Source: Gemmatimonadota bacterium (GTDB lineage Bacteria > Gemmatimonadota > Gemmatimonadetes > Longimicrobiales > Longimicrobiaceae). Taken from it: DNA of 64,000 bases. The stretch is from assembly GCA_028287185.1 (NCBI GenBank), contig JAQBQD010000153.1, positions 1-64,000 of the forward strand, given 5' to 3'. The stretch's first letter is position 1; each line of letters opens with the position of its first letter. Of this stretch, positions 1 to 64,000 are shown one piece after another. Position numbers and translations under genes: made by a program. Under the pieces are notes generated by a model that worked only from the letters and a program-made list of their open reading frames with translations, did no database searches and was not told the DNA's origin.

Positions 1-1177
1 GCAGCGCGTCCGCCAGGCGGACGGCCGACGCGGCCAGCGCCGGCGCGATGCCGAAGAGCACGCCCGTCGCCAGCGAGCAGGCGACGGCGAACCCGGCCAC
101 GCGCGCGTCCACCCGCACCTCGGCCAGTCGCGGGAGCACGGCGTCGGGCAGCAGGCGCGCGAGCATCCCCGTGCCCCACCACGCCAGCAGGAGCCCCACG
201 GCGCCCCCGGTGCCCGCCATCAGCAGGCTCTCCACCAGCATCTGTCGAACGACCCGGCCGCGGGTGGCGCCCAGGGAGAAGCGCACGGCCATCTCGCGCC
301 GCCGGCCCGCCGAGCGGCCCAGCAGCAGGTTGGCCACGTTGGCGCAGGCGATCAGCAGCAGGAAGGCGACGCCGCCGCCCATCAGCAGCAGCGCGGGACG
401 CACCTCGCCCGTGGCCTCCTCGTGCAGGGAGACGGCGTTGATGCCCCACCCCGCGTTGTGCTCCGGCGACTCGGCGGCGGTGCGGCGGCCCACGGCGGCC
501 ATCTCGGCCCGCGCGCCCGCCGGCGTGGCCCCGGGCGCCAGCCGGCCCACCACCGTCAGGTACCGCCCCCGCGCCTGCGCCGGGAACTCCGTCGGCGCCC
601 ACACGTCCGCCCGCGCGTCCAGGTACGAGAAGTCCGCCGGCAGCACGCCCACCACCGTCTGCGCCTGGCCGTTCAGCCGCACGGTGCGCCCCACGACGCC
701 GGCGTCGCCGCCGAACCTGCGCATCCACAGCCCGTGGCTCAGCACCACCACGGGCGACGCGTCCTCGCCCGGGCCGAAGACGCGGCCCACCTGCGCCTTC
801 ACCCCCAGCACGCGGAAGAAGTTGTCCGTGGCGGCCCCCGTGCGCACCTCCTCGGGCTCGCCGCCGCCGGTGAGGTCGGCCTTCATCTGGTACGTGGCGG
901 CCAGCTCGCCGAACGAGCGGGCCTGCGCCCGCCACGCGGTGAAGTTGGCCGGCGAGGCCACGTTGTGCACGTCGCCCTTCGTCGCCTCCCACAGCACCAA
1001 CAGCCGGTCGGGCTCCGCGTACGGCAGCGGGCGCAGGAGGACGGCGTTCACTACCGTGAAGATGGCCGTGCCGGCGCCGATGCCCAGCGCCAGCGTGAGC
1101 ACCGCCACGGCGCTGAAGCCCGGCGTGCGGCGAAGGGTGCGCAGGGCGTAGCGGAGGTCCTGGAGCAGGGTGTCCAT
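1..1177 (-). CDS. ABC transporter permease, ADOP (MacB/FtsX) type, cut by the window edge
   Basis: The frame runs off the left edge: 392 codons are present, while full ADOP permeases have about 800 residues, so the C-terminal half lies outside. It starts at ATG 1177 with MDTLLQDLRYALRTL, the usual N-terminus of this family, followed by a membrane helix (about residues 21-43), a MacB-type periplasmic domain (about 50-240) and the first FtsX helices (from about 265, with the typical GRRREMAVRFSLGA segment). Known for the family: such permeases work with a MacB/LolD-like ATPase in the inner membrane; the substrate cannot be read from sequence. It is the last gene of the leftward export set. A 334-base gap containing a hairpin separates it from the other permease, so it may be transcribed partly on its own. 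Confidence 0.9.
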   Translation of the reverse strand, partial: MDTLLQDLRYALRTLRRTPGFSAVAVLTLALGIGAGTAIFTVVNAVLLRPLPYAEPDRLLVLWEATKGDVHNVASPANFTAWRAQARSFGELAATYQMKADLTGGGEPEEVRTGAATDNFFRVLGVKAQVGRVFGPGEDASPVVVLSHGLWMRRFGGDAGVVGRTVRLNGQAQTVVGVLPADFSYLDARADVWAPTEFPAQARGRYLTVVGRLAPGATPAGARAEMAAVGRRTAAESPEHNAGWGINAVSLHEEATGEVRPALLLMGGGVAFLLLIACANVANLLLGRSAGRRREMAVRFSLGATRGRVVRQMLVESLLMAGTGGAVGLLLAWWGTGMLARLLPDAVLPRLAEVRVDARVAGFAVACSLATGVLFGIAPALAASAVRLADAL

Positions 1178-1464
1178 GGCGAGACGCTCGCTGGATGCAG
1201 GTCGGACCCGTCTCGGACCGAGGGCGGGGCACTGATTCGGAATCCGGGGATACGGCCGATCCCAGGACGCGCGCGTTCGATGTGGAGGGTCGGCGGATGC
1301 CGCTCGATCCGCCGATCCCGCGGACGGTTTCGTACGAGACGTTCGAGCGGAAGGCGAGATCATGGCGCACGCGCCCCTCGACCGCCGTCGCGACGACTGC
1401 GGAGGCTTCCGGCTGCTTCGAACGACCGATGGGGCTGGGTGAAGGCCGCGGACGGGACCGGATC

Positions 1465-1494
1465 GGCCGGCGCTCGTTCGTCCGAGCGCCGGCC
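1465..1494 (-). terminator. Hairpin downstream of the upstream ADOP permease
   Basis: Perfect 12-bp inverted repeat (arms 1465-1476 and 1483-1494) with a 6-base loop, 18 bases after the stop codon of the permease at 1512. There is no clear T run, so it may be a Rho-assisted or partial terminator. The rest of the 334-base gap 1178-1511 shows no gene. Confidence 0.55.
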
Positions 1495-1511
1495 GGCGCC
1501 TGTCCGACGGC

Positions 1512-3950
1512 TCAGCCGGTCCGCAGGACGAGCATGGGGTCCAGCTTCGTCGCCCGTCGGGCGGGAAGGTACGAGGCCAGCAGCGCGACCGTGGCGAGCA
1601 CCGCGGGGCCGATCAGGAAGGTGCCCGCGTCCGTGGCGCTCACCCCGAACAGCAGGCTCGCCAGCACCCGCGTGGCTCCAAGACCCGCGGCGCTGCCCAG
1701 GACCACGCCCAGGGCGACCAGCACGCCCGCCTCGCGGAGCACGAGGCGCAGCACGTTGCCGGAGGTGGCGCCCAGGGCCATTCGCAGCCCCATCTCGCGC
1801 GTGCGCTGGGCGACGACGTAGCCGACCAGGCCGTAGAGCCCGATCGCGGCCAGGAGAAGGCCGACGATGCCGAACGAGCCCGCGACGATGGCCCCCAGGC
1901 GCTGGGGAAGGAAGGCGAGTCCCACCTGCCGCGACAGGGGCCCGACGCCTACCAGGGGCACGTTGGGGTTCAGCGCCGCCAGCTCGCGGCGCACCGCGGG
2001 CAGGATGGCCTCCGGGTCGCCCTGCGTGCGCACGTGCAGCGTCGCCTCCGGCTGGTACGCCTGCGCCGTGGGGAAGAACGCCTGGGGCAGCGACGGCTCG
2101 TCCAGCTCGTGGAAGCGGGTGTCCCGCACCACGCCCACGACCTGGTAGCCGGTTTTCGGGTCCTCGTTGAAGGTCTGGCCCACGGCGGCCTCGCCGGGCC
2201 ACCAGGCGCGGGCGGCGCTCTCGTTCACCACCATCACCCGCGGCGCGCCCTCCCGGTCCCGCGCGTCGAAGGCGCGGCCGCGCACCAGGCCGATGCGCAT
2301 GGCCGCGAAGTAGCCGTCGCTCACGCGGTTGAAGTCCACCTGGCCCAGCGAGCGGCCGCGGACGAAGCCGTCGGTCGTCATCCGCCCCATCAGCGGAACC
2401 ACCCGCGCGTACCCGGCGGCGGTCACGCCCGGAAGGCCGCGGACGCGCTCCAGGAGCTGCCGCTGCAGCCCGGCGCCGCGCGCCCCGTCGTAGCCGTACG
2501 GGCCCAGGTCGAAGGTGGCCACCAGCACCCCGCGCGGGTCGAAGCCCAGGTCCGTCCGCACGGCCCGGTGCAGGGCGCGCTGGAAGAGCCCGGCGGAAAG
2601 GAGGAGCAGGAGCGACACGGCGAGCTGGCCCACCACGAAGGCGCTCCGCATCCGCGTGCGGCGGCTGCCCGCGGCGTTGCCGCCGTCCTTCAGCGCGTCC
2701 ACCACCTCCGGCCGCCGGGCCGCCAGCGCCGGCAGCAGCCCGAACGCCACCCCGGCACCCACGGAGACGGCCAGCGCGAAGCCCAGCACCCGCAGGTCGG
2801 GCGACAGGTCCACGAAGACGCGGTCGATGGGCCCGCCCCCCGGCAGGGTGATGCGCATCACCAGCGAGGTGAGCCACACCGCCAGCGCGACACCCGCCGC
2901 CCCGCCGACCAGGAAGAGCAGCAGCGTCTCGGTGAGGAGCTGGCGCACGATGCGGCCGCCGCGGGCCCCCATCGCCAGGCGGATGGCGATCTCGCGCCGG
3001 CGCCCGGCGGCCCGCGCCAGCATCATCCCGGCGATGTTCGCGGCGGCGATCGCCAGCAGCAGCCCCGCCGCCGCCCCCAGCAGCCCCATCACCCCCAGGG
3101 CGATCCCCCGGGCCACGGCGGGGACGCCGCCGGCGCGGTCCAGCCGGACGCCGCCGAGCGCGCCGTTGCGCTGTGTCTCGTCGGCGCCGCGGTCCAGGCG
3201 GCGGGCGGCGACGGAGAGCGCCGCGGCCACGCGGTCCGCGTCCACGCCCGCGTGGGGACGCGCCAGCATCTGCAGCCAGGAGCGCCGCCCCTTCCCCGGC
3301 GCCGGGTCCACCATCCCGGGCGCCAGCGTGGGCCGCGACTGGATGGGCACCCAGATCTCCGGCGCCACGCCCAGGAAGACGCCCGTGAAGCCCTTCGGCG
3401 CCACGCCCGTCACCGTCACGCTGCGGCCGTTCACCACGATGGTGCGCCCCACCACCGCCGCGTCGCCGGCGAAGCGCGTGCGCCACGCGTCGTAGCTGAG
3501 CACGGCGGGCACCTGCGCGACGGCGGGCCCGTCCTCGGCCGGGCCGAAGAAACGCCCGGCGGCGGGCGTGATGCCCATGAGGGGGAAGAAGCTGCCGGAG
3601 ACGAAGGCGCCGGTGACCGACACCGGCGCGCCTTCCAGCTTCAGGCCGAACGGCTGGAGGCCGGACACCGCGACGTCCGCCACGGGCGCGGCCGCCGCCG
3701 CGTACTGCAGGTAGTCCGGGTACGAGAAGTCGCTCGCCATCCCGCCCCGGCCGGTCACCTCGCTGGCGGCCAGCAGGCGGCCCGCGTCGCGCACGGGCAG
3801 CGGGCGCAGGAAGGCGGCGTTCGCCACGCTGAACACCGTGGTCGTGGCGCCGATGCCCAGCGCCAGCGTCGCGGTGGTCACCAGCAGGAACAGCGGGCTC
3901 TTGAGCAGCGTGCGGAGCGTCAGGCGCACGTCCATCCAGAGGGTGTCCAT
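1512..3950 (-). CDS. ABC transporter permease, ADOP (MacB/FtsX) type, full length
   Basis: Inner-membrane permease of 812 residues, the normal ADOP length. It begins MDTLWMDVRLTLRTL, has a first helix at about 20-42, a MacB-like periplasmic domain (about 50-250), a first FtsX block with helices near 280-390, a second periplasmic domain and a second FtsX block at the C-terminus, ending in the family-typical segment LDPMLVLRTG. The start was set at ATG 3950 because the ATPase stop codon TGA overlaps it by one base (TGATG), which indicates translational coupling; an in-frame TTG three bases upstream is the alternative. With the ATPase and HlyD protein it should form a tripartite export or envelope-stress pump. 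Substrate unknown. Confidence 0.92.
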   Translation of the reverse strand: MDTLWMDVRLTLRTLLKSPLFLLVTTATLALGIGATTTVFSVANAAFLRPLPVRDAGRLLAASEVTGRGGMASDFSYPDYLQYAAAAAPVADVAVSGLQPFGLKLEGAPVSVTGAFVSGSFFPLMGITPAAGRFFGPAEDGPAVAQVPAVLSYDAWRTRFAGDAAVVGRTIVVNGRSVTVTGVAPKGFTGVFLGVAPEIWVPIQSRPTLAPGMVDPAPGKGRRSWLQMLARPHAGVDADRVAAALSVAARRLDRGADETQRNGALGGVRLDRAGGVPAVARGIALGVMGLLGAAAGLLLAIAAANIAGMMLARAAGRRREIAIRLAMGARGGRIVRQLLTETLLLFLVGGAAGVALAVWLTSLVMRITLPGGGPIDRVFVDLSPDLRVLGFALAVSVGAGVAFGLLPALAARRPEVVDALKDGGNAAGSRRTRMRSAFVVGQLAVSLLLLLSAGLFQRALHRAVRTDLGFDPRGVLVATFDLGPYGYDGARGAGLQRQLLERVRGLPGVTAAGYARVVPLMGRMTTDGFVRGRSLGQVDFNRVSDGYFAAMRIGLVRGRAFDARDREGAPRVMVVNESAARAWWPGEAAVGQTFNEDPKTGYQVVGVVRDTRFHELDEPSLPQAFFPTAQAYQPEATLHVRTQGDPEAILPAVRRELAALNPNVPLVGVGPLSRQVGLAFLPQRLGAIVAGSFGIVGLLLAAIGLYGLVGYVVAQRTREMGLRMALGATSGNVLRLVLREAGVLVALGVVLGSAAGLGATRVLASLLFGVSATDAGTFLIGPAVLATVALLASYLPARRATKLDPMLVLRTG

Positions 3951-4690
3951 CAAACCACTTCGAAGCCGTGGCGCACCAGCTCCGCGGCGCCCTCGCTGCG
4001 CTCGTCGCGCACCACCTGCCCGTCGAAGAGGTGGATGCTGCGCTCGGCGTGCTCGGCGTAGCGCGGGTCGTGGGTCACCATGCAGATGGTGGCGCCGTCG
4101 CGGTGCAGCTCCTGCAGCAGCCCCATCACCGCCTCGCCGTTGGTGCTGTCCAGGTTGCCCGTGGGCTCGTCCGCCAGCAGGATGAGCGGCTTGCCGCCGA
4201 TGGCCCGCGCCACCGCCACGCGCTGCTGCTGGCCGCCGGAGAGCTGGCTGGGATAGTGGTTGACCCGGTGCGTCATCCCCACGCGCTCCAGCGCCTCCAT
4301 CACCCGCGTGCGCCGCTCGCCGGCCGACATGCCGCGGTAGGTGAGGGGAAGCTCCACGTTCTCGTAGACCGTCAGGTCGCCGATCAGGTTGAAGGCCTGG
4401 AAGATGAAGCCGATCTCGCGGTTGCGGATGCGGGCGCGGTCCGTGGCGGTGAGGCCCGAAACGGGCTTGCCGTCCAGCAGGTAGGTGCCCGAGGTGGGCG
4501 AGTCCAGCAGGCCCAGGATGGAGAGCAGCGTGGTCTTGCCGCCGCCCGAGGGGCCGGCGATGGCCACGTACTCGCCCGGCATCACCTGCAGGTGCACGTT
4601 GTTCAGGGCGTGGGTCTCCACCTCCTCGGTGTAGAACACCTTGCTCACCCCGTCCAGGCTGATCAGCGGGCTGGCTGCGGTCTCGGTCAT
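3950..4690 (-). CDS. ABC transporter ATPase of the MacB/LolD family
   Basis: Cytoplasmic ATPase of 246 residues that should power the two ADOP permeases. Visible motifs: Walker A GPSGGGKTT (46-54), Q-loop glutamine in GFIFQAFN (about 98), signature LSGGQQQR (150-157), Walker B ILLADE (170-175) with D-loop, and H-loop MVTHD (about 207). The start ATG 4690 gives the usual short N-terminus. It lies 62 bases after the HlyD gene and overlaps the next permease start by one base, so the three genes look like one operon. MacB-type ATPases normally energise mechanotransmission rather than classic transport; that is family knowledge, not shown here. Confidence 0.95.
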   Translation of the reverse strand: MTETAASPLISLDGVSKVFYTEEVETHALNNVHLQVMPGEYVAIAGPSGGGKTTLLSILGLLDSPTSGTYLLDGKPVSGLTATDRARIRNREIGFIFQAFNLIGDLTVYENVELPLTYRGMSAGERRTRVMEALERVGMTHRVNHYPSQLSGGQQQRVAVARAIGGKPLILLADEPTGNLDSTNGEAVMGLLQELHRDGATICMVTHDPRYAEHAERSIHLFDGQVVRDERSEGAAELVRHGFEVV

Positions 4691-4752
4691 GGTCGGATCG
4701 TCCCCGTACAAGTGGATGGAAGGCCGGCCCGCGCGCGCCGCGGGCCCCGGCG

Positions 4753-5997
4753 CTACTGCAGGCGGACGCGGTCCGCCGAGTCGTACTGCGACATGTCCGA
4801 CAGGATCACCACGTCGCCGGGCCTCAGGCCGCCCGACACCTCGATGGTGGTGGCCGAGCCGCGGCCCAGCCGCACCCGGGTGCGCTGCGCCTGCGTGCCG
4901 TCCGCGCTCAGGCGGAACATCCCTACCATGCTCTCCGGCTGCCCGAAGGCGGGCCGCCCCACGTACAGCACGTCGTGCAGGCGCTCGATGTCCACCGTCC
5001 CGTCCACCGACAGGTCGGGCCGCGCGCCCGCGGGCAGTGGCCCGTCCAGCGACACGTCCACGCCCACGGTGCCGTTCTGCGACGAGGGGTCGATGCGCAC
5101 CACGTGGCCGCGGACGATGCCGTTGCGCGTGTCCACCGACGCTTCCTGGCCGATGGCCAGGTCCTTGGCCTGCGTCTCGGGAATGCGCAGCACCGCCTTC
5201 AGGCGGCCCGGCTGCACCACCTTGGCCAGCGTCGCCCCCGAGTTCACCCACTGCCCCATCTCCACCGGAAGCTCCTGCAGCACGCCCGTGGTGCCTGCGC
5301 GCACCTTCATCGCCTCGATCTGCTGCTGCTGGAAGGCGGCGAGCGTGCGCAGCATGGAGACCTGGCTGGTCTGCGCCTGCACCTGCGAGCGCATGGACTG
5401 CGTCATGAACGCCAGCCGGCGGCGCTCCACGTCCAGCCGCGTCCGCAGCTCGGCGGCGCGGTCGCGGGCCTTCTCCAGCTCCTGCGGCGCCATCATGTTC
5501 TGCGCGGCCAGCGCCTCGCTGGTGCGAATCTGCCGCTGCGCCTCGTTGAACTCGCTGGTCACCGTGGCGACCGTGGCCTCCTGCGTGAGGCGCTGGTTCT
5601 CCAGGTTGGCCCGCAGCGTCGCCAGCTCGGCGATCGCGCCGCCGAGCTGGCGCTGGGCCTCCAGCGACTGGCGTTGCACGTCGGGGTTGGTCAGCTCGAC
5701 CAGGACGCTGCCGGCATCCACCTTGGTGCCGGGCTCCACCAGCTTGCGCTCGATGCGCCCCGGCGTCTCGGCCGAGACCCAGCGGATCTCCTGCGCCACC
5801 AGGGTGCCCGGGCCGCGCACCTGGCGCACCATGTCGCCGCGCTTCACGGTGTCCGTCCACACGGTGCTGCGCGGCACCGAGGGCGCCGCGGGCTCCAGCC
5901 GGCCCAGCGCCACCCCCGACAGCGCCAGCGCCGCCACGCCGGCCGTGCCGAAGATCCAGCGCTTGCGCGAGGGGGCTTTCTTGCGGGCAATGTCCAC
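4753..5997 (-). CDS. HlyD/MFP-type periplasmic adaptor of the export system
   Basis: Membrane-fusion protein of 414 residues. A basic N-terminus is followed by one membrane anchor (about residues 13-32), a lipoyl/barrel-sandwich half (VSAETPGRIERKLVEPG, about 75-95), a long alpha-helical hairpin rich in Gln, Glu and Ala (about 115-215), the second barrel-sandwich half and a beta-barrel domain near the C-terminus. Such adaptors bridge an inner-membrane pump to an outer-membrane channel; no TolC-like gene is present here, so a channel encoded elsewhere would be needed. It is the first clearly real gene of the leftward operon and is preceded by an AT-rich control region around 6360-6405. Confidence 0.93.
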   Translation of the reverse strand: MDIARKKAPSRKRWIFGTAGVAALALSGVALGRLEPAAPSVPRSTVWTDTVKRGDMVRQVRGPGTLVAQEIRWVSAETPGRIERKLVEPGTKVDAGSVLVELTNPDVQRQSLEAQRQLGGAIAELATLRANLENQRLTQEATVATVTSEFNEAQRQIRTSEALAAQNMMAPQELEKARDRAAELRTRLDVERRRLAFMTQSMRSQVQAQTSQVSMLRTLAAFQQQQIEAMKVRAGTTGVLQELPVEMGQWVNSGATLAKVVQPGRLKAVLRIPETQAKDLAIGQEASVDTRNGIVRGHVVRIDPSSQNGTVGVDVSLDGPLPAGARPDLSVDGTVDIERLHDVLYVGRPAFGQPESMVGMFRLSADGTQAQRTRVRLGRGSATTIEVSGGLRPGDVVILSDMSQYDSADRVRLQ

Positions 5998-6105
5998 GGG
6001 AAGGTCTCCGGTGCGGGGGAGCGCGTGGCTCCGGGTGCGTGCGTGGGGAGGATGCGTTCAGGCGCCCAGCGGTCCGGCGCCCAGGGTTCGGTCGATCGGC
6101 TTCGT

Positions 6106-6285
6106 TCAGCCGCGGCTTACGGCGGCGGTCTGCGGCGCCGGCGCGCCCGCCACCGTGCCCGCGTCCCGCGCCGCCCGCCGCGTGCGGATGCCTGCGCCCT
6201 GCTTCAGGCCGGCGCTCGCCAGCGAGAGCAGCGCCCCGCCCATCCAGGCGGCGACCATCGGGAGGCTGGCGTGCAGGGGGTCCAT
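6106..6285 (-). CDS. Possible small membrane protein ahead of the export operon
   Basis: A 59-codon frame, ATG 6285 to TGA 6106, encodes MDPLHASLPMVAAWMGGALL and so on: one hydrophobic stretch (about residues 8-25) and a basic tail. It lies 108 bases upstream of the HlyD gene in the same direction and downstream of the AT-rich control region, as expected for an operon leader gene. No strong ribosome site is visible, and the third-position bias is not decisive at this length. No family is recognised; it may be non-coding. Confidence 0.35.
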   Translation of the reverse strand: MDPLHASLPMVAAWMGGALLSLASAGLKQGAGIRTRRAARDAGTVAGAPAPQTAAVSRG

Positions 6286-6378
6286 CGTCGGTGCCGTCGC
6301 TCAGGGGTTCATCAGCGCTTTCGGACGGATCCTAAGACAAGCTCCGTGCCTCTTTTCAGCCATCGAGTAAAGTTATTT

Positions 6379-6393
6379 ATAAGATATACTTAT
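6379..6393. promoter_or_regulatory. Inverted repeat in an AT-rich control island before the export operon
   Basis: The island 6355-6400 is strikingly AT-rich for this genome. It carries ATAAG-ATATA-CTTAT, arms of 5 bp around a 5-base centre. On the minus strand TATAAAT (6374-6380) could be a -10 element for the operon, so the repeat would sit at or just upstream of the promoter, as an operator would. No matching regulator gene (for example PadR, often linked to ADOP permeases) is in the window. The rest of the gap 6286-6582 shows no gene. Confidence 0.4.
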
Positions 6394-6582
6394 GGCTATT
6401 CGTCCGATGCCTGCCGGCACCGTTCCTGCCCGGACATGGGAAAGCGTCGTCCCATTAGCGGACACCTCGTCCGCCGGTCACGTCGAAAGGCTTCGATGCT
6501 GGTAGAAGGTCGCATGGATGGAACACCGCTGCCTGAGGTACGGCGACGGAGGTTCGAGCGAGCGACGAGGAGCGGATGAGAA

Positions 6583-6611
6583 GCGGGGCCGCGAAGTGGT
6601 CGCGGCCCCGC
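6583..6611 (-). terminator. Hairpin terminator after the small basic protein
   Basis: Perfect 12-bp stem (6583-6594 with 6600-6611) and a 5-base loop. Read on the minus strand it is followed by TTCTCAT. It lies 33 bases beyond the second stop of the extended frame at 6644, which fits an intended gene end at 6644 rather than at the internal TAG 6737. Confidence 0.6.
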
Positions 6612-6643
6612 CGGGTCTTCTGGGTCGATGGCACCGGTGCCGA

Positions 6644-6736
6644 TCAGGCGCCGTGCAGGGCGGCCTCCCGGCGGCGGGCCTTCTTGCCCTTGGCGCGCTT
6701 CTTCGCGGCCTTGCGGGCGTGCTTGGACGCCTTGCG
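6644..6736 (-). other. Lys/Arg-rich in-frame continuation beyond a TAG stop
   Basis: After the TAG at 6739-6737 the same frame stays open for 30 more codons to TGA 6644. They read as a histone-H1-like tail (RKASKHARKAAKKRAKGKKA, then RRREAALHGA). The first of these residues resemble the N-terminal segment KKLAKHARRL of the preceding gene. The tail looks coded, with G or C in nearly every third position. Either the TAG is a nonsense change or sequencing error, or it is read through, or this is a decayed tail. Confidence 0.45.
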
Positions 6737-6880
6737 CTACGCCCGCTCCAGCAGCAGGGTGGCAGCGCTGCTCACCAGGCTCACCAGCACGCTGGCCGCG
6801 ACATCGGCGCCGTGCTGCTTCACCAGCCGGCGGGCGTGCTTCGCAAGCTTCTTCCCGGTTCCGTCCTTCACCACTTCCAT
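6737..6880 (-). CDS. Small basic protein with a C-terminal hydrophobic helix
   Basis: A 47-residue frame starts at ATG 6880 behind a strong ribosome site (AAGGAGG, 6-7 bases upstream). It has a basic amphipathic N-terminal half (MEVVKDGTGKKLAKHARRLV) and a hydrophobic helix VAASVLVSLVSSAATLLL near the end. It stops at TAG 6737, but the frame continues into a Lys-rich tail for 30 codons (separate entry). No family is recognised. A Lys-rich tail on a short helical protein would suit a DNA- or membrane-surface-binding role, but that is inference. The strong ribosome site makes translation likely. Confidence 0.65.
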   Translation of the reverse strand: MEVVKDGTGKKLAKHARRLVKQHGADVAASVLVSLVSSAATLLLERA

Positions 6881-6945
6881 TCCGTCCTCCTTGCGCCGTG
6901 GATGCCGTCCGCCAGGCCCGACAGGTCCGGCATTCGGCGTGCCTG

Positions 6946-6975
6946 TTACCTCTCCGCACGGAAATTCGTTACAAT
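6946..6975 (+). promoter_or_regulatory. Candidate sigma-70-type promoter for the acidic protein
   Basis: TTACCT (6946-6951) and TACAAT (6970-6975) are separated by 18 bases; the -10 element matches the consensus at five of six positions. A start near 6982 would give a leader of about 230 bases before ATG 7216. The -35 match is weak. Confidence 0.35.
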
Positions 6976-7215
6976 CGGGCGCACGCTTCCGGAGGGCGCG
7001 GAGCGGGCAGGAGAGCGATCGGGGACGTGTCGATCGGCGGAGTTCGCGGTCGCGGCGGAGCGCGCGGGCGAACGCCGCACTTGCATGCAGGGCCAAACTC
7101 CGATAGGGTGTGTCCGCTGAAAGCGCGCGCGAGAATCCAGAGCGCGTGGGATGCCGTCCAGATGGGCAACACCGATCCACCGCGCCCCTGCACGGGCCAG
7201 GAGAGAGATAACGGG

Positions 7216-7563
7216 ATGAAGCAAGAGGCGAACGAGCGTTTCGACGACCTGGTGTCGCAGGTGCACGACTGGGTGGAGTCGGCCGTGGCGCTGGACGCGG
7301 GGCACTTTCCCACCGAGCTGCTCAGCGACCTGAAGGACCTGATCGACGAGCTCAAGTCCTTTCTGGACGAGGAGTCGGCCGACTACAACCGGACCGACAT
7401 CACCGAGCTGTTCGTCACCCCCGAGATGGCCGAGATCATCGACCGCTTCCCCAAGGTGCGGCGCCTGCTGGAAAGCTCGTGGGGCTCCAGCCTGATGGAG
7501 CTGATCGAGGAGGAAGGCGCCGGCTTCGGCGGCACGGACGAGGACGAGGACGACGACGAGTAG
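7216..7563 (+). CDS. Acidic protein of unknown function, 115 residues
   Basis: Starts at ATG 7216 behind GGAGAGAGATAACGGG, a recognisable ribosome site. The protein is strongly acidic (many Asp and Glu, ending in a run of them: TDEDEDDDE) with predicted helices containing Trp and Phe residues; there is no signal peptide or membrane segment, so it is probably cytosolic. I do not recognise a family. The neighbours (a small basic protein on the other strand, a metal locus downstream) give no functional clue. The opposite charge of the neighbouring basic protein is noted but may be chance. Confidence 0.8.
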   Translation: MKQEANERFDDLVSQVHDWVESAVALDAGHFPTELLSDLKDLIDELKSFLDEESADYNRTDITELFVTPEMAEIIDRFPKVRRLLESSWGSSLMELIEEEGAGFGGTDEDEDDDE

Positions 7564-7955
7564 CCGCGCGGGGGCCGGCGGCCGCTCCCCGCGTCCGCCG
7601 GCCGCCCCGCCGGTTCCACGTCCGCACTCCCGGCCAGCCCGCCGCCCGGCGCGCTGACGTTCGCCCGCGCCCCTCGCGGACGATCTTCCCACCCGGACGC
7701 CCTGCCGGCCGACCTGCTTCCGGGCGCCGGCCGGAGATGCACCGCGCGGCGTTCCGCTCTTCCCGCTACTCCCGCGGTCTCTCCGCCCGCTCGCTCCTGG
7801 CCGCATCGCCACCGCATCCGTGCTCTCCCACGGGCGCCAACCCGGCCCGGCACCCGGGTGCATATCCCTGCGCCCGGATCCCATCCCCTCCCGTCCCCTC
7901 CTGCCGCTTCACCGGCGTCGGCGCGGATTCGCATCGACGGCCGCCCTTCCCCATC
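7564..7955. other. Intergenic stretch with a GC-rich hairpin, no gene seen
   Basis: Just after the stop at 7563 there is a 9-bp inverted repeat (7573-7581 with 7595-7603) that may end transcription of the acidic-protein gene. Beyond it I see no frame with plausible coding bias and no RNA signature. The facing gene at 7956 is convergent. Confidence 0.5.
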
Positions 7956-9551
7956 TCACCGTCCCGCCAGCCGCGCGCGCAGAAACACCGCCGCGGAGAG
8001 AGGCGTCCGGCTGCCGTAGTCGGGCCGAAGCGCCGCGGGCACCCGCGAGGCGCTGCCCTCCACGCCCAACGCCAGCTCCCCGCCGGCGCGGGCGGCGAGC
8101 GTGCGCACGCAGCCCAGCGACAGCGCGCCCACGTCGTAGTACACGGTGCGCGGCGGCGGCGGGATCGCGCCGGGCGGGTAGCGCACGGGCGGCCGCGTGA
8201 CGGCGCCCTCCACCACCAGGTCGCCGTCGCTCTTCCGCACCCACTCCGCGCGCCCGAACAGCGTGTTGCGCCGCCCGCCCGCGCTGGCCTCCAGCAGCAC
8301 GCTGGGCGAGCGCGCGGTCTGGTAGGCGTGCTTCTGCACGCTGCCCACCAGCGTGGCCGCCCACGTCGTGCCGCGCCCCAGCCGGCCGGCGGTCATGGCG
8401 GAAAGCGTCGCGCGGTGCAGCGCCGTGCTGGGCGGCGCCTGCCCGGCGAAGCTGGGGGTGAAGGTAAGGTGCCCGTGGGGCGCGGCGGGCGCCTGGGCCT
8501 CGACCGACCGGCTGGCGCGGATGCCGGCGGGAACGACCGCCGGACCATCCCCGCCCGGGATCGCTGATGCGGACGCCGGCGCCGTGGTGTCCGCGCGGAT
8601 CAGCACGGGCTCGGGGCTCCTCAGGTATGCGTACGACGCGCCGAGGCTCCAGTGCGCGCCGGGGTTCACGGTAAGGCGGCCGGCGTACGAGTCCAGGCTG
8701 CGGCCGCGGTAGTCGAAGTTGGTGCGCACCTGGTCCGGCTCGCGGCCGTTGAAGACGGAGCCCTCCAGCCGCGCCCGGCGCGTGAACAGGCCCGCGGTGG
8801 CGACGCCGAACGAGACGTGCGTGGCGTCCTGCCAGTGGTGGCCCAGCGGCGCGAACGGGTTTCCCTGGGCCGAGGCGCGGTGCATGTACGTGGGCGGCCC
8901 CGCCGCCGGCTCGCCCACCGGCGCCAGGTACAGCGACGCACCCAGCCGGCGGGTGACCGGAGCCGTGTACGCCGCCGACAGCTCCATGAACAGGTCGTGC
9001 GGGTGCTGGCGGTCGTGCACGGACTGGCCGCGGTACACCTCGCCCGTCTGCAGCAGCTCGCGGTATCCGGCGCCGGGCACGGTGAACGGCTCCGCGCTCG
9101 CCATCGCGCGCAGCGAAAGCTCGCCGCGGCCGGCGGGGCGGGCGCCGGAAAGCATCATCCAGTTGAGCAGCACCGTGGACGTGCCTCCGCGCGCGCCGCC
9201 CTGCCGGTCGTCCACCAGCGTCGCCGCGCCGTGCGCCATCACGCCCCAGCCGTGGACCTGGCGGTGCACCCCCGCCATGGGCGACGCGTCCGGCTGCCAC
9301 GCGGTGCCGGACGCCGCGCGCGTCATCGGTCCCGAGGGCCCCGCGGCCGACGGAAGGGAATCGTGCTCCATCCCGGGCATCGCCGCCATCTCCTCGCGCG
9401 CGCGGCGCAGGCTGTCGGCCTTCGCGGTGGAGTCGGGCGGCTGCTGGGCGGCGAGGGTGGCGGGCAGGAGGAAGACGGAGAGAGCGGCGAGCAGCATCCA
9501 CCGCGGTGGGTCGATCGAGGTCGGATCTCGGGCTTCGTGACGGTGACGCAT
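7956..9551 (-). CDS. Secreted envelope protein with Met/His motif, possibly an outer-membrane copper-locus protein
   Basis: A 531-residue protein with a signal peptide (MLLAALSVFLLPATLAAQQ, about residues 19-37), followed by a short Met/His segment MAAMPGMEHDSLP of the type seen in periplasmic copper proteins. The remainder alternates polar and aromatic residues (SAAYTAPV, SYAYLRSPEP, FGRAEWVRKS) and ends with a short strand VFLRARLAGR, suggesting an outer-membrane beta-barrel. A central Pro-rich region (about 330-375) may be a loop. The start at ATG 9551 was chosen because the signal peptide follows it. It lies 137 bases downstream of a TonB receptor on the same strand. No named family is recognised; the link to copper is inferred from the Met/His motif and neighbours. 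Confidence 0.75.
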   Translation of the reverse strand: MRHRHEARDPTSIDPPRWMLLAALSVFLLPATLAAQQPPDSTAKADSLRRAREEMAAMPGMEHDSLPSAAGPSGPMTRAASGTAWQPDASPMAGVHRQVHGWGVMAHGAATLVDDRQGGARGGTSTVLLNWMMLSGARPAGRGELSLRAMASAEPFTVPGAGYRELLQTGEVYRGQSVHDRQHPHDLFMELSAAYTAPVTRRLGASLYLAPVGEPAAGPPTYMHRASAQGNPFAPLGHHWQDATHVSFGVATAGLFTRRARLEGSVFNGREPDQVRTNFDYRGRSLDSYAGRLTVNPGAHWSLGASYAYLRSPEPVLIRADTTAPASASAIPGGDGPAVVPAGIRASRSVEAQAPAAPHGHLTFTPSFAGQAPPSTALHRATLSAMTAGRLGRGTTWAATLVGSVQKHAYQTARSPSVLLEASAGGRRNTLFGRAEWVRKSDGDLVVEGAVTRPPVRYPPGAIPPPPRTVYYDVGALSLGCVRTLAARAGGELALGVEGSASRVPAALRPDYGSRTPLSAAVFLRARLAGR

Positions 9552-9641
9552 GAGGTCCCCGCGGGAGAAGGCGGTTCGTGCAACCGCGACGGAGGGGGAC
9601 CGGCGGAAGGATGGGCTCCACCGCCGGTCGTGAAGGCTCGA

Positions 9642-9678
9642 CGCGGGGGAAGGGCTGGACGAAGCCCCTTCCCCCGCG
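9642..9678 (-). terminator. Hairpin between the TonB receptor and the envelope protein gene
   Basis: Arms 9642-9656 and 9663-9678 pair over 15 bases with one bulged base and a 6-base loop, just after the receptor stop at 9689. No T run follows on the minus strand, so it may only attenuate expression of the downstream gene. Confidence 0.5.
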
Positions 9679-9688
9679 ATTCGATCGG

Positions 9689-12055
9689 TCAGAGGCCGAC
9701 GTTCAGCCGAAGCTGCACGGAGCGGGGACGTCCGACGGAGGCGCCGCTGAAGAAGGCGCCCTTCAGCAGGTACCTCTTGTCGAACACGTTGTTGACGTAG
9801 AGCTGCGGCTGCACCACGCGGCCGCCCACGGTGAGCGTGTACCCCGCGCTGGCGTCCAGCACGAAGCTGGGATCGACCTTGATGTCGCGGTTGAAGGCGA
9901 ACAGGCCCGTGTCGTACGTGTCGGGGTCCGGGTCCACGCCGTTGGTGAGGCCCGATCCGTAGGTGCCCGTGGCGCTCACGAAGAGGCGGCTGGGCGACCA
10001 GGTGCCGCTCAGCACGGCGGACAGGCGCTGGTCGTGGTCCAGGTCGAAGTTCCCGTCGGGCGTCTCGGCGGGAAAGAAGCCGCCGGTGATGGGCCCGTGC
10101 CCCCACGCGTGCGAGAGCGCCGCGTTCGCGTAGCCCGAGAAGGGCCCGCGCGGCCGCACCTCGATCACCGTCTCCAGCCCCGTGGTGTGCACGGCCGCCA
10201 GGTTCACCGAGGTGACGATGGCCGAGCCCGGCACCGTGTTGTCGTCAATGCCCGGCGCGCTGTCCTTGTGGTACGCGGAAAGCTTGGCGACCACGCCGAA
10301 GGGGAAGCGGTGCACGTAGCCCGCCTCGTAGAAGTGGTCGCGCTCCGGCAGCGTGGGCTGCGCCGCCACCCCGCCCTGCGCCACGCTGGTGATGGCGCGC
10401 AGGTCCTCCACGTTCGTGGGCACGAAGAGGCGGCCGTAGTACAGGTACAGGGTGTTGGCCGCATCGGGATAGAAGTTGAGCCGCACGCGCGGGCTCACCT
10501 GGTGCTGCGTGCCCGCGAAGGGCGCCGCGTGCGCGTCGTAGCGCACGCCCGCGCGGACCTCGAACCTTTCCGTGGGCGACAGCGCCGTCTGCGCATACAC
10601 GCCGTAGTCGTGGCCCGACAGCGGCGAGTTGGATGCCGGCCCGGGGGCGCCCGCCTGCGTGAGCGTCTCGAAGTCCTCGCGGCCGCGGGTGAGCTGCAGC
10701 AGCGTGCCCGCCTTCAGCTCCACCCCGTGCCGCGGGCGGAAGGCGTAGTCCAGCTTGGTGCCCCAGGTGTCGAAGCGGCGGTTCTCGCGAAGGGTGTACG
10801 GCGTCAGCGTGTCGGGAAAGAACACGAACTGCGCGTCTCCCACGCCCGGCGTGTAGCCCAGGCTGCCGTGCCGGTAGAAGGCCCCCGCGAACGACTCGCC
10901 GCGGGACTCGCCCGCCACCGCCGCGCCGCCGCCCGTCTGGTGCCGCCATCCCAGGTTCACGAAGGCGTTCACGTCGCGCTGGCGGTCGTCCGCCGTCACG
11001 CCGCCCGTGGAGTCGTACGGCACCTGGAAGCGGGTGCCCGACCAGCTCGCATCCAGGTCCACCACGTCCGCGGCGCCGGGGGTGTACTGGAGCTTGCCGA
11101 AGGCCGACAGGTCCTGGCCGTGGTTGTGGAAGTTCACCGGGCGGCCGCGCGCCGTGTCGAAGACGATGGGCTCGCGCCGCATCCCCGACTCCTGCCGCGA
11201 GCCGGACAGGAAGAGCCCCAGCCGGCCCACGTTGTCGCTCAGGCTCAGGCTCTGGCCGTTGGTGTCGAAGCTGCCCGCGTACGCCGATGCCTGCGCGTGC
11301 GCGCCACCGGCGGGGATGCGGGTGGTGACGTTGACGATGGCCGCGTTCTTGTTGCCGTACTCCGCGTCCCACCCCCCCGTCTTGAAGTCGATCTGGTCCA
11401 CTACCGTGGGATCGAACAGCTCGTTCAGGCTGCCCGAGATGCCGGCGGGCACGGGGACGCCGTCCACGTAGTAGGTGTACTCGGCGTGCTGCCCGCGGAT
11501 GTGCACCTCGCCCGTGGGCGCCCGCGCGGCGCCGGCGATGGACTGCTGCAGGATCTGCGACGTGGTGGTGGCCGGCGAGCCGTGGAACTGCTCACCCTGG
11601 AAGCGCTGGTCGCCCGAGCGCGTGTCCACCGCGATGGGCACGGTCGCCGTGACCTGGATTCCTTGCAGGGCGATGGCCTGCGGGGCCAGCCGGAAGTCCT
11701 CGCGCAGCGTGCCCGAGGCGCCGACGGTGACGGGGCGTGACGCCGCGCCGAAGCCCGTGTAGCGCGCGCTCAGCGTGTAGGCGCCCGGCGTGATGTTGTG
11801 CGCCACGTAGTGCCCGAAGGCATCCGTGGCGGTGCTGAAGACGATGCGCCCACCCTGCGCCAGGGTGACGGCCGCGCCCTGGAGCGCCCGGCCGCTGGTG
11901 CTGTCGGACACCGTGCCCGCCACGTCGGCGGCGGCGGCCGCGCCGGATGCGGAGGCCGGGGACGGAGGATGCGAGGGCAGCGCGTGGGCCGCCGCGGGCG
12001 TGGCGGCGAGCAGGGCCGCGACCAGCAGCGCGCGGCGGATGTGCGGGACGTGCAT
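9689..12055 (-). CDS. TonB-dependent outer-membrane receptor with CarboxypepD_reg-like N-terminus
   Basis: A 788-residue receptor. A signal peptide (residues 1-25) is followed by a carboxypeptidase-regulatory-like beta domain (about 45-130: VAGTVSDSTSGRALQGAAVT), a plug domain (about 135-260, containing YYVDGVPVP and the strand DAEYGNKNAAIVNVTTR) and a 22-strand-type barrel ending in the C-terminal strand RPRSVQLRLNVGL. The start ATG 12055 has a GGAGAGACCCC ribosome site. Such receptors bring in metal chelates or other scarce nutrients using TonB energy. The two DUF2946-like genes upstream and the Met/His protein downstream suggest copper or a related metal; the ligand cannot be read from sequence. 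Confidence 0.93.
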   Translation of the reverse strand: MHVPHIRRALLVAALLAATPAAAHALPSHPPSPASASGAAAAADVAGTVSDSTSGRALQGAAVTLAQGGRIVFSTATDAFGHYVAHNITPGAYTLSARYTGFGAASRPVTVGASGTLREDFRLAPQAIALQGIQVTATVPIAVDTRSGDQRFQGEQFHGSPATTTSQILQQSIAGAARAPTGEVHIRGQHAEYTYYVDGVPVPAGISGSLNELFDPTVVDQIDFKTGGWDAEYGNKNAAIVNVTTRIPAGGAHAQASAYAGSFDTNGQSLSLSDNVGRLGLFLSGSRQESGMRREPIVFDTARGRPVNFHNHGQDLSAFGKLQYTPGAADVVDLDASWSGTRFQVPYDSTGGVTADDRQRDVNAFVNLGWRHQTGGGAAVAGESRGESFAGAFYRHGSLGYTPGVGDAQFVFFPDTLTPYTLRENRRFDTWGTKLDYAFRPRHGVELKAGTLLQLTRGREDFETLTQAGAPGPASNSPLSGHDYGVYAQTALSPTERFEVRAGVRYDAHAAPFAGTQHQVSPRVRLNFYPDAANTLYLYYGRLFVPTNVEDLRAITSVAQGGVAAQPTLPERDHFYEAGYVHRFPFGVVAKLSAYHKDSAPGIDDNTVPGSAIVTSVNLAAVHTTGLETVIEVRPRGPFSGYANAALSHAWGHGPITGGFFPAETPDGNFDLDHDQRLSAVLSGTWSPSRLFVSATGTYGSGLTNGVDPDPDTYDTGLFAFNRDIKVDPSFVLDASAGYTLTVGGRVVQPQLYVNNVFDKRYLLKGAFFSGASVGRPRSVQLRLNVGL

Positions 12056-12158
12056 GGGGTCTCTCCCGATGGATGGCAGCGACGCGGCTGCGCGGGGCGG
12101 AGGGTTCCGCCGGCGGCGCCGTGCGCGACGATTCAGGCGCCGTCGGGTGGACGGCGGC

Positions 12159-12497
12159 TCAGGAGAGCGTCGGGGGGCCTCGGGGAAGCGGCGAGCGGGC
12201 GAAGCGGCGGGCCACGAAGGCGGCCGCCGTCCAGCGCAGGGGAAGGAAACGCACCTCCGCCACCGGCAGCGGCGCCGGGTCGGAGGGTCCCTCCCCCATG
12301 TCCTGCATGAAACGGCAGAGCGCGCAGTCGTCCGAGTGCGGGCGCGGGCACGAATCGCCCGTCCGCGTCTCGACGTGCGGCCGGGCGCGCGCCCCCTCCG
12401 CCTCCAGGATGGCGTCCGCGATCGGCGCCAGCACCGGGAGCGCGAGCTGGAGCGCGAGCATCGCGCACCGCAGCAGCACGCGAGCGCGACGCATCAT
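12159..12497 (-). CDS. DUF2946-like secreted Cys/His protein, copy 1
   Basis: A 112-residue protein (ATG 12497; an in-frame GTG at 12506 is an alternative). It has a hydrophobic signal or anchor (about residues 5-27), a Cys/His motif RPHSDDCALCRFMQDMG (H-x3-C-x2-C) and ends in RSPLPRGPPTLS, the Arg-Pro-Pro type ending known from DUF2946 proteins. A paralogue lies at 13183-13527 with the same order of features. DUF2946 genes are often found beside copper-related TonB receptors; here the receptor starts 104 bases downstream on the same strand. A role in binding or sensing a metal in the periplasm is inferred. Confidence 0.65.
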   Translation of the reverse strand: MMRRARVLLRCAMLALQLALPVLAPIADAILEAEGARARPHVETRTGDSCPRPHSDDCALCRFMQDMGEGPSDPAPLPVAEVRFLPLRWTAAAFVARRFARSPLPRGPPTLS

Positions 12498-12570
12498 CGC
12501 CCGCACCCGCCGCGCATCGCCCGCCCGGCGGCGAGCCGGTCCGTGCGCCGACGGACGCCGTGCGCGACGC

Positions 12571-12626
12571 GCCCGCGCAGGCGGGCTTTCCTCCTGTGGC
12601 AGCCCCGGGTTTGCGACCCGAGGGCG
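12571..12626 (+). repeat. Dispersed two-hairpin element, copy A
   Basis: Hairpin 1 GCCCGC-GCAG-GCGGGC (12571-12586) is followed by a linker TTTCCTCCTGTGGCA and hairpin 2 (12602-12625) with lower stem GCCC/GGGC, upper stem CGGGT/ACCCG and a single bulged A in the 3' arm. The same layout occurs at 42708-42765 and 49659-49713 with changed but still paired bases. It lies upstream of DUF2946-like copy 1. Confidence 0.75.
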
Positions 12627-12696
12627 CGCCGCCCCGCCTCCGTCCGCCGGTCGCGGCTCCGTCCATCGACTCGATCGAAGGCGTCCACCCCACGGA

Positions 12697-12849
12697 CTAG
12701 GGAGCGGGCCGCACGGCGGACTCCACCCACAGGCTCCAGAGCACCAGCATCAGCGCGAACACGGACAGGGCGAGAAGCACTGGCCACAACGGGGGATCGG
12801 GACCCCGCCGCGGCGGGCGGCGAGGGCGGTACGTACGGCGAGAACCCAT
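12697..12849 (-). CDS. Small single-span membrane protein, 50 residues
   Basis: ATG 12849 to TAG 12697. A very basic N-terminus (MGSRRTYRPRRPPRRGPDPP) is followed by one strong membrane helix (WPVLLALSVFALMLVLWSLW) and a short tail VESAVRPAP. Positive-inside topology places the basic end in the cytoplasm. The ribosome site is weak. It lies between the two DUF2946-like genes on the same strand, so it could be part of the same locus. No family is recognised. Confidence 0.5.
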   Translation of the reverse strand: MGSRRTYRPRRPPRRGPDPPLWPVLLALSVFALMLVLWSLWVESAVRPAP

Positions 12850-13182
12850 GGCTCGCTGGCGGGTTGGGATTCTGGTTCCGGCCGCGGTCCGCATCGGGGG
12901 AGAGCCGAGGCGCGGGCGCACGCCTCCCGGCCGACGGCTCGCGGGCAGCCGGCGGGGGGCGCCGAGGGGCGCCGCGCGGGGGACGGAGGCTTGCGCCTGC
13001 ACCGCCGTCCGCCGCGCCCGGCGAGCGGATGCTCGCATGGACGCGAAGGGACGGCCGTGTCGGTGGGGACACCGGCTCTCTCTCCGGGAACGGAACGCAC
13101 GGACGGGCCCGGCGCGGAAGGCACCGGGTCGGACGTGGGCTATGTCGTTGTTGCTGGGAGGTCTACCGCCGGGGAACGGCGG
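12850..13182. other. Intergenic stretch, nothing recognised
   Basis: GC-rich, with no frame of convincing coding character on either strand, no strong hairpin and no repeat that I can identify. Confidence 0.4.
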
Positions 13183-13527
13183 TCAGGAGAGCGCGGGCGG
13201 GGGTCGGGCGAGGGGGGAGCGGGCCGTCCACGTGCCGCGGTGCGACACGATGGCCCACGGGGACACGTGCTCCTCGCGGGCGGGCGGCAGCATCGCCAGG
13301 TCCGCGTGCGAGGTGGACGCGGGGCTCTGGAGGAACTGGCAGATGGGGCAGTCGGCCGCGTGGGGCACGGGGCACGAGCGGTCCGTGTGCCCCTCCACGT
13401 GCACCGTGGCGCGCGCCGCCTCGGCTTCCTGCCGCCCGTCCGCCACCACGGCCGCGCCCGACAGCGCGAGCTGCAGGACGGCGAGGAGCAGGCGGAAGAG
13501 GCGCGGGATGCGCGGGGCGCGGACCAT
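13183..13527 (-). CDS. DUF2946-like secreted Cys/His protein, copy 2
   Basis: A 114-residue paralogue of the protein at 12159-12497. A hydrophobic signal or anchor (about residues 9-28) precedes EAEAARATVHVEGHTDRSC, the Cys/His motif PHAADCPICQFLQ (H-x3-C-x2-C), and the ending RSPLARPPPALS. An extra His pair and Cys lie ahead of the motif. The start ATG 13527 stands six bases after a good -10 element, so the mRNA may be leaderless. Position and similarity to copy 1 indicate a tandem duplication within the metal locus. Exact ligand and function unknown. Confidence 0.65.
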   Translation of the reverse strand: MVRAPRIPRLFRLLLAVLQLALSGAAVVADGRQEAEAARATVHVEGHTDRSCPVPHAADCPICQFLQSPASTSHADLAMLPPAREEHVSPWAIVSHRGTWTARSPLARPPPALS

Positions 13528-13533
13528 GGCGGG

Positions 13534-13563
13534 AGTATACCGGGTGGATGCACACCCCGGCAA
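13534..13563 (-). promoter_or_regulatory. Promoter of DUF2946-like copy 2, probably giving a leaderless mRNA
   Basis: On the minus strand TTGCCG (13563-13558) and TATACT (13539-13534) are separated by 18 bases. Only six bases lie between the -10 element and ATG 13527, so transcription should start at or next to the A of the start codon. Confidence 0.6.
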
Positions 13564-13736
13564 GGCGTAGCCCGCCGCGCGGGCGCCCATCCCCTCCGGA
13601 CCGCGGACCCGTGCGGATCCGCGGACGCGCGGAGGGCGGGCGCGGACAGCCGCGGGCCGGCGATGGCGCGGCGCTTGCCCTTCGCGCTCCGGCGGCCGCC
13701 CGGAGCGCGGCCCATTCCCCACGCGCCCTGGTGCCG

Positions 13737-14867
13737 ATGCCGGACGAGAGCCGCGACGACGCCCGCGTTTCCACCCCGCCCCAGGCCTCGGCGGCCCCCA
13801 TGCACCGGCCCGTGCCGCTGGAGCCGGAGCACCTCTACAAGGCGGTGGGGCTGCTCTTCCTGCTCGCGCTGGTCTACCGCTTCTTTCCCGAGGTGTCGCG
13901 CGTGCTGCTTCTGCTGTACGCGGCGGCCATCGTGGCGATCGCGCTCAACGCGCTGGTGCGGCGGCTGCCGGCGAAGCGGAAGCTGATGACGGCCTGCATC
14001 GCCGTCGCCATCCTGGGCAGCATCGCGGCGGCCCTCGGTTTCGGCGTTCCGGCGCTGGTAGAGCAGGTGCGGGGCCTTGCCGCCCGCGCCCCCGAGATGG
14101 AGGCGCGGCTGAAGGGATGGGAGACCTGGCTCCGCGCGCACACGGGGCTCAACGTGACGCTGGTGGGCCCCGGCGCCATGCAGTGGCTCCGCCAGACCTT
14201 CGTCGCGGGAGGGAAGTCGGGCGCGCTGCTGGGCCGGGCGCAGGGGCTGGTGGAGGTGGTGGCGATCCCGTTCTTCCTGCTGATCGCGGGCCTGTTCGCC
14301 GTCGCCAGCCCCAATCGCAACCTGCTGGACGGCCTGCTGCGCGCCGCCCCGCGCGACCTGCGCCCCGCCATCCGCCGCATCCTGGACCTGCTGGCGACCC
14401 GCATCCTGGGGTGGCTGCGCGGCACGCTCGTCGGCATGGCGTGCGTGGCCGTGCTCAGCTTCGTCTTCTTCACGCTCATCGGCGTGCCCAACGCGCTGCT
14501 GCTGGCGCTGTTCTGCGGGCTGGCCGAGTTCATCCCGCTGGTGGGGCCCCTCATCGGCGGCGCCGTGGCGGTGATGGTGGCGTTCCTGGCCGATCCCACC
14601 AAGGGCCTGTGGACCGCCGCCGCCGCGCTTGCCGTGCAGCAGATCGAGAACCACCTCATCATCCCCTTCGCCATGGCGCGCACCGCCGATGTGCACCCCG
14701 TGGTGACGGTCTTTGCGCTCATGCTCTTCGGCGCCCTCTTCGGCTTCCTGGGCGTGCTGCTCGCCATCCCCCTGGTGCTGCTGATCTGGACGCTCGTCCA
14801 GGTGCTCTGGGTGGAGCGCGCCATCGACACCGACCAGGACCAGATCGCCCCGGTGGTGCAGGAGTAG
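13737..14867 (+). CDS. AI-2E family permease (PerM/YdiK type)
   Basis: An inner-membrane protein of 376 residues, normal for the family. A short polar N-terminus is followed by paired helices (about 41-100), a large helical extracytoplasmic part (about 105-165), then further helices in the C-terminal half, with the family-typical segments LFCGLAEFIPLVGPLIGG and IENHLIIPFAMAR and a last helix pair before the C-terminus. Members export varied small molecules or act as Na+/H+ antiporters; the autoinducer-2 role was shown only for one member, so no substrate is assigned. The start ATG 13737 was chosen by family length. No operon partner is evident. Confidence 0.9.
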   Translation: MPDESRDDARVSTPPQASAAPMHRPVPLEPEHLYKAVGLLFLLALVYRFFPEVSRVLLLLYAAAIVAIALNALVRRLPAKRKLMTACIAVAILGSIAAALGFGVPALVEQVRGLAARAPEMEARLKGWETWLRAHTGLNVTLVGPGAMQWLRQTFVAGGKSGALLGRAQGLVEVVAIPFFLLIAGLFAVASPNRNLLDGLLRAAPRDLRPAIRRILDLLATRILGWLRGTLVGMACVAVLSFVFFTLIGVPNALLLALFCGLAEFIPLVGPLIGGAVAVMVAFLADPTKGLWTAAAALAVQQIENHLIIPFAMARTADVHPVVTVFALMLFGALFGFLGVLLAIPLVLLIWTLVQVLWVERAIDTDQDQIAPVVQE

Positions 14868-15155
14868 CGGAGCAGCGGTCCAGCCGCCTTCCGCGACCCT
14901 CACCGAAACCACCGATCGGTCCGCCGGATCGCACACGCTCGTCCGGAACCCGATCTCCGCCACTGGCTCCGATCCGCTCGGGCGGGATGCCGGGAGGGCG
15001 ATGGAGCGGAGGACCGGATGTCCCCGCGCGGTGCTCCGGGAGAACATGCCACCACGCCACCGTTGCGCGCGGCGGCCGGGGAGCGCAGACTACTCCGCGC
15101 AGGTCCTTCCTGCGCGCCGCTCGAGCCCGCCACCCACCCCTTCGGAACAGACCCC

Positions 15156-16565
15156 ATGCACCGCACCTCGTACACCGCCCGCGCCGCGGCACTCGCCGGG
15201 CTGCTGCTCCTTTCCGTGCCCGCCGCCGCGCAGCGCTCGCCCAAGGCGGGCGGGGACACGGTCAGCAAGTCCATGCTGGCGGCCACGCGCTTCGCGCCCG
15301 TGGGCGACCTCCGCACGGGCCAGACGGTGCAGGGGCGCCTGCAGGACGGCGACAGCATCCTGGCCGACGACAGCTCGTACGTGGACGCGTACCGGTACCA
15401 GGGGCGCTCGGGCGAGCGCATCACCGTGCGCATGGAGTCGCCCGACTTCGACACGTACCTGGCCGTACGCATGGGCGGGCAGATCGTGGGCGTGAACGAC
15501 GACGGCGCCGGCGGCACCAACTCGTCGCTCACCATCGACCTGCCGCTGGACGCCGAGTACAGCATCAACGCCAACAGCCTGCGCAAGGGGATGACGGGCC
15601 GCTACACGATCTCGCTCGTCTCGCAGGGCGCCACCACCGCCTCGGTGGACACGGTGAACTGGGCCCGGCGCTATCCCGGCGGCGGCAGCCCGGGCGACCG
15701 CTACGCGGTGCTGGTGGGCATCGCCACCTATCCCCACGCCCTGGGCGCCGACCTGGACGGCCCCGCGCAGGACGTGCGCGAGATGCGGGACGTGCTCGTG
15801 AACCGCTACGGATTCAAGCCCGAGAACGTGCTGGTGCTGATGAATCGCGAGGCCAACCGGCGCCAGATCCTGGAGGCCGCCCAGCGGCACCTGGGGCAGG
15901 CCGGGCCCAACGGCGTGGCCGTCTTCTACTACAGCGGCCACGGCACGCAGCTCGACGCCAACTACGGCGACCAGGACGCCGAGCCGGACGGGAAGGACGA
16001 GGCCATCGTGGTGTGGGGCCAGGGGGAGGACGGGGGAAGCCTGATCCTGGACGACGAGCTGGGCGCGGTGAGCGACCGCCTGCGCGCCGGCCGCGCGCTG
16101 TTCGTGCTGGACGCCTGCCACTCGGGCACGGGGCTGCGCGCCGACCTGCCGCACGACGCCAAGTTCCTGCGCTTCGCCGCCATCCGGAACCACACCACGG
16201 TTCCGCGCACCTGGCTGCGCTCCCCCGGCGGCCCCGGCGAGCACGCCCTGGCCGGCGACCTGGACGCGCGCGGCGCCGGCCGTGCCGCCCGCAAGCGTCT
16301 GCTGCTCGCGGCCTCCACCGAGACCGAGGTGTCGTGGATCTCGCGCGGGCCGTGGCCCGACGGCGTCCGCTCCAGCGTGTTCACGCACTACCTGGTGGAT
16401 GAGCTGTCGCACGCGGACCCGGGCGTCACCTTCCGGTCCGCCATGCAGCTCGTGGGCGGCGCCACGGACCGCTACACGCGCAAGTTCCAGCACACCGGCC
16501 AGACCCCGCAGGCCGAGGGCACGCACCTGGACGAGGCGATCGACGCCTTCCTTTCCGGGCGCTAG
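15156..16565 (+). CDS. Secreted caspase-like (C14, metacaspase type) peptidase with PPC-like domain
   Basis: A 469-residue protein with a signal peptide (about residues 1-24, ending VPAAAQ), a PPC-type beta domain (about 45-160: RYQGRSGERITVRMESPDFD) and a C14 peptidase domain (about 180-460). The catalytic pair is visible: His262 in VFYYSGHGTQ and Cys321 in FVLDACHSGTG. Known caspase-like enzymes cleave after basic or acidic residues and many need Ca2+; specificity here is not known. The PPC domain is usual in secreted enzymes, and the signal peptide places it in the periplasm or outside. The start ATG 15156 was chosen because the signal peptide follows directly. The next gene, 83 bases on, encodes an effector-like membrane protein. 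Confidence 0.9.
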   Translation: MHRTSYTARAAALAGLLLLSVPAAAQRSPKAGGDTVSKSMLAATRFAPVGDLRTGQTVQGRLQDGDSILADDSSYVDAYRYQGRSGERITVRMESPDFDTYLAVRMGGQIVGVNDDGAGGTNSSLTIDLPLDAEYSINANSLRKGMTGRYTISLVSQGATTASVDTVNWARRYPGGGSPGDRYAVLVGIATYPHALGADLDGPAQDVREMRDVLVNRYGFKPENVLVLMNREANRRQILEAAQRHLGQAGPNGVAVFYYSGHGTQLDANYGDQDAEPDGKDEAIVVWGQGEDGGSLILDDELGAVSDRLRAGRALFVLDACHSGTGLRADLPHDAKFLRFAAIRNHTTVPRTWLRSPGGPGEHALAGDLDARGAGRAARKRLLLAASTETEVSWISRGPWPDGVRSSVFTHYLVDELSHADPGVTFRSAMQLVGGATDRYTRKFQHTGQTPQAEGTHLDEAIDAFLSGR

Positions 16566-16648
16566 CCCGCCTTCCCGGCGGGCGGCCCGCACGGCCGCCC
16601 GCCGCCCCGCGGCATCTCTCCACCCTCCGAACCTTCCGGCAGGCGCAG

Positions 16649-17269
16649 ATGAGGGGATCGCTGGAGCACGTGCTGGTGCTGGTGAGCGACGACCTGCGCT
16701 TCGCCGAGACCAAGAACGCGGCGCTGCTGACGGCCAACGCGGCCACGGTGATCGGGATCGTGCAGATCTTCGCCAGCCACGGCAACATGCGCCCCGCCGT
16801 CGCGGCGTACCTGGTGGCCATCGGGCTGGCGGGCACGGTGTCGGGCATCTGCGGGCTGGTGTCGTTCATCCCCGGCGCCGTGCCCCGGCCCCCGCGCGCC
16901 CACGAGGTGCCCGCCGCCAGCGACAACCTCCTGTTCTACCACCACATCCGGAAGTACTCGCCGGACGCCTACCTGCGCGCGCTGCTGGACGCCATGCGGC
17001 ACGACGGCGCGCCGCCCTCGCGCCTGGAGCGCATGTACGCCGAGCAGGTGGTGGCCAGCGCCCGTATCGCCGACCGCAAGTTCGCCCTGTTCCGCGTCGC
17101 GATCTGGATCACCATCGCGGGCCTCACCACCCCCGTGGTGGCCCTGCTGCTGTACGCCACCGCCCGCGGCAGCCCCTCCCGCGCCCCGCACCGCGCCGAG
17201 GCCGTCCTCCCCGCCGATCCGCACGCCGCGCCCGCCGCCCTGGCCCCCTCGCCCGAGGCCGGGGCATAG
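16649..17269 (+). CDS. Membrane protein resembling Pycsar effectors (PycTM/DUF5706-like)
   Basis: A 206-residue protein with two N-terminal membrane helices (about residues 26-45 and 51-76), a soluble helical middle (about 88-140) and a third helix (about 148-170), then a Pro/Ala-rich tail. The segment RFAETKNAALLTANAATVIG just before and within helix 1 resembles the start of Pycsar-effector-type (PycTM) proteins, which open pores when a cyclic nucleotide is made during phage infection. No nucleotide cyclase lies next to it in this window, so if the match is right it is an orphan. It follows the caspase-like gene on the same strand. Family placement is from memory and moderate only. Confidence 0.55.
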   Translation: MRGSLEHVLVLVSDDLRFAETKNAALLTANAATVIGIVQIFASHGNMRPAVAAYLVAIGLAGTVSGICGLVSFIPGAVPRPPRAHEVPAASDNLLFYHHIRKYSPDAYLRALLDAMRHDGAPPSRLERMYAEQVVASARIADRKFALFRVAIWITIAGLTTPVVALLLYATARGSPSRAPHRAEAVLPADPHAAPAALAPSPEAGA

Positions 17270-18033
17270 GTCCGGTTTCGTATCGAGGGACGGTCCACGG
17301 GCTGCCCATCTCCCATCCTCCACGCCCGACTCCCTCCGCCTGCGACGTCCCCCGCCCAGCTTCCCTGGCGCCTCCGTCGTCCCTTCCGCAGCGGACGGCG
17401 GCCTTTCGCCCGACCTCCGCCGGCCCCGGCGGTTCGCCGGACGGGCTCGCCCGACTCGGCACCTCCCCGTGTCTCGGGAGCTCGCCCGTCGCGCGGATCA
17501 CCCTGCATCACCCGTCTTCCGAAGCGTTGCGCGGCTGATCTCCCGGTTCGTAGCAGCGGGCCTTCCTGGCAGGATGAACTGCCACACGCCCCGACCGATC
17601 GCCGCCGGCGGAAAACAGGTGGCAGCATTTCCCGCTGCTCTGGGGATACGCCGGACCCGGGAGCGCCACGATTCCGCCGAATTGCGCCGCGCCGCGAGCT
17701 CAGCGCATCTCGTTGCCTCCAGGCACTTTGTGGAGGGTGGAAGAAGAGTTTGCGGAGCGGTGCGGCGCATGCTGCTACATCTGACGTATCAGAAGCCTCC
17801 GATGGCCGCTTTCGCACTCCTGTCAAACGTTTCCTTGCATCTTTGCTTTGCAGAACGCATCCTGTCCGTGCATCCTGCCACAGGCATCGAAGCAGAAGGC
17901 AGGTTTCATGCAAACCGGGCGGCCCCCTACCGGCGTCCGGCTGATGTCACCCCCTCCACATCCTGATCCGCGCCCCGTCCCGAACGCCCACCCGGCGATC
18001 GGACATGGCGCACCCTGTTCCCGGAGACTTGTC
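17270..18033. other. Long intergenic region, no gene supported
   Basis: 764 bases between the PycTM-like gene and the LamG lipoprotein. Composition becomes less GC-rich from about 17580, as expected for a control region of the lipoprotein gene, but I found no convincing -35/-10 pair, hairpin or coding frame. Confidence 0.4.
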
Positions 18034-19641
18034 ATGGGACGTTCGGCCCGGCTGGTTCTGATCCTCGGCGCGATGTTGGGAGCGGCGGCCTGCAAGGACG
18101 CAGGCAGCCCCGTGGCCGCGCGGCCCTCCGCCCCGGAGGCGTCGATGGACCGGCGCGACGACCACTCGTCGCCGGGCATCGGCTCGGGAGCCTCCGGGGG
18201 CTTCTACTTCCTGCCGCCCATCGCGGACGAGCCGCGGCACCACAGCACCTTCGACCGCACGCTCTCGCCCGAGGTGAGGATCTGCGTGTGGACGGGCACG
18301 GCGTGCGGCACCGTCGTGGCGGACTTCACCCGCACGTCGGGCACGGGCGGGGTGCGCGTGAGGGTGGACGGCGACAAGTACCAGGTGGTGTGGAGCAGCA
18401 AGGAGTGCGTCTGGGGCCGCTGCACGCTGGACCCCAGCAAGGCGTACCGCATCCAGGTGCTGCTGGGCACCACCGTGATCGGCTTCGCGGACGTGGTGAT
18501 CGCCTCCCGCGGCGGCGGGCGCGACGCGCGTCACGACGCCTGCGGCGAGGACGACGACCACGGTGACGGCCATGGCGAGGGCCGCGGACGCGGAGACGAC
18601 GACGACGATGACGACGCCTGCCATTGCCGCGGCGGCGACGGCCACGACGAGGTGCGCATGCGCAACGGCTCGTCGCTGCCCATCAAGTTCCGCATCGAGC
18701 AGGGCCTGGCACTGGGGATCACGGTGTCGCCCCCGCCGGCGACCGTGCCGGTCGGCACGAAGGTGCCCCTCACCGCCATCGTGAAGGACCCGCACGGCGA
18801 CCCCGTGACGACGCCCATCACCTGGACCAGCTCGGACAACAGCATCGCGGTGGTGGACCAGAACGGCGTCGTGACGCCGGTGGGCGTGGGCACGGTGGTC
18901 ATCACCGCCACCGCGGGCGACCTGACGGGCACGGCCACGCTGAACGTGTCCAGCCCCAACGTGCCCGGCTGCCTGCCGCCCCCCGCGGGCCTGATCAGCT
19001 GGTACACGGGCGACGGGACCACGGCCGACCTGAAGGGCGCGAGCAACGGCACGGCGGGCGGCGGGCTGACGTACGTGCCCGGGCTGGTGGGCCAGGCGCT
19101 GCAGTTCAACGGGCAGGACGCGTACGTCAACATCCCCTACATCCCCGCCATGAACTTCTCGCCCACCGGCCAGTTCACCATGGAAGGCTGGGTGAACCCG
19201 GGCGAGCAGAACAGCTTCGAGGCGCTCTTCGTGAAGTCGCCCGACAACGGGCACTGGGACTACGGCCTGTACCTGAACCCCAACAACGACCACCAGGTGT
19301 TCGTGTACGCCTACACGCCCAACACCTTCATGTCGGGGTACAACCTGGTGCACGTGGTGAGCTCGCAGACCAGCACCGTGATCGGCCAGTGGTTCCACGT
19401 TGCGGTCGCGTACGACAACGGCAACTGGACCCTGTACGTGAACGGCGTGGCCCAGGCCACCCGCACGGGCGAGTTCATCACGCAGTCCACGGGCGGCATG
19501 GCGCTGGGCAAGAAGGGCGAGGCGAACTTCGACTTCTTCCACGGCGCGCTGGACGAGATGTCGCTCTACGGCCGCGCCCTGACCCCCGTCGAGATCGCCG
19601 CCATCGCGGCCGCCGGCGGCGCGGGCAAGTGCAAGGGATAG
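18034..19641 (+). CDS. Surface lipoprotein with Asp/His/Cys-rich tract, Big_2 and LamG domains
   Basis: A 535-residue lipoprotein: lipobox LGAMLGAAAC with Cys20, start ATG 18034 behind CCGGAGACTTGTC. An N-terminal part of unknown fold (about 50-160) contains Cys pairs (RICVWTGTACG, SKECVWGRCTL). An extreme Asp/Gly/His tract with Cys (about 165-210) follows, then a bacterial Ig-like Big_2 domain (about 225-310: GITVSPPPATVPVGTKVPL) and a concanavalin-like LamG domain (about 320-530: LISWYTGDGTTADLKG to DEMSLYGRALTPVEI). LamG domains bind carbohydrates or proteins, and the Asp/His tract is likely to bind metal such as Ca2+. A role in adhesion to surfaces or polymers is plausible, not shown. Confidence 0.85.
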   Translation: MGRSARLVLILGAMLGAAACKDAGSPVAARPSAPEASMDRRDDHSSPGIGSGASGGFYFLPPIADEPRHHSTFDRTLSPEVRICVWTGTACGTVVADFTRTSGTGGVRVRVDGDKYQVVWSSKECVWGRCTLDPSKAYRIQVLLGTTVIGFADVVIASRGGGRDARHDACGEDDDHGDGHGEGRGRGDDDDDDDACHCRGGDGHDEVRMRNGSSLPIKFRIEQGLALGITVSPPPATVPVGTKVPLTAIVKDPHGDPVTTPITWTSSDNSIAVVDQNGVVTPVGVGTVVITATAGDLTGTATLNVSSPNVPGCLPPPAGLISWYTGDGTTADLKGASNGTAGGGLTYVPGLVGQALQFNGQDAYVNIPYIPAMNFSPTGQFTMEGWVNPGEQNSFEALFVKSPDNGHWDYGLYLNPNNDHQVFVYAYTPNTFMSGYNLVHVVSSQTSTVIGQWFHVAVAYDNGNWTLYVNGVAQATRTGEFITQSTGGMALGKKGEANFDFFHGALDEMSLYGRALTPVEIAAIAAAGGAGKCKG

Positions 19642-19666
19642 CCGTCGCGAGGTAGGCGGATGACGA

Positions 19667-19701
19667 CAGCGGGGGCCGGCGACGATCGCCGGCCCCCGCT
19701 G
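19667..19701 (+). terminator. Strong hairpin terminator after the LamG lipoprotein
   Basis: Perfect 16-bp stem (19667-19682 with 19686-19701) and a 3-base loop, 26 bases after the stop codon. No T run follows on the plus strand. Confidence 0.65.
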
Positions 19702-20005
19702 CGTCGTGTCGACCCGGTGCGTGACCGCGCCTGGAGGAGGTGCGGCCGGCGTGCTCGAGCGCACGAGCCTCGGCGAGCTCACCCAGGTGGCGCGGAAGGG
19801 CGGCCGGAGGTGTGGTCCCAATGCATTCCGCTCTCGTCCCCCGCCGGTGGAACCTGCGTGCCTTCGTTATTGGCGGCAGTACGCGTACGCCGGCGGCACG
19901 AGTCCGCGCCGATCGCCAGGACGGCGGAGCCGCCCTCTTCGCCGGGAGGCAAATCCCCACGGCTCATGCACGGTGAAGCACACCGCCGTGCCCCTACACA
20001 CGGAC
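19702..20005. other. Intergenic stretch between convergent genes, nothing recognised
   Basis: About 300 bases between two terminator hairpins. No coding frame with plausible bias and no RNA signature was seen. Confidence 0.4.
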
Positions 20006-20037
20006 AGGGGCGGCACCGCGTACCCGGCGCCGCCCCT
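20006..20037 (-). terminator. Hairpin after the 61-residue protein gene
   Basis: AGGGGCGGC (20006-20014) pairs with GCCGCCCCT (20029-20037), 9 bp, 32 bases beyond the stop at 20069 on the minus strand. Confidence 0.45.
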
Positions 20038-20068
20038 CCCTCGTCCCGTGCGGCTCGGCAGCCCCGCT

Positions 20069-20254
20069 TTACCGCGACCGGTTGAGAAGGGTGTCGATCT
20101 TGGTCCACTCCTGCGCCAGGTCCGCACGGTCGTCGGCATCCAGCGCGGGGCCGACACCCGTGCCGTCGCCTTCCTTCATCAGCTTCATCAGCCGGTCGCG
20201 CCTCTGCTCCAGCTTCGCGCGCTCCGCATCCGTCAACGTGGTCCCGTCTTGCAT
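20069..20254 (-). CDS. Small helical protein of unknown function, 61 residues
   Basis: ATG 20254 has a textbook ribosome site (AAGGAGG, 7 bases upstream). The protein is charged and helical: an N-terminal segment DAERAKLEQRRDRLMKLMKE, a short loop with Gly and Pro, and a second helix DDRADLAQEWTKIDTLLNR, likely a helical hairpin. No membrane segment or signal peptide. It lies 46 bases downstream of the nucleotidyltransferase gene on the same strand but has no similarity I can see to HEPN or HepT proteins, which are longer. Function unknown. Confidence 0.75.
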   Translation of the reverse strand: MQDGTTLTDAERAKLEQRRDRLMKLMKEGDGTGVGPALDADDRADLAQEWTKIDTLLNRSR

Positions 20255-20300
20255 CGAGCGCCTCCTTGCTGCGTGGATGAGATCCGTTGGCCCGGGGAGC

Positions 20301-20687
20301 TTAACGCCTCGCGTCTTCGTTCGCGAGCTGTGAGCGAGTACATGGAGCCTCGCGCGGCAGAAGCATCCCGAGTTCTGCCAGGCCGTCCTCCCGCTGATAC
20401 ACCAGCTGTGCCGTGCGCACCACCTGGTCGCGGAAGTATCGGCTCAGGTCCTCGCGGGTGTGGAGATCCACCTGTCGTCCCACGATGCGGGACAGCTCGT
20501 CCTGCAGCGCGAAGAACGCGAACCCCAGACGGTGCCCGGGATCGAACTCCACGAGGAGGTCGACGTCGCTTTTCGGTCCCGAGTCACCGCGCATCGATGA
20601 ACCGAAGAGCGATAGGCGCCGGATGTGGTTGTGGCGGCAGAATGCCGCCACCTCCTCCCGCGGAAGCGCGATGGTGGCGTCCGACAT
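20301..20687 (-). CDS. MNT-type nucleotidyltransferase (MntA-like), no HEPN partner seen
   Basis: A 128-residue protein of the minimal nucleotidyltransferase family. The signature GSSMRGDSGPKSDVDLLVEF (about residues 29-48) holds the GS motif and the D-x-D metal ligands; a third acidic position lies near RQVDLHTREDL. In toxin-antitoxin modules such proteins (MntA) AMPylate and silence a HEPN toxin (HepT) encoded next door. Here the next gene on the strand is a 61-residue helical protein without a HEPN motif, and upstream is thiC, so the partner is missing or is the unrecognised small protein. The C-terminal 20 residues extend past the usual domain. Confidence 0.85.
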   Translation of the reverse strand: MSDATIALPREEVAAFCRHNHIRRLSLFGSSMRGDSGPKSDVDLLVEFDPGHRLGFAFFALQDELSRIVGRQVDLHTREDLSRYFRDQVVRTAQLVYQREDGLAELGMLLPREAPCTRSQLANEDARR

Positions 20688-20782
20688 GAGCCGAATCCCT
20701 TGTGCGTGTCCGTTCTACGGCTGTTCAGCACCACGGCCGCGGCGGCCGGAGGCTCCATCGCACCACTGGAATAGGGAACGTA

Positions 20783-22779
<1,997 letters not shown>

Positions 22780-22860
22780 GGCTTGTCGGCAAAGAAGTTA
22801 ACGGACGCGCTCTCCGTGCACCAGTGCGGCGCGGCCGCCGCCTTCGGCATCCGAAGGCGA

Positions 22861-22894
22861 GAGGGCCCCCGCCGACGATTCGACAGGGGCCCTC
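22861..22894 (-). terminator. Hairpin terminator after the 77-residue lipoprotein
   Basis: GAGGGCCCC (22861-22869) pairs with GGGGCCCTC (22886-22894), 9 bp, 25 bases beyond the stop at 22919. It insulates the riboswitch leader from upstream transcription. Confidence 0.6.
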
Positions 22895-22918
22895 CTGCGC
22901 AAAGGCTGGGGCGCGGCG

Positions 22919-23152
22919 CTAGTTGCCGCCCGTGGACCAGATCACGTCGCCCGGGGGCGGGGGGGGCACGGTGTCCGAGGCCGCCGTGGTGAGCGTCGTG
23001 CCGTCCCGCGAGGCGGTCGCCGGAACGCTGTTGAACGCGGGGGACCTGGCGGCCCGCTCGCTCCCGGGGCCCACGGGGTTGTCCGATCGTGCGCACCCCG
23101 CCAGGGTGCCCAGCGCGAGCAGCGTGGCGGCGATAACGGCCTTGCGGTTCAT
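22919..23152 (-). CDS. Small lipoprotein, 77 residues
   Basis: ATG 23152 has a GGAGGGC ribosome site. A signal peptide with lipobox LGTLAGC (Cys20) is followed by a polar, disordered-looking tail with the common motif SDNPVGP and a proline run (TVPPPPPGDVIW). Nothing in the mature part suggests an enzyme. Similar short lipoproteins are frequent in this genome (see 38577, 43756). Function unknown. Confidence 0.75.
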   Translation of the reverse strand: MNRKAVIAATLLALGTLAGCARSDNPVGPGSERAARSPAFNSVPATASRDGTTLTTAASDTVPPPPPGDVIWSTGGN

Positions 23153-23317
23153 GCGCCCTCCATAGGTGCTGGTACGGGCGGCGGAAAAGGCAAGGAGCGT
23201 GCCCGGTGGCGGAGCACCGTGGACGGCCGCCGCGTAAATCCGGGCGGCGCCTGGAAAGTTCGCGGGATGGAGGGCTCGGCAGGAAACGCAGGACGGTCCG
23301 CAGGATGTGCGGAACCC

Positions 23318-24367
23318 TCAGCGCGAAGCGGTAAACTTTTTGGAGGCAGGGAGTTCCAGCAGCAGCGCATCCACCTGGCCGGCCTGGTGCCGGGCGCCCA
23401 TGCCGGCGAATGCGCGGCGGGCCGCCAGCAGGCAGCGGCGCGCCTCGGCGGCCTCGGCCGTGCCGCGCAGCAGGATGCCCATCTCGCGCAGGCACTCGGC
23501 GCGTTTGAAGTCCAGCCCGGCCGCGATGCTTACGTCCAGCGCCTGCTGGAGCAGCGTCCGCGCCAGCTCCGCGTGGCCCTCGTGGCGCGCCAGCATGCCC
23601 CGCAGGCGGGCCAGGTCCGCCGCCACCTCGCGGTCGCCCAGGCGCTCCGAGAGCGCGCCGGTGCGTTCCAGCGCGTCGTGCGCCCGTGGCAGCTCGCCGA
23701 GCTGGATGAGCGCCTCGGCGCGGTTGATGGCGAGACGCGCCATCTGCGCGCTGTCGCCGATGCGCTCGGCGATCTCGATGCCGCGGTCCAGGTACACCTG
23801 CGCCTCCATCCACTCCTGCAGGATGCCGGACAGGCCGCCCAGGTTGTTGTAGGCCATCAGCTCACTGCGCTTGTCGCCGCTGCGCACCGACGAGCCGATG
23901 CTTTCCAGGAAACGCACGCGCGCGCCGCGCAGGTCGCCCCGGACGGACGCCACCACGCCCAGGTTGAGGCAGACCATCCCGATCAGCTCGTCGTCGCCCA
24001 CGTCCACGGCCAGGTCCAGCGCCGCCTCGTACAGCTCCTCGGCCCCGGCAAGGTCCTTCTGCGCGTACCGCACCAGGGCCAGCACGTTGGTGGCGCGGGC
24101 CACCGCCCGCGCGGCGCCGTGGCGGTCCGCGATCTCGCGCGACAGGTCGGCCAGCTCCTCGGCCTCGGCGTGGCGGCGCTGCTGCAGGCGGATGCGCGCC
24201 TGGCCCCGCAGGGCGTCCGCCGCCAGCTCGGGGCCGCCGCCCAGGATGGCGGCGCGGAAGCTCTGCGCGAACAGCCCCGCCGCGTCGTCCCAGTGCCCCA
24301 GGCGTTCCTCCCGCAGCGCCTGCGCCGTCAGCTCCTCCGCGTCCGCGTCCATGGCCGCCGCGATCAC
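23318..24367 (-). CDS. TPR-repeat protein coupled to the histidine kinase
   Basis: A 349-residue cytosolic protein built almost entirely of tetratricopeptide-type helix pairs (for example AEELYEAALDLAVDVGDDEL, MVCLNLGVVASVRGDLRGAR, MAYNNLGGLSGILQEWMEAQ). The start was set at GTG 24367 because GTGA overlaps the kinase stop by four bases, a sign of translational coupling; an ATG at 24352 is the alternative. TPR proteins next to kinases often act as scaffolds or sensors. No response-regulator receiver domain is visible in it, so how the signal leaves the kinase remains open. Confidence 0.85.
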   Translation of the reverse strand: MIAAAMDADAEELTAQALREERLGHWDDAAGLFAQSFRAAILGGGPELAADALRGQARIRLQQRRHAEAEELADLSREIADRHGAARAVARATNVLALVRYAQKDLAGAEELYEAALDLAVDVGDDELIGMVCLNLGVVASVRGDLRGARVRFLESIGSSVRSGDKRSELMAYNNLGGLSGILQEWMEAQVYLDRGIEIAERIGDSAQMARLAINRAEALIQLGELPRAHDALERTGALSERLGDREVAADLARLRGMLARHEGHAELARTLLQQALDVSIAAGLDFKRAECLREMGILLRGTAEAAEARRCLLAARRAFAGMGARHQAGQVDALLLELPASKKFTASR

Positions 24368-26091
24368 CGCGGGCCCTCCCCGTCCGGCGCCGCGTGCACG
24401 GGCAGGCGCAGGGTGAAGGTGGCGCCCTCGCCCGGCGTGCTCTGCACCAGCACGTCGCCGCCCAGCAGCCGCGCCAGCTTGCGCGAGATGGGCAGACCCA
24501 GCCCGGTGCCCCCGCGCGAGGTGGCGCCCACCACCTGCTCGAACTCGTGGAAGATGCGCTCGTGGTGCTCGGGGGAGATCCCCGGCCCCGTGTCCGTCAC
24601 CCGGATGTCCAGCCACGCCTCGGGCGCCGCGCCGCCTTCCGCTCCGCCGCGAAGGGGGGCCGGCTCGCCGGCCGAGCCGGGCTCCACGGCCGACACGTGC
24701 ACGGTGACGGTGCCCGCGTCGGTGAACTTTACGGCGTTGGAGAGCAGGTTGATGAGGATCTGCCGGACGCGGTCGGGATCGGTGCGCAGCGGCGGCGTCC
24801 ACCCAGGGACCTCGCGCCGCAGGGCGATCCCCCGCGCCGCGGCCAGCGGCTCCACGGTGCCCAGGGCGTCGTCCACCATCTCGTGCACGGGGGTGGAGAG
24901 CACCGCCAGGTCCACGCGCCCCGCCTCAATCTTCGAAAGGTCCAGCACGTCGTTCACCAGCAGGAGCAGGTTCTGCGTGGCGCGGTACGCCTTCTCCAGG
25001 AAGTTGCGCGCCGGGGCGCCGACGCCCTCCACCACCCCGTCCAGCAGCAGGCTCTGGAAGCCCAGGATGGCGTTCAAGGGGGTGCGCAGCTCGTGGCTCA
25101 TGCTGGCGAAGAAGCGCTCCTTGGCCTCGGCCGACCAGCGCAGCTCCTCGTACGCCTGCTCCAGCGCCCGCGAGCGGTCGGCCAGCGCCCGGTGCAGCCA
25201 GGCGTTGCTGATGGCGACCGCGGCGTGGCCGGCCAGCGTCAGCGCCAGGCGCGTGTCACGCGGCGACAGCGCGTACGGCCGCCGGTAGCCCACCACCAGC
25301 GCCCCGAAGGTGTCGCCGAAGAGCGACAGCGGAACGCCCAGCCCCACGCACATGCCCTCGCGCGCGTGGAAGGCGAAGTCGGCCACCCTCTCCATCTCCC
25401 CTTCTCCTCCCAGCGTCAGCGGCTTGCCCGCGGCCGCCACCTGGCCGGCGAAGGGGTCGTCGCCCCCCTCCGGCGCGGCGGCGCGAAGCCCCACCGCGGC
25501 CAGGGTGCGGATGCGGCCCCCCTCGCTGGTGCTGACGGTGACGTAGTGCGCCCCCAGCAGCGTGCGGGTGAAGCGCGCCACAAGGTCCAGCACCTCGTCG
25601 GGGTCCAGCGTGCGGTTGGCCGCCAGCCCCAGCACGTGCAGCGCCTCGCTCTCCTCGGCCCGCTGCCGCAGCTCGTCGCGCTCGGCCTCCACCTGGCGCA
25701 GGTGCCGGTGACGCGCCGCCACGCCCGCGAACGCCGCCGCCACGCGCGCCCATCCATCGAGAAGCTGCCCGAACGTACCCGCTTCCGCCGTCAGCGCCAG
25801 CGCGCCCTCCGCGCCGGGGGGCTCGCCCAGGGGCAGCAGCAGGGCCTCCCCCTCCGGACCTCCCTCGCCCAACCGAACCACCCGGACCGCCGTCGCGTCG
25901 CGGGCCGCGGCGGCGAGATGCTCGCACACCCGGGCGTCTCCCGGCCAGCAGCCGGCCACGGTCCCCGTGGCATCGACCCACGCCGCCGCGCGCAGCGGAG
26001 CCTCCACCGCCTGCGGAGCCGCGAGGGCCCGCAGGGCGGCGGATGGATCGCTGCTCTCGTAGACGCGCAGGGCTGCTTCCCGGAGGTCCAT
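24364..26091 (-). CDS. Cytosolic GAF-domain sensor histidine kinase
   Basis: A 575-residue kinase without membrane helices. An N-terminal PAS/GAF-like region (about 1-130), a GAF domain (about 155-310: EALHVLGLAANRTLDPDEVL to HAAVAISNAWLH), a HisKA domain with the phosphorylatable His in FFASMSHELRTPLNAILGFQ (about residue 331), and a HATPase_c domain with the N-box INLLSNAVKFTD, G1 box DTGPGI and G2 box GTGLGL. The start ATG 26091 (MDLREAALRVYESS) was chosen; an upstream in-frame ATG at 26229 lacks coding character. The stop overlaps the TPR gene by four bases. The signal sensed by the GAF domain is unknown. Confidence 0.92.
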   Translation of the reverse strand: MDLREAALRVYESSDPSAALRALAAPQAVEAPLRAAAWVDATGTVAGCWPGDARVCEHLAAAARDATAVRVVRLGEGGPEGEALLLPLGEPPGAEGALALTAEAGTFGQLLDGWARVAAAFAGVAARHRHLRQVEAERDELRQRAEESEALHVLGLAANRTLDPDEVLDLVARFTRTLLGAHYVTVSTSEGGRIRTLAAVGLRAAAPEGGDDPFAGQVAAAGKPLTLGGEGEMERVADFAFHAREGMCVGLGVPLSLFGDTFGALVVGYRRPYALSPRDTRLALTLAGHAAVAISNAWLHRALADRSRALEQAYEELRWSAEAKERFFASMSHELRTPLNAILGFQSLLLDGVVEGVGAPARNFLEKAYRATQNLLLLVNDVLDLSKIEAGRVDLAVLSTPVHEMVDDALGTVEPLAAARGIALRREVPGWTPPLRTDPDRVRQILINLLSNAVKFTDAGTVTVHVSAVEPGSAGEPAPLRGGAEGGAAPEAWLDIRVTDTGPGISPEHHERIFHEFEQVVGATSRGGTGLGLPISRKLARLLGGDVLVQSTPGEGATFTLRLPVHAAPDGEGPR

Positions 26092-26326
26092 GGACCGAGC
26101 GAAGGGCGTTCGGAGGGGGTGGGCGGCGCGCACTTCCGCATTCTTCGCGCCGCGGGAGGAGAGCGGGGAACGCTCAAGGTTGCGCCCCTGGGCGCCCGGC
26201 GCAACCGGTGGCGGAAACAGACGGGGCACGCGGCACCCGCCGCGCGCCCCGGATCGATCGGAAGTTCACCGCATCCGCCCGCCGTGCCCGTTCGACGGGT
26301 TCCGTGGAAGCGCGGGCGAGGCGCCC

Positions 26327-27238
26327 CTACTCGTCGTCCTCACCCGTCATCATGCGGCGGTACGAGTCCCACCGGCGGAAGTCGACGGCGCCTGCGTCCA
26401 CGGCGGCGCGGATGGCACAGTTCGGCTCGTGCACGTGGGTGCAGGTGGGGTAGCGGCACCCGCCGCGGTAGGGCTCGAACTCGGGGAAGTAGAAGTGGAG
26501 CTGGTCCAGGTCCACCTGCCAGAGCCCCACCTCGCGCAGCCCCGGCGTGTCGGCCACGTAGCCGCCGCACTCCAGGGGGATGAGCTGCGCGGTCACGGTG
26601 GTGTGCTTGCCCTTGCCCACGGCTTCGCTGATGGAGGCCACGCGCAGCCCCAGGCCGGGCTGCAGCGCGTTCAGCAGGCTGCTCTTGCCCACGCCGCTGG
26701 GCCCCGTGAGCGCCGAGGTGCGCCCGCAGATGGCCTCCCGCAGCGCATCGAGCCCCACGCCCTGCTTGGCGGCCGTGTAGATGACCCGGTACCCGGCGCG
26801 CTCGTACGCGGCGAAGGTGGCCCGCGCCGCCGGCTCGCCCGCCACGTCCGTCTTGTTGACGACCAGCAGGGGCTCGATCTCGGCCGCCTCGGCGATCACC
26901 AGGAAGCGGTCCACCATGCGCAGGTGCGGGTCGGGCCGCGCGGCCGCGAAGACCACGAGCACCTGGTCCACGTTGGCCACGATGGGCTTGGGGCGCGGCG
27001 CCTTGCCCGGCGCGCGGCGGGCCAGGACGCTGCGGCGCTCGTGGACGTTCTCGATCATCCACCCCGCCACGTCCTCCTCCTCCGCCTTCTCCAGGTCCAC
27101 CACGTCGCCCACCACCACGCGCTCGCCCGTGCGCTGCTCGCGCTTCAGGCGGCCGCGCAGGGCGGCGTCCAGCGTGCCCTCGGGTGTCTCGACCTGGTAC
27201 ACCCCGCCCTGCGCGCGGAGCACGGTGCCCGTCAGCAC
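26327..27238 (-). CDS. rsgA: Ribosome small-subunit biogenesis GTPase RsgA
   Basis: Circularly permuted GTPase that assists late 30S maturation. An N-terminal OB domain (about 1-70) is followed by the GTPase domain with permuted motif order: G4 VVNKTD, then G1 TGPSGVGKSSLLN, then G3 ADTPGL. The C-terminal zinc site CRYPTCTHVHEPNC is complete. I set the start at GTG 27238, 303 residues, because the longer frame (ATG 27304) would translate through the terminator hairpin of the sigma gene; GCGAGGG precedes the GTG. The gene follows the sigma-factor gene at 79 bases on the same strand. Confidence 0.96.
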   Translation of the reverse strand: MLTGTVLRAQGGVYQVETPEGTLDAALRGRLKREQRTGERVVVGDVVDLEKAEEEDVAGWMIENVHERRSVLARRAPGKAPRPKPIVANVDQVLVVFAAARPDPHLRMVDRFLVIAEAAEIEPLLVVNKTDVAGEPAARATFAAYERAGYRVIYTAAKQGVGLDALREAICGRTSALTGPSGVGKSSLLNALQPGLGLRVASISEAVGKGKHTTVTAQLIPLECGGYVADTPGLREVGLWQVDLDQLHFYFPEFEPYRGGCRYPTCTHVHEPNCAIRAAVDAGAVDFRRWDSYRRMMTGEDDE

Positions 27239-27264
27239 CGGGCCCTCGCGGGGGAACAACGCAA

Positions 27265-27294
27265 GAGGCACCCTTCCCGGGGGAAGGGTGCCTC
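27265..27294 (-). terminator. Terminator after the sigma-factor gene
   Basis: Perfect 14-bp stem (27265-27278 with 27281-27294) and a 2-base loop, followed on the minus strand by TTGCGTTGTT. It lies 23 bases after the sigma stop codon and just before the rsgA start, so rsgA expression depends on read-through or its own promoter. Confidence 0.75.
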
Positions 27295-27317
27295 CGCGTA
27301 CCATCGATGGAGTGGCT

Positions 27318-28226
27318 TCATGCCGCCGCGAAGGAAGCCAGCGCCTCGCCCATCTCGCCCTCGCGCAGGCGCTTGAGCGCGCGGTCGCGGAGCTGGCGGA
27401 TGCGCTCGCGGGTGACGCCCAGGATGTCGCCGATCTCCTCCAGCGTGTGCTCGCGGCCGCCCTCCAGGCCGAAGTACAGCTTGAGGACCTTGGCGTCGCG
27501 CGGCTGCAGGGTGTCGAGCGCCTTGTCGATGCGCTCGGACAGCAGCCGCTCCTCCACCTCGTCCTCGGTCATGATGGCCGCGTCGGCGATGAAGCGGTCC
27601 ATCAGCTGGCTGTCGTCCGAGTCGCCGATGGGGGCGTCCAGGCGGATCTCGGCCGCGTTCAGCGTCTGCAGGCTCTCCACGATCTCGGGAGAGAGGCCCG
27701 TGGCCTCGGACAGCTCCTGCGGGCTGGGATCGCGCCGCAGCTCCTGCTTCAGGCGCTCGCGCTCGCGGAAGATCTTGGCCAGGTCGCTGGCGCGGTTCAG
27801 CGGCACGCGCACCGAGCGCCCCTGGTTGGCCAGCGCCGACAGGATGGCCTGGCGGATCCACCACACGGCGTAGGAGATGAACTTCACCCCCTGGTCGGGA
27901 TCGAACTTCCGCGCGGCCGTCACCAGGCCCACGTTGCCCTCCTGGATCAGGTCCGAGAGGGAGACGCCGCGGTTCTGGTACTTCTTGGCGACGGAGATCA
28001 CGAAGCGCAGGTTGGCGCGCACCAGCTCCTGCACCGCCGTCTCGTCGTTCAGGCGCGCGCGGCGGCCCAGCTCGATCTCCTGCGGGGGAGTGAGCAGCGC
28101 GTGCGTGCTGACTTCCTTCAGATATTGGTCGAGGCTCGACTGATCTTCCGCGGCGACGCCGAACGCGTCCTGGCCCGTGGCCGTCCGCTTCCGCCGCCTC
28201 GCCGTCTTGCGTGCTGTCGTAGCCAT
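27318..28226 (-). CDS. RNA polymerase sigma factor, RpoD/SigA family, short form
   Basis: A 302-residue sigma-70 protein. Region 1.2 (SSLDQYLKEVSTHALLTPPQ), region 2 with the -10 recognition segment (KFDPDQGVKFISYAVWWIRQ), region 3, and region 4 with the helix-turn-helix LEEIGDILGVTRERIRQLRD are all present. Region 1.1 is absent and the N-terminus is a short basic segment (ARKTARRRKRTATGQD), as in group 2 or compact primary factors. ATG 28226 was chosen by family match; the ribosome site is weak. Whether it is the housekeeping factor or an alternative of the RpoS type cannot be settled here. A terminator hairpin (28330) and an inverted repeat (28242) lie in its leader. Confidence 0.93.
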   Translation of the reverse strand: MATTARKTARRRKRTATGQDAFGVAAEDQSSLDQYLKEVSTHALLTPPQEIELGRRARLNDETAVQELVRANLRFVISVAKKYQNRGVSLSDLIQEGNVGLVTAARKFDPDQGVKFISYAVWWIRQAILSALANQGRSVRVPLNRASDLAKIFRERERLKQELRRDPSPQELSEATGLSPEIVESLQTLNAAEIRLDAPIGDSDDSQLMDRFIADAAIMTEDEVEERLLSERIDKALDTLQPRDAKVLKLYFGLEGGREHTLEEIGDILGVTRERIRQLRDRALKRLREGEMGEALASFAAA

Positions 28227-28684
28227 AGTGGTCTTGGTCACTTCCGTGTCTGACGGAACCTGCTGGGTGCCCCGCGAACTGCCGGGCGAGCCCCTGTGAA
28301 CCCTGCAAAAGCTCTGCCGGAAAACGAAACGCCCGGAGGCATGAAGCGTCCGGGCGGGAAAGCGCGTGCGCCTGCCTGCGCCGCTACCCCCGCCCCGCTC
28401 CCGCGCGACGCCGTCCCAGCCCCGCCGACGGCAGGCCGGCCCGCATCCGGCGCGTGCCGGCACGGGAGAGGTCCGCGGTGCGTCGCGAGAAAGTCATTCG
28501 CGGCTGGGAAAAGGTTGCCGGGTGGATCCCGTCCGGTGGGTCCGGAAGGGCGCACAAGGTAGCCGCGCCCGCCGGTGCCGTCAAGCGTCCGGCGCCCATC
28601 CCAAGTACCGCCGGACGGCGCGCAGGTTCCCGCCGCACCGGCAACCTCCCGAAAGGGGCTCCTGCCAGTGCGGCGGGAGCCCGC
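28227..28684. other. Leader and intergenic region before the sigma gene
   Basis: Besides the terminator at 28330-28356 it contains TTCCGT-GTCTG-ACGGAA (28242-28258), a 6-bp inverted repeat that overlaps the likely ribosome-binding area of the sigma gene and could fold over it. No coding frame is supported. Confidence 0.4.
28330..28356 (-). terminator. T-rich terminator upstream of the sigma gene
   Basis: CGCCCGGA (28330-28337) pairs with TCCGGGCG (28349-28356). On the minus strand TTTCGTTTT follows the stem. It may end thioesterase transcripts or act as an attenuator of the sigma gene. Confidence 0.6.
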
Positions 28685-29215
28685 TCACCCGCGGGGCCGG
28701 CGGCGCGCCAGGCGGGCCTCGCGGCGCGCGCGTCCGGCCTCGTTGCGGCGCTTCTCCTCGTCCGTCTCGGGCCGCACGGGGGGCACGGGCGCGGGGCGGC
28801 CGTCCTCGCCCAGCGCCACGAAGGTGGCGTAGCAGGTGTTGGTGTGGCGCTCCTCGCCCGTGATGGGGTTCTGCGCCATCACCTTCACCCCCACCTCCAT
28901 GCTGGTGGTGCCGGTGAAGTTCACCGAGGCGTGCGCCACCACCAGCTCGCCGATGTAGATGGGCTGGTTGAACTCCACCTCGTCGAAGCTCTTGGTCACC
29001 ACCGGGCGGCCGGCGTGCTTCATGGCGCAGAACGCCGCCGCGCGGTCGATGAAGCCCAGCAGCACGCCGCCGAACAGCGTGCCCGCCACGTTCTGGCTGG
29101 CGGGCTCGGCCAGGTCTGCGAAGGTGACCTGCGAATGGCGCACCGGGCGCGGCACGGCGGGGTCCGGCGGGGTGTGCTCCAGGTAGATCTCTACGGGCCG
29201 GATCATGGATCGCAT
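28685..29215 (-). CDS. Acyl-CoA thioesterase, hot-dog fold (YciA/ACOT type)
   Basis: A 176-residue single hot-dog thioesterase that hydrolyses acyl-CoA to free acid and CoA in the cytoplasm. The conserved N-terminal part VAGTLFGGVLLGFIDRAAAF carries the catalytic Asp, followed by KSFDEVEFNQPIYIGELVVA and the strand SMEVGVKVMAQNP. The last 40 residues are a charged Arg/Pro-rich tail (EKRRNEAGRARREARLARRR) not needed for catalysis. ATG 29215 was preferred over ATG 29206 because GGGGGA stands seven bases upstream. No operon partner; preferred chain length unknown. Confidence 0.92.
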   Translation of the reverse strand: MRSMIRPVEIYLEHTPPDPAVPRPVRHSQVTFADLAEPASQNVAGTLFGGVLLGFIDRAAAFCAMKHAGRPVVTKSFDEVEFNQPIYIGELVVAHASVNFTGTTSMEVGVKVMAQNPITGEERHTNTCYATFVALGEDGRPAPVPPVRPETDEEKRRNEAGRARREARLARRRPRG

Positions 29216-29769
29216 ACGTGTTTCCCCCGAAAGCGGCGGCGCTCCGCGATGTGCGGCGCCGGGGGCGCAAGATGGCCTCGGGCGGCGCCGGGGGAAAGGG
29301 CGTGCGGCGTGCGGTGCCAGCCGGATTGCGCTTCGGGGCCGTCTCTACAGAAATACTGCCGTCCGCGAGCTCGCGCGGATGCTCCCGCACACGAACCAGG
29401 CGGCGGATGGCGGCCTCGCACGGCAGCATTGCGCGGGACGGGGCTTCGCGCCCCGGAGCAGGACGACGCGCTCACGCACCTTGGCGCGCGCGTTCGGCTC
29501 CGAACGCCGATGCCGCCCGCGGAGGAGCAGCCAAGGTCGGATTCGGCCTGAACCGGATCGCCCGCCACGAGATCCATCCGCAGATCGGGGCGATCGGACG
29601 AGTCCTCGAACATCGCCGCGGATCGTGGACGCTGGCAGGTCGAAGGAAAGCGGGGCTCCGCACGATGCGGAGTCCCACTGTTCATCGCCGACCCTCGCCA
29701 GATCAGCATCACCGTCGCGTCGGTCCGATCTCCATCAAACCCATCTGCCGACGTCGTACGCGCCGGTTC
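29216..29769. other. Intergenic region between the thioesterase and oxidoreductase genes
   Basis: Apart from the terminator hairpin at 29652-29676 I see no gene, repeat or RNA signature in these 554 bases. Composition is slightly less GC-rich than the coding parts. Confidence 0.45.
29652..29676 (-). terminator. Terminator after the quinone oxidoreductase gene
   Basis: CTCCGCA (29656-29662) pairs with TGCGGAG (29666-29672), extended by GGG/CCC with one mismatch. On the minus strand GCTTTCCTT follows. It lies about 95 bases beyond the stop at 29770. Confidence 0.55.
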
Positions 29770-30750
29770 TCACCACATCAGCACGATCTTGCCGAAGGTG
29801 CCGTTGGACTCCATGCGGCGGTGGGCCTCGGCGACGTCGGTGAAGTGGAAGCTGCTGTCCACGACGGGCTTCACGCGGCCGGACGAGAGCAGCGGCAGCA
29901 CGGTCTTCGAGAAGTCGCGCGCCAGGGCGATCTTCTCCTCCAGCGGCCGGGTGCGCAGGACGGTGCCGATGATGTGGATGCGGCGCCGCAGCACCAGGCC
30001 CAGGTCGATCTCGGCCTTGGAGCCCGCGGTGGTGCCGACGACGATCAGCCGCCCGCGCATGGCGAGAACGCGCAGGCTGGCCTCCATCAGCTTGCCTCCC
30101 ACCAGGTCCAGCACGGCGTGCACGCCGCTGCCGTAGGTGGCCTGGTTCACCACCTCGGCCAGGTCTTCGCGCGAGGTGTCGATGCCCACCTCCACGCCCA
30201 GCTCGGCGGCGCGCTCCAGCTTGGCGGCCGTGCGCGAGGTGCCGATGACCATGGCGCCGGCGGCCCGCAAGAGCTGCGCGGCGGCGGTGCCCACGCCGCT
30301 GCCCACCGCGTGCACCAGCACCCGCTCGCCCATGGTGACGTCCAGCTGCGGGAAGAGCGCGTCGTAGGCGGTGAGGAACGCCTCCGGTATGGCAGCCGCC
30401 TCCTCGATGGACAGGTTCTGCGGGATGCGGATGGCTTCGCGCTCGTGCACCACCAGGTACTCCGCGTGGCCGCCGCCGCCCACGATGCCCATCACCCGGT
30501 TGCCCACGGCCCACAGCCCCGCGCCCTCGCCCACCGCGTCCACCTCGCCGGCGTACTCCAGCCCCGGAACGTCCGCGGCCACGCCGGGGGGCGCGGGATA
30601 GGCGCCGCGCCGCTGCAGCAGGTCGGCGCGGTTCAGCGCCGAGGCGTGCACCCGCACACGGATCTCGCCGGGCCCGGGATCGGGCACGGGACGGTCTTCC
30701 AGGGACAGCACCTCGGGCCCGCCGGGGCGGGTGATGACGATGGCTCTCAT
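29770..30750 (-). CDS. NADPH:quinone oxidoreductase, PIG3 type (MDR superfamily)
   Basis: A 326-residue medium-chain dehydrogenase/reductase without the zinc ligands of alcohol dehydrogenases. The N-terminal GroES-like domain has the quinone-reductase signature (VHASALNRADLLQRRGAYPA), and the Rossmann domain has the nucleotide site VHAVGSGVGTAAAQ followed by GTSRTAAKLERAAELG. The C-terminal strand HFTDVAEAHRRMESNGTFGK is typical of the PIG3/QOR group. It reduces small quinones with NADPH in the cytosol; the physiological substrate is not known. It starts at ATG 30750 and sits 61 bases downstream of the amidase gene stop, same strand, possibly co-transcribed. Confidence 0.93.
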   Translation of the reverse strand: MRAIVITRPGGPEVLSLEDRPVPDPGPGEIRVRVHASALNRADLLQRRGAYPAPPGVAADVPGLEYAGEVDAVGEGAGLWAVGNRVMGIVGGGGHAEYLVVHEREAIRIPQNLSIEEAAAIPEAFLTAYDALFPQLDVTMGERVLVHAVGSGVGTAAAQLLRAAGAMVIGTSRTAAKLERAAELGVEVGIDTSREDLAEVVNQATYGSGVHAVLDLVGGKLMEASLRVLAMRGRLIVVGTTAGSKAEIDLGLVLRRRIHIIGTVLRTRPLEEKIALARDFSKTVLPLLSSGRVKPVVDSSFHFTDVAEAHRRMESNGTFGKIVLMW

Positions 30751-30811
30751 CGGATTCGGTTCGGATTCGTGGCGTACGAGAAGGCGTTCTCGATCGACTG
30801 GATCCCGCGGC

Positions 30812-32500
30812 TCAGGGCGTCGTCCAGGCGCCGGAGGCTCGGGACCGGAGGAAGGCCTCGATGCCCCGCACGTGCGCCGCGGCCAGGCGCGCCAGGAACG
30901 CGGGGTCGCGCAGCGCGGCTTCCTGCTCGGGCACCATCATGAACAGCGACTCGGTGAGCGTCGATGGGAACCAGGTGGCCCGCACCAGCGCCAGGTTGCC
31001 GTCGTGCGCACCCAGGTCGCGGATGCCGGTGACGCCCACCACCTCACGGTCCAGCGCCTGCGCCAGCGGAGTGCCCGAGGGGTGGAACCAGTAGGTGCTG
31101 GTGCCGTTGCCCGTGAACGGGTTCTCGCCTTCCGGGAAGGCGTTGTTGTGCACGGAGACCAGCAGGTCCGCGTTCCAGCGCGCGGCCATCGCCGTCCGCT
31201 CCGCCAGGCCCACGGCCGCGTTCGTGGTGCGCGTCAGCATCACCGTCGCTCCCGCGGCGCGGAGCTGATCCGCCAGCGGCAGCGCCACGGCCAGGTTCGC
31301 CTCGGCCTCCGTAAGCCCCGTCGGCCCCACTGCGCCGCCCGGCGGGTGGCCGGGGTCGATCACGATTCGGATCCCCCGCAACGGGCTGGCGGGGTCGATG
31401 CTCGGCCCGCGGCGAATGCGGAGAACGAGCGCGCCGTCCGCCGCGTAGAACGCCTTGTATCCCCACGGCCTGCGCGCGAACGACAGCGTCACCTGCGCCG
31501 ATCCCGGCTCGCCCGCGGCGCTGGCGATGGAGTCCAGCATGGGATCGCCCAAGTTCACCGCCGGAGCGTCGACCGCGGTGACGCCGTGCAGCCGCACGCG
31601 CCAGGTATCGCCCATGTCTTCGACGAGGAAGGGCGCGCCGCCGGCGGGGATGCGAACGTCCACCCAGGCGCTGTCCCGCCGCGCCGTCACCCGCCCCAGT
31701 GTCGTCGGTCCGACGGCGGGCGATTCGGCGCCGAGTGAGAGCGCAGTGTCGGGGAACCAGGCGACCGTCGCGCTGTCCAGCCGAACCTGCACCATGTCCG
31801 CACGCTTGCCGATGGCCACGAGTCGCGCGCCGCGGGGCAGGAACCAGCGGTAGGTGCCCGTGGGCGTGGGCCGGCCGATCGCAACGTCCGATCCCGTGGC
31901 CAGCGTGTCGCCGGTGAGCGCGCGCGCCGCAAGCGGCTGCGGGAACGCGATGGTGCCGTCCGCCGAGGGCTGCTGCGCCGGCGCGGGCGTGGACTGCGCG
32001 TCGGCCGCCGTGTCCGGCGCGGCGGGCGAGGCCGGCGCCGGCGGCCCGGGAGGCGCGGGTCGGAAGCCGGTGGTGACCGTGGCCGAGTCCCCGCCGCGGC
32101 GGGCGGCAAAGGGGTACGAGCCATCCGCCGGCACGGGCAGGAAGGCGAGGAATGCCCCGTTGGGCGCCACCGCCACGGGCGTTCCGTTGATGGTCAGCGC
32201 CGCGCTTCCGCTGCCCACGCTCCCGAACACGAAGGTGGAGTCCACCGCCGGCCGCGGATCGTCCAGGCCCGGGTGCACCACGCGGATGCGCAGGGGCCCG
32301 TCCACCGTGGGGATGGGTGGCAGCGCGCCGTGTGCGACGTACACCGGCGCGGCGGCCACCGAGGCGGGCGCGGGCGGCGGCGTGGGTCCGGGCGCCGGCG
32401 CGGGAGCCGGACGGCAGGCGCCGGCGGCGAGCACCACGACTGCGGCGGCTGCGCGCGCGGCGAGCGGGAGCGGACGGATCGGTCGGATGGTACCGTGCAT
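30812..32500 (-). CDS. N-acetylmuramoyl-L-alanine amidase (Amidase_3) lipoprotein
   Basis: A 562-residue envelope protein. A signal peptide with lipobox VVLAAGAC (Cys about 29) is followed by a Pro/Ala linker, a beta-rich N-terminal part of about 300 residues, and an Amidase_3 domain (about 375-555). Zinc ligands can be seen: His in IVIDPGHPPGG, Glu in TGLTEAEANL and His in LLVSVHNNAF; the catalytic Glu should be in WFPSTLTESLFM. Such enzymes cut the amide bond between muramic acid and the stem peptide, usually for cell division. A second Ala/Pro-rich linker lies near residues 165-195. ATG 32500 was chosen because the signal peptide follows. Confidence 0.92.
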   Translation of the reverse strand: MHGTIRPIRPLPLAARAAAAVVVLAAGACRPAPAPAPGPTPPPAPASVAAAPVYVAHGALPPIPTVDGPLRIRVVHPGLDDPRPAVDSTFVFGSVGSGSAALTINGTPVAVAPNGAFLAFLPVPADGSYPFAARRGGDSATVTTGFRPAPPGPPAPASPAAPDTAADAQSTPAPAQQPSADGTIAFPQPLAARALTGDTLATGSDVAIGRPTPTGTYRWFLPRGARLVAIGKRADMVQVRLDSATVAWFPDTALSLGAESPAVGPTTLGRVTARRDSAWVDVRIPAGGAPFLVEDMGDTWRVRLHGVTAVDAPAVNLGDPMLDSIASAAGEPGSAQVTLSFARRPWGYKAFYAADGALVLRIRRGPSIDPASPLRGIRIVIDPGHPPGGAVGPTGLTEAEANLAVALPLADQLRAAGATVMLTRTTNAAVGLAERTAMAARWNADLLVSVHNNAFPEGENPFTGNGTSTYWFHPSGTPLAQALDREVVGVTGIRDLGAHDGNLALVRATWFPSTLTESLFMMVPEQEAALRDPAFLARLAAAHVRGIEAFLRSRASGAWTTP

Positions 32501-32641
32501 CTCGGGCGGGACTCGGGATCGACGGAGGAAAACGCCGGCGGCGCTTTCCAGGCGGAGGCTCGCCTTGGAAGCGCCAGGGATCGTCAGCGGTCGGGCGGCG
32601 TGCAAGGGCCGGGCCGGCGAGGCCGCATCGCGGAAAGACGG

Positions 32642-32675
32642 GAGCGCCCCCGGCCAGGTGGGACCGGGGGCGCTC
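32642..32675 (-). terminator. Terminator after the AIM24-like gene
   Basis: Perfect 12-bp stem (32642-32653 with 32664-32675) and a 10-base loop, 38 bases beyond the stop at 32713. Confidence 0.6.
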
Positions 32676-32712
32676 GCCGCGCCTCCATCGACCGAGCTCC
32701 GCCGATGGTGCG

Positions 32713-33483
32713 TCAGCCCTTGTTGAGCAGGCTCCCGATGATGCCGCCCACCAGGCCGCCGGGGGTGGCGCCGCTCGCCTTCTGGTCGTCCGCGCCGGTG
32801 CCGGGGTGGAAGTACATGGACTGGATGCCCACGCGGCCCGGGCCGGTGAAGCGGTTCCAGAAGATCTGCCCCGCGCTGGCGAACAGGCCCGTGCTGAAGC
32901 GCTGGAACTGCGTCTCCATGCTCACGGACGGGTCCTTGTACACCCAGCCGCCCGGCTCCACGTCGATCTGCTCGCCCGCGGCCAGCGTGACCTCGAACAG
33001 GTTGCCGTAGCCGTGCAGCCACACCACACCCTCGCCGCGCGCCGCGGTGAAGGTGTCGATGAAGAAGCCCGTGCCGCTGAACAGCATGTTGGAGACGCCC
33101 TTCACGCGCTGGAACGAGTATTCCACGCTCTGCGTGGCCGCCAGGAACTGGTGCTCACGCACGTCCACCGACCGCCCCGGCGCCAGGTGCAGCGGCACGA
33201 GCTGCCCCGCCCCGTCGCGGCTGAACGCGATGTGGCCCCGCCCGGTCGCCTCGGTCATGAAGATGGGCAGCCCGGCCAGCACCCGCGTGAAGCCGCCCTT
33301 GAGCGACTTGACGCCCACCTGCACCTGCGGGTGCTTCCACAGCAGCACGTGGTGCTCGAAGTACACGGGCATGCGGTCCAGCTCCAGGTGCAGCACCGGC
33401 ACCAGCTCGCCTTCCAGGTGATACGTGACGCCCGCGAAGCTCTCGTTGCGGAGCGTGGTGGGGTGCAGCTGCGGGATGGCCAT
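32713..33483 (-). CDS. AIM24-family protein (TIGR00266-like)
   Basis: A 256-residue protein of the widespread AIM24 family of double beta-sandwich proteins. Typical segments: HHVLLWKHPQVQVGVKSLKG, FSRDGAGQLVPLHLAPGRSV, SGTGFFIDTFTAARGEGVVW and the final Gly-rich tail GGLVGGIIGSLLNKG. There is no signal peptide. In mitochondria AIM24 affects inner-membrane organisation; the bacterial role is not established. ATG 33483 (MAIPQLHPTTLRNES) was chosen by family start; an upstream in-frame ATG at 33534 is less likely. The neighbours are an amidase and a channel, with no clear functional link. Confidence 0.88.
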   Translation of the reverse strand: MAIPQLHPTTLRNESFAGVTYHLEGELVPVLHLELDRMPVYFEHHVLLWKHPQVQVGVKSLKGGFTRVLAGLPIFMTEATGRGHIAFSRDGAGQLVPLHLAPGRSVDVREHQFLAATQSVEYSFQRVKGVSNMLFSGTGFFIDTFTAARGEGVVWLHGYGNLFEVTLAAGEQIDVEPGGWVYKDPSVSMETQFQRFSTGLFASAGQIFWNRFTGPGRVGIQSMYFHPGTGADDQKASGATPGGLVGGIIGSLLNKG

Positions 33484-34073
33484 GGCGGATGCCCGGGTGA
33501 GGAAAGGTGCGGGACAAGAGGGGGATGCGCCCAAGCTACCGCGGCGCCGAACCCCGCTGCAACGCTGACGTTTTCGTCATCCGCCGCAAGGTGCGATGGG
33601 GAGCGCCCGGTCGATCCGCCCCCGCTTCGGCGTTTTCCCGTTCGCCGACAGCGTCGACGGAGCGGGGGGATGACCCGCAGGGTTCGTGCGCCAGGCGTTT
33701 CCTTGCGCACACGTCCATTCCCCGCATCTATTGCCGCCCGTACACCGGCTACACCGCCTGCGCCAACCGGACGGCGGCCGCGTACCAGCAGGAGTACAAC
33801 GCCCGCGCGCAGCACGGCATCAAGCTGCACCAGGTGAACGTGCCGGCCGCGAGCACGAGGCCATCTGGACCAAGCCGTAGAACCTCGTCTCGGTCGATGA
33901 ACGGCGGCGACCCGGGATCGTTCGGGAGCCCGCCATCCGATCGGCGGAAAGGATCGTCCGAATCCCTCCGGAAACGAGATGCTGGGCCGGAGCGCGGTCG
34001 GAACCGTAGATTCGCGCTGGCCCCCGCAGTTCGCGGTGGACGCGGATCAGAGACTCGGAAGACGGGACGGCGG
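33484..34073. other. Intergenic region containing a coding remnant
   Basis: Holds the frameshifted fragment at 33720-33880 (separate entry). The rest, including the 190 bases before the TMEM175-type gene, shows no further gene or hairpin that I can support. Confidence 0.45.
33720..33880 (+). pseudogene. Frameshifted remnant of an unidentified gene
   Basis: From 33720 the plus strand reads about 40 codons of convincing protein (IYCRPYTGYTACANRTAAAY, then QQEYNARAQHGIKLHQVNVP) with G or C at nearly all third positions. Around 33843-33850 the sense shifts by one base: the next frame continues GREHEAIWTKP and stops at TAG 33880. Neither frame has a start with a ribosome site that would give a sensible protein. 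This looks like the C-terminal end of a gene that has lost its 5' part and gained an indel, or a single-base error in the sequence. No family is recognised. Confidence 0.4.
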
Positions 34074-34679
34074 ATGACGAAGGGACGGCTGGAGGCGTTC
34101 AGCGACGGGGTGATCGCCATCCTCATCACCATCATGGTGCTGGAGCTGCGGGCGCCCGACGGGGCCGACTGGGCGGCGCTGCGGCCCGTGCTGCCGCACT
34201 TCCTGGCCTACGTGCTGAGCTTTGTGTACCTGGGCATCTACTGGAACAACCACCACCACATGCTGCACGCCGCGCAGCACGTGAACGGCCGCGTGCTGTG
34301 GGCCAACCTGCACTTGCTGTTCTGGCTCTCGCTGGTGCCCGTCTCCACGGCCTGGATGGCCGAGCATCCCACCGCCGCGCTGCCGGCGGCGGTGTACGGC
34401 GTGACGCTGCTGCTTCCGGCCATCGCCTACTACCTGCTGCAAAGCTCCATCATCGCCCTGGAGGGCCGGCGCTCGCACCTGGCCGCCGCCGTCGGTCGCG
34501 ACCACAAGGGCAAGCTTTCACCGCTCCTGTACGCCGCCGCGATCGGCCTGGCCTTCGTGGACCGGCGCATCGCCTTCGCGCTGTACGTGGCCGTAGCGGT
34601 GATCTGGCTCGTCCCCGACCGCCGCATCGAGGACCGCCTCGAGCACCACGAGAAGCACCTGGACACGGAGCACGGATAG
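34074..34679 (+). CDS. TMEM175-type (DUF1211) membrane channel
   Basis: A 201-residue inner-membrane protein with six predicted helices. The N-terminal segment RLEAFSDGVIAILITIMVLE carries the family hallmark R-x3-FSDGV in helix 1, which in bacterial TMEM175 channels lines a potassium-conducting pore; helix 2 to 3 has the typical IYWNNHHHMLH. The C-terminus is charged and cytosolic. The bacterial proteins form tetramers and are weakly K+-selective. ATG 34074 was chosen because the conserved helix 1 follows within eight residues. No partner genes. Confidence 0.93.
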   Translation: MTKGRLEAFSDGVIAILITIMVLELRAPDGADWAALRPVLPHFLAYVLSFVYLGIYWNNHHHMLHAAQHVNGRVLWANLHLLFWLSLVPVSTAWMAEHPTAALPAAVYGVTLLLPAIAYYLLQSSIIALEGRRSHLAAAVGRDHKGKLSPLLYAAAIGLAFVDRRIAFALYVAVAVIWLVPDRRIEDRLEHHEKHLDTEHG

Positions 34680-34842
34680 GCCGATCGGTCGCGGAACGCG
34701 ACGGAGCTTCCAGGCAGACGTCCGCGCTCCCGCGGAGCACGCGCCGTCGGTCGACCCTCGGATGCGCGGACGCCCGCAGCCGCGGCGAACCAGGCGTCCA
34801 CCTGTGCGCGCCCCCACCCTCACAACATCCCAGGAGCGAGCG

Positions 34843-35295
34843 ATGTGGCCCTTCACCCGTGGAAAGCCGGGCAGTCCGCAGGCGCCGCTGCCTCGGCAGC
34901 CGTCGCGCAACGCAGGGAAGCCGGTCAACCTCCTGCTGGAGTCCTACGTGCTCGACCTCATCGGCCACCTTCCGGCCGACAAGTCGGAAGGGCTGGCGCA
35001 GATGGCGCCCAAGCTCCGGCAGGCGTTGAGCACCCAGGCCCGGGAGTGGAGAGGGATGCTGCGCGAGACGCTGCATCTTTCCGATACCTTCGAGGTCGCC
35101 GTCCTCGATCTCTGGATCCGCAACGGCGAGATCGCCGCCACCGCCGGGAGCCTTCTGGACCCGGAGGATTTCGCCGAGATGTTCGTGGAGCAGTATTCGG
35201 TGGACGGCAGCCGCGTGGACGTGTGGCCCGGGAACTCGCTCGCTCTGGCGCGGGAGCGGATCGCCGCCTGGCGAACGAGGCGGCCGGACGCGTAG
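34843..35295 (+). CDS. Cytosolic protein of unknown function, 150 residues
   Basis: ATG 34843 stands behind CAGGAGCGAGCG, a good ribosome site. After a basic Pro-rich N-terminus (about 1-27) the protein is mostly helical (LLLESYVLDLIGHLPADKSE, LRETLHLSDTFEVAVLDLWI) with an acidic region EDFAEMFVEQYS near the C-terminus. No signal peptide, membrane segment or catalytic motif is visible. The fold might be a small helical bundle. No family is recognised. It is convergent with lon and shares its terminator. Confidence 0.8.
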   Translation: MWPFTRGKPGSPQAPLPRQPSRNAGKPVNLLLESYVLDLIGHLPADKSEGLAQMAPKLRQALSTQAREWRGMLRETLHLSDTFEVAVLDLWIRNGEIAATAGSLLDPEDFAEMFVEQYSVDGSRVDVWPGNSLALARERIAAWRTRRPDA

Positions 35296-35394
35296 CCGCC
35301 GAGGCCGCGGTCGAACGCAGTCCGATTCGACTCGGCAGAAGACCGCGTCTCGACCTTCCGAGCCCATCCGCAACGCCGAGGGTGCACGACGCGC

Positions 35395-35427
35395 AGCGGG
35401 GCGGCCATCACCGATGGCCGCCCCGCT
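35395..35427. terminator. Shared terminator between the 150-residue gene and lon
   Basis: Perfect 15-bp stem (35395-35409 with 35413-35427) and a 3-base loop between two convergent genes. Either strand could use it. Confidence 0.65.
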
Positions 35428-35481
35428 CCGTACTTCATCCGACGACTGCAGTTCGGCCGGCCCGCGGACGGGTCTGCGCGA

Positions 35482-38064
<2,583 letters not shown>

Positions 38065-38576
38065 GGGATTTTCCATCCTCTCGAACTTGAATCCGCAAAC
38101 CCTCGCCGCGGGTGCGCCGAAGGGTGCGGGCTGGGACGGGTCTAAAGCAGTTTGCTTGCCACGCCCCAATACCCCGGCAAACGGCCCATGTGCCCTGTAA
38201 ATACCTGAATTTTCGCGAGGTTTCGGGAGATTCGCCCTCGCTGCCGATCCGGCGGTAGACTCGTAGTGCTATGCCGTTCAGGCATGAACCAATGTCCGGG
38301 CGGCAGGTTGGAGGCCCTCATCCGGCTCGCCGGGGCTCGCCAGCTTCTCCCGCAAGCGGGGGATGGGAAGTATGGCAGGCATTCCGCGTGGAATTCCGGT
38401 CCCGCGATTGCTCCCGGGATTCTGTGAGGCGCGATCGTAGCTCCAGCCCGGGGGTTCATCCTCCTGGAATTCGAGAACGCCCGCTTCCGGGTCGGAATTC
38501 CAACCTTCGCGAGCGTGGAGCGCGACGGGCCGGCTCCCCGCGCGGAGTGGAACCGGCTTCGCATCCTTCCCGCGGG
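38065..38576. other. Upstream region of lon, no further gene seen
   Basis: Holds the candidate lon promoter (38141-38169). I looked for a CIRCE-type or other clear heat-shock inverted repeat and did not find one. The remaining part up to 38576 has no supported gene. Confidence 0.45.
38141..38169 (-). promoter_or_regulatory. Candidate promoter of lon
   Basis: On the minus strand TTGGGG (38169-38164) and TTTAGA (38146-38141) are 17 bases apart, giving a leader of about 70 bases before ATG 38064. Both hexamers are four of six matches to the sigma-70 consensus. Confidence 0.4.
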
Positions 38577-38981
38577 CTAGCGCGCGGCGGCCTGCTGGAG
38601 GGCGACGGCGCAGGCGTGGGCGTCCTTGAAGCGCACGGCGGTGCCGACGTAGGCGATGCTGGCGGCGGGGCGGACCGTGCCGGTGGGGCTGCGGAGCTGC
38701 GGGGTGGGGGTGATCTGCTCGTGCACCTGCACGACGGCGTCGGCCATCTTCTGGTACGCCTGCTCGCGCAGTCCGCTGAGCGACCCCGCGACGACGTCGC
38801 CGGCCGTCCAGTACTGGCACCCGCGCGGGCCCCGCATGTTGAACAGCGGGATGTCCTGGGCGACGGGCCGGACGATCTGCCCGTCGTCGCGCAGGTCGGG
38901 GCCCAGCTCGCGGTTGGGCTGGTGCACGCACGCCGCGGCGAGCACGGCGGCAAGCGGCAGCAGGGCGGTGGCGATGCGCAT
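38577..38981 (-). CDS. Lipoprotein of unknown function, 134 residues
   Basis: ATG 38981 with GGAGCCTCCC upstream. A signal peptide with lipobox VLAAAC (Cys18) precedes a mature part of about 115 residues with two further Cys (GPRGCQYWTAG and FKDAHACAVALQQ) that could form a disulfide. No catalytic motif is seen. A helical middle (LREQAYQKMADAVVQVHEQI) may mediate partner contact. The neighbours (lon, Nudix hydrolase) give no clue. Family not recognised. Confidence 0.75.
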   Translation of the reverse strand: MRIATALLPLAAVLAAACVHQPNRELGPDLRDDGQIVRPVAQDIPLFNMRGPRGCQYWTAGDVVAGSLSGLREQAYQKMADAVVQVHEQITPTPQLRSPTGTVRPAASIAYVGTAVRFKDAHACAVALQQAAAR

Positions 38982-39255
38982 GGGAGGCTCCGAGCAGGGG
39001 TGGAGCGTGGATGGGAAGGAGCGCGGGCATGGTGCGGGAACCGCAAAATTCGCGCTGGAAACATGCGTATTGGCGATGTGCTTGTCCCGCTGTGGCTTCG
39101 GTCGAACGGTGGACGGCGTGTCCCCGCGCGTCTGTGCACTCCAGCGGACACATGCGGTGAACCGGAAGGACAGCGCGTCGCCTTTCGTCGCAGCCAGGGT
39201 CTAGGGCGAGCTGGGAAAATTTGCCGCCCGGTTTCCCGCGCCCTATCGTTGGTGG

Positions 39256-40164
39256 ATGGAGCCCCACGACGCGCCGCCGCCCCCGCCTGCCGCTCCGTCC
39301 GCCGCGTACGCGCCGCGCCGGGCGACGGACGATCCGGACGTGTTCCTGATCCCTGACGACCAGCTTCCGCCCGGGCTGGCCGAGCGCGTGGCGGCCGCTG
39401 CGGAGCCGGTGCCGGCGCGGGCGGCATCCACCGTCGTGCTCGTCCGCGACTCCGCGGAGGGGCCGCAGGCGCTGCTGCTGCGCCGCCACGGCCGCGCGGG
39501 CTTCGCGGCGGATGCGTGGGTCTTTCCCGGCGGCACGGTGGACGGGGCGGACCGTGATCCCGCGCTGTCGGAGCTGATGGACGGCCCGCCCCCGTCGTGG
39601 TGGGCGGCGCGGATGGCGCTGGCGGACGAGGGCGAGGCGCTGGGCTACGTGGCGGCGGCGATCCGCGAGGCGTTCGAGGAGACGGGCATCCTGCTGGCGC
39701 GCGGCACCTCCGCGCTGGGCGAAGGTCAGGCGACGGAGCTGCGGCGCGCGCTGCTGGCCGGGGAGATCCAACTCGCAGACGTGGCGCGTACCGCCGGGGT
39801 GACGCTCTGCGCCGGCGACATGTGCTACGTGGCCCACTGGATCACGCCCGCGCCCGAGCCGCGCCGCTACGACACGCGCTTCTTCCTGGCCGCCGTCACG
39901 CCCGAGGATGTGTGCGTGCCCCACGCGGCGGAGATGACGGACTCCGCGTGGCTTTCGCCGCGCGCCGCGGTGGACCGCTACCGGCGCGGCGAGATGAAGC
40001 TGCTGCCACCGACGGTGAAAACGCTGGAGCGCATCTGCGGCTTCCCCTCGGTCGCAGCCATCCGTGACTCGCTGCGCGACGAGCCCGTGCCCGCGCGCCT
40101 GCCCGTGATGGAGCGCCGCCCGGACGGCATCGCCATCGTGGTTCGAGATCAAGGGATGAGCTGA
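39256..40164 (+). CDS. Nudix hydrolase, NUDT19-like
   Basis: A 302-residue Nudix protein. The strand TVVLVRDSAEGPQALLLRR enters the fold, AWVFPGGTVD gives the first part of the Nudix box, and AAIREAFEETGILLARG the catalytic helix with the Glu metal ligands; about 45 residues are inserted between the two parts, as in the NUDT19/RNU group that splits acyl-CoA. The N-terminal 55 residues are Pro/Ala-rich and precede the fold. The likely reaction is hydrolysis of a diphosphate bond in CoA esters or a similar nucleotide; the substrate is not proven. ATG 39256 is the only sensible start. No operon. Confidence 0.9.
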   Translation: MEPHDAPPPPPAAPSAAYAPRRATDDPDVFLIPDDQLPPGLAERVAAAAEPVPARAASTVVLVRDSAEGPQALLLRRHGRAGFAADAWVFPGGTVDGADRDPALSELMDGPPPSWWAARMALADEGEALGYVAAAIREAFEETGILLARGTSALGEGQATELRRALLAGEIQLADVARTAGVTLCAGDMCYVAHWITPAPEPRRYDTRFFLAAVTPEDVCVPHAAEMTDSAWLSPRAAVDRYRRGEMKLLPPTVKTLERICGFPSVAAIRDSLRDEPVPARLPVMERRPDGIAIVVRDQGMS

Positions 40165-40197
40165 GCTAGCGGCAGCGTCGGACTGGACGATATCAAC

Positions 40198-40228
40198 GTC
40201 AGCTCCCCTTTGTTGATGTCAGCTCCCC
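40198..40228 (+). repeat. Two direct repeats just before a low-GC gene
   Basis: GTCAGCTCCCC occurs at 40198-40208 and again at 40218-40228, exactly 20 bases apart (two helical turns), 24 bases before ATG 40252. This spacing suits binding of a regulator to one face of the DNA, possibly autoregulation, or is a small duplication. Confidence 0.45.
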
Positions 40229-40251
40229 GTTTCGTTCGGAGGCTACGACAC

Positions 40252-40854
40252 ATGGACGAACCCTACGACTTACGGCCCGCGTTCCAGCATTTCGTGCAGA
40301 CCTTCGGTTCACGGGGGACGATCGGCGGCATCGCGCAACAGCTGGCCGACGGTGCGTTGGACGCGCAGCAGATGGACGCGATCGTTGCGCGTGACGGAAC
40401 GCAGAACGCCCTCTGGTTTCGGAAGGACCTCCTGGATCTCATCCTGTACTACACCCGCCATTCGACTGAGCGCGCCAGCTTCTCGTCTCGACAAGAAGCG
40501 GCGGTCAAATGGCTGAAGGCGGTATTCCGAGTGCAGGAGGGTGAGTTCTTCATCCACAGGCCGGCGGAACTGTCGGACTTGCTCAACACACAGATGGACA
40601 GGATGCTGCATGACTATGAGATAGACGAACTTGAGGACCTTCAACAGGTGGTTCTGCAACGAGCGTTCGACCTTTCCTATGATCAGTACCTCGCATTAAA
40701 TCGTGTCACGCTGGAACGAGTCGTTCTAGATCTGCAGGATCTGGTCGAGCGCGGCGGTGGAGATGCGGAACTGCGCAGGAAGCAGCTTGCCGCGCTGATT
40801 CCGATCCAGCGTCTCGCGAGCAGTCAGAAGCGAACCCTGGGCGCGCGATTCTAG
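40252..40854 (+). CDS. Low-GC gene of unknown function, 200 residues, probably acquired
   Basis: The coding sequence is clearly less GC-rich than its neighbours and uses AT-ending codons freely (for example GAA, TAT, TTA, AGA), which suggests horizontal gain. ATG 40252 has CGGAGG ten bases upstream; an in-frame ATG at 40210 is the alternative. The protein is soluble and mostly helical (FRKDLLDLILYYTRHSTERA, AAVKWLKAVFRVQEGEFFIH, EDLQQVVLQRAFDLSYDQYL), with an Arg/Lys-rich C-terminus. I see no catalytic motif or named domain. It lies alone between a Nudix and a MoxR-type gene, with direct repeats just upstream. Confidence 0.8.
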   Translation: MDEPYDLRPAFQHFVQTFGSRGTIGGIAQQLADGALDAQQMDAIVARDGTQNALWFRKDLLDLILYYTRHSTERASFSSRQEAAVKWLKAVFRVQEGEFFIHRPAELSDLLNTQMDRMLHDYEIDELEDLQQVVLQRAFDLSYDQYLALNRVTLERVVLDLQDLVERGGGDAELRRKQLAALIPIQRLASSQKRTLGARF

Positions 40855-40979
40855 CCGGGTGGACGTCGTACGCCGTCCATCTGGACGCGACCCAATCCAT
40901 CTGTGCGACACGCTTCTTGCGGCCCTGTTCGCGCCTCATCTACCGACCACCATCCTGGTCCCCACATCCCGAGCATCCG

Positions 40980-42446
40980 ATGACCCAGCGCGCGTCCACC
41001 CTCGGTGAGCTGAAGGCTTCCGGATACCGCACGCGCTCCGTGAAGGCGGAGATGCGCGACAACCTGATCGCCAAGCTTCGGTCGGGCGAGCCGCTGTTCC
41101 CGGGCATCGTGGGCTACGACGACACGGTGATGCCGTCCCTGGCGAACGCGGTGCTGGCGAAGCAGAACTTCATCCTGCTGGGGCTGCGCGGCCAGGCCAA
41201 GAGCCGCATCCTGCGGCAGCTCACCACGCTGCTGGACGACGCCATCCCGGTGCTGGCCGGCAGCGAGGTGAACGACGACCCGCTGAAGCCCATCTCCCGA
41301 TACGGCCGCCTGCTGGTGGAGGAGCGGGGGGACGAGACGCCGATCGAGTGGATCGGCCGCGACCGGCGCTACGTGGAGAAGCTGGCGACGCCGGACGTGA
41401 CGGTGGCGGACCTGATCGGCGACATGGACCCCATCCGCGCGGCCCGCGGCGGGCACCTGCTGTCGGACGAGCTGACCATCAACTTCGGGCTGCTGCCGCG
41501 CGCCAACCGCGGGATCTTTGCACTCAACGAGCTGCCGGACCTGGCGGGCAAGGTGCAGGTGGGCCTGTTCAACGTGCTGCAGGAAGGGGACATCCAGATC
41601 AAGGGATTTCCCGTGCGGCTGCCGCTGGACGTGCTGCTGGTGTTCAGCGCCAATCCCGAGGACTACACGGCCCGCGGCAAGATCATCACCCCGCTCAAGG
41701 ACCGCATCGGCGCCGAGGTGCTCACGCACTACCCGCGCACGGCCGAGGAGGGGATGGAGATCACCCGGCAGGAGGCATGGACGGAGCGCGGCGGTTCGCC
41801 CGTGGACGTGCCGCCGTTCGTGGCCGAGCTGGTGGAGCGCGTGGCGTTCCTGGCGCGCGACGACAAGCGCGTGGACCGGCGCAGCGGAGTGAGCCAGCGC
41901 ATGCCCATCTCCACGCTGGAGACGGCCGTCTCCAACGCCGAGCGCCGCGCGCTGCTGGCCGGCGAGACCCGCGTGGTGCCGCGCCTGGCCGACGTGTACG
42001 CGGCGCTGCCCGCCATCACGGGCAAGATCGAGCTGGAGTACGAGGGCGAGCTGCAGGGCTCCGAGACGGTGGCGCGCGACCTGATCGCCGCCGCCGCGCG
42101 CGAGATCTTCGACCGCATCTGGGACGTCGAGGCGCTGGACTCGGTGGTCGACTACTTCGAGCGGGGCGGCGTGCTGCAGGTGTCGGACTCGGCGTCGGCA
42201 GAGGCGTGCTGGCAGGGGCTTTCCGCCGTGCCGGGGCTGCCCGAGGCGCTGAGCGACGCGGGGATGGTGCGCCCCGGCGACGCCCCGCAGACGGTCGCCG
42301 CCGCCGAGCTTCTGCTGGAGGGCCTGGCCGCCCACCGGCGCATCTCGCGCGCCGACGCCGGCACGTACGCCCGCGCCAAGCAGGAGCGGCCGAAGGGGAA
42401 GAAGGGCGGCGGTGGGTTCAACTTCGGCGACGACATGTTCTCGTGA
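40980..42446 (+). CDS. MoxR/magnesium-chelatase-type AAA+ ATPase
   Basis: A 488-residue cytosolic ATPase. Walker A is ILLGLRGQAKSR (about 66-76), Walker B lies in RGIFALNELPDL, followed by sensor 1 in VLLVFSANPEDYT and an arginine-finger segment KDRIGAEVLTHYP. The C-terminal third holds the helical lid and a tail rich in Gly and Lys (KGKKGGGGFNFGDDMFS). Proteins of this class usually act with a von Willebrand A-domain protein as a chaperone-like pair; no VWA gene lies next to it in this window. ATG 40980 gives the start MTQRASTLGELKASGY. Target unknown. Confidence 0.9.
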   Translation: MTQRASTLGELKASGYRTRSVKAEMRDNLIAKLRSGEPLFPGIVGYDDTVMPSLANAVLAKQNFILLGLRGQAKSRILRQLTTLLDDAIPVLAGSEVNDDPLKPISRYGRLLVEERGDETPIEWIGRDRRYVEKLATPDVTVADLIGDMDPIRAARGGHLLSDELTINFGLLPRANRGIFALNELPDLAGKVQVGLFNVLQEGDIQIKGFPVRLPLDVLLVFSANPEDYTARGKIITPLKDRIGAEVLTHYPRTAEEGMEITRQEAWTERGGSPVDVPPFVAELVERVAFLARDDKRVDRRSGVSQRMPISTLETAVSNAERRALLAGETRVVPRLADVYAALPAITGKIELEYEGELQGSETVARDLIAAAAREIFDRIWDVEALDSVVDYFERGGVLQVSDSASAEACWQGLSAVPGLPEALSDAGMVRPGDAPQTVAAAELLLEGLAAHRRISRADAGTYARAKQERPKGKKGGGGFNFGDDMFS

Positions 42447-42821
42447 GCCCGCGCGGGCGGCGCGGCCGGAAGATGCGGCGCTTCGGGAGGATGGGCGATC
42501 GGAGGATCAGCGGAGGGAGGAGCGGTCGGGCACGGCGGGCGGAGTGATCAGGCGATGGGAACGGAGGAGGAGGGCGGAGGATGGTGCGGATACCGCCCCT
42601 GCCGGGGGTCCGATGAATCCCAGCGGCTCGTGCGGCGCGATGCCCGCCGAAGCCGACTGATTCCGTGCGGGAGCCGCGATCGGCACGCGCGGCGGCAGGC
42701 GGAAGGAGTCCCGCGAAGGCGGGACTTGGTTCCTACGGCAGCCCCGGGCTTTCAGCCCGAGGGCGAAGGGTCCGGCAGCGGCTCGCTCCACGCGCTACAT
42801 CGACCGAACACGCCCGGCGGC
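42447..42821. other. Intergenic region between convergent genes, with repeat copy B
   Basis: Contains the dispersed two-hairpin element at 42708-42765. Otherwise purine-rich on the plus strand near 42470-42660 with no supported gene. Confidence 0.45.
42708..42765 (+). repeat. Dispersed two-hairpin element, copy B
   Basis: Hairpin 1 GTCCCGC-GAAG-GCGGGAC (42708-42725), linker TTGGTTCCTACGGCA, hairpin 2 (42741-42764) with lower stem GCCC/GGGC, upper stem CGGGCT/AGCCCG and a single bulged A in the 3' arm. Compared with copies A and C the stem bases differ in pairs. Confidence 0.8.
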
Positions 42822-43511
42822 TCAATCCCCGCGCTTGATCCGGCGCGCCTGGCCGCGGAGCTGGCGGCGCTCGTCGCGCTCGCGGAGGCGGGCGTCGCGG
42901 TTGTTCTCGCCGGGGTACCTGGAGCGGATCTCCACGCCGCCCATCACGGCGAAGCCGCCGATGCGCAGCACGGGGGCGTTGGGATCGGTGGGCGGAGCGA
43001 CGCCGGCGCGGTGGTCGAAGCCGCCCATGACGCCCATGCCGTTCACCTCCACGTGCAGGCCGGGGGGCACCACGATCTCCACGCCGCCCATCATGGCGAA
43101 GATGGTGATCTCGCTGACGCCGGGAGGCAGCGCGGCGGTGCGGAAGTCCAGCTCGACGCCGCCCATCAGGGCGAACACGTGCAGGTGGCGCGGCGGCGTC
43201 CAGCTTCCCGCGCGCTTGGCCGCGCCCATCAGCGCGATCACGGTCTCCGCCGGCGACACGCTCTCGGGGCGCGCCATCGTCATGCCCGGCCTCGGAGGCC
43301 CGGCCGGCGCGCCGTCGGGCCGCAGCGCGGGAAGGTCGGAGACCAGGCCGCGCAGGGCGTCGAGCGTGTCGGCGCGGTGCACGCCGTCCAGCCTGCGCTC
43401 CAGCTCGCCGTCGTCGAGGTGGTCGGCGGCGAAGTGCTCGCACAGGGCGCGGATGGTCTGCTCGCGCGCCTGCTGCAGGGCGACGGGCGGCGTGGGGGGG
43501 CGTTCGGCCAT
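42822..43511 (-). CDS. DUF1707 plus LiaF-like envelope-response protein
   Basis: A 229-residue protein without membrane helices. The N-terminal DUF1707 domain (about 10-65: TIRALCEHFAADHLDDGELE, RLDGVHRADTLDALRGLVSD) is followed by a linker and a LiaF-C-like beta-helix (about 85-205) in which the motif FALMGGVE recurs (VIALMGAAK, VFALMGGVELD, IFAMMGGVEIV, GMGVMGGFD, FAVMGGVEIR). The C-terminal 20 residues are Arg-rich. In Firmicutes LiaF restrains the LiaRS system; here no LiaRS genes are near. ATG 43511 was chosen by domain start. A role at the envelope is inferred from family only. Confidence 0.9.
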   Translation of the reverse strand: MAERPPTPPVALQQAREQTIRALCEHFAADHLDDGELERRLDGVHRADTLDALRGLVSDLPALRPDGAPAGPPRPGMTMARPESVSPAETVIALMGAAKRAGSWTPPRHLHVFALMGGVELDFRTAALPPGVSEITIFAMMGGVEIVVPPGLHVEVNGMGVMGGFDHRAGVAPPTDPNAPVLRIGGFAVMGGVEIRSRYPGENNRDARLRERDERRQLRGQARRIKRGD

Positions 43512-43755
43512 CGCGGGTTCCGTGGGCGGCTGCGGAATGCGGCGTGAGGGGTGCGGCGGCGGGCGCCGCGCCTTGGGGACGAAAGCTAGACGCGGCCCCG
43601 GCGCCGGGCAAGCGATGCGGCACTCGGCGCCCGCGGGCATGGCCGTTGCTGTTCCCGCCGCCGCCGGATCCTCCGGCGCTACCCCACGCGGGGCGGCTGC
43701 GTTGCTCGGGGAGCCCTGTCCTCCGGACTGCCGCCGCCCGTACACCGGACCCGGA

Positions 43756-43986
43756 ATGCGACCGCTGCGCCCCATCCCGTTCGCCCTCGCCCTGCTGCTC
43801 GCGCTGGCCGCGGCCGCCTGCAATCGCGCGGGGGGCGAGAAGGCCGCCGCCGCGAACGCCCCCGCCGACAGCACCGCCGCCGCCGCGCAGCGGGTGGACA
43901 CGCTGCCCCCCGGCGTGACCGTGGACACGCAGAAGGTGGCCGGCGAGGCGGCCAGGGAGGCGCCGCAGCCGGACGAGGAACCGTGA
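43756..43986 (+). CDS. Small lipoprotein, 76 residues
   Basis: ATG 43756 behind CCGGACCCGGA. A signal peptide with lipobox LALAAAAC (Cys22) is followed by a short disordered tail rich in Ala, Glu and Asp (ADSTAAAAQRVDTLPPGV). No domain is visible. It is divergent from the LiaF-like gene, 244 bases away, so both could share a control region. Function unknown. Confidence 0.65.
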   Translation: MRPLRPIPFALALLLALAAAACNRAGGEKAAAANAPADSTAAAAQRVDTLPPGVTVDTQKVAGEAAREAPQPDEEP

Positions 43987-44373
43987 CCCCCGCCGGCGCG
44001 CTGGCCTTCCGCGCGCCGCCCGCGTAGAATCTCCCCCGATCGACAACATCCGCATCGCCCGCACGGCTCGACTGCGAGCCCCGCGGTGATCCCGTCGCAC
44101 GGCCGATCCACCCTCTTCGGCAGCTTCCACGCTCCGCCGGCTGCGTGGAATCGGAGGATTCGCGCGCGGTGGGGGGCCATGGTGCTTCCACAGGATTCCG
44201 GGCGGCTCCTCGCGTCGGTCCGCACGGCGCGCGGAGTCCATCGAGCGAGGACGCAGTCGACGCACGCCGCGCCGCGAATGCGTAAGACGCGGTCGATCCG
44301 CCGGAGACGCTCGGCGGCGCGGAGCCTCCCATCCGCGCTCCTCATCCATCCCCATCCAGCTCCCCGAGACGCG
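43987..44373. other. Region upstream of the MFS gene, nothing certain
   Basis: 387 bases without a supported gene. It should contain the MFS promoter, but no convincing -35/-10 pair or operator stands out. Confidence 0.4.
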
Positions 44374-45624
44374 ATGCCAGGCACGGCCTCCGCCGATTCC
44401 GTTCCGCCGTCCGCCGCCTACCCGGCACCGGAGGGCCACCGCGCTGCCGTGCTCGCGGGGTTCCTGGGATGGACGCTGGACGCGTTCGACTTCTTTATCG
44501 TGGTGATGACGCTGACGGCCATCGCCAAGGAGTTCGGGCGGCCCGACCGCGACCTGGCGCTCTCCATCACGGTGACGCTGGCGTTCCGGCCCGTGGGCGC
44601 GTTCATCTTCGGGCTGATGGCCGACCGCTACGGGCGCCGGCTGCCGCTGATGATCGACCTGGTGTTCTTCAGCATCGTGGAGGTGGCGTCCGGGCTGGTG
44701 CACAGCTACGGCGCGTTCCTGGTGCTGCGCGCGCTGTTCGGCATCGGCATGGGCGGCGAGTGGGGCGTGGGCGCCAGCCTGGCGATGGAGAAGGCGCCGC
44801 GCGGCAAGCGGGGGATGCTGTCCGGGCTGCTGCAGGAGGGCTACGCGATGGGGTACCTGCTGGCGGCGCTCTGCTACTTCTTCGTGTTCCCGCGCTGGGG
44901 GTGGCGGCCCATGTTCTTCATCGGCGGGCTCCCGGCGCTGCTGGCGCTGTTCGTCCGCTTCCGGGTCAAGGAGTCGGAGGTGTGGGAGCGCACTCGGCAC
45001 AAGACGTGGGGCGGGCTGGGGCGCGGCATCGTGGGCAACTGGAAGCTGTTCCTGTACCTGGTGCTGCTGATGGCGGGGATGAACTTCGCCTCGCACGGCA
45101 CGCAGGACATGTATCCCACCTTCCTGCAGCGCGACTGGCACTTCAACCCGCAGCAGCGCGCGCTGCTCACCGCGCTGTCGATGGTGGGCGCCATCTGCGG
45201 GGGAATCCTCGTGGGCCACCTGTCGGACCGCTACGGGCGGCGGCGGGCCATCGCGGGGGCGCTGTTCGGCGGCATCCTGATGATCCCGCTGTGGGCGTTC
45301 GCGCCCTCGGTGGCGCTGCTGGCGGTGGGCGCGTTCGCCATGCAGTTCATGGTGCAGGGCGCCTGGGGCGTGATCCCCGCCCACATCACCGAGCTGTCGC
45401 CCGACTCCGTGCGCGGCTTCCTGCCGGGCTTCGCGTACCAGTGCGGCGTGCTGATCGCGGGGGCGGTGGCGTACGTGGAGGCCGTCTTCGCACAGCGCAT
45501 GACCTACGCGCAGAGCATGGGGATGGTGGCGCTCACCGTGTTCTCCTTCGCCGCCGTGGTCGCCCTGCTGGGCCGCGAGCGGAAAGGCCACGCCTTCGGG
45601 GAGGAGGTGGCGCCGGGCGGGTAG
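44374..45624 (+). CDS. MFS transporter, sialate/carboxylate:H+ symporter type
   Basis: A 416-residue inner-membrane carrier with twelve predicted helices. Helix 1 carries GWTLDAFDFFIVVMTLTAIA, the hallmark of the SHS/aromatic-acid symporter branch (NanT, Jen1-like), the loop 2-3 motif is GLMADRYGRRLPL and it recurs in the second half as GHLSDRYGRRRAI. Such carriers import organic acids with protons; the substrate cannot be told. ATG 44374 is preceded by a weak ribosome site (CCCCGAGACGCG). No catabolic genes lie beside it. Confidence 0.92.
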   Translation: MPGTASADSVPPSAAYPAPEGHRAAVLAGFLGWTLDAFDFFIVVMTLTAIAKEFGRPDRDLALSITVTLAFRPVGAFIFGLMADRYGRRLPLMIDLVFFSIVEVASGLVHSYGAFLVLRALFGIGMGGEWGVGASLAMEKAPRGKRGMLSGLLQEGYAMGYLLAALCYFFVFPRWGWRPMFFIGGLPALLALFVRFRVKESEVWERTRHKTWGGLGRGIVGNWKLFLYLVLLMAGMNFASHGTQDMYPTFLQRDWHFNPQQRALLTALSMVGAICGGILVGHLSDRYGRRRAIAGALFGGILMIPLWAFAPSVALLAVGAFAMQFMVQGAWGVIPAHITELSPDSVRGFLPGFAYQCGVLIAGAVAYVEAVFAQRMTYAQSMGMVALTVFSFAAVVALLGRERKGHAFGEEVAPGG

Positions 45625-45694
45625 GGCGGCGTGTCGTATTCCGTACGATCGGTGGCATCAGGTGCCGCGGAAGCCGTCGCGATCCGCCGGATGA

Positions 45695-45713
45695 GAACTT
45701 GTTAATGAACTTG
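45695..45713 (+). promoter_or_regulatory. AT-rich island with direct repeats between MFS and EXORDIUM-like genes
   Basis: GAACTTG is repeated with a 12-base period (45695-45701 and 45707-45713) within an AT-rich patch 45690-45725 that also contains TTGACAATATAG. It lies between two convergent genes, where no promoter for a protein gene is needed, about 85 bases before a strong terminator. Confidence 0.35.
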
Positions 45714-45799
45714 ACAATATAGCTTGTGAGCGTGCTCGGCTGGGCGGGCGAGAGGTCCGGCGTTCGCCGACACGAGCCGTCGAGAGAATTCCAAGATGG

Positions 45800-45839
45800 G
45801 CGAAGGGCCCGCGTGCACGGATGCACGCGGGCCCTTCGC
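45800..45839. terminator. Very strong hairpin between convergent genes
   Basis: Perfect 18-bp stem (45800-45817 with 45822-45839) and a 4-base loop. It is 68 bases beyond the EXORDIUM-like stop (minus) and could serve the MFS gene or a short transcript from the plus strand, where TTTCC follows. Confidence 0.7.
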
Positions 45840-45906
45840 TTTCCGATCCGATCACCCGCGGTCGCCGCCGGCCCGCCGCGAGGCGGACCGGCGGCGAGGC
45901 GAAGGC

Positions 45907-46929
45907 TTAGAAGCTCCGGGCGCAGAAGCCGCCGGAGGCGTTCACCCAGTTCTGCTGGATCATGAAGTTCTTCGCGCCCAGCAGCATGTTGGCCTTGCCG
46001 GCGCCGCTGGTGTAGGTGGTGCCGAACGTCCAGGCGCACTTGTCGGCGTTCTCCTCACCCGTCGTGGAGCTCCACCAGCCGGTGCCGTACGGGTCGGTGG
46101 TGGTCTCCTCGATCTCGTGCGCGAGCGTGCTGACTTCGGCGTCCGCCGCCGGATCCGAGTTGGCCGACGCGTAGCCGGCCGTGCAGGCGCTGGCCTTCGC
46201 GTACACGTAGGGCTCGGCCGAGTACAGCACGTGGCGCGACACGCCGGCGACCGTCACGAAGCCGTCCGAGTGGTACGCGCAGTACTGGGTGCCGAAGCCG
46301 CCGCCCAGGTTCACGCTGCCGCTGGTGAAGATGTTGTAGACGGTGTTCGCGTCGTAGGTCAGCTTGCCGTTGTTGAACCCGTAGGCCAGCATGGCGAGCA
46401 TCGTGGCGTCGGACACGCTGGTGGTGCCGCTCGGCACGCTGTACGTGTTGTTCGCCCAGAACTGCGTGTAGGTCACCGAGTTGCCGATCTTGGTGCCGGC
46501 CGAGTTGGTGTACGTGGTGTTGATGTTGAAGTACGGCGAGCCGCCCAGGTGCGCCTGCATGTAGCCGACCAGCGAGCCGTCGGCCGAGCCGGCGCCGATC
46601 GTGCCCGGCGTGGGGCCGCCGTTGTAGATGCGGCTGGCCGACCAGTACACGGACGCCACCTTGGTGGCCATCAGCACGGGTCCGTTGTGGTAGTTGATCT
46701 GGTTGCCGGTGGGCACGGCGGCCCCGACGGCGCCCGCGCCGCCGCGTGCGGCGTGCAGGTGCAGGTTCTGCGCGCCGCGGAGGGGCACGATGCCCAGGTG
46801 CGGGCTGGCGACCTGCACGCCGGCGTCGCCGGCGGGGGTCTTCGGGGCGGTGACGCCGGCGCTCTCGGAGCAGCCGGCGAGGGCCACGAGGCCGGCCGAC
46901 ACGAGAGAGAGAGACGTAAGACGGGCCAT
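45907..46929 (-). CDS. EXORDIUM-like (phosphate-induced protein 1 family) lipoprotein
   Basis: A 340-residue secreted protein. A signal peptide with lipobox LVALAGC (Cys20) is followed by a domain matching the plant EXORDIUM/Phi-1 family: INYHNGPVLMATKVASVYWS at its start, SVTYTQFWANNTYSVPSG, and the conserved LAHEIEETTTDPYGTGWW that in plant proteins reads HELAEAVTDP. Five later Cys residues may form disulfides (QYCAYHSDG, SACTAGY, DKCAW, GGFCARSF). The HE-x-x-E segment hints at metal binding, but no enzyme activity is established for the family. ATG 46929 has GGAGGACAGC upstream. Confidence 0.85.
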   Translation of the reverse strand: MARLTSLSLVSAGLVALAGCSESAGVTAPKTPAGDAGVQVASPHLGIVPLRGAQNLHLHAARGGAGAVGAAVPTGNQINYHNGPVLMATKVASVYWSASRIYNGGPTPGTIGAGSADGSLVGYMQAHLGGSPYFNINTTYTNSAGTKIGNSVTYTQFWANNTYSVPSGTTSVSDATMLAMLAYGFNNGKLTYDANTVYNIFTSGSVNLGGGFGTQYCAYHSDGFVTVAGVSRHVLYSAEPYVYAKASACTAGYASANSDPAADAEVSTLAHEIEETTTDPYGTGWWSSTTGEENADKCAWTFGTTYTSGAGKANMLLGAKNFMIQQNWVNASGGFCARSF

Positions 46930-47142
46930 GCTGTCCTCCTACGGGGGGTGATGGATGCGCGGTTCGTTCCGCACGGGTGTTCCCCACGGGAGGCGGGCGG
47001 CGTCGTCCGTCCACATGTGCGGACGAGCTCCCGAGTCGGGGGGAGCGGGCGAGCAGCTTGTGCCAGCAGGTGGGAAGCACGGCGCACAGAAGGCACATAG
47101 CGGGCCGCTCGCTCGTGCAGTGTGATGTGCTTGAATGAGCGC

Positions 47143-47171
47143 AATATACGCAATAATGACAGACATGTAAT
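47143..47171 (-). promoter_or_regulatory. Candidate promoter of the EXORDIUM-like gene
   Basis: On the minus strand ATTACA (47171-47166) and TATATT (47148-47143) are 17 bases apart. The leader before ATG 46929 would be about 205 bases. Confidence 0.45.
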
Positions 47172-47183
47172 GCGAATGGTTTC

Positions 47184-47211
47184 GGTGCACCACGCCCTGT
47201 AATGGTGCACC
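47184..47211. promoter_or_regulatory. Two GGTGCACC palindromes upstream of the promoter
   Basis: The self-complementary octamer GGTGCACC occurs at 47184-47191 and 47204-47211, centres 20 bases apart, directly upstream of the candidate -35 element. This is where an activator would bind on one face of the helix. Confidence 0.45.
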
Positions 47212-47415
47212 AGCATTGAACGTGCTGTCGGATACCGTACCGAAAGTGTCCACATTGCAGCGAAGGCCATCGCCCGCTTTCGGTGCAGTAAACATTACAA
47301 TCATGTAAGGATGCGGATCGCCCCTGATCCGTACCCTCAGCCGCGTTTCCCCGACCTCCCGGCATCGACCGGACGGTCCTCCCCCGTCCGGCCGCGGTCG
47401 TCGTACACCGCCGGC

Positions 47416-48147
47416 TCAGGCGCCCGGGCCGCCCGCCTCGCGCGCCATGGTGATGAACCGGAACATCTCGGTGCTGATGCCGTACCGGTCGCGCGCGGCC
47501 GGCTCCTGGCTGTACATGGCGGATACGGATCGGGAGATGCCTGGATCGCCGCCCGTGAACTCCTCCACCAGCCCCGCCCAGCGGCGGGCGAGCGCCCGCG
47601 CGGGCTCGCCCGCCGGGTCGTCGCCGCGCTCCACGGCGGCGCGCACCTCCGCGATCAGGGCGGGCCACTCGGCCTCCACCTGGCGGATGCGCTCCTGCCC
47701 CACCTCGGCGCCGCGGCGGCGCACCTGCTCCATCTGCTCGGGTGTGAAGTATCTCTCGAACATGCTGATCGCCTCGATCGTGCGCAGGAAGTCCTCCACG
47801 GAGACCGTCTCCGAGAGGCGCAGCGACTCGGCCACGGCCTCCAGCCGGGCGGCGAGCCGCCGCTGCATCTCCATCTTCTCCCGCAGGCGGTCCAGGTGCA
47901 TGCGCACGGTGGCGAGCGGCGAGAAGTCGGGCCGGGCCAGGCACTCGCGCGCCTCGTCCAGCGACAGGCCCAGCTGCCGCAGCGACATCACCTGCTGCAG
48001 CCGCGCCACGTCGGCCTCGTCGTACGCCCGGTGCCCCGCCGGCGTCCGGCGCGAGGGCTTCAGCAGCCCCACCCGGTCCCAGTGGTGCAGCGTCCGCACG
48101 GTCAAGCCCGTCTCCTTCGCCAGCTCGCCGACCTTCCAGCTTCGCAT
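47416..48147 (-). CDS. MerR-family regulator with TipAS ligand-binding domain
   Basis: A 243-residue regulator. The N-terminal MerR winged helix (WKVGELAKETGLTVRTLHHW, DRVGLLKPSRRTPAGHRAYD) is followed by the dimer coiled coil (about 75-120) and a TipAS-type helical domain (about 125-240), which in TipA binds antibiotics such as thiostrepton. ATG 48147 has an excellent GGGAGGGGAGC ribosome site. A typical MerR operator with a 19-base spacer lies 45-75 bases upstream, so it should control itself. No efflux or resistance gene follows directly, so its other targets are elsewhere. The Cys of TipA used for covalent ligand capture is not seen. Confidence 0.92.
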   Translation of the reverse strand: MRSWKVGELAKETGLTVRTLHHWDRVGLLKPSRRTPAGHRAYDEADVARLQQVMSLRQLGLSLDEARECLARPDFSPLATVRMHLDRLREKMEMQRRLAARLEAVAESLRLSETVSVEDFLRTIEAISMFERYFTPEQMEQVRRRGAEVGQERIRQVEAEWPALIAEVRAAVERGDDPAGEPARALARRWAGLVEEFTGGDPGISRSVSAMYSQEPAARDRYGISTEMFRFITMAREAGGPGA

Positions 48148-48191
48148 GCTCCCCTCCCGTCGGTTCCCGCGGTTCTCGTGGCCACGGCAGC

Positions 48192-48222
48192 AAGCTAAAC
48201 CCTGACGCCGCGTCAGGTGCAA
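48192..48222 (-). promoter_or_regulatory. MerR-type promoter/operator with 19-base spacer
   Basis: On the minus strand TTGCAC (48222-48217) and TAGCTT (48197-48192) are 19 bases apart, the extended spacing typical of MerR-controlled promoters. The spacer and -35 edge contain the palindrome CCTGACG-CCG-CGTCAGG (48201-48217), the expected binding site of the adjacent regulator. Confidence 0.75.
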
Positions 48223-48315
48223 GGGCCTTCGCCCGGCATCGTCCCTGGGCCGTTCGCGAGGCCTTCCGGATACGGCTTCGGCCCACCCGTCGGCGCTGGT
48301 TGGCCGACGAAGAAA

Positions 48316-48346
48316 GCCGCGACGCCCTCTCGATGGGCGCCGCGGC
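48316..48346 (-). terminator. Terminator after the helix-hairpin-helix protein gene
   Basis: GCCGCGACGCCC (48316-48327) pairs with GGGCGCCGCGGC (48335-48346) with one mismatch. On the minus strand TTTCTTC follows. It lies about 120 bases beyond the stop at 48469. Confidence 0.55.
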
Positions 48347-48468
48347 CTTCGATCTCTGATGTGATGTGGCTCCTGGGCTGCACGACGCCGATCCGCAGCA
48401 TCGGCATTCCACCGGACCCGGTCGACCCCCCGGCGCGCATCCTCCGAACTCTCCGGCCTGCGTCCCGT

Positions 48469-48798
48469 TCAGCCGCCGTAGCGCGTGTACGCGGGGCCGC
48501 CGTCCTTCCAGCTCCACCAAAGGAGCAGCTCGGGGTCGTGGCGCGGGTGCGAGGCGAAGTAGACGGCGCAACGGAAGACGTACAGCAGGCACCGGTCGAT
48601 GTGCATGCCCTTCATCCGGCAGAAGCGGTCGTACATCTCCTGCGGATCGGCGGCGCGCAGCTCGTCGGTGGCGCGGAAGCCAAGCTCCCACAGGTCCACC
48701 GCGATGGACGGACCCACGCCGGGAATGCGGCGGAAGTCGCGGAGCGCCGCGGCACGCTCCGGGCCCACGTCCGGGGAGGCGGATCTCGTCGTCGTCAT
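48469..48798 (-). CDS. Helix-hairpin-helix protein of the Cdd1 (pathogenicity-locus) type
   Basis: A 109-residue cytosolic protein. The core FRRIPGVGPSIAVDLWELGF is a helix-hairpin-helix motif of the kind that contacts DNA backbone, followed by ATDELRAADPQEMYDRFCRM and the family-typical HIDRCLLYVFRCAVYFASH. ATG 48798 has GGAAGGAG eight bases upstream. Cdd1-like proteins are widespread and uncharacterised; the name comes from its position near a Clostridium toxin locus and says nothing about function. No operon partner. Confidence 0.88.
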   Translation of the reverse strand: MTTTRSASPDVGPERAAALRDFRRIPGVGPSIAVDLWELGFRATDELRAADPQEMYDRFCRMKGMHIDRCLLYVFRCAVYFASHPRHDPELLLWWSWKDGGPAYTRYGG

Positions 48799-49013
48799 CC
48801 CATTTCTCCTTCCATCATCTGATCCCCCTCGCAGTCCACCCACGCTGGCGGCAGGCTCCGCAGCAGCATCCCATCACGCGGCCCTGCAAGGCAGACGGAT
48901 ACGGCCATCAGTCCGTCGTCGAGCCGTACGGCAAACCGCGGCGGCGCGTTCGATGCTCCTCCGACCTTCGAAGCCACTCGAGGATCGACGGGATTGCCGT
49001 CGCGGCGGGCGGC

Positions 49014-49481
49014 TCACGACGAGTGGTCGTGGATGATGCGCCATCCCTGCGGCGTGCGCTGGAAGGTGAGCGAGAAGCGGCCGGTGGAGGTCTGCTTGTG
49101 CGTGCGGCGGTCCGTGATGATCCAGCGGCCCAGCGCCAGCGCATAGTCGCTGCCCAGGGGCCGCACCTCGATGTCCGCGAACGACAGCAAGTCGGGCAGC
49201 GCGCCGCCGGGGTGGAAGTAGTTGGTCACGTACTTCTCGCGCACGGCCCGCTTGCCGCGCACCAGCCCCGACCTGCCCACGTAGGTGGTGGCGGGCGAGT
49301 CCAGGTAGGGGAGCAGGAAGCCGTCCAGATTGCCGCGGTTCCACTCCTGCGCGGAGGCCTGCAGCTCGGCGGTGATGGCGGCGCCGCGGCCGTCCAGCGC
49401 CCGCGCGGACTGCGCCGCGGATGCGCGTGCGGTGGCGGCGAGCATGGCGGCGAGGATCAGCGGTCGCAGGGCAGCGCGCAT
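49014..49481 (-). CDS. Secreted SnoaL/DUF4440-like (NTF2-fold) protein
   Basis: A 155-residue protein with a signal peptide (about 1-22, ending RASAAQ) and one NTF2-like domain: AELQASAQEWNRGNLDGFLL, TTYVGRSGLVRGKRAVREKY, and the final strands GRFSLTFQRTPQGWRIIHDH, which are typical of DUF4440 proteins. These cone-shaped domains bind small molecules and some are enzymes or toxin-immunity proteins; no catalytic residues can be assigned. ATG 49481 places the signal peptide at the start. Repeat copy C lies 180 bases upstream. Confidence 0.85.
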   Translation of the reverse strand: MRAALRPLILAAMLAATARASAAQSARALDGRGAAITAELQASAQEWNRGNLDGFLLPYLDSPATTYVGRSGLVRGKRAVREKYVTNYFHPGGALPDLLSFADIEVRPLGSDYALALGRWIITDRRTHKQTSTGRFSLTFQRTPQGWRIIHDHSS

Positions 49482-49930
49482 GGCGGCATCTCGGGATCGG
49501 GTTCTGGGAGGAGGCGTCCATCTACTCGACGCAGATTCGCCGCACGGCCCCCACTCCGCAAGCCCGGCGCCCACCGTCGGCAGACGAGCGGCCGCATCCA
49601 CCATCACGCCGCCCTGGGCCATCCTCGCCGCCGCTCCGACATCCCCCGCCTCCGTGGAGTCCGCGAAGGCGGACGTTTCTCCTTCGGCAGCCCGGGGTTC
49701 CAACCCACGGGCGACGGCGGCGTCCATCTTCCGTCCGCCTGAACGCCGACGCAGTTCCACCGACCATCCGCCGTCGATTCATCGACCGATCATCCACCGA
49801 ACGATCCGCAACGCTCGACCATCCCTCGACCGATGACGAGGTGCGATCGACCAGCGGAGAAAGGGGGACACGGCAGAAGCCGCATCCCCCTCGATCGCAA
49901 CTCGGGCGAATCTCCCGAAACGCCGGCGGC
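49482..49930. other. Intergenic region with repeat copy C
   Basis: Contains the two-hairpin element at 49659-49713. The stretch 49740-49900 is rich in short CGATC-type words (ATCGACC, TCGACC) but shows no gene or clear hairpin. Confidence 0.45.
49659..49713 (+). repeat. Dispersed two-hairpin element, copy C
   Basis: Hairpin 1 GTCCGC-GAAG-GCGGAC (49659-49674), linker GTTTCTCCTTCGGCA, hairpin 2 (49689-49712) with lower stem GCCCG/CGGGC, upper stem GGGTT/AACCC and a single bulged A in the 3' arm. Stem bases differ from copies A and B but remain paired. Confidence 0.8.
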
Positions 49931-50368
49931 CTACGTCTCCGCGGCCAGCGTGTGCAGGCCGGCCAGGCCCGTGGGCTTCACCGATCCCACGAGGTAGCAG
50001 TCCATCTCCACGCTTCCCACGCGCAGCACCCGCAGGTCGGGCAGGCGGGTGCGCAGCGCGTCCTTCAGCGCCCGGAAGCGGGGCACCTCCGCCATGGACA
50101 CGGCGTCGGCGGCGTCCACGTTCTCGATCTGGCCCGAGAAGAAGCGGTCCAGCGACACCTCCTGGACCGGCGCGCCGGGCTTTCCCACTACCGCCGCGAA
50201 GCGGTCCGGCGCCAGGTCCTGGGCCGTGGCCCCCGGAAACGACACGAAATCGAACGGGTGGTCGGCCTCGCTCACGTAGCGCAGGCCCGCCGCGGCCTGC
50301 TCCAGCCTGTGCCGCAGGGCGCCGGCGTCTCCGCCGGCCCCCTGCGTTTCCTCGCGTGCGTCGCTCAA
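49931..50368 (-). CDS. NuiA-type inhibitor of the adjacent nuclease
   Basis: A 145-residue cytosolic protein similar to the Anabaena nuclease A inhibitor NuiA: GLRYVSEADHPFDFVSFPG near the N-terminus, the middle segment SLDRFFSGQIE, the strand LRVLRVGSVEMDCYLVG and the C-terminal LAGLHTLAAET. From memory of the NucA-NuiA complex, an N-terminal Glu and the C-terminal Thr reach the nuclease metal site; both are kept here (Glu34, Thr145). The start is TTG 50368: it overlaps the nuclease stop as TTGA, and GGGAGAG precedes it. No signal peptide, so it should guard the cytosol against nuclease not yet exported. Confidence 0.85.
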   Translation of the reverse strand: MSDAREETQGAGGDAGALRHRLEQAAAGLRYVSEADHPFDFVSFPGATAQDLAPDRFAAVVGKPGAPVQEVSLDRFFSGQIENVDAADAVSMAEVPRFRALKDALRTRLPDLRVLRVGSVEMDCYLVGSVKPTGLAGLHTLAAET

Positions 50369-51228
50369 CGGCTCTCCCAGTACGTCTCGATGGAGTCCGG
50401 CAGCTTGTCCAGGAAGTTGTACCCGGTGGCCGCCTCGATCTTGTCCACGGTGGTGGTGTACGCCGTCCAGGGCTGCGAGATGATGCCCGTGACGTTGGGC
50501 ATGTCCACCGCGATCACCTGGATGCTGCTGTTGCTGGTGACGTTGGCCAGGCCCTGACCGTACGGCATGATCACCACGATCTTGTAGTTGCGGGTGTTGA
50601 TGACCACCTTGCCCGCGTTGTTCAGCGTACCGCGGTTTCCGTACCCGCCCGAGATCACGTACATCTCCTTGTTGGAGATCTGCGCCTGGTCCTGCAGGTA
50701 TTGCTCGAACTTGTACCACGGCCCGCCGTTCATGTCCTGGTACTGGGGGAGGATGTTCGTCATCTGGAACACCTCCTTGTTGTCCGCCACCGACCAGGTG
50801 CGCTCCTCGCTGCGCGTCATGTGGCCGCGGCTGTACCCGCTGTTGGTGTAGTCCGACGTGGTCACCCGGTAGCAGCCCGTGGGAAGCGAGGCGTCCGTGT
50901 AGAAGCTGCTGGAGCGCGCCGCGTCGCCGAAGTGCGTCTTGTTGAGGTTCCACGACACCCAGTTGGGGATGCCCTTGGCGCAGTTGTACGACAGCGCCTG
51001 GGTCCGCCGCGACAGGATCAGGTCGTCGGACGAGCTCGCGTCCCGGGGCGTGCCGAACTCCAGGTGGTTGCGGTAGATGGCGGACGGGTACGTGGTGAGG
51101 TGCGGCCCCGCCGGGGCGGCGGCGGTTCCGCGCGGCCCGGTGGGCGCCTCGGAGCATGCGGCGGCGGTGGCGAGCGCGAGTACGGCGAGCACGACGCGAG
51201 CGGTGCGGCGAGGCAGCATGAAGCCCAT
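50365..51228 (-). CDS. DNA/RNA non-specific endonuclease (NucA type), lipoprotein
   Basis: A 287-residue beta-beta-alpha-metal nuclease that degrades DNA and RNA outside the cytoplasm. A signal peptide with lipobox LATAAAC (Cys25) is followed by the nuclease domain (about 55-280). The active-site segment reads GYSRGHMTRSEERT with His136 kept, but the first residue of the usual DRGH is Ser. The metal-ligand Asn region FQMTNILPQYQDMN is present, and other family segments follow (YVISGGYGNRG, VPYGQG-like IMPYGQGLANV). The gene overlaps the inhibitor gene by four bases. Likely roles are nutrient scavenging or attack on rivals' nucleic acids. Confidence 0.92.
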   Translation of the reverse strand: MGFMLPRRTARVVLAVLALATAAACSEAPTGPRGTAAAPAGPHLTTYPSAIYRNHLEFGTPRDASSSDDLILSRRTQALSYNCAKGIPNWVSWNLNKTHFGDAARSSSFYTDASLPTGCYRVTTSDYTNSGYSRGHMTRSEERTWSVADNKEVFQMTNILPQYQDMNGGPWYKFEQYLQDQAQISNKEMYVISGGYGNRGTLNNAGKVVINTRNYKIVVIMPYGQGLANVTSNSSIQVIAVDMPNVTGIISQPWTAYTTTVDKIEAATGYNFLDKLPDSIETYWESR

Positions 51229-51707
51229 GCGGTCTCCTGGGGAGGGGGAATCGGACGGTCCGGCGTGTGCCCAACCTTACGCTCGTGCCGTGCCCGCGCG
51301 ACCGCCAAGGCGCAACGATCGCGTCACGCCACCCCGCTCGCCTTTCCGCGTCCCGTCCCTCGCCGCCGCCTTCGTGAAAATCCCCAGCGTTTCCGCGAAA
51401 ATGTTCCGATCCCGGGCTCTCCGCGTGTAGCCATCCGAGTCACGTTCCAAACCTTTCACGCCCGGCGGGGCGCCGCCGCCTGGTTGCGGTGCCCCGCGCG
51501 CGGAACCCCGCGGCGGCGCGTAATGGTGCACCCGCGCCACACTCTGAGGCGGCCCGCACGCGCTGATCCGCGCACGCGCCTCGTGCCGTGCCCCGCGTCC
51601 GCGGCACCGTGCGTTGCGGCGACCGACCTCCCGAGCGCCGAATGGACCAGCCCAGGATCTGCACGCGGCCGTGCGTCCGGAGGGCAGGGTGAGCGCCTCG
51701 CTCCCGC
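51229..51707. other. Upstream region of the nuclease gene
   Basis: 479 bases without a supported gene. TAATGGTGCACC at 51521-51532 matches the sequence at 47200-47211 upstream of the EXORDIUM-like gene, but stands alone here and far from the start. No convincing promoter pair was found. Confidence 0.4.
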
Positions 51708-52076
51708 TCAGTACGAGACCGGAGTCCGGAACAGCTCCACGGTGCGCTCGTTCATCAGCACCCACAGGCTGTAGATGCCCAGCAGCGTGCCGATGGGGAT
51801 GCCCGGCAGGCTCAGCACCGCCAGCACGATGGTGAGGATGCGCGCCCACGGCCGGCGGTTCAGCAGACCCCACCCCGCCAGGATGCTGGGCGCCGACATC
51901 AGCGCCACGAAGACGCCGACCAGCAGCCCAACCCCCGAGGTGATCGCCGCCGCCTGCGCATCGCCGGAGAGAATCCCCGCGCCGCCTACGATCAAAGCCA
52001 CGAAGAACGCCACCACCAGCCCCAGTGCGCCGAAGATGATGTACATCCAGCCGAGCGTCTTCACGTGGTCGTCCAT
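51708..52076 (-). CDS. Four-helix membrane protein of unknown function, 122 residues
   Basis: ATG 52076 with CCCGGAGCC upstream. Four hydrophobic helices are visible (LGWMYIIFGALGLVVAFFVA, ITSGVGLLVGVFVALMSAPS, ILTIVLAVLSLPGIPIGTLL and YSLWVLM), with NRRPWARILT between helices 2 and 3 on the cytosolic side. The C-terminus MNERTVELFRTP resembles endings of small bacterial membrane proteins annotated only as hypothetical. No pore or catalytic motif is evident. It is 480 bases upstream of the nuclease gene, same strand, so co-transcription is unlikely. Confidence 0.85.
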   Translation of the reverse strand: MDDHVKTLGWMYIIFGALGLVVAFFVALIVGGAGILSGDAQAAAITSGVGLLVGVFVALMSAPSILAGWGLLNRRPWARILTIVLAVLSLPGIPIGTLLGIYSLWVLMNERTVELFRTPVSY

Positions 52077-52549
52077 GATGGCTCCGGGAGCGAGAGGGTG
52101 CGTGAGACCTGCCGGGAGGGCGGCGCGACCAGGGACGCGCGAGGCCTGGGAGGAGCGGGCGCGGCGGGGAAGCCTTGTTTACTCCACCGCAATCTCAAAC
52201 ATCCCCTGCGCACCTGCAACCCCCTTCGCCCGTGCTCATGTGGGTGCCTCGCAGAGGGTTCGAAGAAGCAGGAGGGACAGTGGCAAGGATTGAACTCCGA
52301 GCGGCCGAGCGGCTGATCGTTGCGGATTCCGAGATGCGCCAGGTTCGGTTGGAGCGGAAGATCGGGAGCCGAAAAGCGGGGTCACGGCCGCCGCGCGTCC
52401 GGCAGCCCGCCAGCCCACCTCATCACCCCCACCATCACCCCCACCGGTCGATGAGCACGGCCTCGGCGGCGGCGCCGGTCCAGGCGATCACGTGACGGGG
52501 CGGTCATCCGTCGTATGCTTGGGCTGCGCGCCGGTCCCCTGCTCGATGG
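52077..52549. other. Intergenic region, nothing supported
   Basis: A patch GGCAAGGATTGAACTCC (about 52279-52295) recalls a tRNA T-arm, but no acceptor, D or anticodon arm fits around it on either strand. No coding frame is convincing. Confidence 0.4.
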
Positions 52550-53110
52550 CTACGAGTGCGACGGTGGCGAGTCCAGCGGAACCAGGCGTCCACCGCGCAG
52601 CATGAGCGGGCTGGGGCACGGGTTGCCGGCGGACGAGCCGCAGCGCCCGCGGTCGCCCCCGGGCAGAGGGTTGGCGATGAAGAGGCCGCTGTCCACGCGA
52701 TACTGCGCGCCGCGCGTCAGCTCCATGGGGCTCATCCACACCTTGCCGGTGCGCACGTCCACCAGGGCGAAGCGTTCGCACGCCGTGCCGCATCCCCAGG
52801 TCACCACCGCGTAGTGCCCGGCGAAGTTGGCGCCCTTCGCCACGCCGCGGCGCAGCACGGTACGGTGACTGGCGGCGCCCCGCGCGCTCCCCACGTCCAC
52901 CGCCGCCGGGCGGCCGCGGAAGACGGCACCCGCGGGGAAGTCGGCGAACTGCGGGCTGCGCACGGCCAGCGCGCCCCGGCCGGGAATGGAGGGCCGCACG
53001 TCGTGCGGCGGGGCGGGCGTCGCCGGCGTGGGCCGCGGCGTCTGCGCGGCGGCCGCGGTGGCGCTGGAGGCGACGATCAGCAGGGCAATCCGAATCGCTT
53101 TCATCTTCAT
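52550..53110 (-). CDS. Secreted protein of unknown function, 186 residues
   Basis: ATG 53110 was chosen because a clear signal peptide follows (MKMKAIRIALLIVASSATAA). An upstream in-frame ATG at 53155 has a purine-rich run too close to it. The mature part contains GANFAGHYAVVTWGCGTACE with a Cys pair, FALVDVRTGKVWMSP and a later Cys pair (RCGSSAGNPC). Proteins with this FAGHY-x-VV-x-WGCGT segment are a known but uncharacterised secreted family. Two disulfides are likely. No operon partner. Confidence 0.75.
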   Translation of the reverse strand: MKMKAIRIALLIVASSATAAAAQTPRPTPATPAPPHDVRPSIPGRGALAVRSPQFADFPAGAVFRGRPAAVDVGSARGAASHRTVLRRGVAKGANFAGHYAVVTWGCGTACERFALVDVRTGKVWMSPMELTRGAQYRVDSGLFIANPLPGGDRGRCGSSAGNPCPSPLMLRGGRLVPLDSPPSHS

Positions 53111-53544
53111 CGTCCCGTTCAGAAGGGCAGGGTGGATCGGCGGTTCATCGTTCATCCCTCTCCGTGCGTACCCGCTGTGCGTCGATTCGAGCCGCGGGGA
53201 TTCCGTGCGAGGCCTGCACCGCGCGCCGTCGATCGCGGCTGATCGCGTCCCGGTCCGCTCGGAACACCGATTCGTCGAAGCCCGAGATGCACGGCGGTTC
53301 CTGCTCCACACCGTTGGCCGGCAAGCCGCGCGGGTTCATCGACCGGCCGCCCCCGGACCATTCCGTCGACCTCCACGTCGATTTCGCGGCCCACAGCGAC
53401 GACCGCCAGGAGTCCATCTCGCCGGTGGACGGGCTGGGACCCGCGGGGGTGTCGGTGGAATCAGGAAAACGACACCGGAGAACGCCGCTGCCACGGCGCT
53501 CCCCGGTGTTCGTCGTTCCATCGGCCGGCTTCGGCGATGGAACG
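53111..53544. other. Intergenic region with a large hairpin
   Basis: Contains the terminator at 53468-53517. Short Cys/Arg-rich frames in 53150-53460 on both strands lack coding bias and family match, so no gene is called. Confidence 0.45.
53468..53517 (-). terminator. Terminator after the metalloprotease gene
   Basis: A long imperfect hairpin: outer AACG/CGTT, middle ACACCGG/CCGGTGT and inner CGCCG/CGGCG helices, 28 bases beyond the stop at 53545. Confidence 0.6.
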
Positions 53545-54402
53545 CTACAGCGACGAAGCCTGGAAGGTGTCGCACCGGCGCAGGTCTCCGGACTCCATGC
53601 CGCGGCGGAACCAGCGGACGCGCTGGGCGCTGGTGCCATGGGTGAAGCTTTCGGGCACCACCGTGCCGCGGGCCTCGCGCTGCAGGCGGTCGTCGCCGAT
53701 AGCCGTGGCCGCGGCCAGGGCGCTCTCCACGTCGCCGGTGTCCAGCCAGTGCTGCCGCTGCTCCGATTTGCTGGCCCAGATCCCGGCGAAGCAGTCGGCC
53801 TGCAGCTCCGTGCGCACGGAAAGGCCCTCCGCCCCTTCGCGCGGGTCGCCGCGCGAGACGGCCTCCTCCACCTTCTGCGTGATGCCGAGCTGCGACTGCA
53901 CGTGGTGCCCCACCTCGTGCGCGATCACGTACGCCTCCGCGAACTCGCCCGGCGCCTGGAAGCGCTCGCGCAGGTCGCGGAAGAAGGCCAGGTCCAGATA
54001 CACCTTGTGGTCGCGCGGGCAGTAGAAGGGCCCCACCTCGGCCGACGCGGTGCCGCAGCCGGACTGTACCGGGTTGGTGAACAGGTCCAGCTTGGGCTGC
54101 TGGTACGTCATCCCCTGCCGCTGGAACTCCGCGCCCCACACGTCCTCGGTGCTGCCCAGGATCTTGCTCACGAAGTCGTACGCCGTGTCCTGCCCCGGCG
54201 CGGGCGGCGCGTTGGGCTGCTGCTGCTGCTGAGTGGCGGGGCCGCCGCCGTTCAGCACCTCGCGCGGGTCGGCGCCCAGCAGCATGGAGATGAGGGCGAT
54301 CACCACGGCCCCCAGCCCGCCGCCCGCCGCCAGCCCGGGGCCCAGGCGCATCCCGCGCTTGTCCTCGACGTTGCTGCTGCTCCGTCCGCCTTGCCAGCGC
54401 AT
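53545..54402 (-). CDS. Neutral zinc metallopeptidase, YpfJ family
   Basis: A 285-residue membrane-anchored protein. A short basic N-terminus is followed by one helix (about 30-48: GLGAVVIALISMLLG), a Gln/Pro linker, and the catalytic domain with the zinc motif AYVIAHEVGHHVQ (His162, Glu163, His166) and a downstream acidic ligand in ELQADCFAG. Cys residues in SGCGTASAEVGPFYC may pair. The family is conserved in bacteria; substrate unknown. ATG 54402 has a GAGGAGGGATCGAG ribosome site. It is divergent from the cyanophycin cluster, 237 bases away. Confidence 0.93.
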   Translation of the reverse strand: MRWQGGRSSSNVEDKRGMRLGPGLAAGGGLGAVVIALISMLLGADPREVLNGGGPATQQQQQPNAPPAPGQDTAYDFVSKILGSTEDVWGAEFQRQGMTYQQPKLDLFTNPVQSGCGTASAEVGPFYCPRDHKVYLDLAFFRDLRERFQAPGEFAEAYVIAHEVGHHVQSQLGITQKVEEAVSRGDPREGAEGLSVRTELQADCFAGIWASKSEQRQHWLDTGDVESALAAATAIGDDRLQREARGTVVPESFTHGTSAQRVRWFRRGMESGDLRRCDTFQASSL

Positions 54403-54639
54403 CTCGATCCCTCCTCGCGGGTCGCCCTTCGCCACCGCGCGGCCGCCGCCGCGCCGAATGCGGGCGACGAATGCAAGGCCGGCGCCAGGGCGCGCGCGGT
54501 CCGGGCCACGGGTCCGCGGATGGGCCGGGCGAGCCCTATCCTGGCATGCTCCCTGCTCTTCCGCGCTCCCCCGCGGGGCCGAGAGAGCGCTTGCCCGGCC
54601 CCGTGGAAGGAGAGCCGGACCCCCCACGGAAGGTGCAGG

Positions 54640-54843
54640 ATGACACCGCTTCGCGAAGACCGCAGCCAGTCCTCCGGCCACGATCCCCGGGCCGAGCCGT
54701 CGCCGCGCCGGCAGTTCGCCCGCCGCATCGACTGCGCCGAGAACGCCGGCCGCCGCATGGCCGCGGGCGGACGCGGGGGCGGCGCGCCCGACGCCGATCG
54801 CCGCGCGGAGGCCCTTCCCGGCGCCGACCGGCGCTCCGCCTGA
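54640..54843 (+). CDS. Possible small basic protein ahead of cphA
   Basis: A 67-codon frame from ATG 54640 (with GGAAGGTGCAGG upstream) to TGA 54843, 27 bases before cphA. The product is polar and Arg-rich (PSPRRQFARRIDCAENAGRR) with a Gly-rich end, and probably disordered. The ribosome site and close spacing to cphA favour translation, but there is no family match and it may be only an open leader. Confidence 0.45.
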   Translation: MTPLREDRSQSSGHDPRAEPSPRRQFARRIDCAENAGRRMAAGGRGGGAPDADRRAEALPGADRRSA

Positions 54844-54870
54844 GGACCCCGAATCCACCTCCCCGACCCC

Positions 54871-57540
54871 ATGACCGACGCGAGCCGCGGCGCCGCCGCG
54901 ACCGCCGAGCGAGCCGACCCCGCCGAGCTGCGCGTGAGCCGGCTCCGTGCCGTGCGCGGCCCCAACTTCTGGCGCCTGGCGCCCGTCATCGCCTGCGACG
55001 TGCGCCTGGGCGCGCTGGAGGACGTCGACTCCGCCGAGATGCCGGGCTTCGTGGACCGGCTGCTGGCCGCGCTGCCGACGCTGCACGAGCACCCCTGCTC
55101 GCGGGGCGAGAGCGGTGGCTTCGTGGAGCGGCTGCGCGAGGGCACCCACCTGCCCCACATCCTGGAGCACGTCGCGCTGGAGCTGCAGACGCTGGCGGGC
55201 TCGGACGTGTCGTTCGGGCGCGTGGTGGAATCGGGCGACCCCGGCACGTGGTGGCTGATTGTGGCCTACGAGGAGGAGGACGTGGGGCTGCGCAGCGTGC
55301 GCGACGCGGTGCGGCTGGTGCAGGCGTGCATGGCGGACGAGCCGATCGACGCGGCCCCCGTCGTGGAGGAGCTTCGCGACCTGCGCGAGGGGGTGCGCCT
55401 GGGGCCGTCGACCGAGGCCATCGTCGAGGAGGCGCGGCGGCGCGGCATTCCCGTGCGCCGGCTGAACCGCTACTCGCTGGTGCAGCTTGGCCTGGGGCGC
55501 AACCTGCGCCGCATCCAGGCCGCCATGAGCGACGGCACCAGCGCGATCGCGGTGGAGATCGCGCAGGACAAGGACGACACACGGCGCGTGCTGCAGGCCG
55601 TCGGCCTTCCCGTGCCGCAGGGCGACGCCGTCACCGCCGTGGAGGACGCGCTGGAGGTGGCGGCCGAGATCGGCTGGCCCGTGCTGCTGAAGCCGCTGGA
55701 CGCCAGCCACGGACGCGGCATCTCGGGCCGCCTGGACGACGAGGCGGCCGTGCGCGCGGCGTGGGAGGCGTCCGCCGCCTACTCGCGCCGCGTGGTGGTG
55801 GAGCGGTTCGTAGAGGGCCGCGACCACCGCGTGCTGGTGGTGGGCGGGCGCGTGGTGGCGGTGGCCGAGCGCGTGCCGGCACACGTGGTGGGCGACGGGC
55901 ACGCCACCATCCGCGAGCTCGTCGGCCGCGCCAACCGCGACCCGCGCCGGGGCAAGGGCCACAGCAGGGTGATGACGCACCTGCCGGACGACGCTGGCAC
56001 CGAGGCGTTCCTGGCCCAGCAGGGGCTGTCGATGGACTCCGTTCCCGAGGCGGGACGGGCGGTGGAGCTGCGCGCCACGGCCAACCTGTCCACGGGCGGC
56101 ACCTCCATCGACCGCACGGACGACATCCACCCCGACAACGTGACGGCGTGCGAGATGGCGGCCGGCATCGTGGGGCTGGACATCGCCGGCATCGACGTGC
56201 TGACACCCGACGTGTCCGTGCCCTTCCGCGAGAACGGCGCGGTCATCATCGAGGTGAACGCCGCGCCGGGGCTGCGGATGCACACGCACCCGGCGGAGGG
56301 CGCCCCGCGCAACGTGGGCGCCCCCATCGTGGACATGCTGTATCCCCCGGGCTCGGAGCACACCATCCCCGTGATCGCCGTGACGGGGACGAACGGCAAG
56401 ACCACCACCACGCGCCTCATCGCCCACCTCTTCCGGCAGACGGGAAAGACGGTGGGATTCACCACCACCGACGGCGTGTACCTGGGGAGCCGCCTGGTGA
56501 TGGAGGGGGACATGACGGGCCCCTTCTCGGCGAACATCATCCTCAGCAACCCCACGGTGGACGTGGCGGTGCTGGAGACGGCGCGGGGCGGCATCCTGCG
56601 CGCGGGGCTGGGCTTCGACGAGGCGGACGTGGGCGTGGTGCTGAACGTGACGGCGGACCACCTGGGCCTGCGGGGCATCCACACGGTGGAGCAGCTCGCC
56701 GAGGTGAAAGGCGTGATCCCCGCCGTGGTGAAGCGCGACGGCCACGCCGTGCTGAACGCGGACGACCCCCTGGTGTACGCCATGCGGGAGCGGACCGGGG
56801 CGGACGTGGTGCTGTTCAGCACGGCCGGGCCCGGCGCCAACGAGAGCTTCGAGGAGCACCTGGCGCGCGGCGGCATCGGGGTGCGCATCGAAGACGGCAC
56901 CTACACCGTGCGGCGGGGGCGGCTGCGCATTCCCATCGTGGGCGTGCGCGAGGTGCCGCTCACCCTGGGCGGGGCGGCGCGCTTCCAGCACCAGAACATC
57001 CTGGCCGCCATCGCCACGGCCTACGTGCGGGGGGTGCGCTACGACACCATCCGCGCCGGGCTGCTGTCGTTCTTCCCCTCGCCCTCCATGACGCCGGGCC
57101 GGCTGAACCTGCTGCGGGTGGGCGGGGCGCGGGTGCTGGTGGACTACGCGCACAACGCCGCCGCGGTGGAAGGGCTGATGGAGCTGGCCCAGGCACTTCC
57201 GGCGAAGCGCCGCATCGGCGTGGTGGCGTCGCCCGGCGACCGGCGCGACGAGGACATCCGCGGGCTGGGCCGCCTGCTTTCCGGCCTGGACCGCGTGCTG
57301 GTGAAGGAGGACCTGGACCGCCGCGGACGGGCCGTGGGCGCCACCGCGTCGCTCCTCGTGGAGGGGCTGCGGGCGGGAGGGATGGACGAGGACCGCATCG
57401 AGACGACGGACGGCGAGCCCGCCGCGGTGGAGCGCCTGCTGGCGCTGCTGGGCGAGGGCGACCTGGGCGTGGTGCTCGCCGACAAGGTGCCCGCCGTGCT
57501 GGCCCAGATCCAGCCGCACACCGACAACCTGCCCACCTGA
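54871..57540 (+). CDS. cphA: Cyanophycin synthetase CphA
   Basis: An 889-residue enzyme that builds cyanophycin, the Asp-Arg storage polymer, using ATP for both bonds. Domains: N domain (about 15-165), ATP-grasp domain (about 205-470, with LLKPLDASHGRGIS), and Mur-ligase-like domain (about 490-885) with P-loop VTGTNGKTTTTR (about 505-514) and LDGVYLGS-like TDGVYLGSRLV. The N domain keeps HILEH (His96, Glu99, His100), an HxxEH pattern of inverted zinc peptidases; primer-generating hydrolysis has been reported for some CphA N domains. Arg-rich or Asp-rich pools feed it in the cytosol. It is followed at 13 bases by a truncated relative and then cphB. Confidence 0.97.
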   Translation: MTDASRGAAATAERADPAELRVSRLRAVRGPNFWRLAPVIACDVRLGALEDVDSAEMPGFVDRLLAALPTLHEHPCSRGESGGFVERLREGTHLPHILEHVALELQTLAGSDVSFGRVVESGDPGTWWLIVAYEEEDVGLRSVRDAVRLVQACMADEPIDAAPVVEELRDLREGVRLGPSTEAIVEEARRRGIPVRRLNRYSLVQLGLGRNLRRIQAAMSDGTSAIAVEIAQDKDDTRRVLQAVGLPVPQGDAVTAVEDALEVAAEIGWPVLLKPLDASHGRGISGRLDDEAAVRAAWEASAAYSRRVVVERFVEGRDHRVLVVGGRVVAVAERVPAHVVGDGHATIRELVGRANRDPRRGKGHSRVMTHLPDDAGTEAFLAQQGLSMDSVPEAGRAVELRATANLSTGGTSIDRTDDIHPDNVTACEMAAGIVGLDIAGIDVLTPDVSVPFRENGAVIIEVNAAPGLRMHTHPAEGAPRNVGAPIVDMLYPPGSEHTIPVIAVTGTNGKTTTTRLIAHLFRQTGKTVGFTTTDGVYLGSRLVMEGDMTGPFSANIILSNPTVDVAVLETARGGILRAGLGFDEADVGVVLNVTADHLGLRGIHTVEQLAEVKGVIPAVVKRDGHAVLNADDPLVYAMRERTGADVVLFSTAGPGANESFEEHLARGGIGVRIEDGTYTVRRGRLRIPIVGVREVPLTLGGAARFQHQNILAAIATAYVRGVRYDTIRAGLLSFFPSPSMTPGRLNLLRVGGARVLVDYAHNAAAVEGLMELAQALPAKRRIGVVASPGDRRDEDIRGLGRLLSGLDRVLVKEDLDRRGRAVGATASLLVEGLRAGGMDEDRIETTDGEPAAVERLLALLGEGDLGVVLADKVPAVLAQIQPHTDNLPT

Positions 57541-57553
57541 CACCCCCGGCCGG

Positions 57554-58624
57554 ATGAGCCATCCCGACCCGCACGACGAGATCCGCCTGGTGGCGCTCCG
57601 CAGCCTGCGGGGCGCCAACTTCTGGTCGCGGCGCCCCGTGACGCGGCTGGACCTGGCCGTGGGCGCCTTCGACGAGATCTCGTCGGCCGACGTGGAGGGC
57701 TTCACCGAGGCGCTGGTGGCGGCGTTCCCCGGGCTGTGGGAGCACCGCTGCTCCATCGGCGAGCGGGGCGGCTTCGTCACCCGCCTGCGCCGGGGCACGT
57801 ACGCGCCCCACATCATGGAGCACGTGGGGCTGGAGCTGCAGACGCTGGTGGGCCACGACGTCGGCTACGGCCGCGCCCGGGGCGGCGACCGGCCGGGCGA
57901 GTACACGGTGGTCTTCGAGCACGTGCACGCCGAGGTGGGGCTGCGGAGCGCCGCGCTGGCGCTGGAGCTGGTGCAGCGGGCCTTCGCCGGCGAGCTGGAG
58001 TCGGTGGACTACGCGGTGGCCGAGCTGGCGTCGCTGGCGGCGAGCCCCGACGTTCCGGCGCTGCGGCAGCGGGTGCTGTGCGGCGTCACCGGCGGCGGCG
58101 ACCGCGCGGCCGTGCGCGAGCAGATGGTGCGCCGCGGCGTGCCGGACGAGGAGCTGATCGTGGACGTGGCGCCGGCGTACCTGCTGAACGCGGGCCTGCC
58201 GTATTCGCGCAGCGAGATCGCCGTGATCCTGGACGCCGCGCCCACGGACGTGCCCGACCGCTACGCCGAGGAGGACCGCGCGCAGCAGCTCGTGTCCGTG
58301 GTCGCCGACGCGGTGGTGCGCGACGGGGTGGTCGTGTGCCCGGCCAAGGAATGGGAGGTGCAGGACCGCATCCGCGACGCCCGCTGCCGGGTGGCCGTCT
58401 TCTCCACGGCCGACGACGTGACCCGCCGCGACACGCGGGTGGCCCACGAGGTGGCGTTCGTGCGCGCCGGCCGCATCGTCTTCGAGTTCCAGGGCGCGGC
58501 GGAGGACGGCGGCGCACTGGACCCGGAGGCGCCCGCGGCCGCGCAGGTGGCCGCCGCCCTGGCCGTGCGCGCCCTGGACCGGCTCAGACCCCGCACCGAG
58601 GCGCCCGATGCCGCGATCGCCTGA
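57554..58624 (+). CDS. Stand-alone CphA N-domain protein with a Mur-like remnant
   Basis: A 356-residue protein. Residues 8-160 align by eye with the N domain of the adjacent CphA (LRSLRGANFWSRRPVTRLDL against LRAVRGPNFWRLAPVIACDV; both have LELQTL-VG/AG), including HIMEH (His86, Glu89, His90). The ATP-grasp domain is missing. The second half resembles only a middle piece of the CphA Mur domain: AGLPYSRSEIAVILDAAPTD against AGLGFDEADVGVVLNVTADH, and a VVADAVVRDGVVVCPAKEWE piece against the VIPAVVKRDGHAVLNADDPL piece. The Mur P-loop is absent, so synthesis is unlikely. A primer-making, scaffolding or regulatory role is possible. It overlaps cphB by 17 bases. Confidence 0.8.
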   Translation: MSHPDPHDEIRLVALRSLRGANFWSRRPVTRLDLAVGAFDEISSADVEGFTEALVAAFPGLWEHRCSIGERGGFVTRLRRGTYAPHIMEHVGLELQTLVGHDVGYGRARGGDRPGEYTVVFEHVHAEVGLRSAALALELVQRAFAGELESVDYAVAELASLAASPDVPALRQRVLCGVTGGGDRAAVREQMVRRGVPDEELIVDVAPAYLLNAGLPYSRSEIAVILDAAPTDVPDRYAEEDRAQQLVSVVADAVVRDGVVVCPAKEWEVQDRIRDARCRVAVFSTADDVTRRDTRVAHEVAFVRAGRIVFEFQGAAEDGGALDPEAPAAAQVAAALAVRALDRLRPRTEAPDAAIA

Positions 58625-59573
58625 CACCCCCTCGCCGCCCCCGCTGTCGCTGGACGACATCCCCAACCGGCGCCGAAGCGACCGCCACTCGGGCGCGCTG
58701 GTGCTCATCGGCGGGGCGTGCGACCCCACGGGCGCGGCGTTCGGCGCCTTCGTGGACCGCTGCGGCGGGCGCGACGGGGGCAAGATCGTGGGCCTCACCA
58801 CCGCCAGCGGCGAGCCGGCCGAGGCGGCGCGGCACTGGATGGACGCCTTCGCGCAGGCCGGCGCGCACAACGTGGAGATCCCCATCGTGGACACCCGCGA
58901 GCGCGCGCAGGACGCCCGCGTGGCGGCCATGGTACGCGGCGCGGACGGCATCTTCCTGGGCGGCGGCGACCAGGTGCACCTGGTCTCCACCCTCAGCGGC
59001 TCGCGCGTGGACCGCGCCATCCGCGAGCGCTACCTGGAGGGCGGCGTGGTCTGCGGCACCAGCGCGGGCGCGGCGGCGCTGACGGAGACCATCCTGGCCG
59101 GCGGCGAGCCCGACGAGTACGGGCAGATGCAGGAGCTTCACCTGGGCCCCGGCTTCGGGCTGCTGGGCTTCCGCGCCCTCATCGACACGCACTTCACCCA
59201 GCGGCGCCGGCTGCAGCGCCTGTTCATGGTGATCGCGCAGAGCCCGGAGATGATGGGCCTGGGCATCGACGAGGACACCGGGATCGTGGTGGAGGGGCAC
59301 GTGGGCCAGGTGGTGGGCAAGGGCTCCGTCACCTTCGTGGACGGCCGGGGCGTGCGCTTCGACAACACCGACGAGTGCCTGCACGGCAGTCCGCTCACCC
59401 TCAGCTACCTGCGCGTGGGCATCGTGGGCGCGGGCTACGCGTTCAACCTGCGCGAGCGCGAGCTGGACCTGCTGGTGCGCTCGCGAGAGAACCCCTGCGA
59501 AACCGAGGTCCTGCGTGGCGACGCCGTGCAGGCCGCGCGGCGGACGGGCGACGGCAAGCGCCAGGCGGGGTGA
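58608..59573 (+). CDS. cphB: Cyanophycinase CphB
   Basis: A 321-residue serine peptidase of family S51 that cuts cyanophycin into beta-Asp-Arg dipeptides. The nucleophile is Ser152 in VVCGTSAGAAAL; the Gly-rich start ALVLIGGACDPTG and GIFLGGGDQVHLV are typical, as is the ALIDTHFTQRRRLQRL segment with His. No signal peptide, so it acts on cytosolic granules. ATG 58608 lies inside the end of the preceding gene (17-base overlap), so translation is probably coupled. Together with cphA it lets the cell store and recover nitrogen. A dipeptidase for beta-Asp-Arg (IaaA or IadA type) is not in the window. Confidence 0.96.
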   Translation: MPRSPDTPSPPPLSLDDIPNRRRSDRHSGALVLIGGACDPTGAAFGAFVDRCGGRDGGKIVGLTTASGEPAEAARHWMDAFAQAGAHNVEIPIVDTRERAQDARVAAMVRGADGIFLGGGDQVHLVSTLSGSRVDRAIRERYLEGGVVCGTSAGAAALTETILAGGEPDEYGQMQELHLGPGFGLLGFRALIDTHFTQRRRLQRLFMVIAQSPEMMGLGIDEDTGIVVEGHVGQVVGKGSVTFVDGRGVRFDNTDECLHGSPLTLSYLRVGIVGAGYAFNLRERELDLLVRSRENPCETEVLRGDAVQAARRTGDGKRQAG

Positions 59574-59976
59574 GCCGACGTTCCCCGGCCCGTCACTTCG
59601 AAGGTGGGACGCGTGCTTCTCCGATGCGCCGGGCAGAATCCGCAGCTGGCGATGCGAGACGATCCGCGCGGGCCGTTCCATCCCCGCGAATGACTTCTCA
59701 TCGCGATCGATGCCGAGGCGCGAACCCATCCAGGTCGTGCCTCGCTTCATCCCCACATCGGACCCACCGGACCGGCGACGGCTGCGCGCGTCCGATCATC
59801 GACCGCTCGCATCCTCCGCTCCATCGCCCGTCCGATCCCGTCGCCCGACTGCGAATCCGGAGTCTTGCTGCGGGCGTCACCATCCTGTCACCTCCCCGAC
59901 AGGCCTGCCGGCTATCTTGATGCGGACCGCAGGGCGCCACACCCGGCGCGCGGCCGCCGTCGCCTGCCCGCCGCCG
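59574..59976. other. Gap between cphB and the glycosyltransferase gene
   Basis: 403 bases with many short CGATC-type words, no supported gene and no strong hairpin. The change of context suggests that the glycosyltransferase and deacetylase genes have their own promoter. Confidence 0.4.
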
Positions 59977-61146
59977 ATGATCTTCCTGGACGTCAACACC
60001 TTCTTCGCCGAGCGCGCGGGCGGCATCCGTACCTACCACCGGGCCAAGATCGCCTGGTTCGCGGCACAGGCGCAGCACACCTATTACCTCGTCCACCCCG
60101 GCCCCCGCCACGCGGTGACGCAGGCGGCCCCGAACGTCTTTCTGGTGCAGGTCTACGGCGCGCCGACGGGGCGGGCGGAGGGTGGATACCGGTGGATGCT
60201 GGACTATCCGCGCATCCTCCGCCTGGTGGAGCAGGTGCGGCCGGACGTGGTGGAGGTGGGCGATCCCTGGCTCTCCGGCGCGTTCGCGCGGTGGATGCGG
60301 CGCAGCGGGCGCTTCACGGGCCTGCTCTCGGCCTTCTACCACTCGGACGCCGTGCGCACGTGGGTGGAACCGTGGGCCCGCCGCCCAGGGGCGTTGGCTC
60401 CGTTGCGCCGGGGCGCCGCCGCGCGCGTGGGCGACTGGTTCTATCGGCGCCAGGATGCGTACGACGTGACGGTGGTCACCTCGCGAGCGATGGAGCGCCA
60501 CCTGCGCGGGCGGGGCGTCCGCTCCGTGGCGCGCCTGCCGTTCGGGACGGACCCCGCGTTCTTCGCGGCGGGAGCGGATGCGATCCGCGGACGTTCCGGG
60601 GACGGAACCGTGCGCCTGCTCTATGCGGGAAGGCTGGGCCGGGAGAAGGGCGCGGAGCTGCTGCTGGCCGCCCTGCCGCGTCTGCTGGACGACCCGCGCG
60701 TGCACGTCACGGTGATGGGCCGCGGGGCGAACGAGACGGGCTTCGCCGCCATCCGCCATCCCCGTTTCGACTTCCGCGGCTTCGTGGGCGACCGCGCGGA
60801 GGTGGCGCGCACCTTCGCCGCGCACGACGTGCTGCTGGCGCCGGGCCCGCACGAGACGTTCGGCCTGAGCGTGCTGGAGGGGATGGCCGCGGGGATGGCC
60901 GTCGTGGGCCCCGACGCCGGCGGCACGGGCGAGCTGCTGGAGGAGGTGGATTCGCCCTTTGTGTTCGCCGCTGGCGACGCGGACGGCTTTCGCGACGCGG
61001 TGATGCGCGCGGTGGGCTCCGACCCCGCCGCCGGCGCCGCGAAGGCGCGGGCGCTCGCGCGCCGCTACGGCACCTGGGACGACGCCATCGCCCGGATGGT
61101 GGCCTTCTACGAGGACCGCGTTGCGAGGACCGATGCCGCAGCGTGA
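59977..61146 (+). CDS. GT4-family glycosyltransferase
   Basis: A 389-residue cytosolic GT-B enzyme. The N-terminal acceptor domain has the usual AERAGGIRTYHRAK (about 10-23), and the C-terminal donor domain the strand LLYAGRLGREKGAELLLAAL and the donor-binding GPHETFGLSVLEGMAAGMAV with the E-x7-E pair. It should use a nucleotide-sugar to extend a lipid-linked or surface sugar, or make a glycolipid. ATG 59977 (MIFLDVNTFF) was chosen by domain start. It overlaps the next gene by 14 bases, so both are coupled. Acceptor unknown. Confidence 0.92.
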   Translation: MIFLDVNTFFAERAGGIRTYHRAKIAWFAAQAQHTYYLVHPGPRHAVTQAAPNVFLVQVYGAPTGRAEGGYRWMLDYPRILRLVEQVRPDVVEVGDPWLSGAFARWMRRSGRFTGLLSAFYHSDAVRTWVEPWARRPGALAPLRRGAAARVGDWFYRRQDAYDVTVVTSRAMERHLRGRGVRSVARLPFGTDPAFFAAGADAIRGRSGDGTVRLLYAGRLGREKGAELLLAALPRLLDDPRVHVTVMGRGANETGFAAIRHPRFDFRGFVGDRAEVARTFAAHDVLLAPGPHETFGLSVLEGMAAGMAVVGPDAGGTGELLEEVDSPFVFAAGDADGFRDAVMRAVGSDPAAGAAKARALARRYGTWDDAIARMVAFYEDRVARTDAAA

Positions 61147-61882
61147 CGTGCTGCTCTCCCTGCACGACGTTGCGCCCGCGCACCGCGAGCGTGTGGTGCG
61201 CGCGGAGGCGCTGTTCGCGGCGCTGGGCGTCCGCAAGATCACCTACCTGCTCGTCCCCGCCTTCCACTCCGACCAGACGTGCGACGCGGACGCCGCGTTC
61301 GTCGACTGGTGCCGCCGCCCACGTCCGTTCGCGGTGGACTGGCTGCTTCACGGCTTCCACCACCGCGAAGACAGGGCGGTCGATGCGATTCCCGAACGGG
61401 TCGGCGATCGCCTGAAGCGGCGCTACATGACCGCGGGCGAGGGCGAGTTCCTGGCGATGGATGCGGACGAGGCGGATCGACGCGTGTCGCAGGGGATCGA
61501 CGTGTTCCGGCGCACGCTGGGGCGCGAGCCGCGGGGATTCGTGGCACCGGCGTGGCTCTTCCACCCATCGCTCGGCTCGGTGCTGGCGCGCCGCGGCATC
61601 GGCTTCCACGAGGACCACGGCGGCATCCTCCCGACCGACGGAGCCGCGCCCATCCCCGCGCCGGTCGTCACCTGGGCCACGCGCACGCCCATCCGGAAGC
61701 GGACCTCCATCCTGGGAACGCCCGTCCTCGCCGCTGTGTGGCGTCGCAAGCCGCTGCTGCGCCTGGCCGTGCATCCCCACGACTTCGACCACGACGACAC
61801 CGTGGCCAGCATCCGCCGTGTCTGGCGCTCCGTCCTGCGCCGCCGTGAGCAGCGGCTGTACGGGGAGGTGCTGGCAGCGTGA
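61133..61882 (+). CDS. DUF2334-type polysaccharide deacetylase-like protein
   Basis: A 249-residue cytosolic protein with a NodB-like barrel fold. DVLLSLHDVAPAHRERV holds the Asp in the usual first metal motif; LLHGFHHR carries the His pair of the second; APAWLF and AVHPHDFDHDD give later active-site positions. Members remove acetyl groups from sugars. The start ATG 61133 lies within the glycosyltransferase gene (14-base overlap), so the two may modify the same glycan. An alternative TTG at 61121 adds four residues. No signal peptide: the substrate would be a cytosolic sugar or lipid-linked sugar. Confidence 0.88.
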   Translation: MPQRDVLLSLHDVAPAHRERVVRAEALFAALGVRKITYLLVPAFHSDQTCDADAAFVDWCRRPRPFAVDWLLHGFHHREDRAVDAIPERVGDRLKRRYMTAGEGEFLAMDADEADRRVSQGIDVFRRTLGREPRGFVAPAWLFHPSLGSVLARRGIGFHEDHGGILPTDGAAPIPAPVVTWATRTPIRKRTSILGTPVLAAVWRRKPLLRLAVHPHDFDHDDTVASIRRVWRSVLRRREQRLYGEVLAA

Positions 61883-61906
61883 TCTTCGGTCGATGGACAG
61901 ATACAG

Positions 61907-61936
61907 AGAGGGGCGCTCCGGTCGGGGCGCCCCTCT
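61907..61936. terminator. Shared terminator between the deacetylase and the next gene
   Basis: Perfect 10-bp stem AGAGGGGCGC/GCGCCCCTCT (61907-61916 with 61927-61936) between convergent genes, 25 bases from either stop. Confidence 0.6.
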
Positions 61937-61960
61937 CCGTATTCCGCGTCGCGGACAGGG

Positions 61961-63481
61961 TCAGCGCTTGGCGGGCTGGCTGATCTTGTACGTGAACCCC
62001 ACGTTCCCGCCGAACCGGTGGTCCACGTCGCCCAGGAACTCGGGCCGGTTGGCGTAGCGGAAGCCGAACACGGCCGACGACTCGTCGCTCAGGCGCCGCG
62101 TGTACGAGGCCGACGCCACCAGCCGGTCCTGGCGCAGCGGGTCGTTGCGCACCGCATCGTACCTCGCGTCCAGGTCGATGCGGTCGCGGCTGTCGCCGTC
62201 CTTCGCGTTGCCGAAGTACTGCCCGTAGCCGCCGCTGAGGGCGTACGTGGCGCCTACGCGCTGCGAGAAGTGCACGGAGTCTCGCGGCAGGTCCACCCGC
62301 CACCGGTTGCGCCGGTGCAGGTCCACCTGCCCCCACATGCGTGCCGCATGGTCCAGCGCCCACCGCGTGCGCGGGCTCTTCAGGTAATTCTCCAGGCACG
62401 CGGCGTCCGGGATCGCACAGCGTTTCCGGAGCCCGTTCATGTTGCCGAAGCCCATCTCCCACCGCGCCCGGCCGGTCCACTCGCTCGCGCCCGAAACCGC
62501 CCGGCGCCCGCGGTACTCGCCGGTGACGTTCAGCTGCGGCTGGTTGTTGACGAGCTGCGCGATGCGGTTGAAGCCGGACGTACCGACCAGCGCCACGTCA
62601 AGCTCGATGGAGCGCTGGGTCGCCCCCGTCTCCACGGCGATCCACCTCCGGATCCGAAGTTGAACCGCAGGCGTCAGACATGCCGGAGGGAGGTCCAAGA
62701 CTCCCTCCGCGCCCGGTCCACCCTGCACCGTGCGTAGAACGCAGTGTGAGTCGTGCAGATGGTCCGGTGCGAGGCCTGATGGTTCCGGCGCCTTGAGCGC
62801 CCGGTCGATTTGCCGGACGAAGTCGGTGAACCCTTGCATGTCCGAGTCCTGGGGGCCGTTCAGTACCGGGGCGAGGATGGATGCCAGAAGCTTGCCGACC
62901 TCGTCTTGGAGAGGGCGTAGGCTACGGCCGAAATGTCGCGTCTCGAGGTTCAGCGCACCGGTGACGCTGACGTCGTCGAACGCGCCGAGGTGGCTGGCGA
63001 GCTCGTCCTTGGCGGCCGAGCGCCTTCCGGCCGGGACCGCGCCGAGCACCGGAGTGGCGATCTCGGGCTTGTGCATCACCAGTCCGAGCTGGAGCGTGCT
63101 GCGCGGGTTGTATCGACCCGTGCCGCTCATCGGCACGTTCAGCCGTACCCCGAAGTCGCCAGCCCCCAGCCCGGTTGTAGGCGTGAGCAGGGCGGCCGAG
63201 ATTCGCGGCAGGAAGTCGCGGATCGCGGATGGACCTCCTGCTGAGAGGTCGGGGCCGGAATGCTTGGCATTCAGACGGTGAGCGGTTTCCTGCGTGCCCG
63301 CGGCGAGGACCCGGTCGTTGCGGCGTGCGAGTTCGGCCCGTACCAGACCGCTTCCGGTCTGGAGCCAACGTTCGCGGCACTGGCCGAACGTCTCGTCGGG
63401 CTTGCAGGTCACCGGCTCCTGTGCTTGCAGTCCCCTGCCCAGAAGCACGAAGAGGAGGACCGCCGGTAGGGTGCGACGCAT
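61961..63481 (-). CDS. Secreted protein of unknown function, possibly an outer-membrane barrel
   Basis: A 506-residue protein with a signal peptide (about 1-20: AVLLFVLLGRGLQAQ). The N-terminal third is polar and helical with a Cys pair (TCKPDETFGQCRERW); a middle part has PRISAALLTPTTGLGAGDFG, and the last 250 residues alternate hydrophobic and polar residues (QPQLNVTGEYRGRRAV, RVGATYALSGGYGQYF, ASASYTRRLSDESSAV, GGNVGFTYKIS), as in an outer-membrane beta-barrel. ATG 63481 lies four bases after the stop of the upstream gene, so both form an operon. Codon use is a little less GC-biased in the first half. No family is recognised. Confidence 0.75.
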   Translation of the reverse strand: MRRTLPAVLLFVLLGRGLQAQEPVTCKPDETFGQCRERWLQTGSGLVRAELARRNDRVLAAGTQETAHRLNAKHSGPDLSAGGPSAIRDFLPRISAALLTPTTGLGAGDFGVRLNVPMSGTGRYNPRSTLQLGLVMHKPEIATPVLGAVPAGRRSAAKDELASHLGAFDDVSVTGALNLETRHFGRSLRPLQDEVGKLLASILAPVLNGPQDSDMQGFTDFVRQIDRALKAPEPSGLAPDHLHDSHCVLRTVQGGPGAEGVLDLPPACLTPAVQLRIRRWIAVETGATQRSIELDVALVGTSGFNRIAQLVNNQPQLNVTGEYRGRRAVSGASEWTGRARWEMGFGNMNGLRKRCAIPDAACLENYLKSPRTRWALDHAARMWGQVDLHRRNRWRVDLPRDSVHFSQRVGATYALSGGYGQYFGNAKDGDSRDRIDLDARYDAVRNDPLRQDRLVASASYTRRLSDESSAVFGFRYANRPEFLGDVDHRFGGNVGFTYKISQPAKR

Positions 63482-63485
63482 CTCG

Positions 63486-63827
63486 TTACCCTCCGATGGC
63501 GGTGACGGTGGTGATGGCGGCCAGGTGATTCTCGTCGACCTCCAGCGTGCAGATGTCGGGGCCGCGGATGTCGCCCTTCACGTCGGCCATGACCGTGGCA
63601 GTGCCCGGGTCGCCATCGCTGGCGGCATGGACCGACACCCGCTGCGCGATGCCGTTCTCGATGGGGAGCGCCAGCGGGAAGTCCGTGATCGTGACGGTGC
63701 GCCTCTCGGCGGTGCCGTCCGGCTTGGTGGTGACGACGGAGCCGGCGACGGTCGCGCCGCCGGTGACGGTCACGTCCACCCGCAGGATCGACGCACCCAG
63801 GATGTTGCTCCAGAACGGGTTGCACAT
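63486..63827 (-). CDS. Small beta-rich protein of unknown function, 113 residues
   Basis: ATG 63827 with GGAGGGC directly upstream. The product reads as beta strands (SILRVDVTVTGGATVAGSVV, RRTVTITDFPLALPIENGIA, TATVMADVKGDIRG) with a C-terminal Cys (PDICTLEVDEN). There is no signal peptide. It ends four bases before the start of the barrel-like gene. The Gly- and Thr-rich strands resemble small Ig-like or fibre modules. No family is recognised. Function unknown; a partner of the downstream protein is inferred from spacing only. Confidence 0.8.
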   Translation of the reverse strand: MCNPFWSNILGASILRVDVTVTGGATVAGSVVTTKPDGTAERRTVTITDFPLALPIENGIAQRVSVHAASDGDPGTATVMADVKGDIRGPDICTLEVDENHLAAITTVTAIGG

Positions 63828-63945
63828 ATGCCCTCCAGGGAAGCAAGTGGCTGCGGAGGTGTGGTTACGGCCGCAGTCGGTGTTCGTACCGTGTGTGATG
63901 GACCCGCTCCCCGGGTTTCACACTCCGCGCTGATCGCCGGCCATA

Positions 63946-63987
63946 ACGACGAAGGGGACCGGCGCGGATGCCGGTCCCCTTCGTCGT
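63946..63987. terminator. Long perfect hairpin near the right edge
   Basis: Perfect 18-bp stem (63946-63963 with 63970-63987) and a 6-base loop. It lies upstream of the last minus-strand gene, so it probably ends a gene that lies beyond the window. The 118 bases before it must hold the promoter of the 63827 gene. Confidence 0.65.
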
Positions 63988-64000
63988 CCTCGTCCACGGC

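What the first reader, a model, noticed from the sequence alone, without database searches (positions are those of the whole stretch)
57554..58624. Stand-alone CphA N-domain protein wedged between cphA and cphB
Seen in sequence: the protein repeats the CphA N domain, including an HxxEH motif, but has no ATP-grasp domain and no Mur P-loop; its second half matches only a core piece of the CphA Mur domain. It lies 13 bases after cphA and overlaps cphB by 17 bases, so it is made together with them. Established: some CphA N domains cut cyanophycin to make primers. Inference: a separated primer-making, scaffold or granule-control subunit, or a tethered modulator of CphB. I know of no described function for such a protein.
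Basis: partly seen in the sequence, partly recalled or inferred. Interest (0 to 1): 0.78.

Follow-up and report, generated by a model that had tools for sequence, protein, structure and literature searches.

The report
Stand-alone cyanophycin-cutting subunit beside cphA
Between the gene that builds the nitrogen-storage polymer cyanophycin and the gene that digests it, this soil-bacterium lineage keeps a third gene that looks like the polymer builder's own small 'primer-making' blade, cut loose and mounted on a dead piece of the same enzyme, so that cutting could be controlled separately from building.

Summary
ORF 57554-58624 (356 aa, called CphX here) is intact, starts 13 bp after cphA and overlaps cphB by 17 bp. 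Its first half is a cyanophycin-synthetase N domain. Its second half is a degenerate CphA Mur core: the fold is kept, the P-loop TGTNGKTT has become TGGGDRAA, the catalytic DH is lost, and the G domain and Mur lid are absent. AlphaFold2 (pLDDT 94) superposes N plus Mur core on CphA1 with the G domain skipped (TM 0.80). Orthologues occur in 40 of the Gemmatimonadota genomes searched, in two families only, nearly always as cphA-cphX-cphB, and form one clade distinct from every CphA N domain. All 28 aligned members keep the full Cx19HxxEH zinc-protease site known from SuCphA1. They also keep polymer-contact residues that the partner CphA has changed. Best explanation: a dedicated trans-acting endo-cyanophycinase that makes primers for CphA, with the dead Mur core as structural mount. 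Activity is inferred, not shown. The partner CphA usually keeps its own site, so CphX is not simply a replacement; in genome G254 CphA has lost its site while CphX keeps it. Unexpectedly, large phages encode N-domain-only proteins with the same intact site. No earlier description was found in the papers held.

The parts
54871..57540 (+). cphA (type I cyanophycin synthetase, N-G-M, 889 aa); own N domain keeps Cx19HxxEH
   Evidence: TIGR02068 1106 bits; Pfam N, ATP-grasp, Mur_M, Mur_C; motif residues
57554..58624 (+). cphX: stand-alone N domain on a dead Mur core, 356 aa
57584..57985 (+). CphX N domain (residues 11-144)
   Evidence: PF18921 4.7e-34; Foldseek to CphA1 N domain
57749..57823 (+). 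zinc-protease site: C66 (57749-57751), H86 (57809-57811), E89 (57818-57820), H90 (57821-57823) = SuCphA1 C59, H79, E82, H83
   Evidence: 28/28 invariant
58061..58588 (+). CphX degenerate Mur core (residues 170-345)
   Evidence: hhalign to the CphA M core E 1.2e-5, best segment residues ~206-288; Foldseek of this half alone: CphA1 TMq 0.72, rmsd 3.2
58088..58105 (+). decayed P-loop TGGGDR in place of TGTNGK
   Evidence: R184 in 26/28, no Lys
58608..59573 (+). cphB (cyanophycinase, peptidase S51), overlaps cphX by 17 bp
   Evidence: TIGR02069 195.7 bits, PF03575

Best explanation
CphX is a catalytically competent, trans-acting endo-cyanophycinase. It is the CphA1 N-domain zinc-protease site, made as a separate protein and held on a catalytically dead remnant of the CphA Mur core that reproduces the N-M packing of CphA1. 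Its most likely job is to cut nascent cyanophycin into short oligomers that CphA uses as primers, setting the number of growing chains independently of polymerisation. SHOWN: gene order, predicted fold, invariant catalytic residues, loss of ligase residues, purifying selection, single origin. [quoted passage not shown] INFERRED: that CphX itself cuts, that it acts on its neighbour's product, and that priming rather than mobilisation is the main role.
For: All site residues H57, C59, S60, F67, R70, H79, E82, H83 of SuCphA1 are invariant in 28/28 CphX, E87 in 27/28. CphX keeps SuCphA1-like polymer contacts where the partner CphA differs: Y110 = Y in 28/28 (partner W in 19/21), G97 = G in 28/28 (partner mostly S), E607 of the M domain = D/E in 28/28 (partner A in 18/21). 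Ligase residues are lost: D585 and H586 equivalents, P-loop Lys. AF2 model pLDDT 94, pTM 0.87, matches CphA1 7lg5/7txv with TMq 0.80 across N + Mur core. In TeCphA1 the Mcore contacts the N domain (PMC9427784), and the free SuCphA1 N domain was insoluble until its M-facing loop was mutated (PMC9262961), which gives a reason to keep a Mur mount. CphX N is as conserved as, or more than, the partner's N domain (76% vs 72% mean identity without four outlier genomes; 70% vs 68% over all 19). cphA-cphX-cphB is the only shared neighbourhood while flanks vary. In G254 the partner CphA N site is destroyed (EHLC...TFVLER) but CphX is intact. All CphX form one clade, 100/99 support.
Against: No activity was measured. 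The partner CphA keeps Cx19HxxEH in 19 of the 20 full-length partners listed, so priming is not missing from most systems. Only one genome shows loss of the CphA site. Two genomes (G330, G341) have type I CphA without CphX, though each has a second, type II CphA cluster next to it. SuCphA1 E90 is not conserved in CphX (nor in the partner). cphX stays with cphB even where cphA is elsewhere (G311, G379), which fits a degradation role equally well. Two divergent members lack the end of the Mur core (307 and 289 aa).
Confidence: 0.55

Rival explanations
1. CphX is an endo-acting helper in cyanophycin breakdown: it opens internal bonds in granules so that the exo-acting CphB has more ends. Its main role is mobilisation, not priming.
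For: cphX overlaps or abuts cphB in most loci and stays with it when cphA is elsewhere (G311, G379). The catalytic site is the same. Large phages carry N-only versions, where destruction of a polymer is the easier reading.
Against: The known N-domain activity is slow, and granules resist it (PMC9262961). CphB is described there as fast and able to attack granules alone. Some CphX loci have no adjacent cphB (G356).
Confidence: 0.2
2. CphX is mainly a structural or regulatory subunit: its Mur core docks on CphA (in TeCphA1 the Mcore contacts three Gcore) to form a hetero-oligomer that changes assembly or polymer handling.
For: The Mur core fold is conserved without ligase residues. The Mcore contacts three Gcore in the TeCphA1 tetramer (PMC9427784). 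The genes are adjacent and mostly overlapping or a few bases apart.
Against: The catalytic site is invariant and the N half is more constrained than the C half in most comparisons. No complex prediction or binding data.
Confidence: 0.17
3. CphX is a decaying duplicate of cphA with no function.
For: The Mur half has lost its P-loop, DH and lid.
Against: 40 genomes, one clade separate from its neighbour, invariant site, dN/dS well below 1 in both halves.
Confidence: 0.02

Closest known systems
N domain of cyanophycin synthetase 1 (SuCphA1, PDB 7LG5/7TXV; cryptic endo-cyanophycinase, PMC9262961)
   Same: Same fold, complete Cx19HxxEH plus accessory and polymer-contact residues
   Different: Encoded as a separate protein rather than as part of the polymerase; mounted on a dead Mur core; no G domain
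CphA1 Mur ligase-like M domain (Mcore) / MurF, MurC middle domain
   Same: Fold of the C half (TMq 0.72 to CphA1, about 0.5 to MurF/MurC)
   Different: P-loop Lys and catalytic DH lost, no lid domain; not a ligase
N+Mur proteins without ATP-grasp in Legionella adelaidensis and Deinococcus deserti plasmids
   Same: N domain followed by a Mur domain, no G domain; the Legionella one also lies beside cyanophycinase
   Different: Full Mur ligase domains with P-loop (Legionella VTGTNGKTT, Deinococcus LTGTNGKST); larger (622 and 724 aa); N site lost in the Deinococcus one
N-domain-only proteins in large phages (found here)
   Same: Stand-alone PF18921 domain with intact Cx19HxxEH
   Different: No Mur core (182-199 aa, or other C-terminal parts); phage context, no cphA or cphB match in the fetched flanks
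CphB cyanophycinase (peptidase S51)
   Same: Cyanophycin hydrolase by inference, same gene cluster
   Different: Unrelated family and chemistry (serine, exo-acting)

Membership tests
Cyanophycin synthetase (CphA1, TIGR02068) | N + ATP-grasp G + Mur M domains; score above the curated cut-off | tested here: not met
   165 bits vs cut-off 850, no ATP-grasp
Cyanophycin synthetase (CphA1, TIGR02068) | Active M-domain ligase (P-loop GKT, D585/H586) | tested here: not met
   K->R in 26/28, D585 kept in 1/28, H586 in 0/28
CphA1-type N-domain endo-cyanophycinase (PF18921 with Cx19HxxEH) | PF18921 domain fold | tested here: met
   E 4.7e-34; Foldseek
CphA1-type N-domain endo-cyanophycinase (PF18921 with Cx19HxxEH) | Zn ligands C, H, H and general base E, plus H57, F67, R70, E87 | tested here: met
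   28/28 for all but E87 (27/28)
CphA1-type N-domain endo-cyanophycinase (PF18921 with Cx19HxxEH) | Cuts cyanophycin and relieves primer dependence in trans | not testable with these tools
   needs purified protein
Mur ligase family | Mur middle-domain fold | tested here: met
Mur ligase family | ATP-binding P-loop with Lys; lid (C-terminal) domain | tested here: not met
   no PF02875 or PF08245 hit
CphA2 | CphA-like N-G-M enzyme whose N domain lacks Cx19HxxEH (as described in PMC9262961) | tested here: not met
   motif present, no G domain
CphB (peptidase S51) | PF03575 / TIGR02069 | tested here: not met
   no hit for CphX

The most novel reading that the evidence does not exclude
A stored polymer is primed by a separately encoded endopeptidase subunit that can be regulated apart from the polymerase. 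The same stand-alone N-domain cutter is carried by large phages that act on host cyanophycin, so cyanophycin-cutting N domains form a free-standing hydrolase family that was hidden inside CphA.
Probability: 0.35. Interest if true: 0.8.

Novelty: new variant of a known kind. Interest (0 to 1): 0.63.

Why it matters
The discoverers of the CphA1 N-domain protease noted that, with building and cutting in one enzyme, their balance cannot be set by expression level (PMC9262961). CphX looks like a natural case where the cutter is also made separately. That makes primer control testable and offers a drop-in subunit for raising cyanophycin yield or setting chain length. The phage N-only proteins suggest that the same enzyme has been recruited by viruses.

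Tried and rejected
Complementation as a rule (CphX present because the partner CphA lost its site): rejected as general, since 19 of 20 full-length partners keep the motif; only G254 fits. Co-occurrence of CphX with N-dead 'type III' CphA (9 of 395 genomes, 7 with CphX): suggestive, but confounded because nearly all type I genomes carry CphX. Recent duplication of the neighbouring cphA: not supported by the tree. Whole-alignment hhalign of CphX vs CphA forced the C half onto the G domain; redone by domain. Two-domain homologues in plasmid and phage records: none. Coordinates of the models are not given out, so no own superposition or interface analysis was done. Named phages with the N-only protein: none in INPHARED.

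Full report
OBSERVATION. The frame at 57554-58624 is intact, lies 13 bp after cphA and overlaps cphB by 17 bp. Families: PF18921 (CphA N-terminal domain) at E 4.7e-34; no ATP-grasp, no Mur Pfam hit. TIGR02068 gives 165 bits in two stretches, far below its 850-bit cut-off. The neighbours are genuine: CphA 1106 bits, CphB 195.7 bits.

ANATOMY. AlphaFold2 on 28 aligned orthologues gives pLDDT 94, pTM 0.87. Against the PDB the best matches are CphA1 structures, E about 1e-15, query TM-score up to 0.80-0.81, with alignments of about 700 columns for 356 residues, i.e. the G domain is skipped and the N domain and Mur core keep roughly the same mutual placement. The C half alone, modelled separately (pLDDT 88), again finds CphA1 first (TMq 0.72, rmsd 3.2), then MurF and MurC. 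Profile comparison by domain agrees: C half vs the CphA M core E 1.2e-5 (best segment about residues 206-288), while the N, G and lid domains gave E 0.014 or worse.

ACTIVE SITE. Mapped on SuCphA1 (residue numbers and roles from PMC9262961), CphX has H57, C59, S60, F67, R70, H79, E82, H83 in 28 of 28 sequences and E87 in 27. Polymer contacts Y110 and G97 are kept in 28 of 28, and the M-domain contact E607 is Asp/Glu in 28 of 28. In the 21 type I CphA aligned, these are mostly Trp, Ser and Ala. The ligase half has lost its catalytic residues: the P-loop reads TGGGDR, Arg in place of Lys in 26 of 28, and the D585/H586 pair is gone. So the protein can be a protease, hardly a ligase.

DISTRIBUTION. 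Orthologues were found in 40 genomes, 16 of 21 searched in the window's own family and 24 of 179 in one other family of the phylum; none in the other families sampled among 395 genomes. Of the 28 aligned members, 22 have cphA directly upstream and cphB directly downstream on the same strand (cphA-cphX junctions from a 4 bp overlap to a 259 bp gap). Exceptions: two with cphX-cphB away from cphA, one with cphA 3.1 kb upstream, one at a contig edge, one without adjacent cphB, one with a divergent cphB upstream of cphA. No other gene is consistently shared by the neighbourhoods. Many Gemmatimonadota carry instead a different cluster, cphB-cphA-Mur-like, without CphX.

HISTORY. The N-domain tree puts all CphX in one clade (100/99), apart from the type I CphA next to it and apart from type II CphA and others (only 144 columns, so deeper order is unsure). 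CphX N domains are as conserved as or more conserved than the N domains of their partner CphA. dN/dS in eight pairs is 0.02-0.31 for the N half and 0.08-0.49 for the C half, one C-half pair being saturated.

MECHANISM. Published work shows that the N-domain site cuts cyanophycin into tetramers of dipeptides and that an isolated N domain makes a primer-dependent CphA primer-independent in trans; that free domain had to be solubilised by mutating the loop that faces the M domain (PMC9262961). In TeCphA1 the Mcore contacts the N domain of its own chain and three Gcore (PMC9427784). CphX has just the two pieces needed: the cutter and the surface it sits on. The inference is a trans-acting primer maker. 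That most partner CphA keep their own site means CphX adds to or overrides it. In G254 the CphA site is gone and CphX alone keeps it. The altered contact residues in type I CphA may mean that its own cutting is weak (inference).

RIVALS. Help to CphB in breakdown and a structural subunit are the serious alternatives; see fields. A pseudogene is excluded.

UNEXPECTED. A profile scan of IMG/VR found 20 loci (12 distinct sequences) with N-domain-bearing proteins that lack the G and Mur domains, in viral contigs up to 436 kb, all with intact Cx19HxxEH, scored by Pfam at E about 1e-44 (five tested). Context is truly phage: portal, baseplate wedge and head-tail adaptor proteins in L154, ssDNA-binding protein and ribonucleotide reductase in L140. 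Some begin with a short leader such as MKYLKSYKLFE shared with neighbouring phage genes, which resembles capsid-targeting leaders of internal head proteins (recalled, not tested). No named phage in the held set has it.

LITERATURE. Searches of the held papers turned up no description of a stand-alone N-domain protein or of cyanophycin genes in this phylum; not every listed paper was read, and subscription papers are not covered.

VERDICT. Real, conserved, new arrangement of known parts; function inferred with moderate confidence.

Noticed in passing
L138-L157 (IMG/VR; e.g. L140:4929-5477, L154:5001-5738): Large phages encode CphA N-domain proteins without G or Mur domains (182-310 aa, one 617 aa) with intact Cx19HxxEH, 12 distinct sequences; several share an N-terminal leader with neighbouring phage proteins. 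Possible injected or early cyanophycin-cutting enzyme.
   Followed up: partly
L106, L113-L119, L122; also G361:C441, G272:C48, G250:C32: A third CphA type in CphX-bearing families: G and M domains recognisable, N domain present but stripped of Cx19HxxEH. Found in genomes that mostly also carry type I CphA and CphX.
   Followed up: partly
L049/L120 (G254): Type I CphA with a destroyed N-domain site (EHLC...TFVLER) beside an intact CphX; related G144 keeps both.
   Followed up: yes
L058-L075 and L057 (own genome, contig C133): Second, different cyanophycin cluster: cphB-cphA(type II), in most loci followed by a Mur-ligase-like protein of about 550-620 aa whose N-terminal ~180 aa has no Pfam hit (one tested, L059). 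A similar order occurs on a Ruegeria plasmid (L093).
   Followed up: partly
L055:4007-5875 (Legionella adelaidensis plasmid), L054:4845-7019 (Deinococcus deserti plasmid 3): CphA relatives without the ATP-grasp domain but with both Mur ligase domains; the Legionella one sits next to cyanophycinase and isoaspartyl peptidase.
   Followed up: partly
L043:5734-6654, L049:2105-2986, L044:9882-10814: A second, divergent cyanophycinase (about 34-38% identical to the operon's cphB) near some cphA-cphX loci.
   Followed up: no
L101 (G398): cphA and cphX are broken into several frames in this genome, probably sequencing frameshifts.
   Followed up: no
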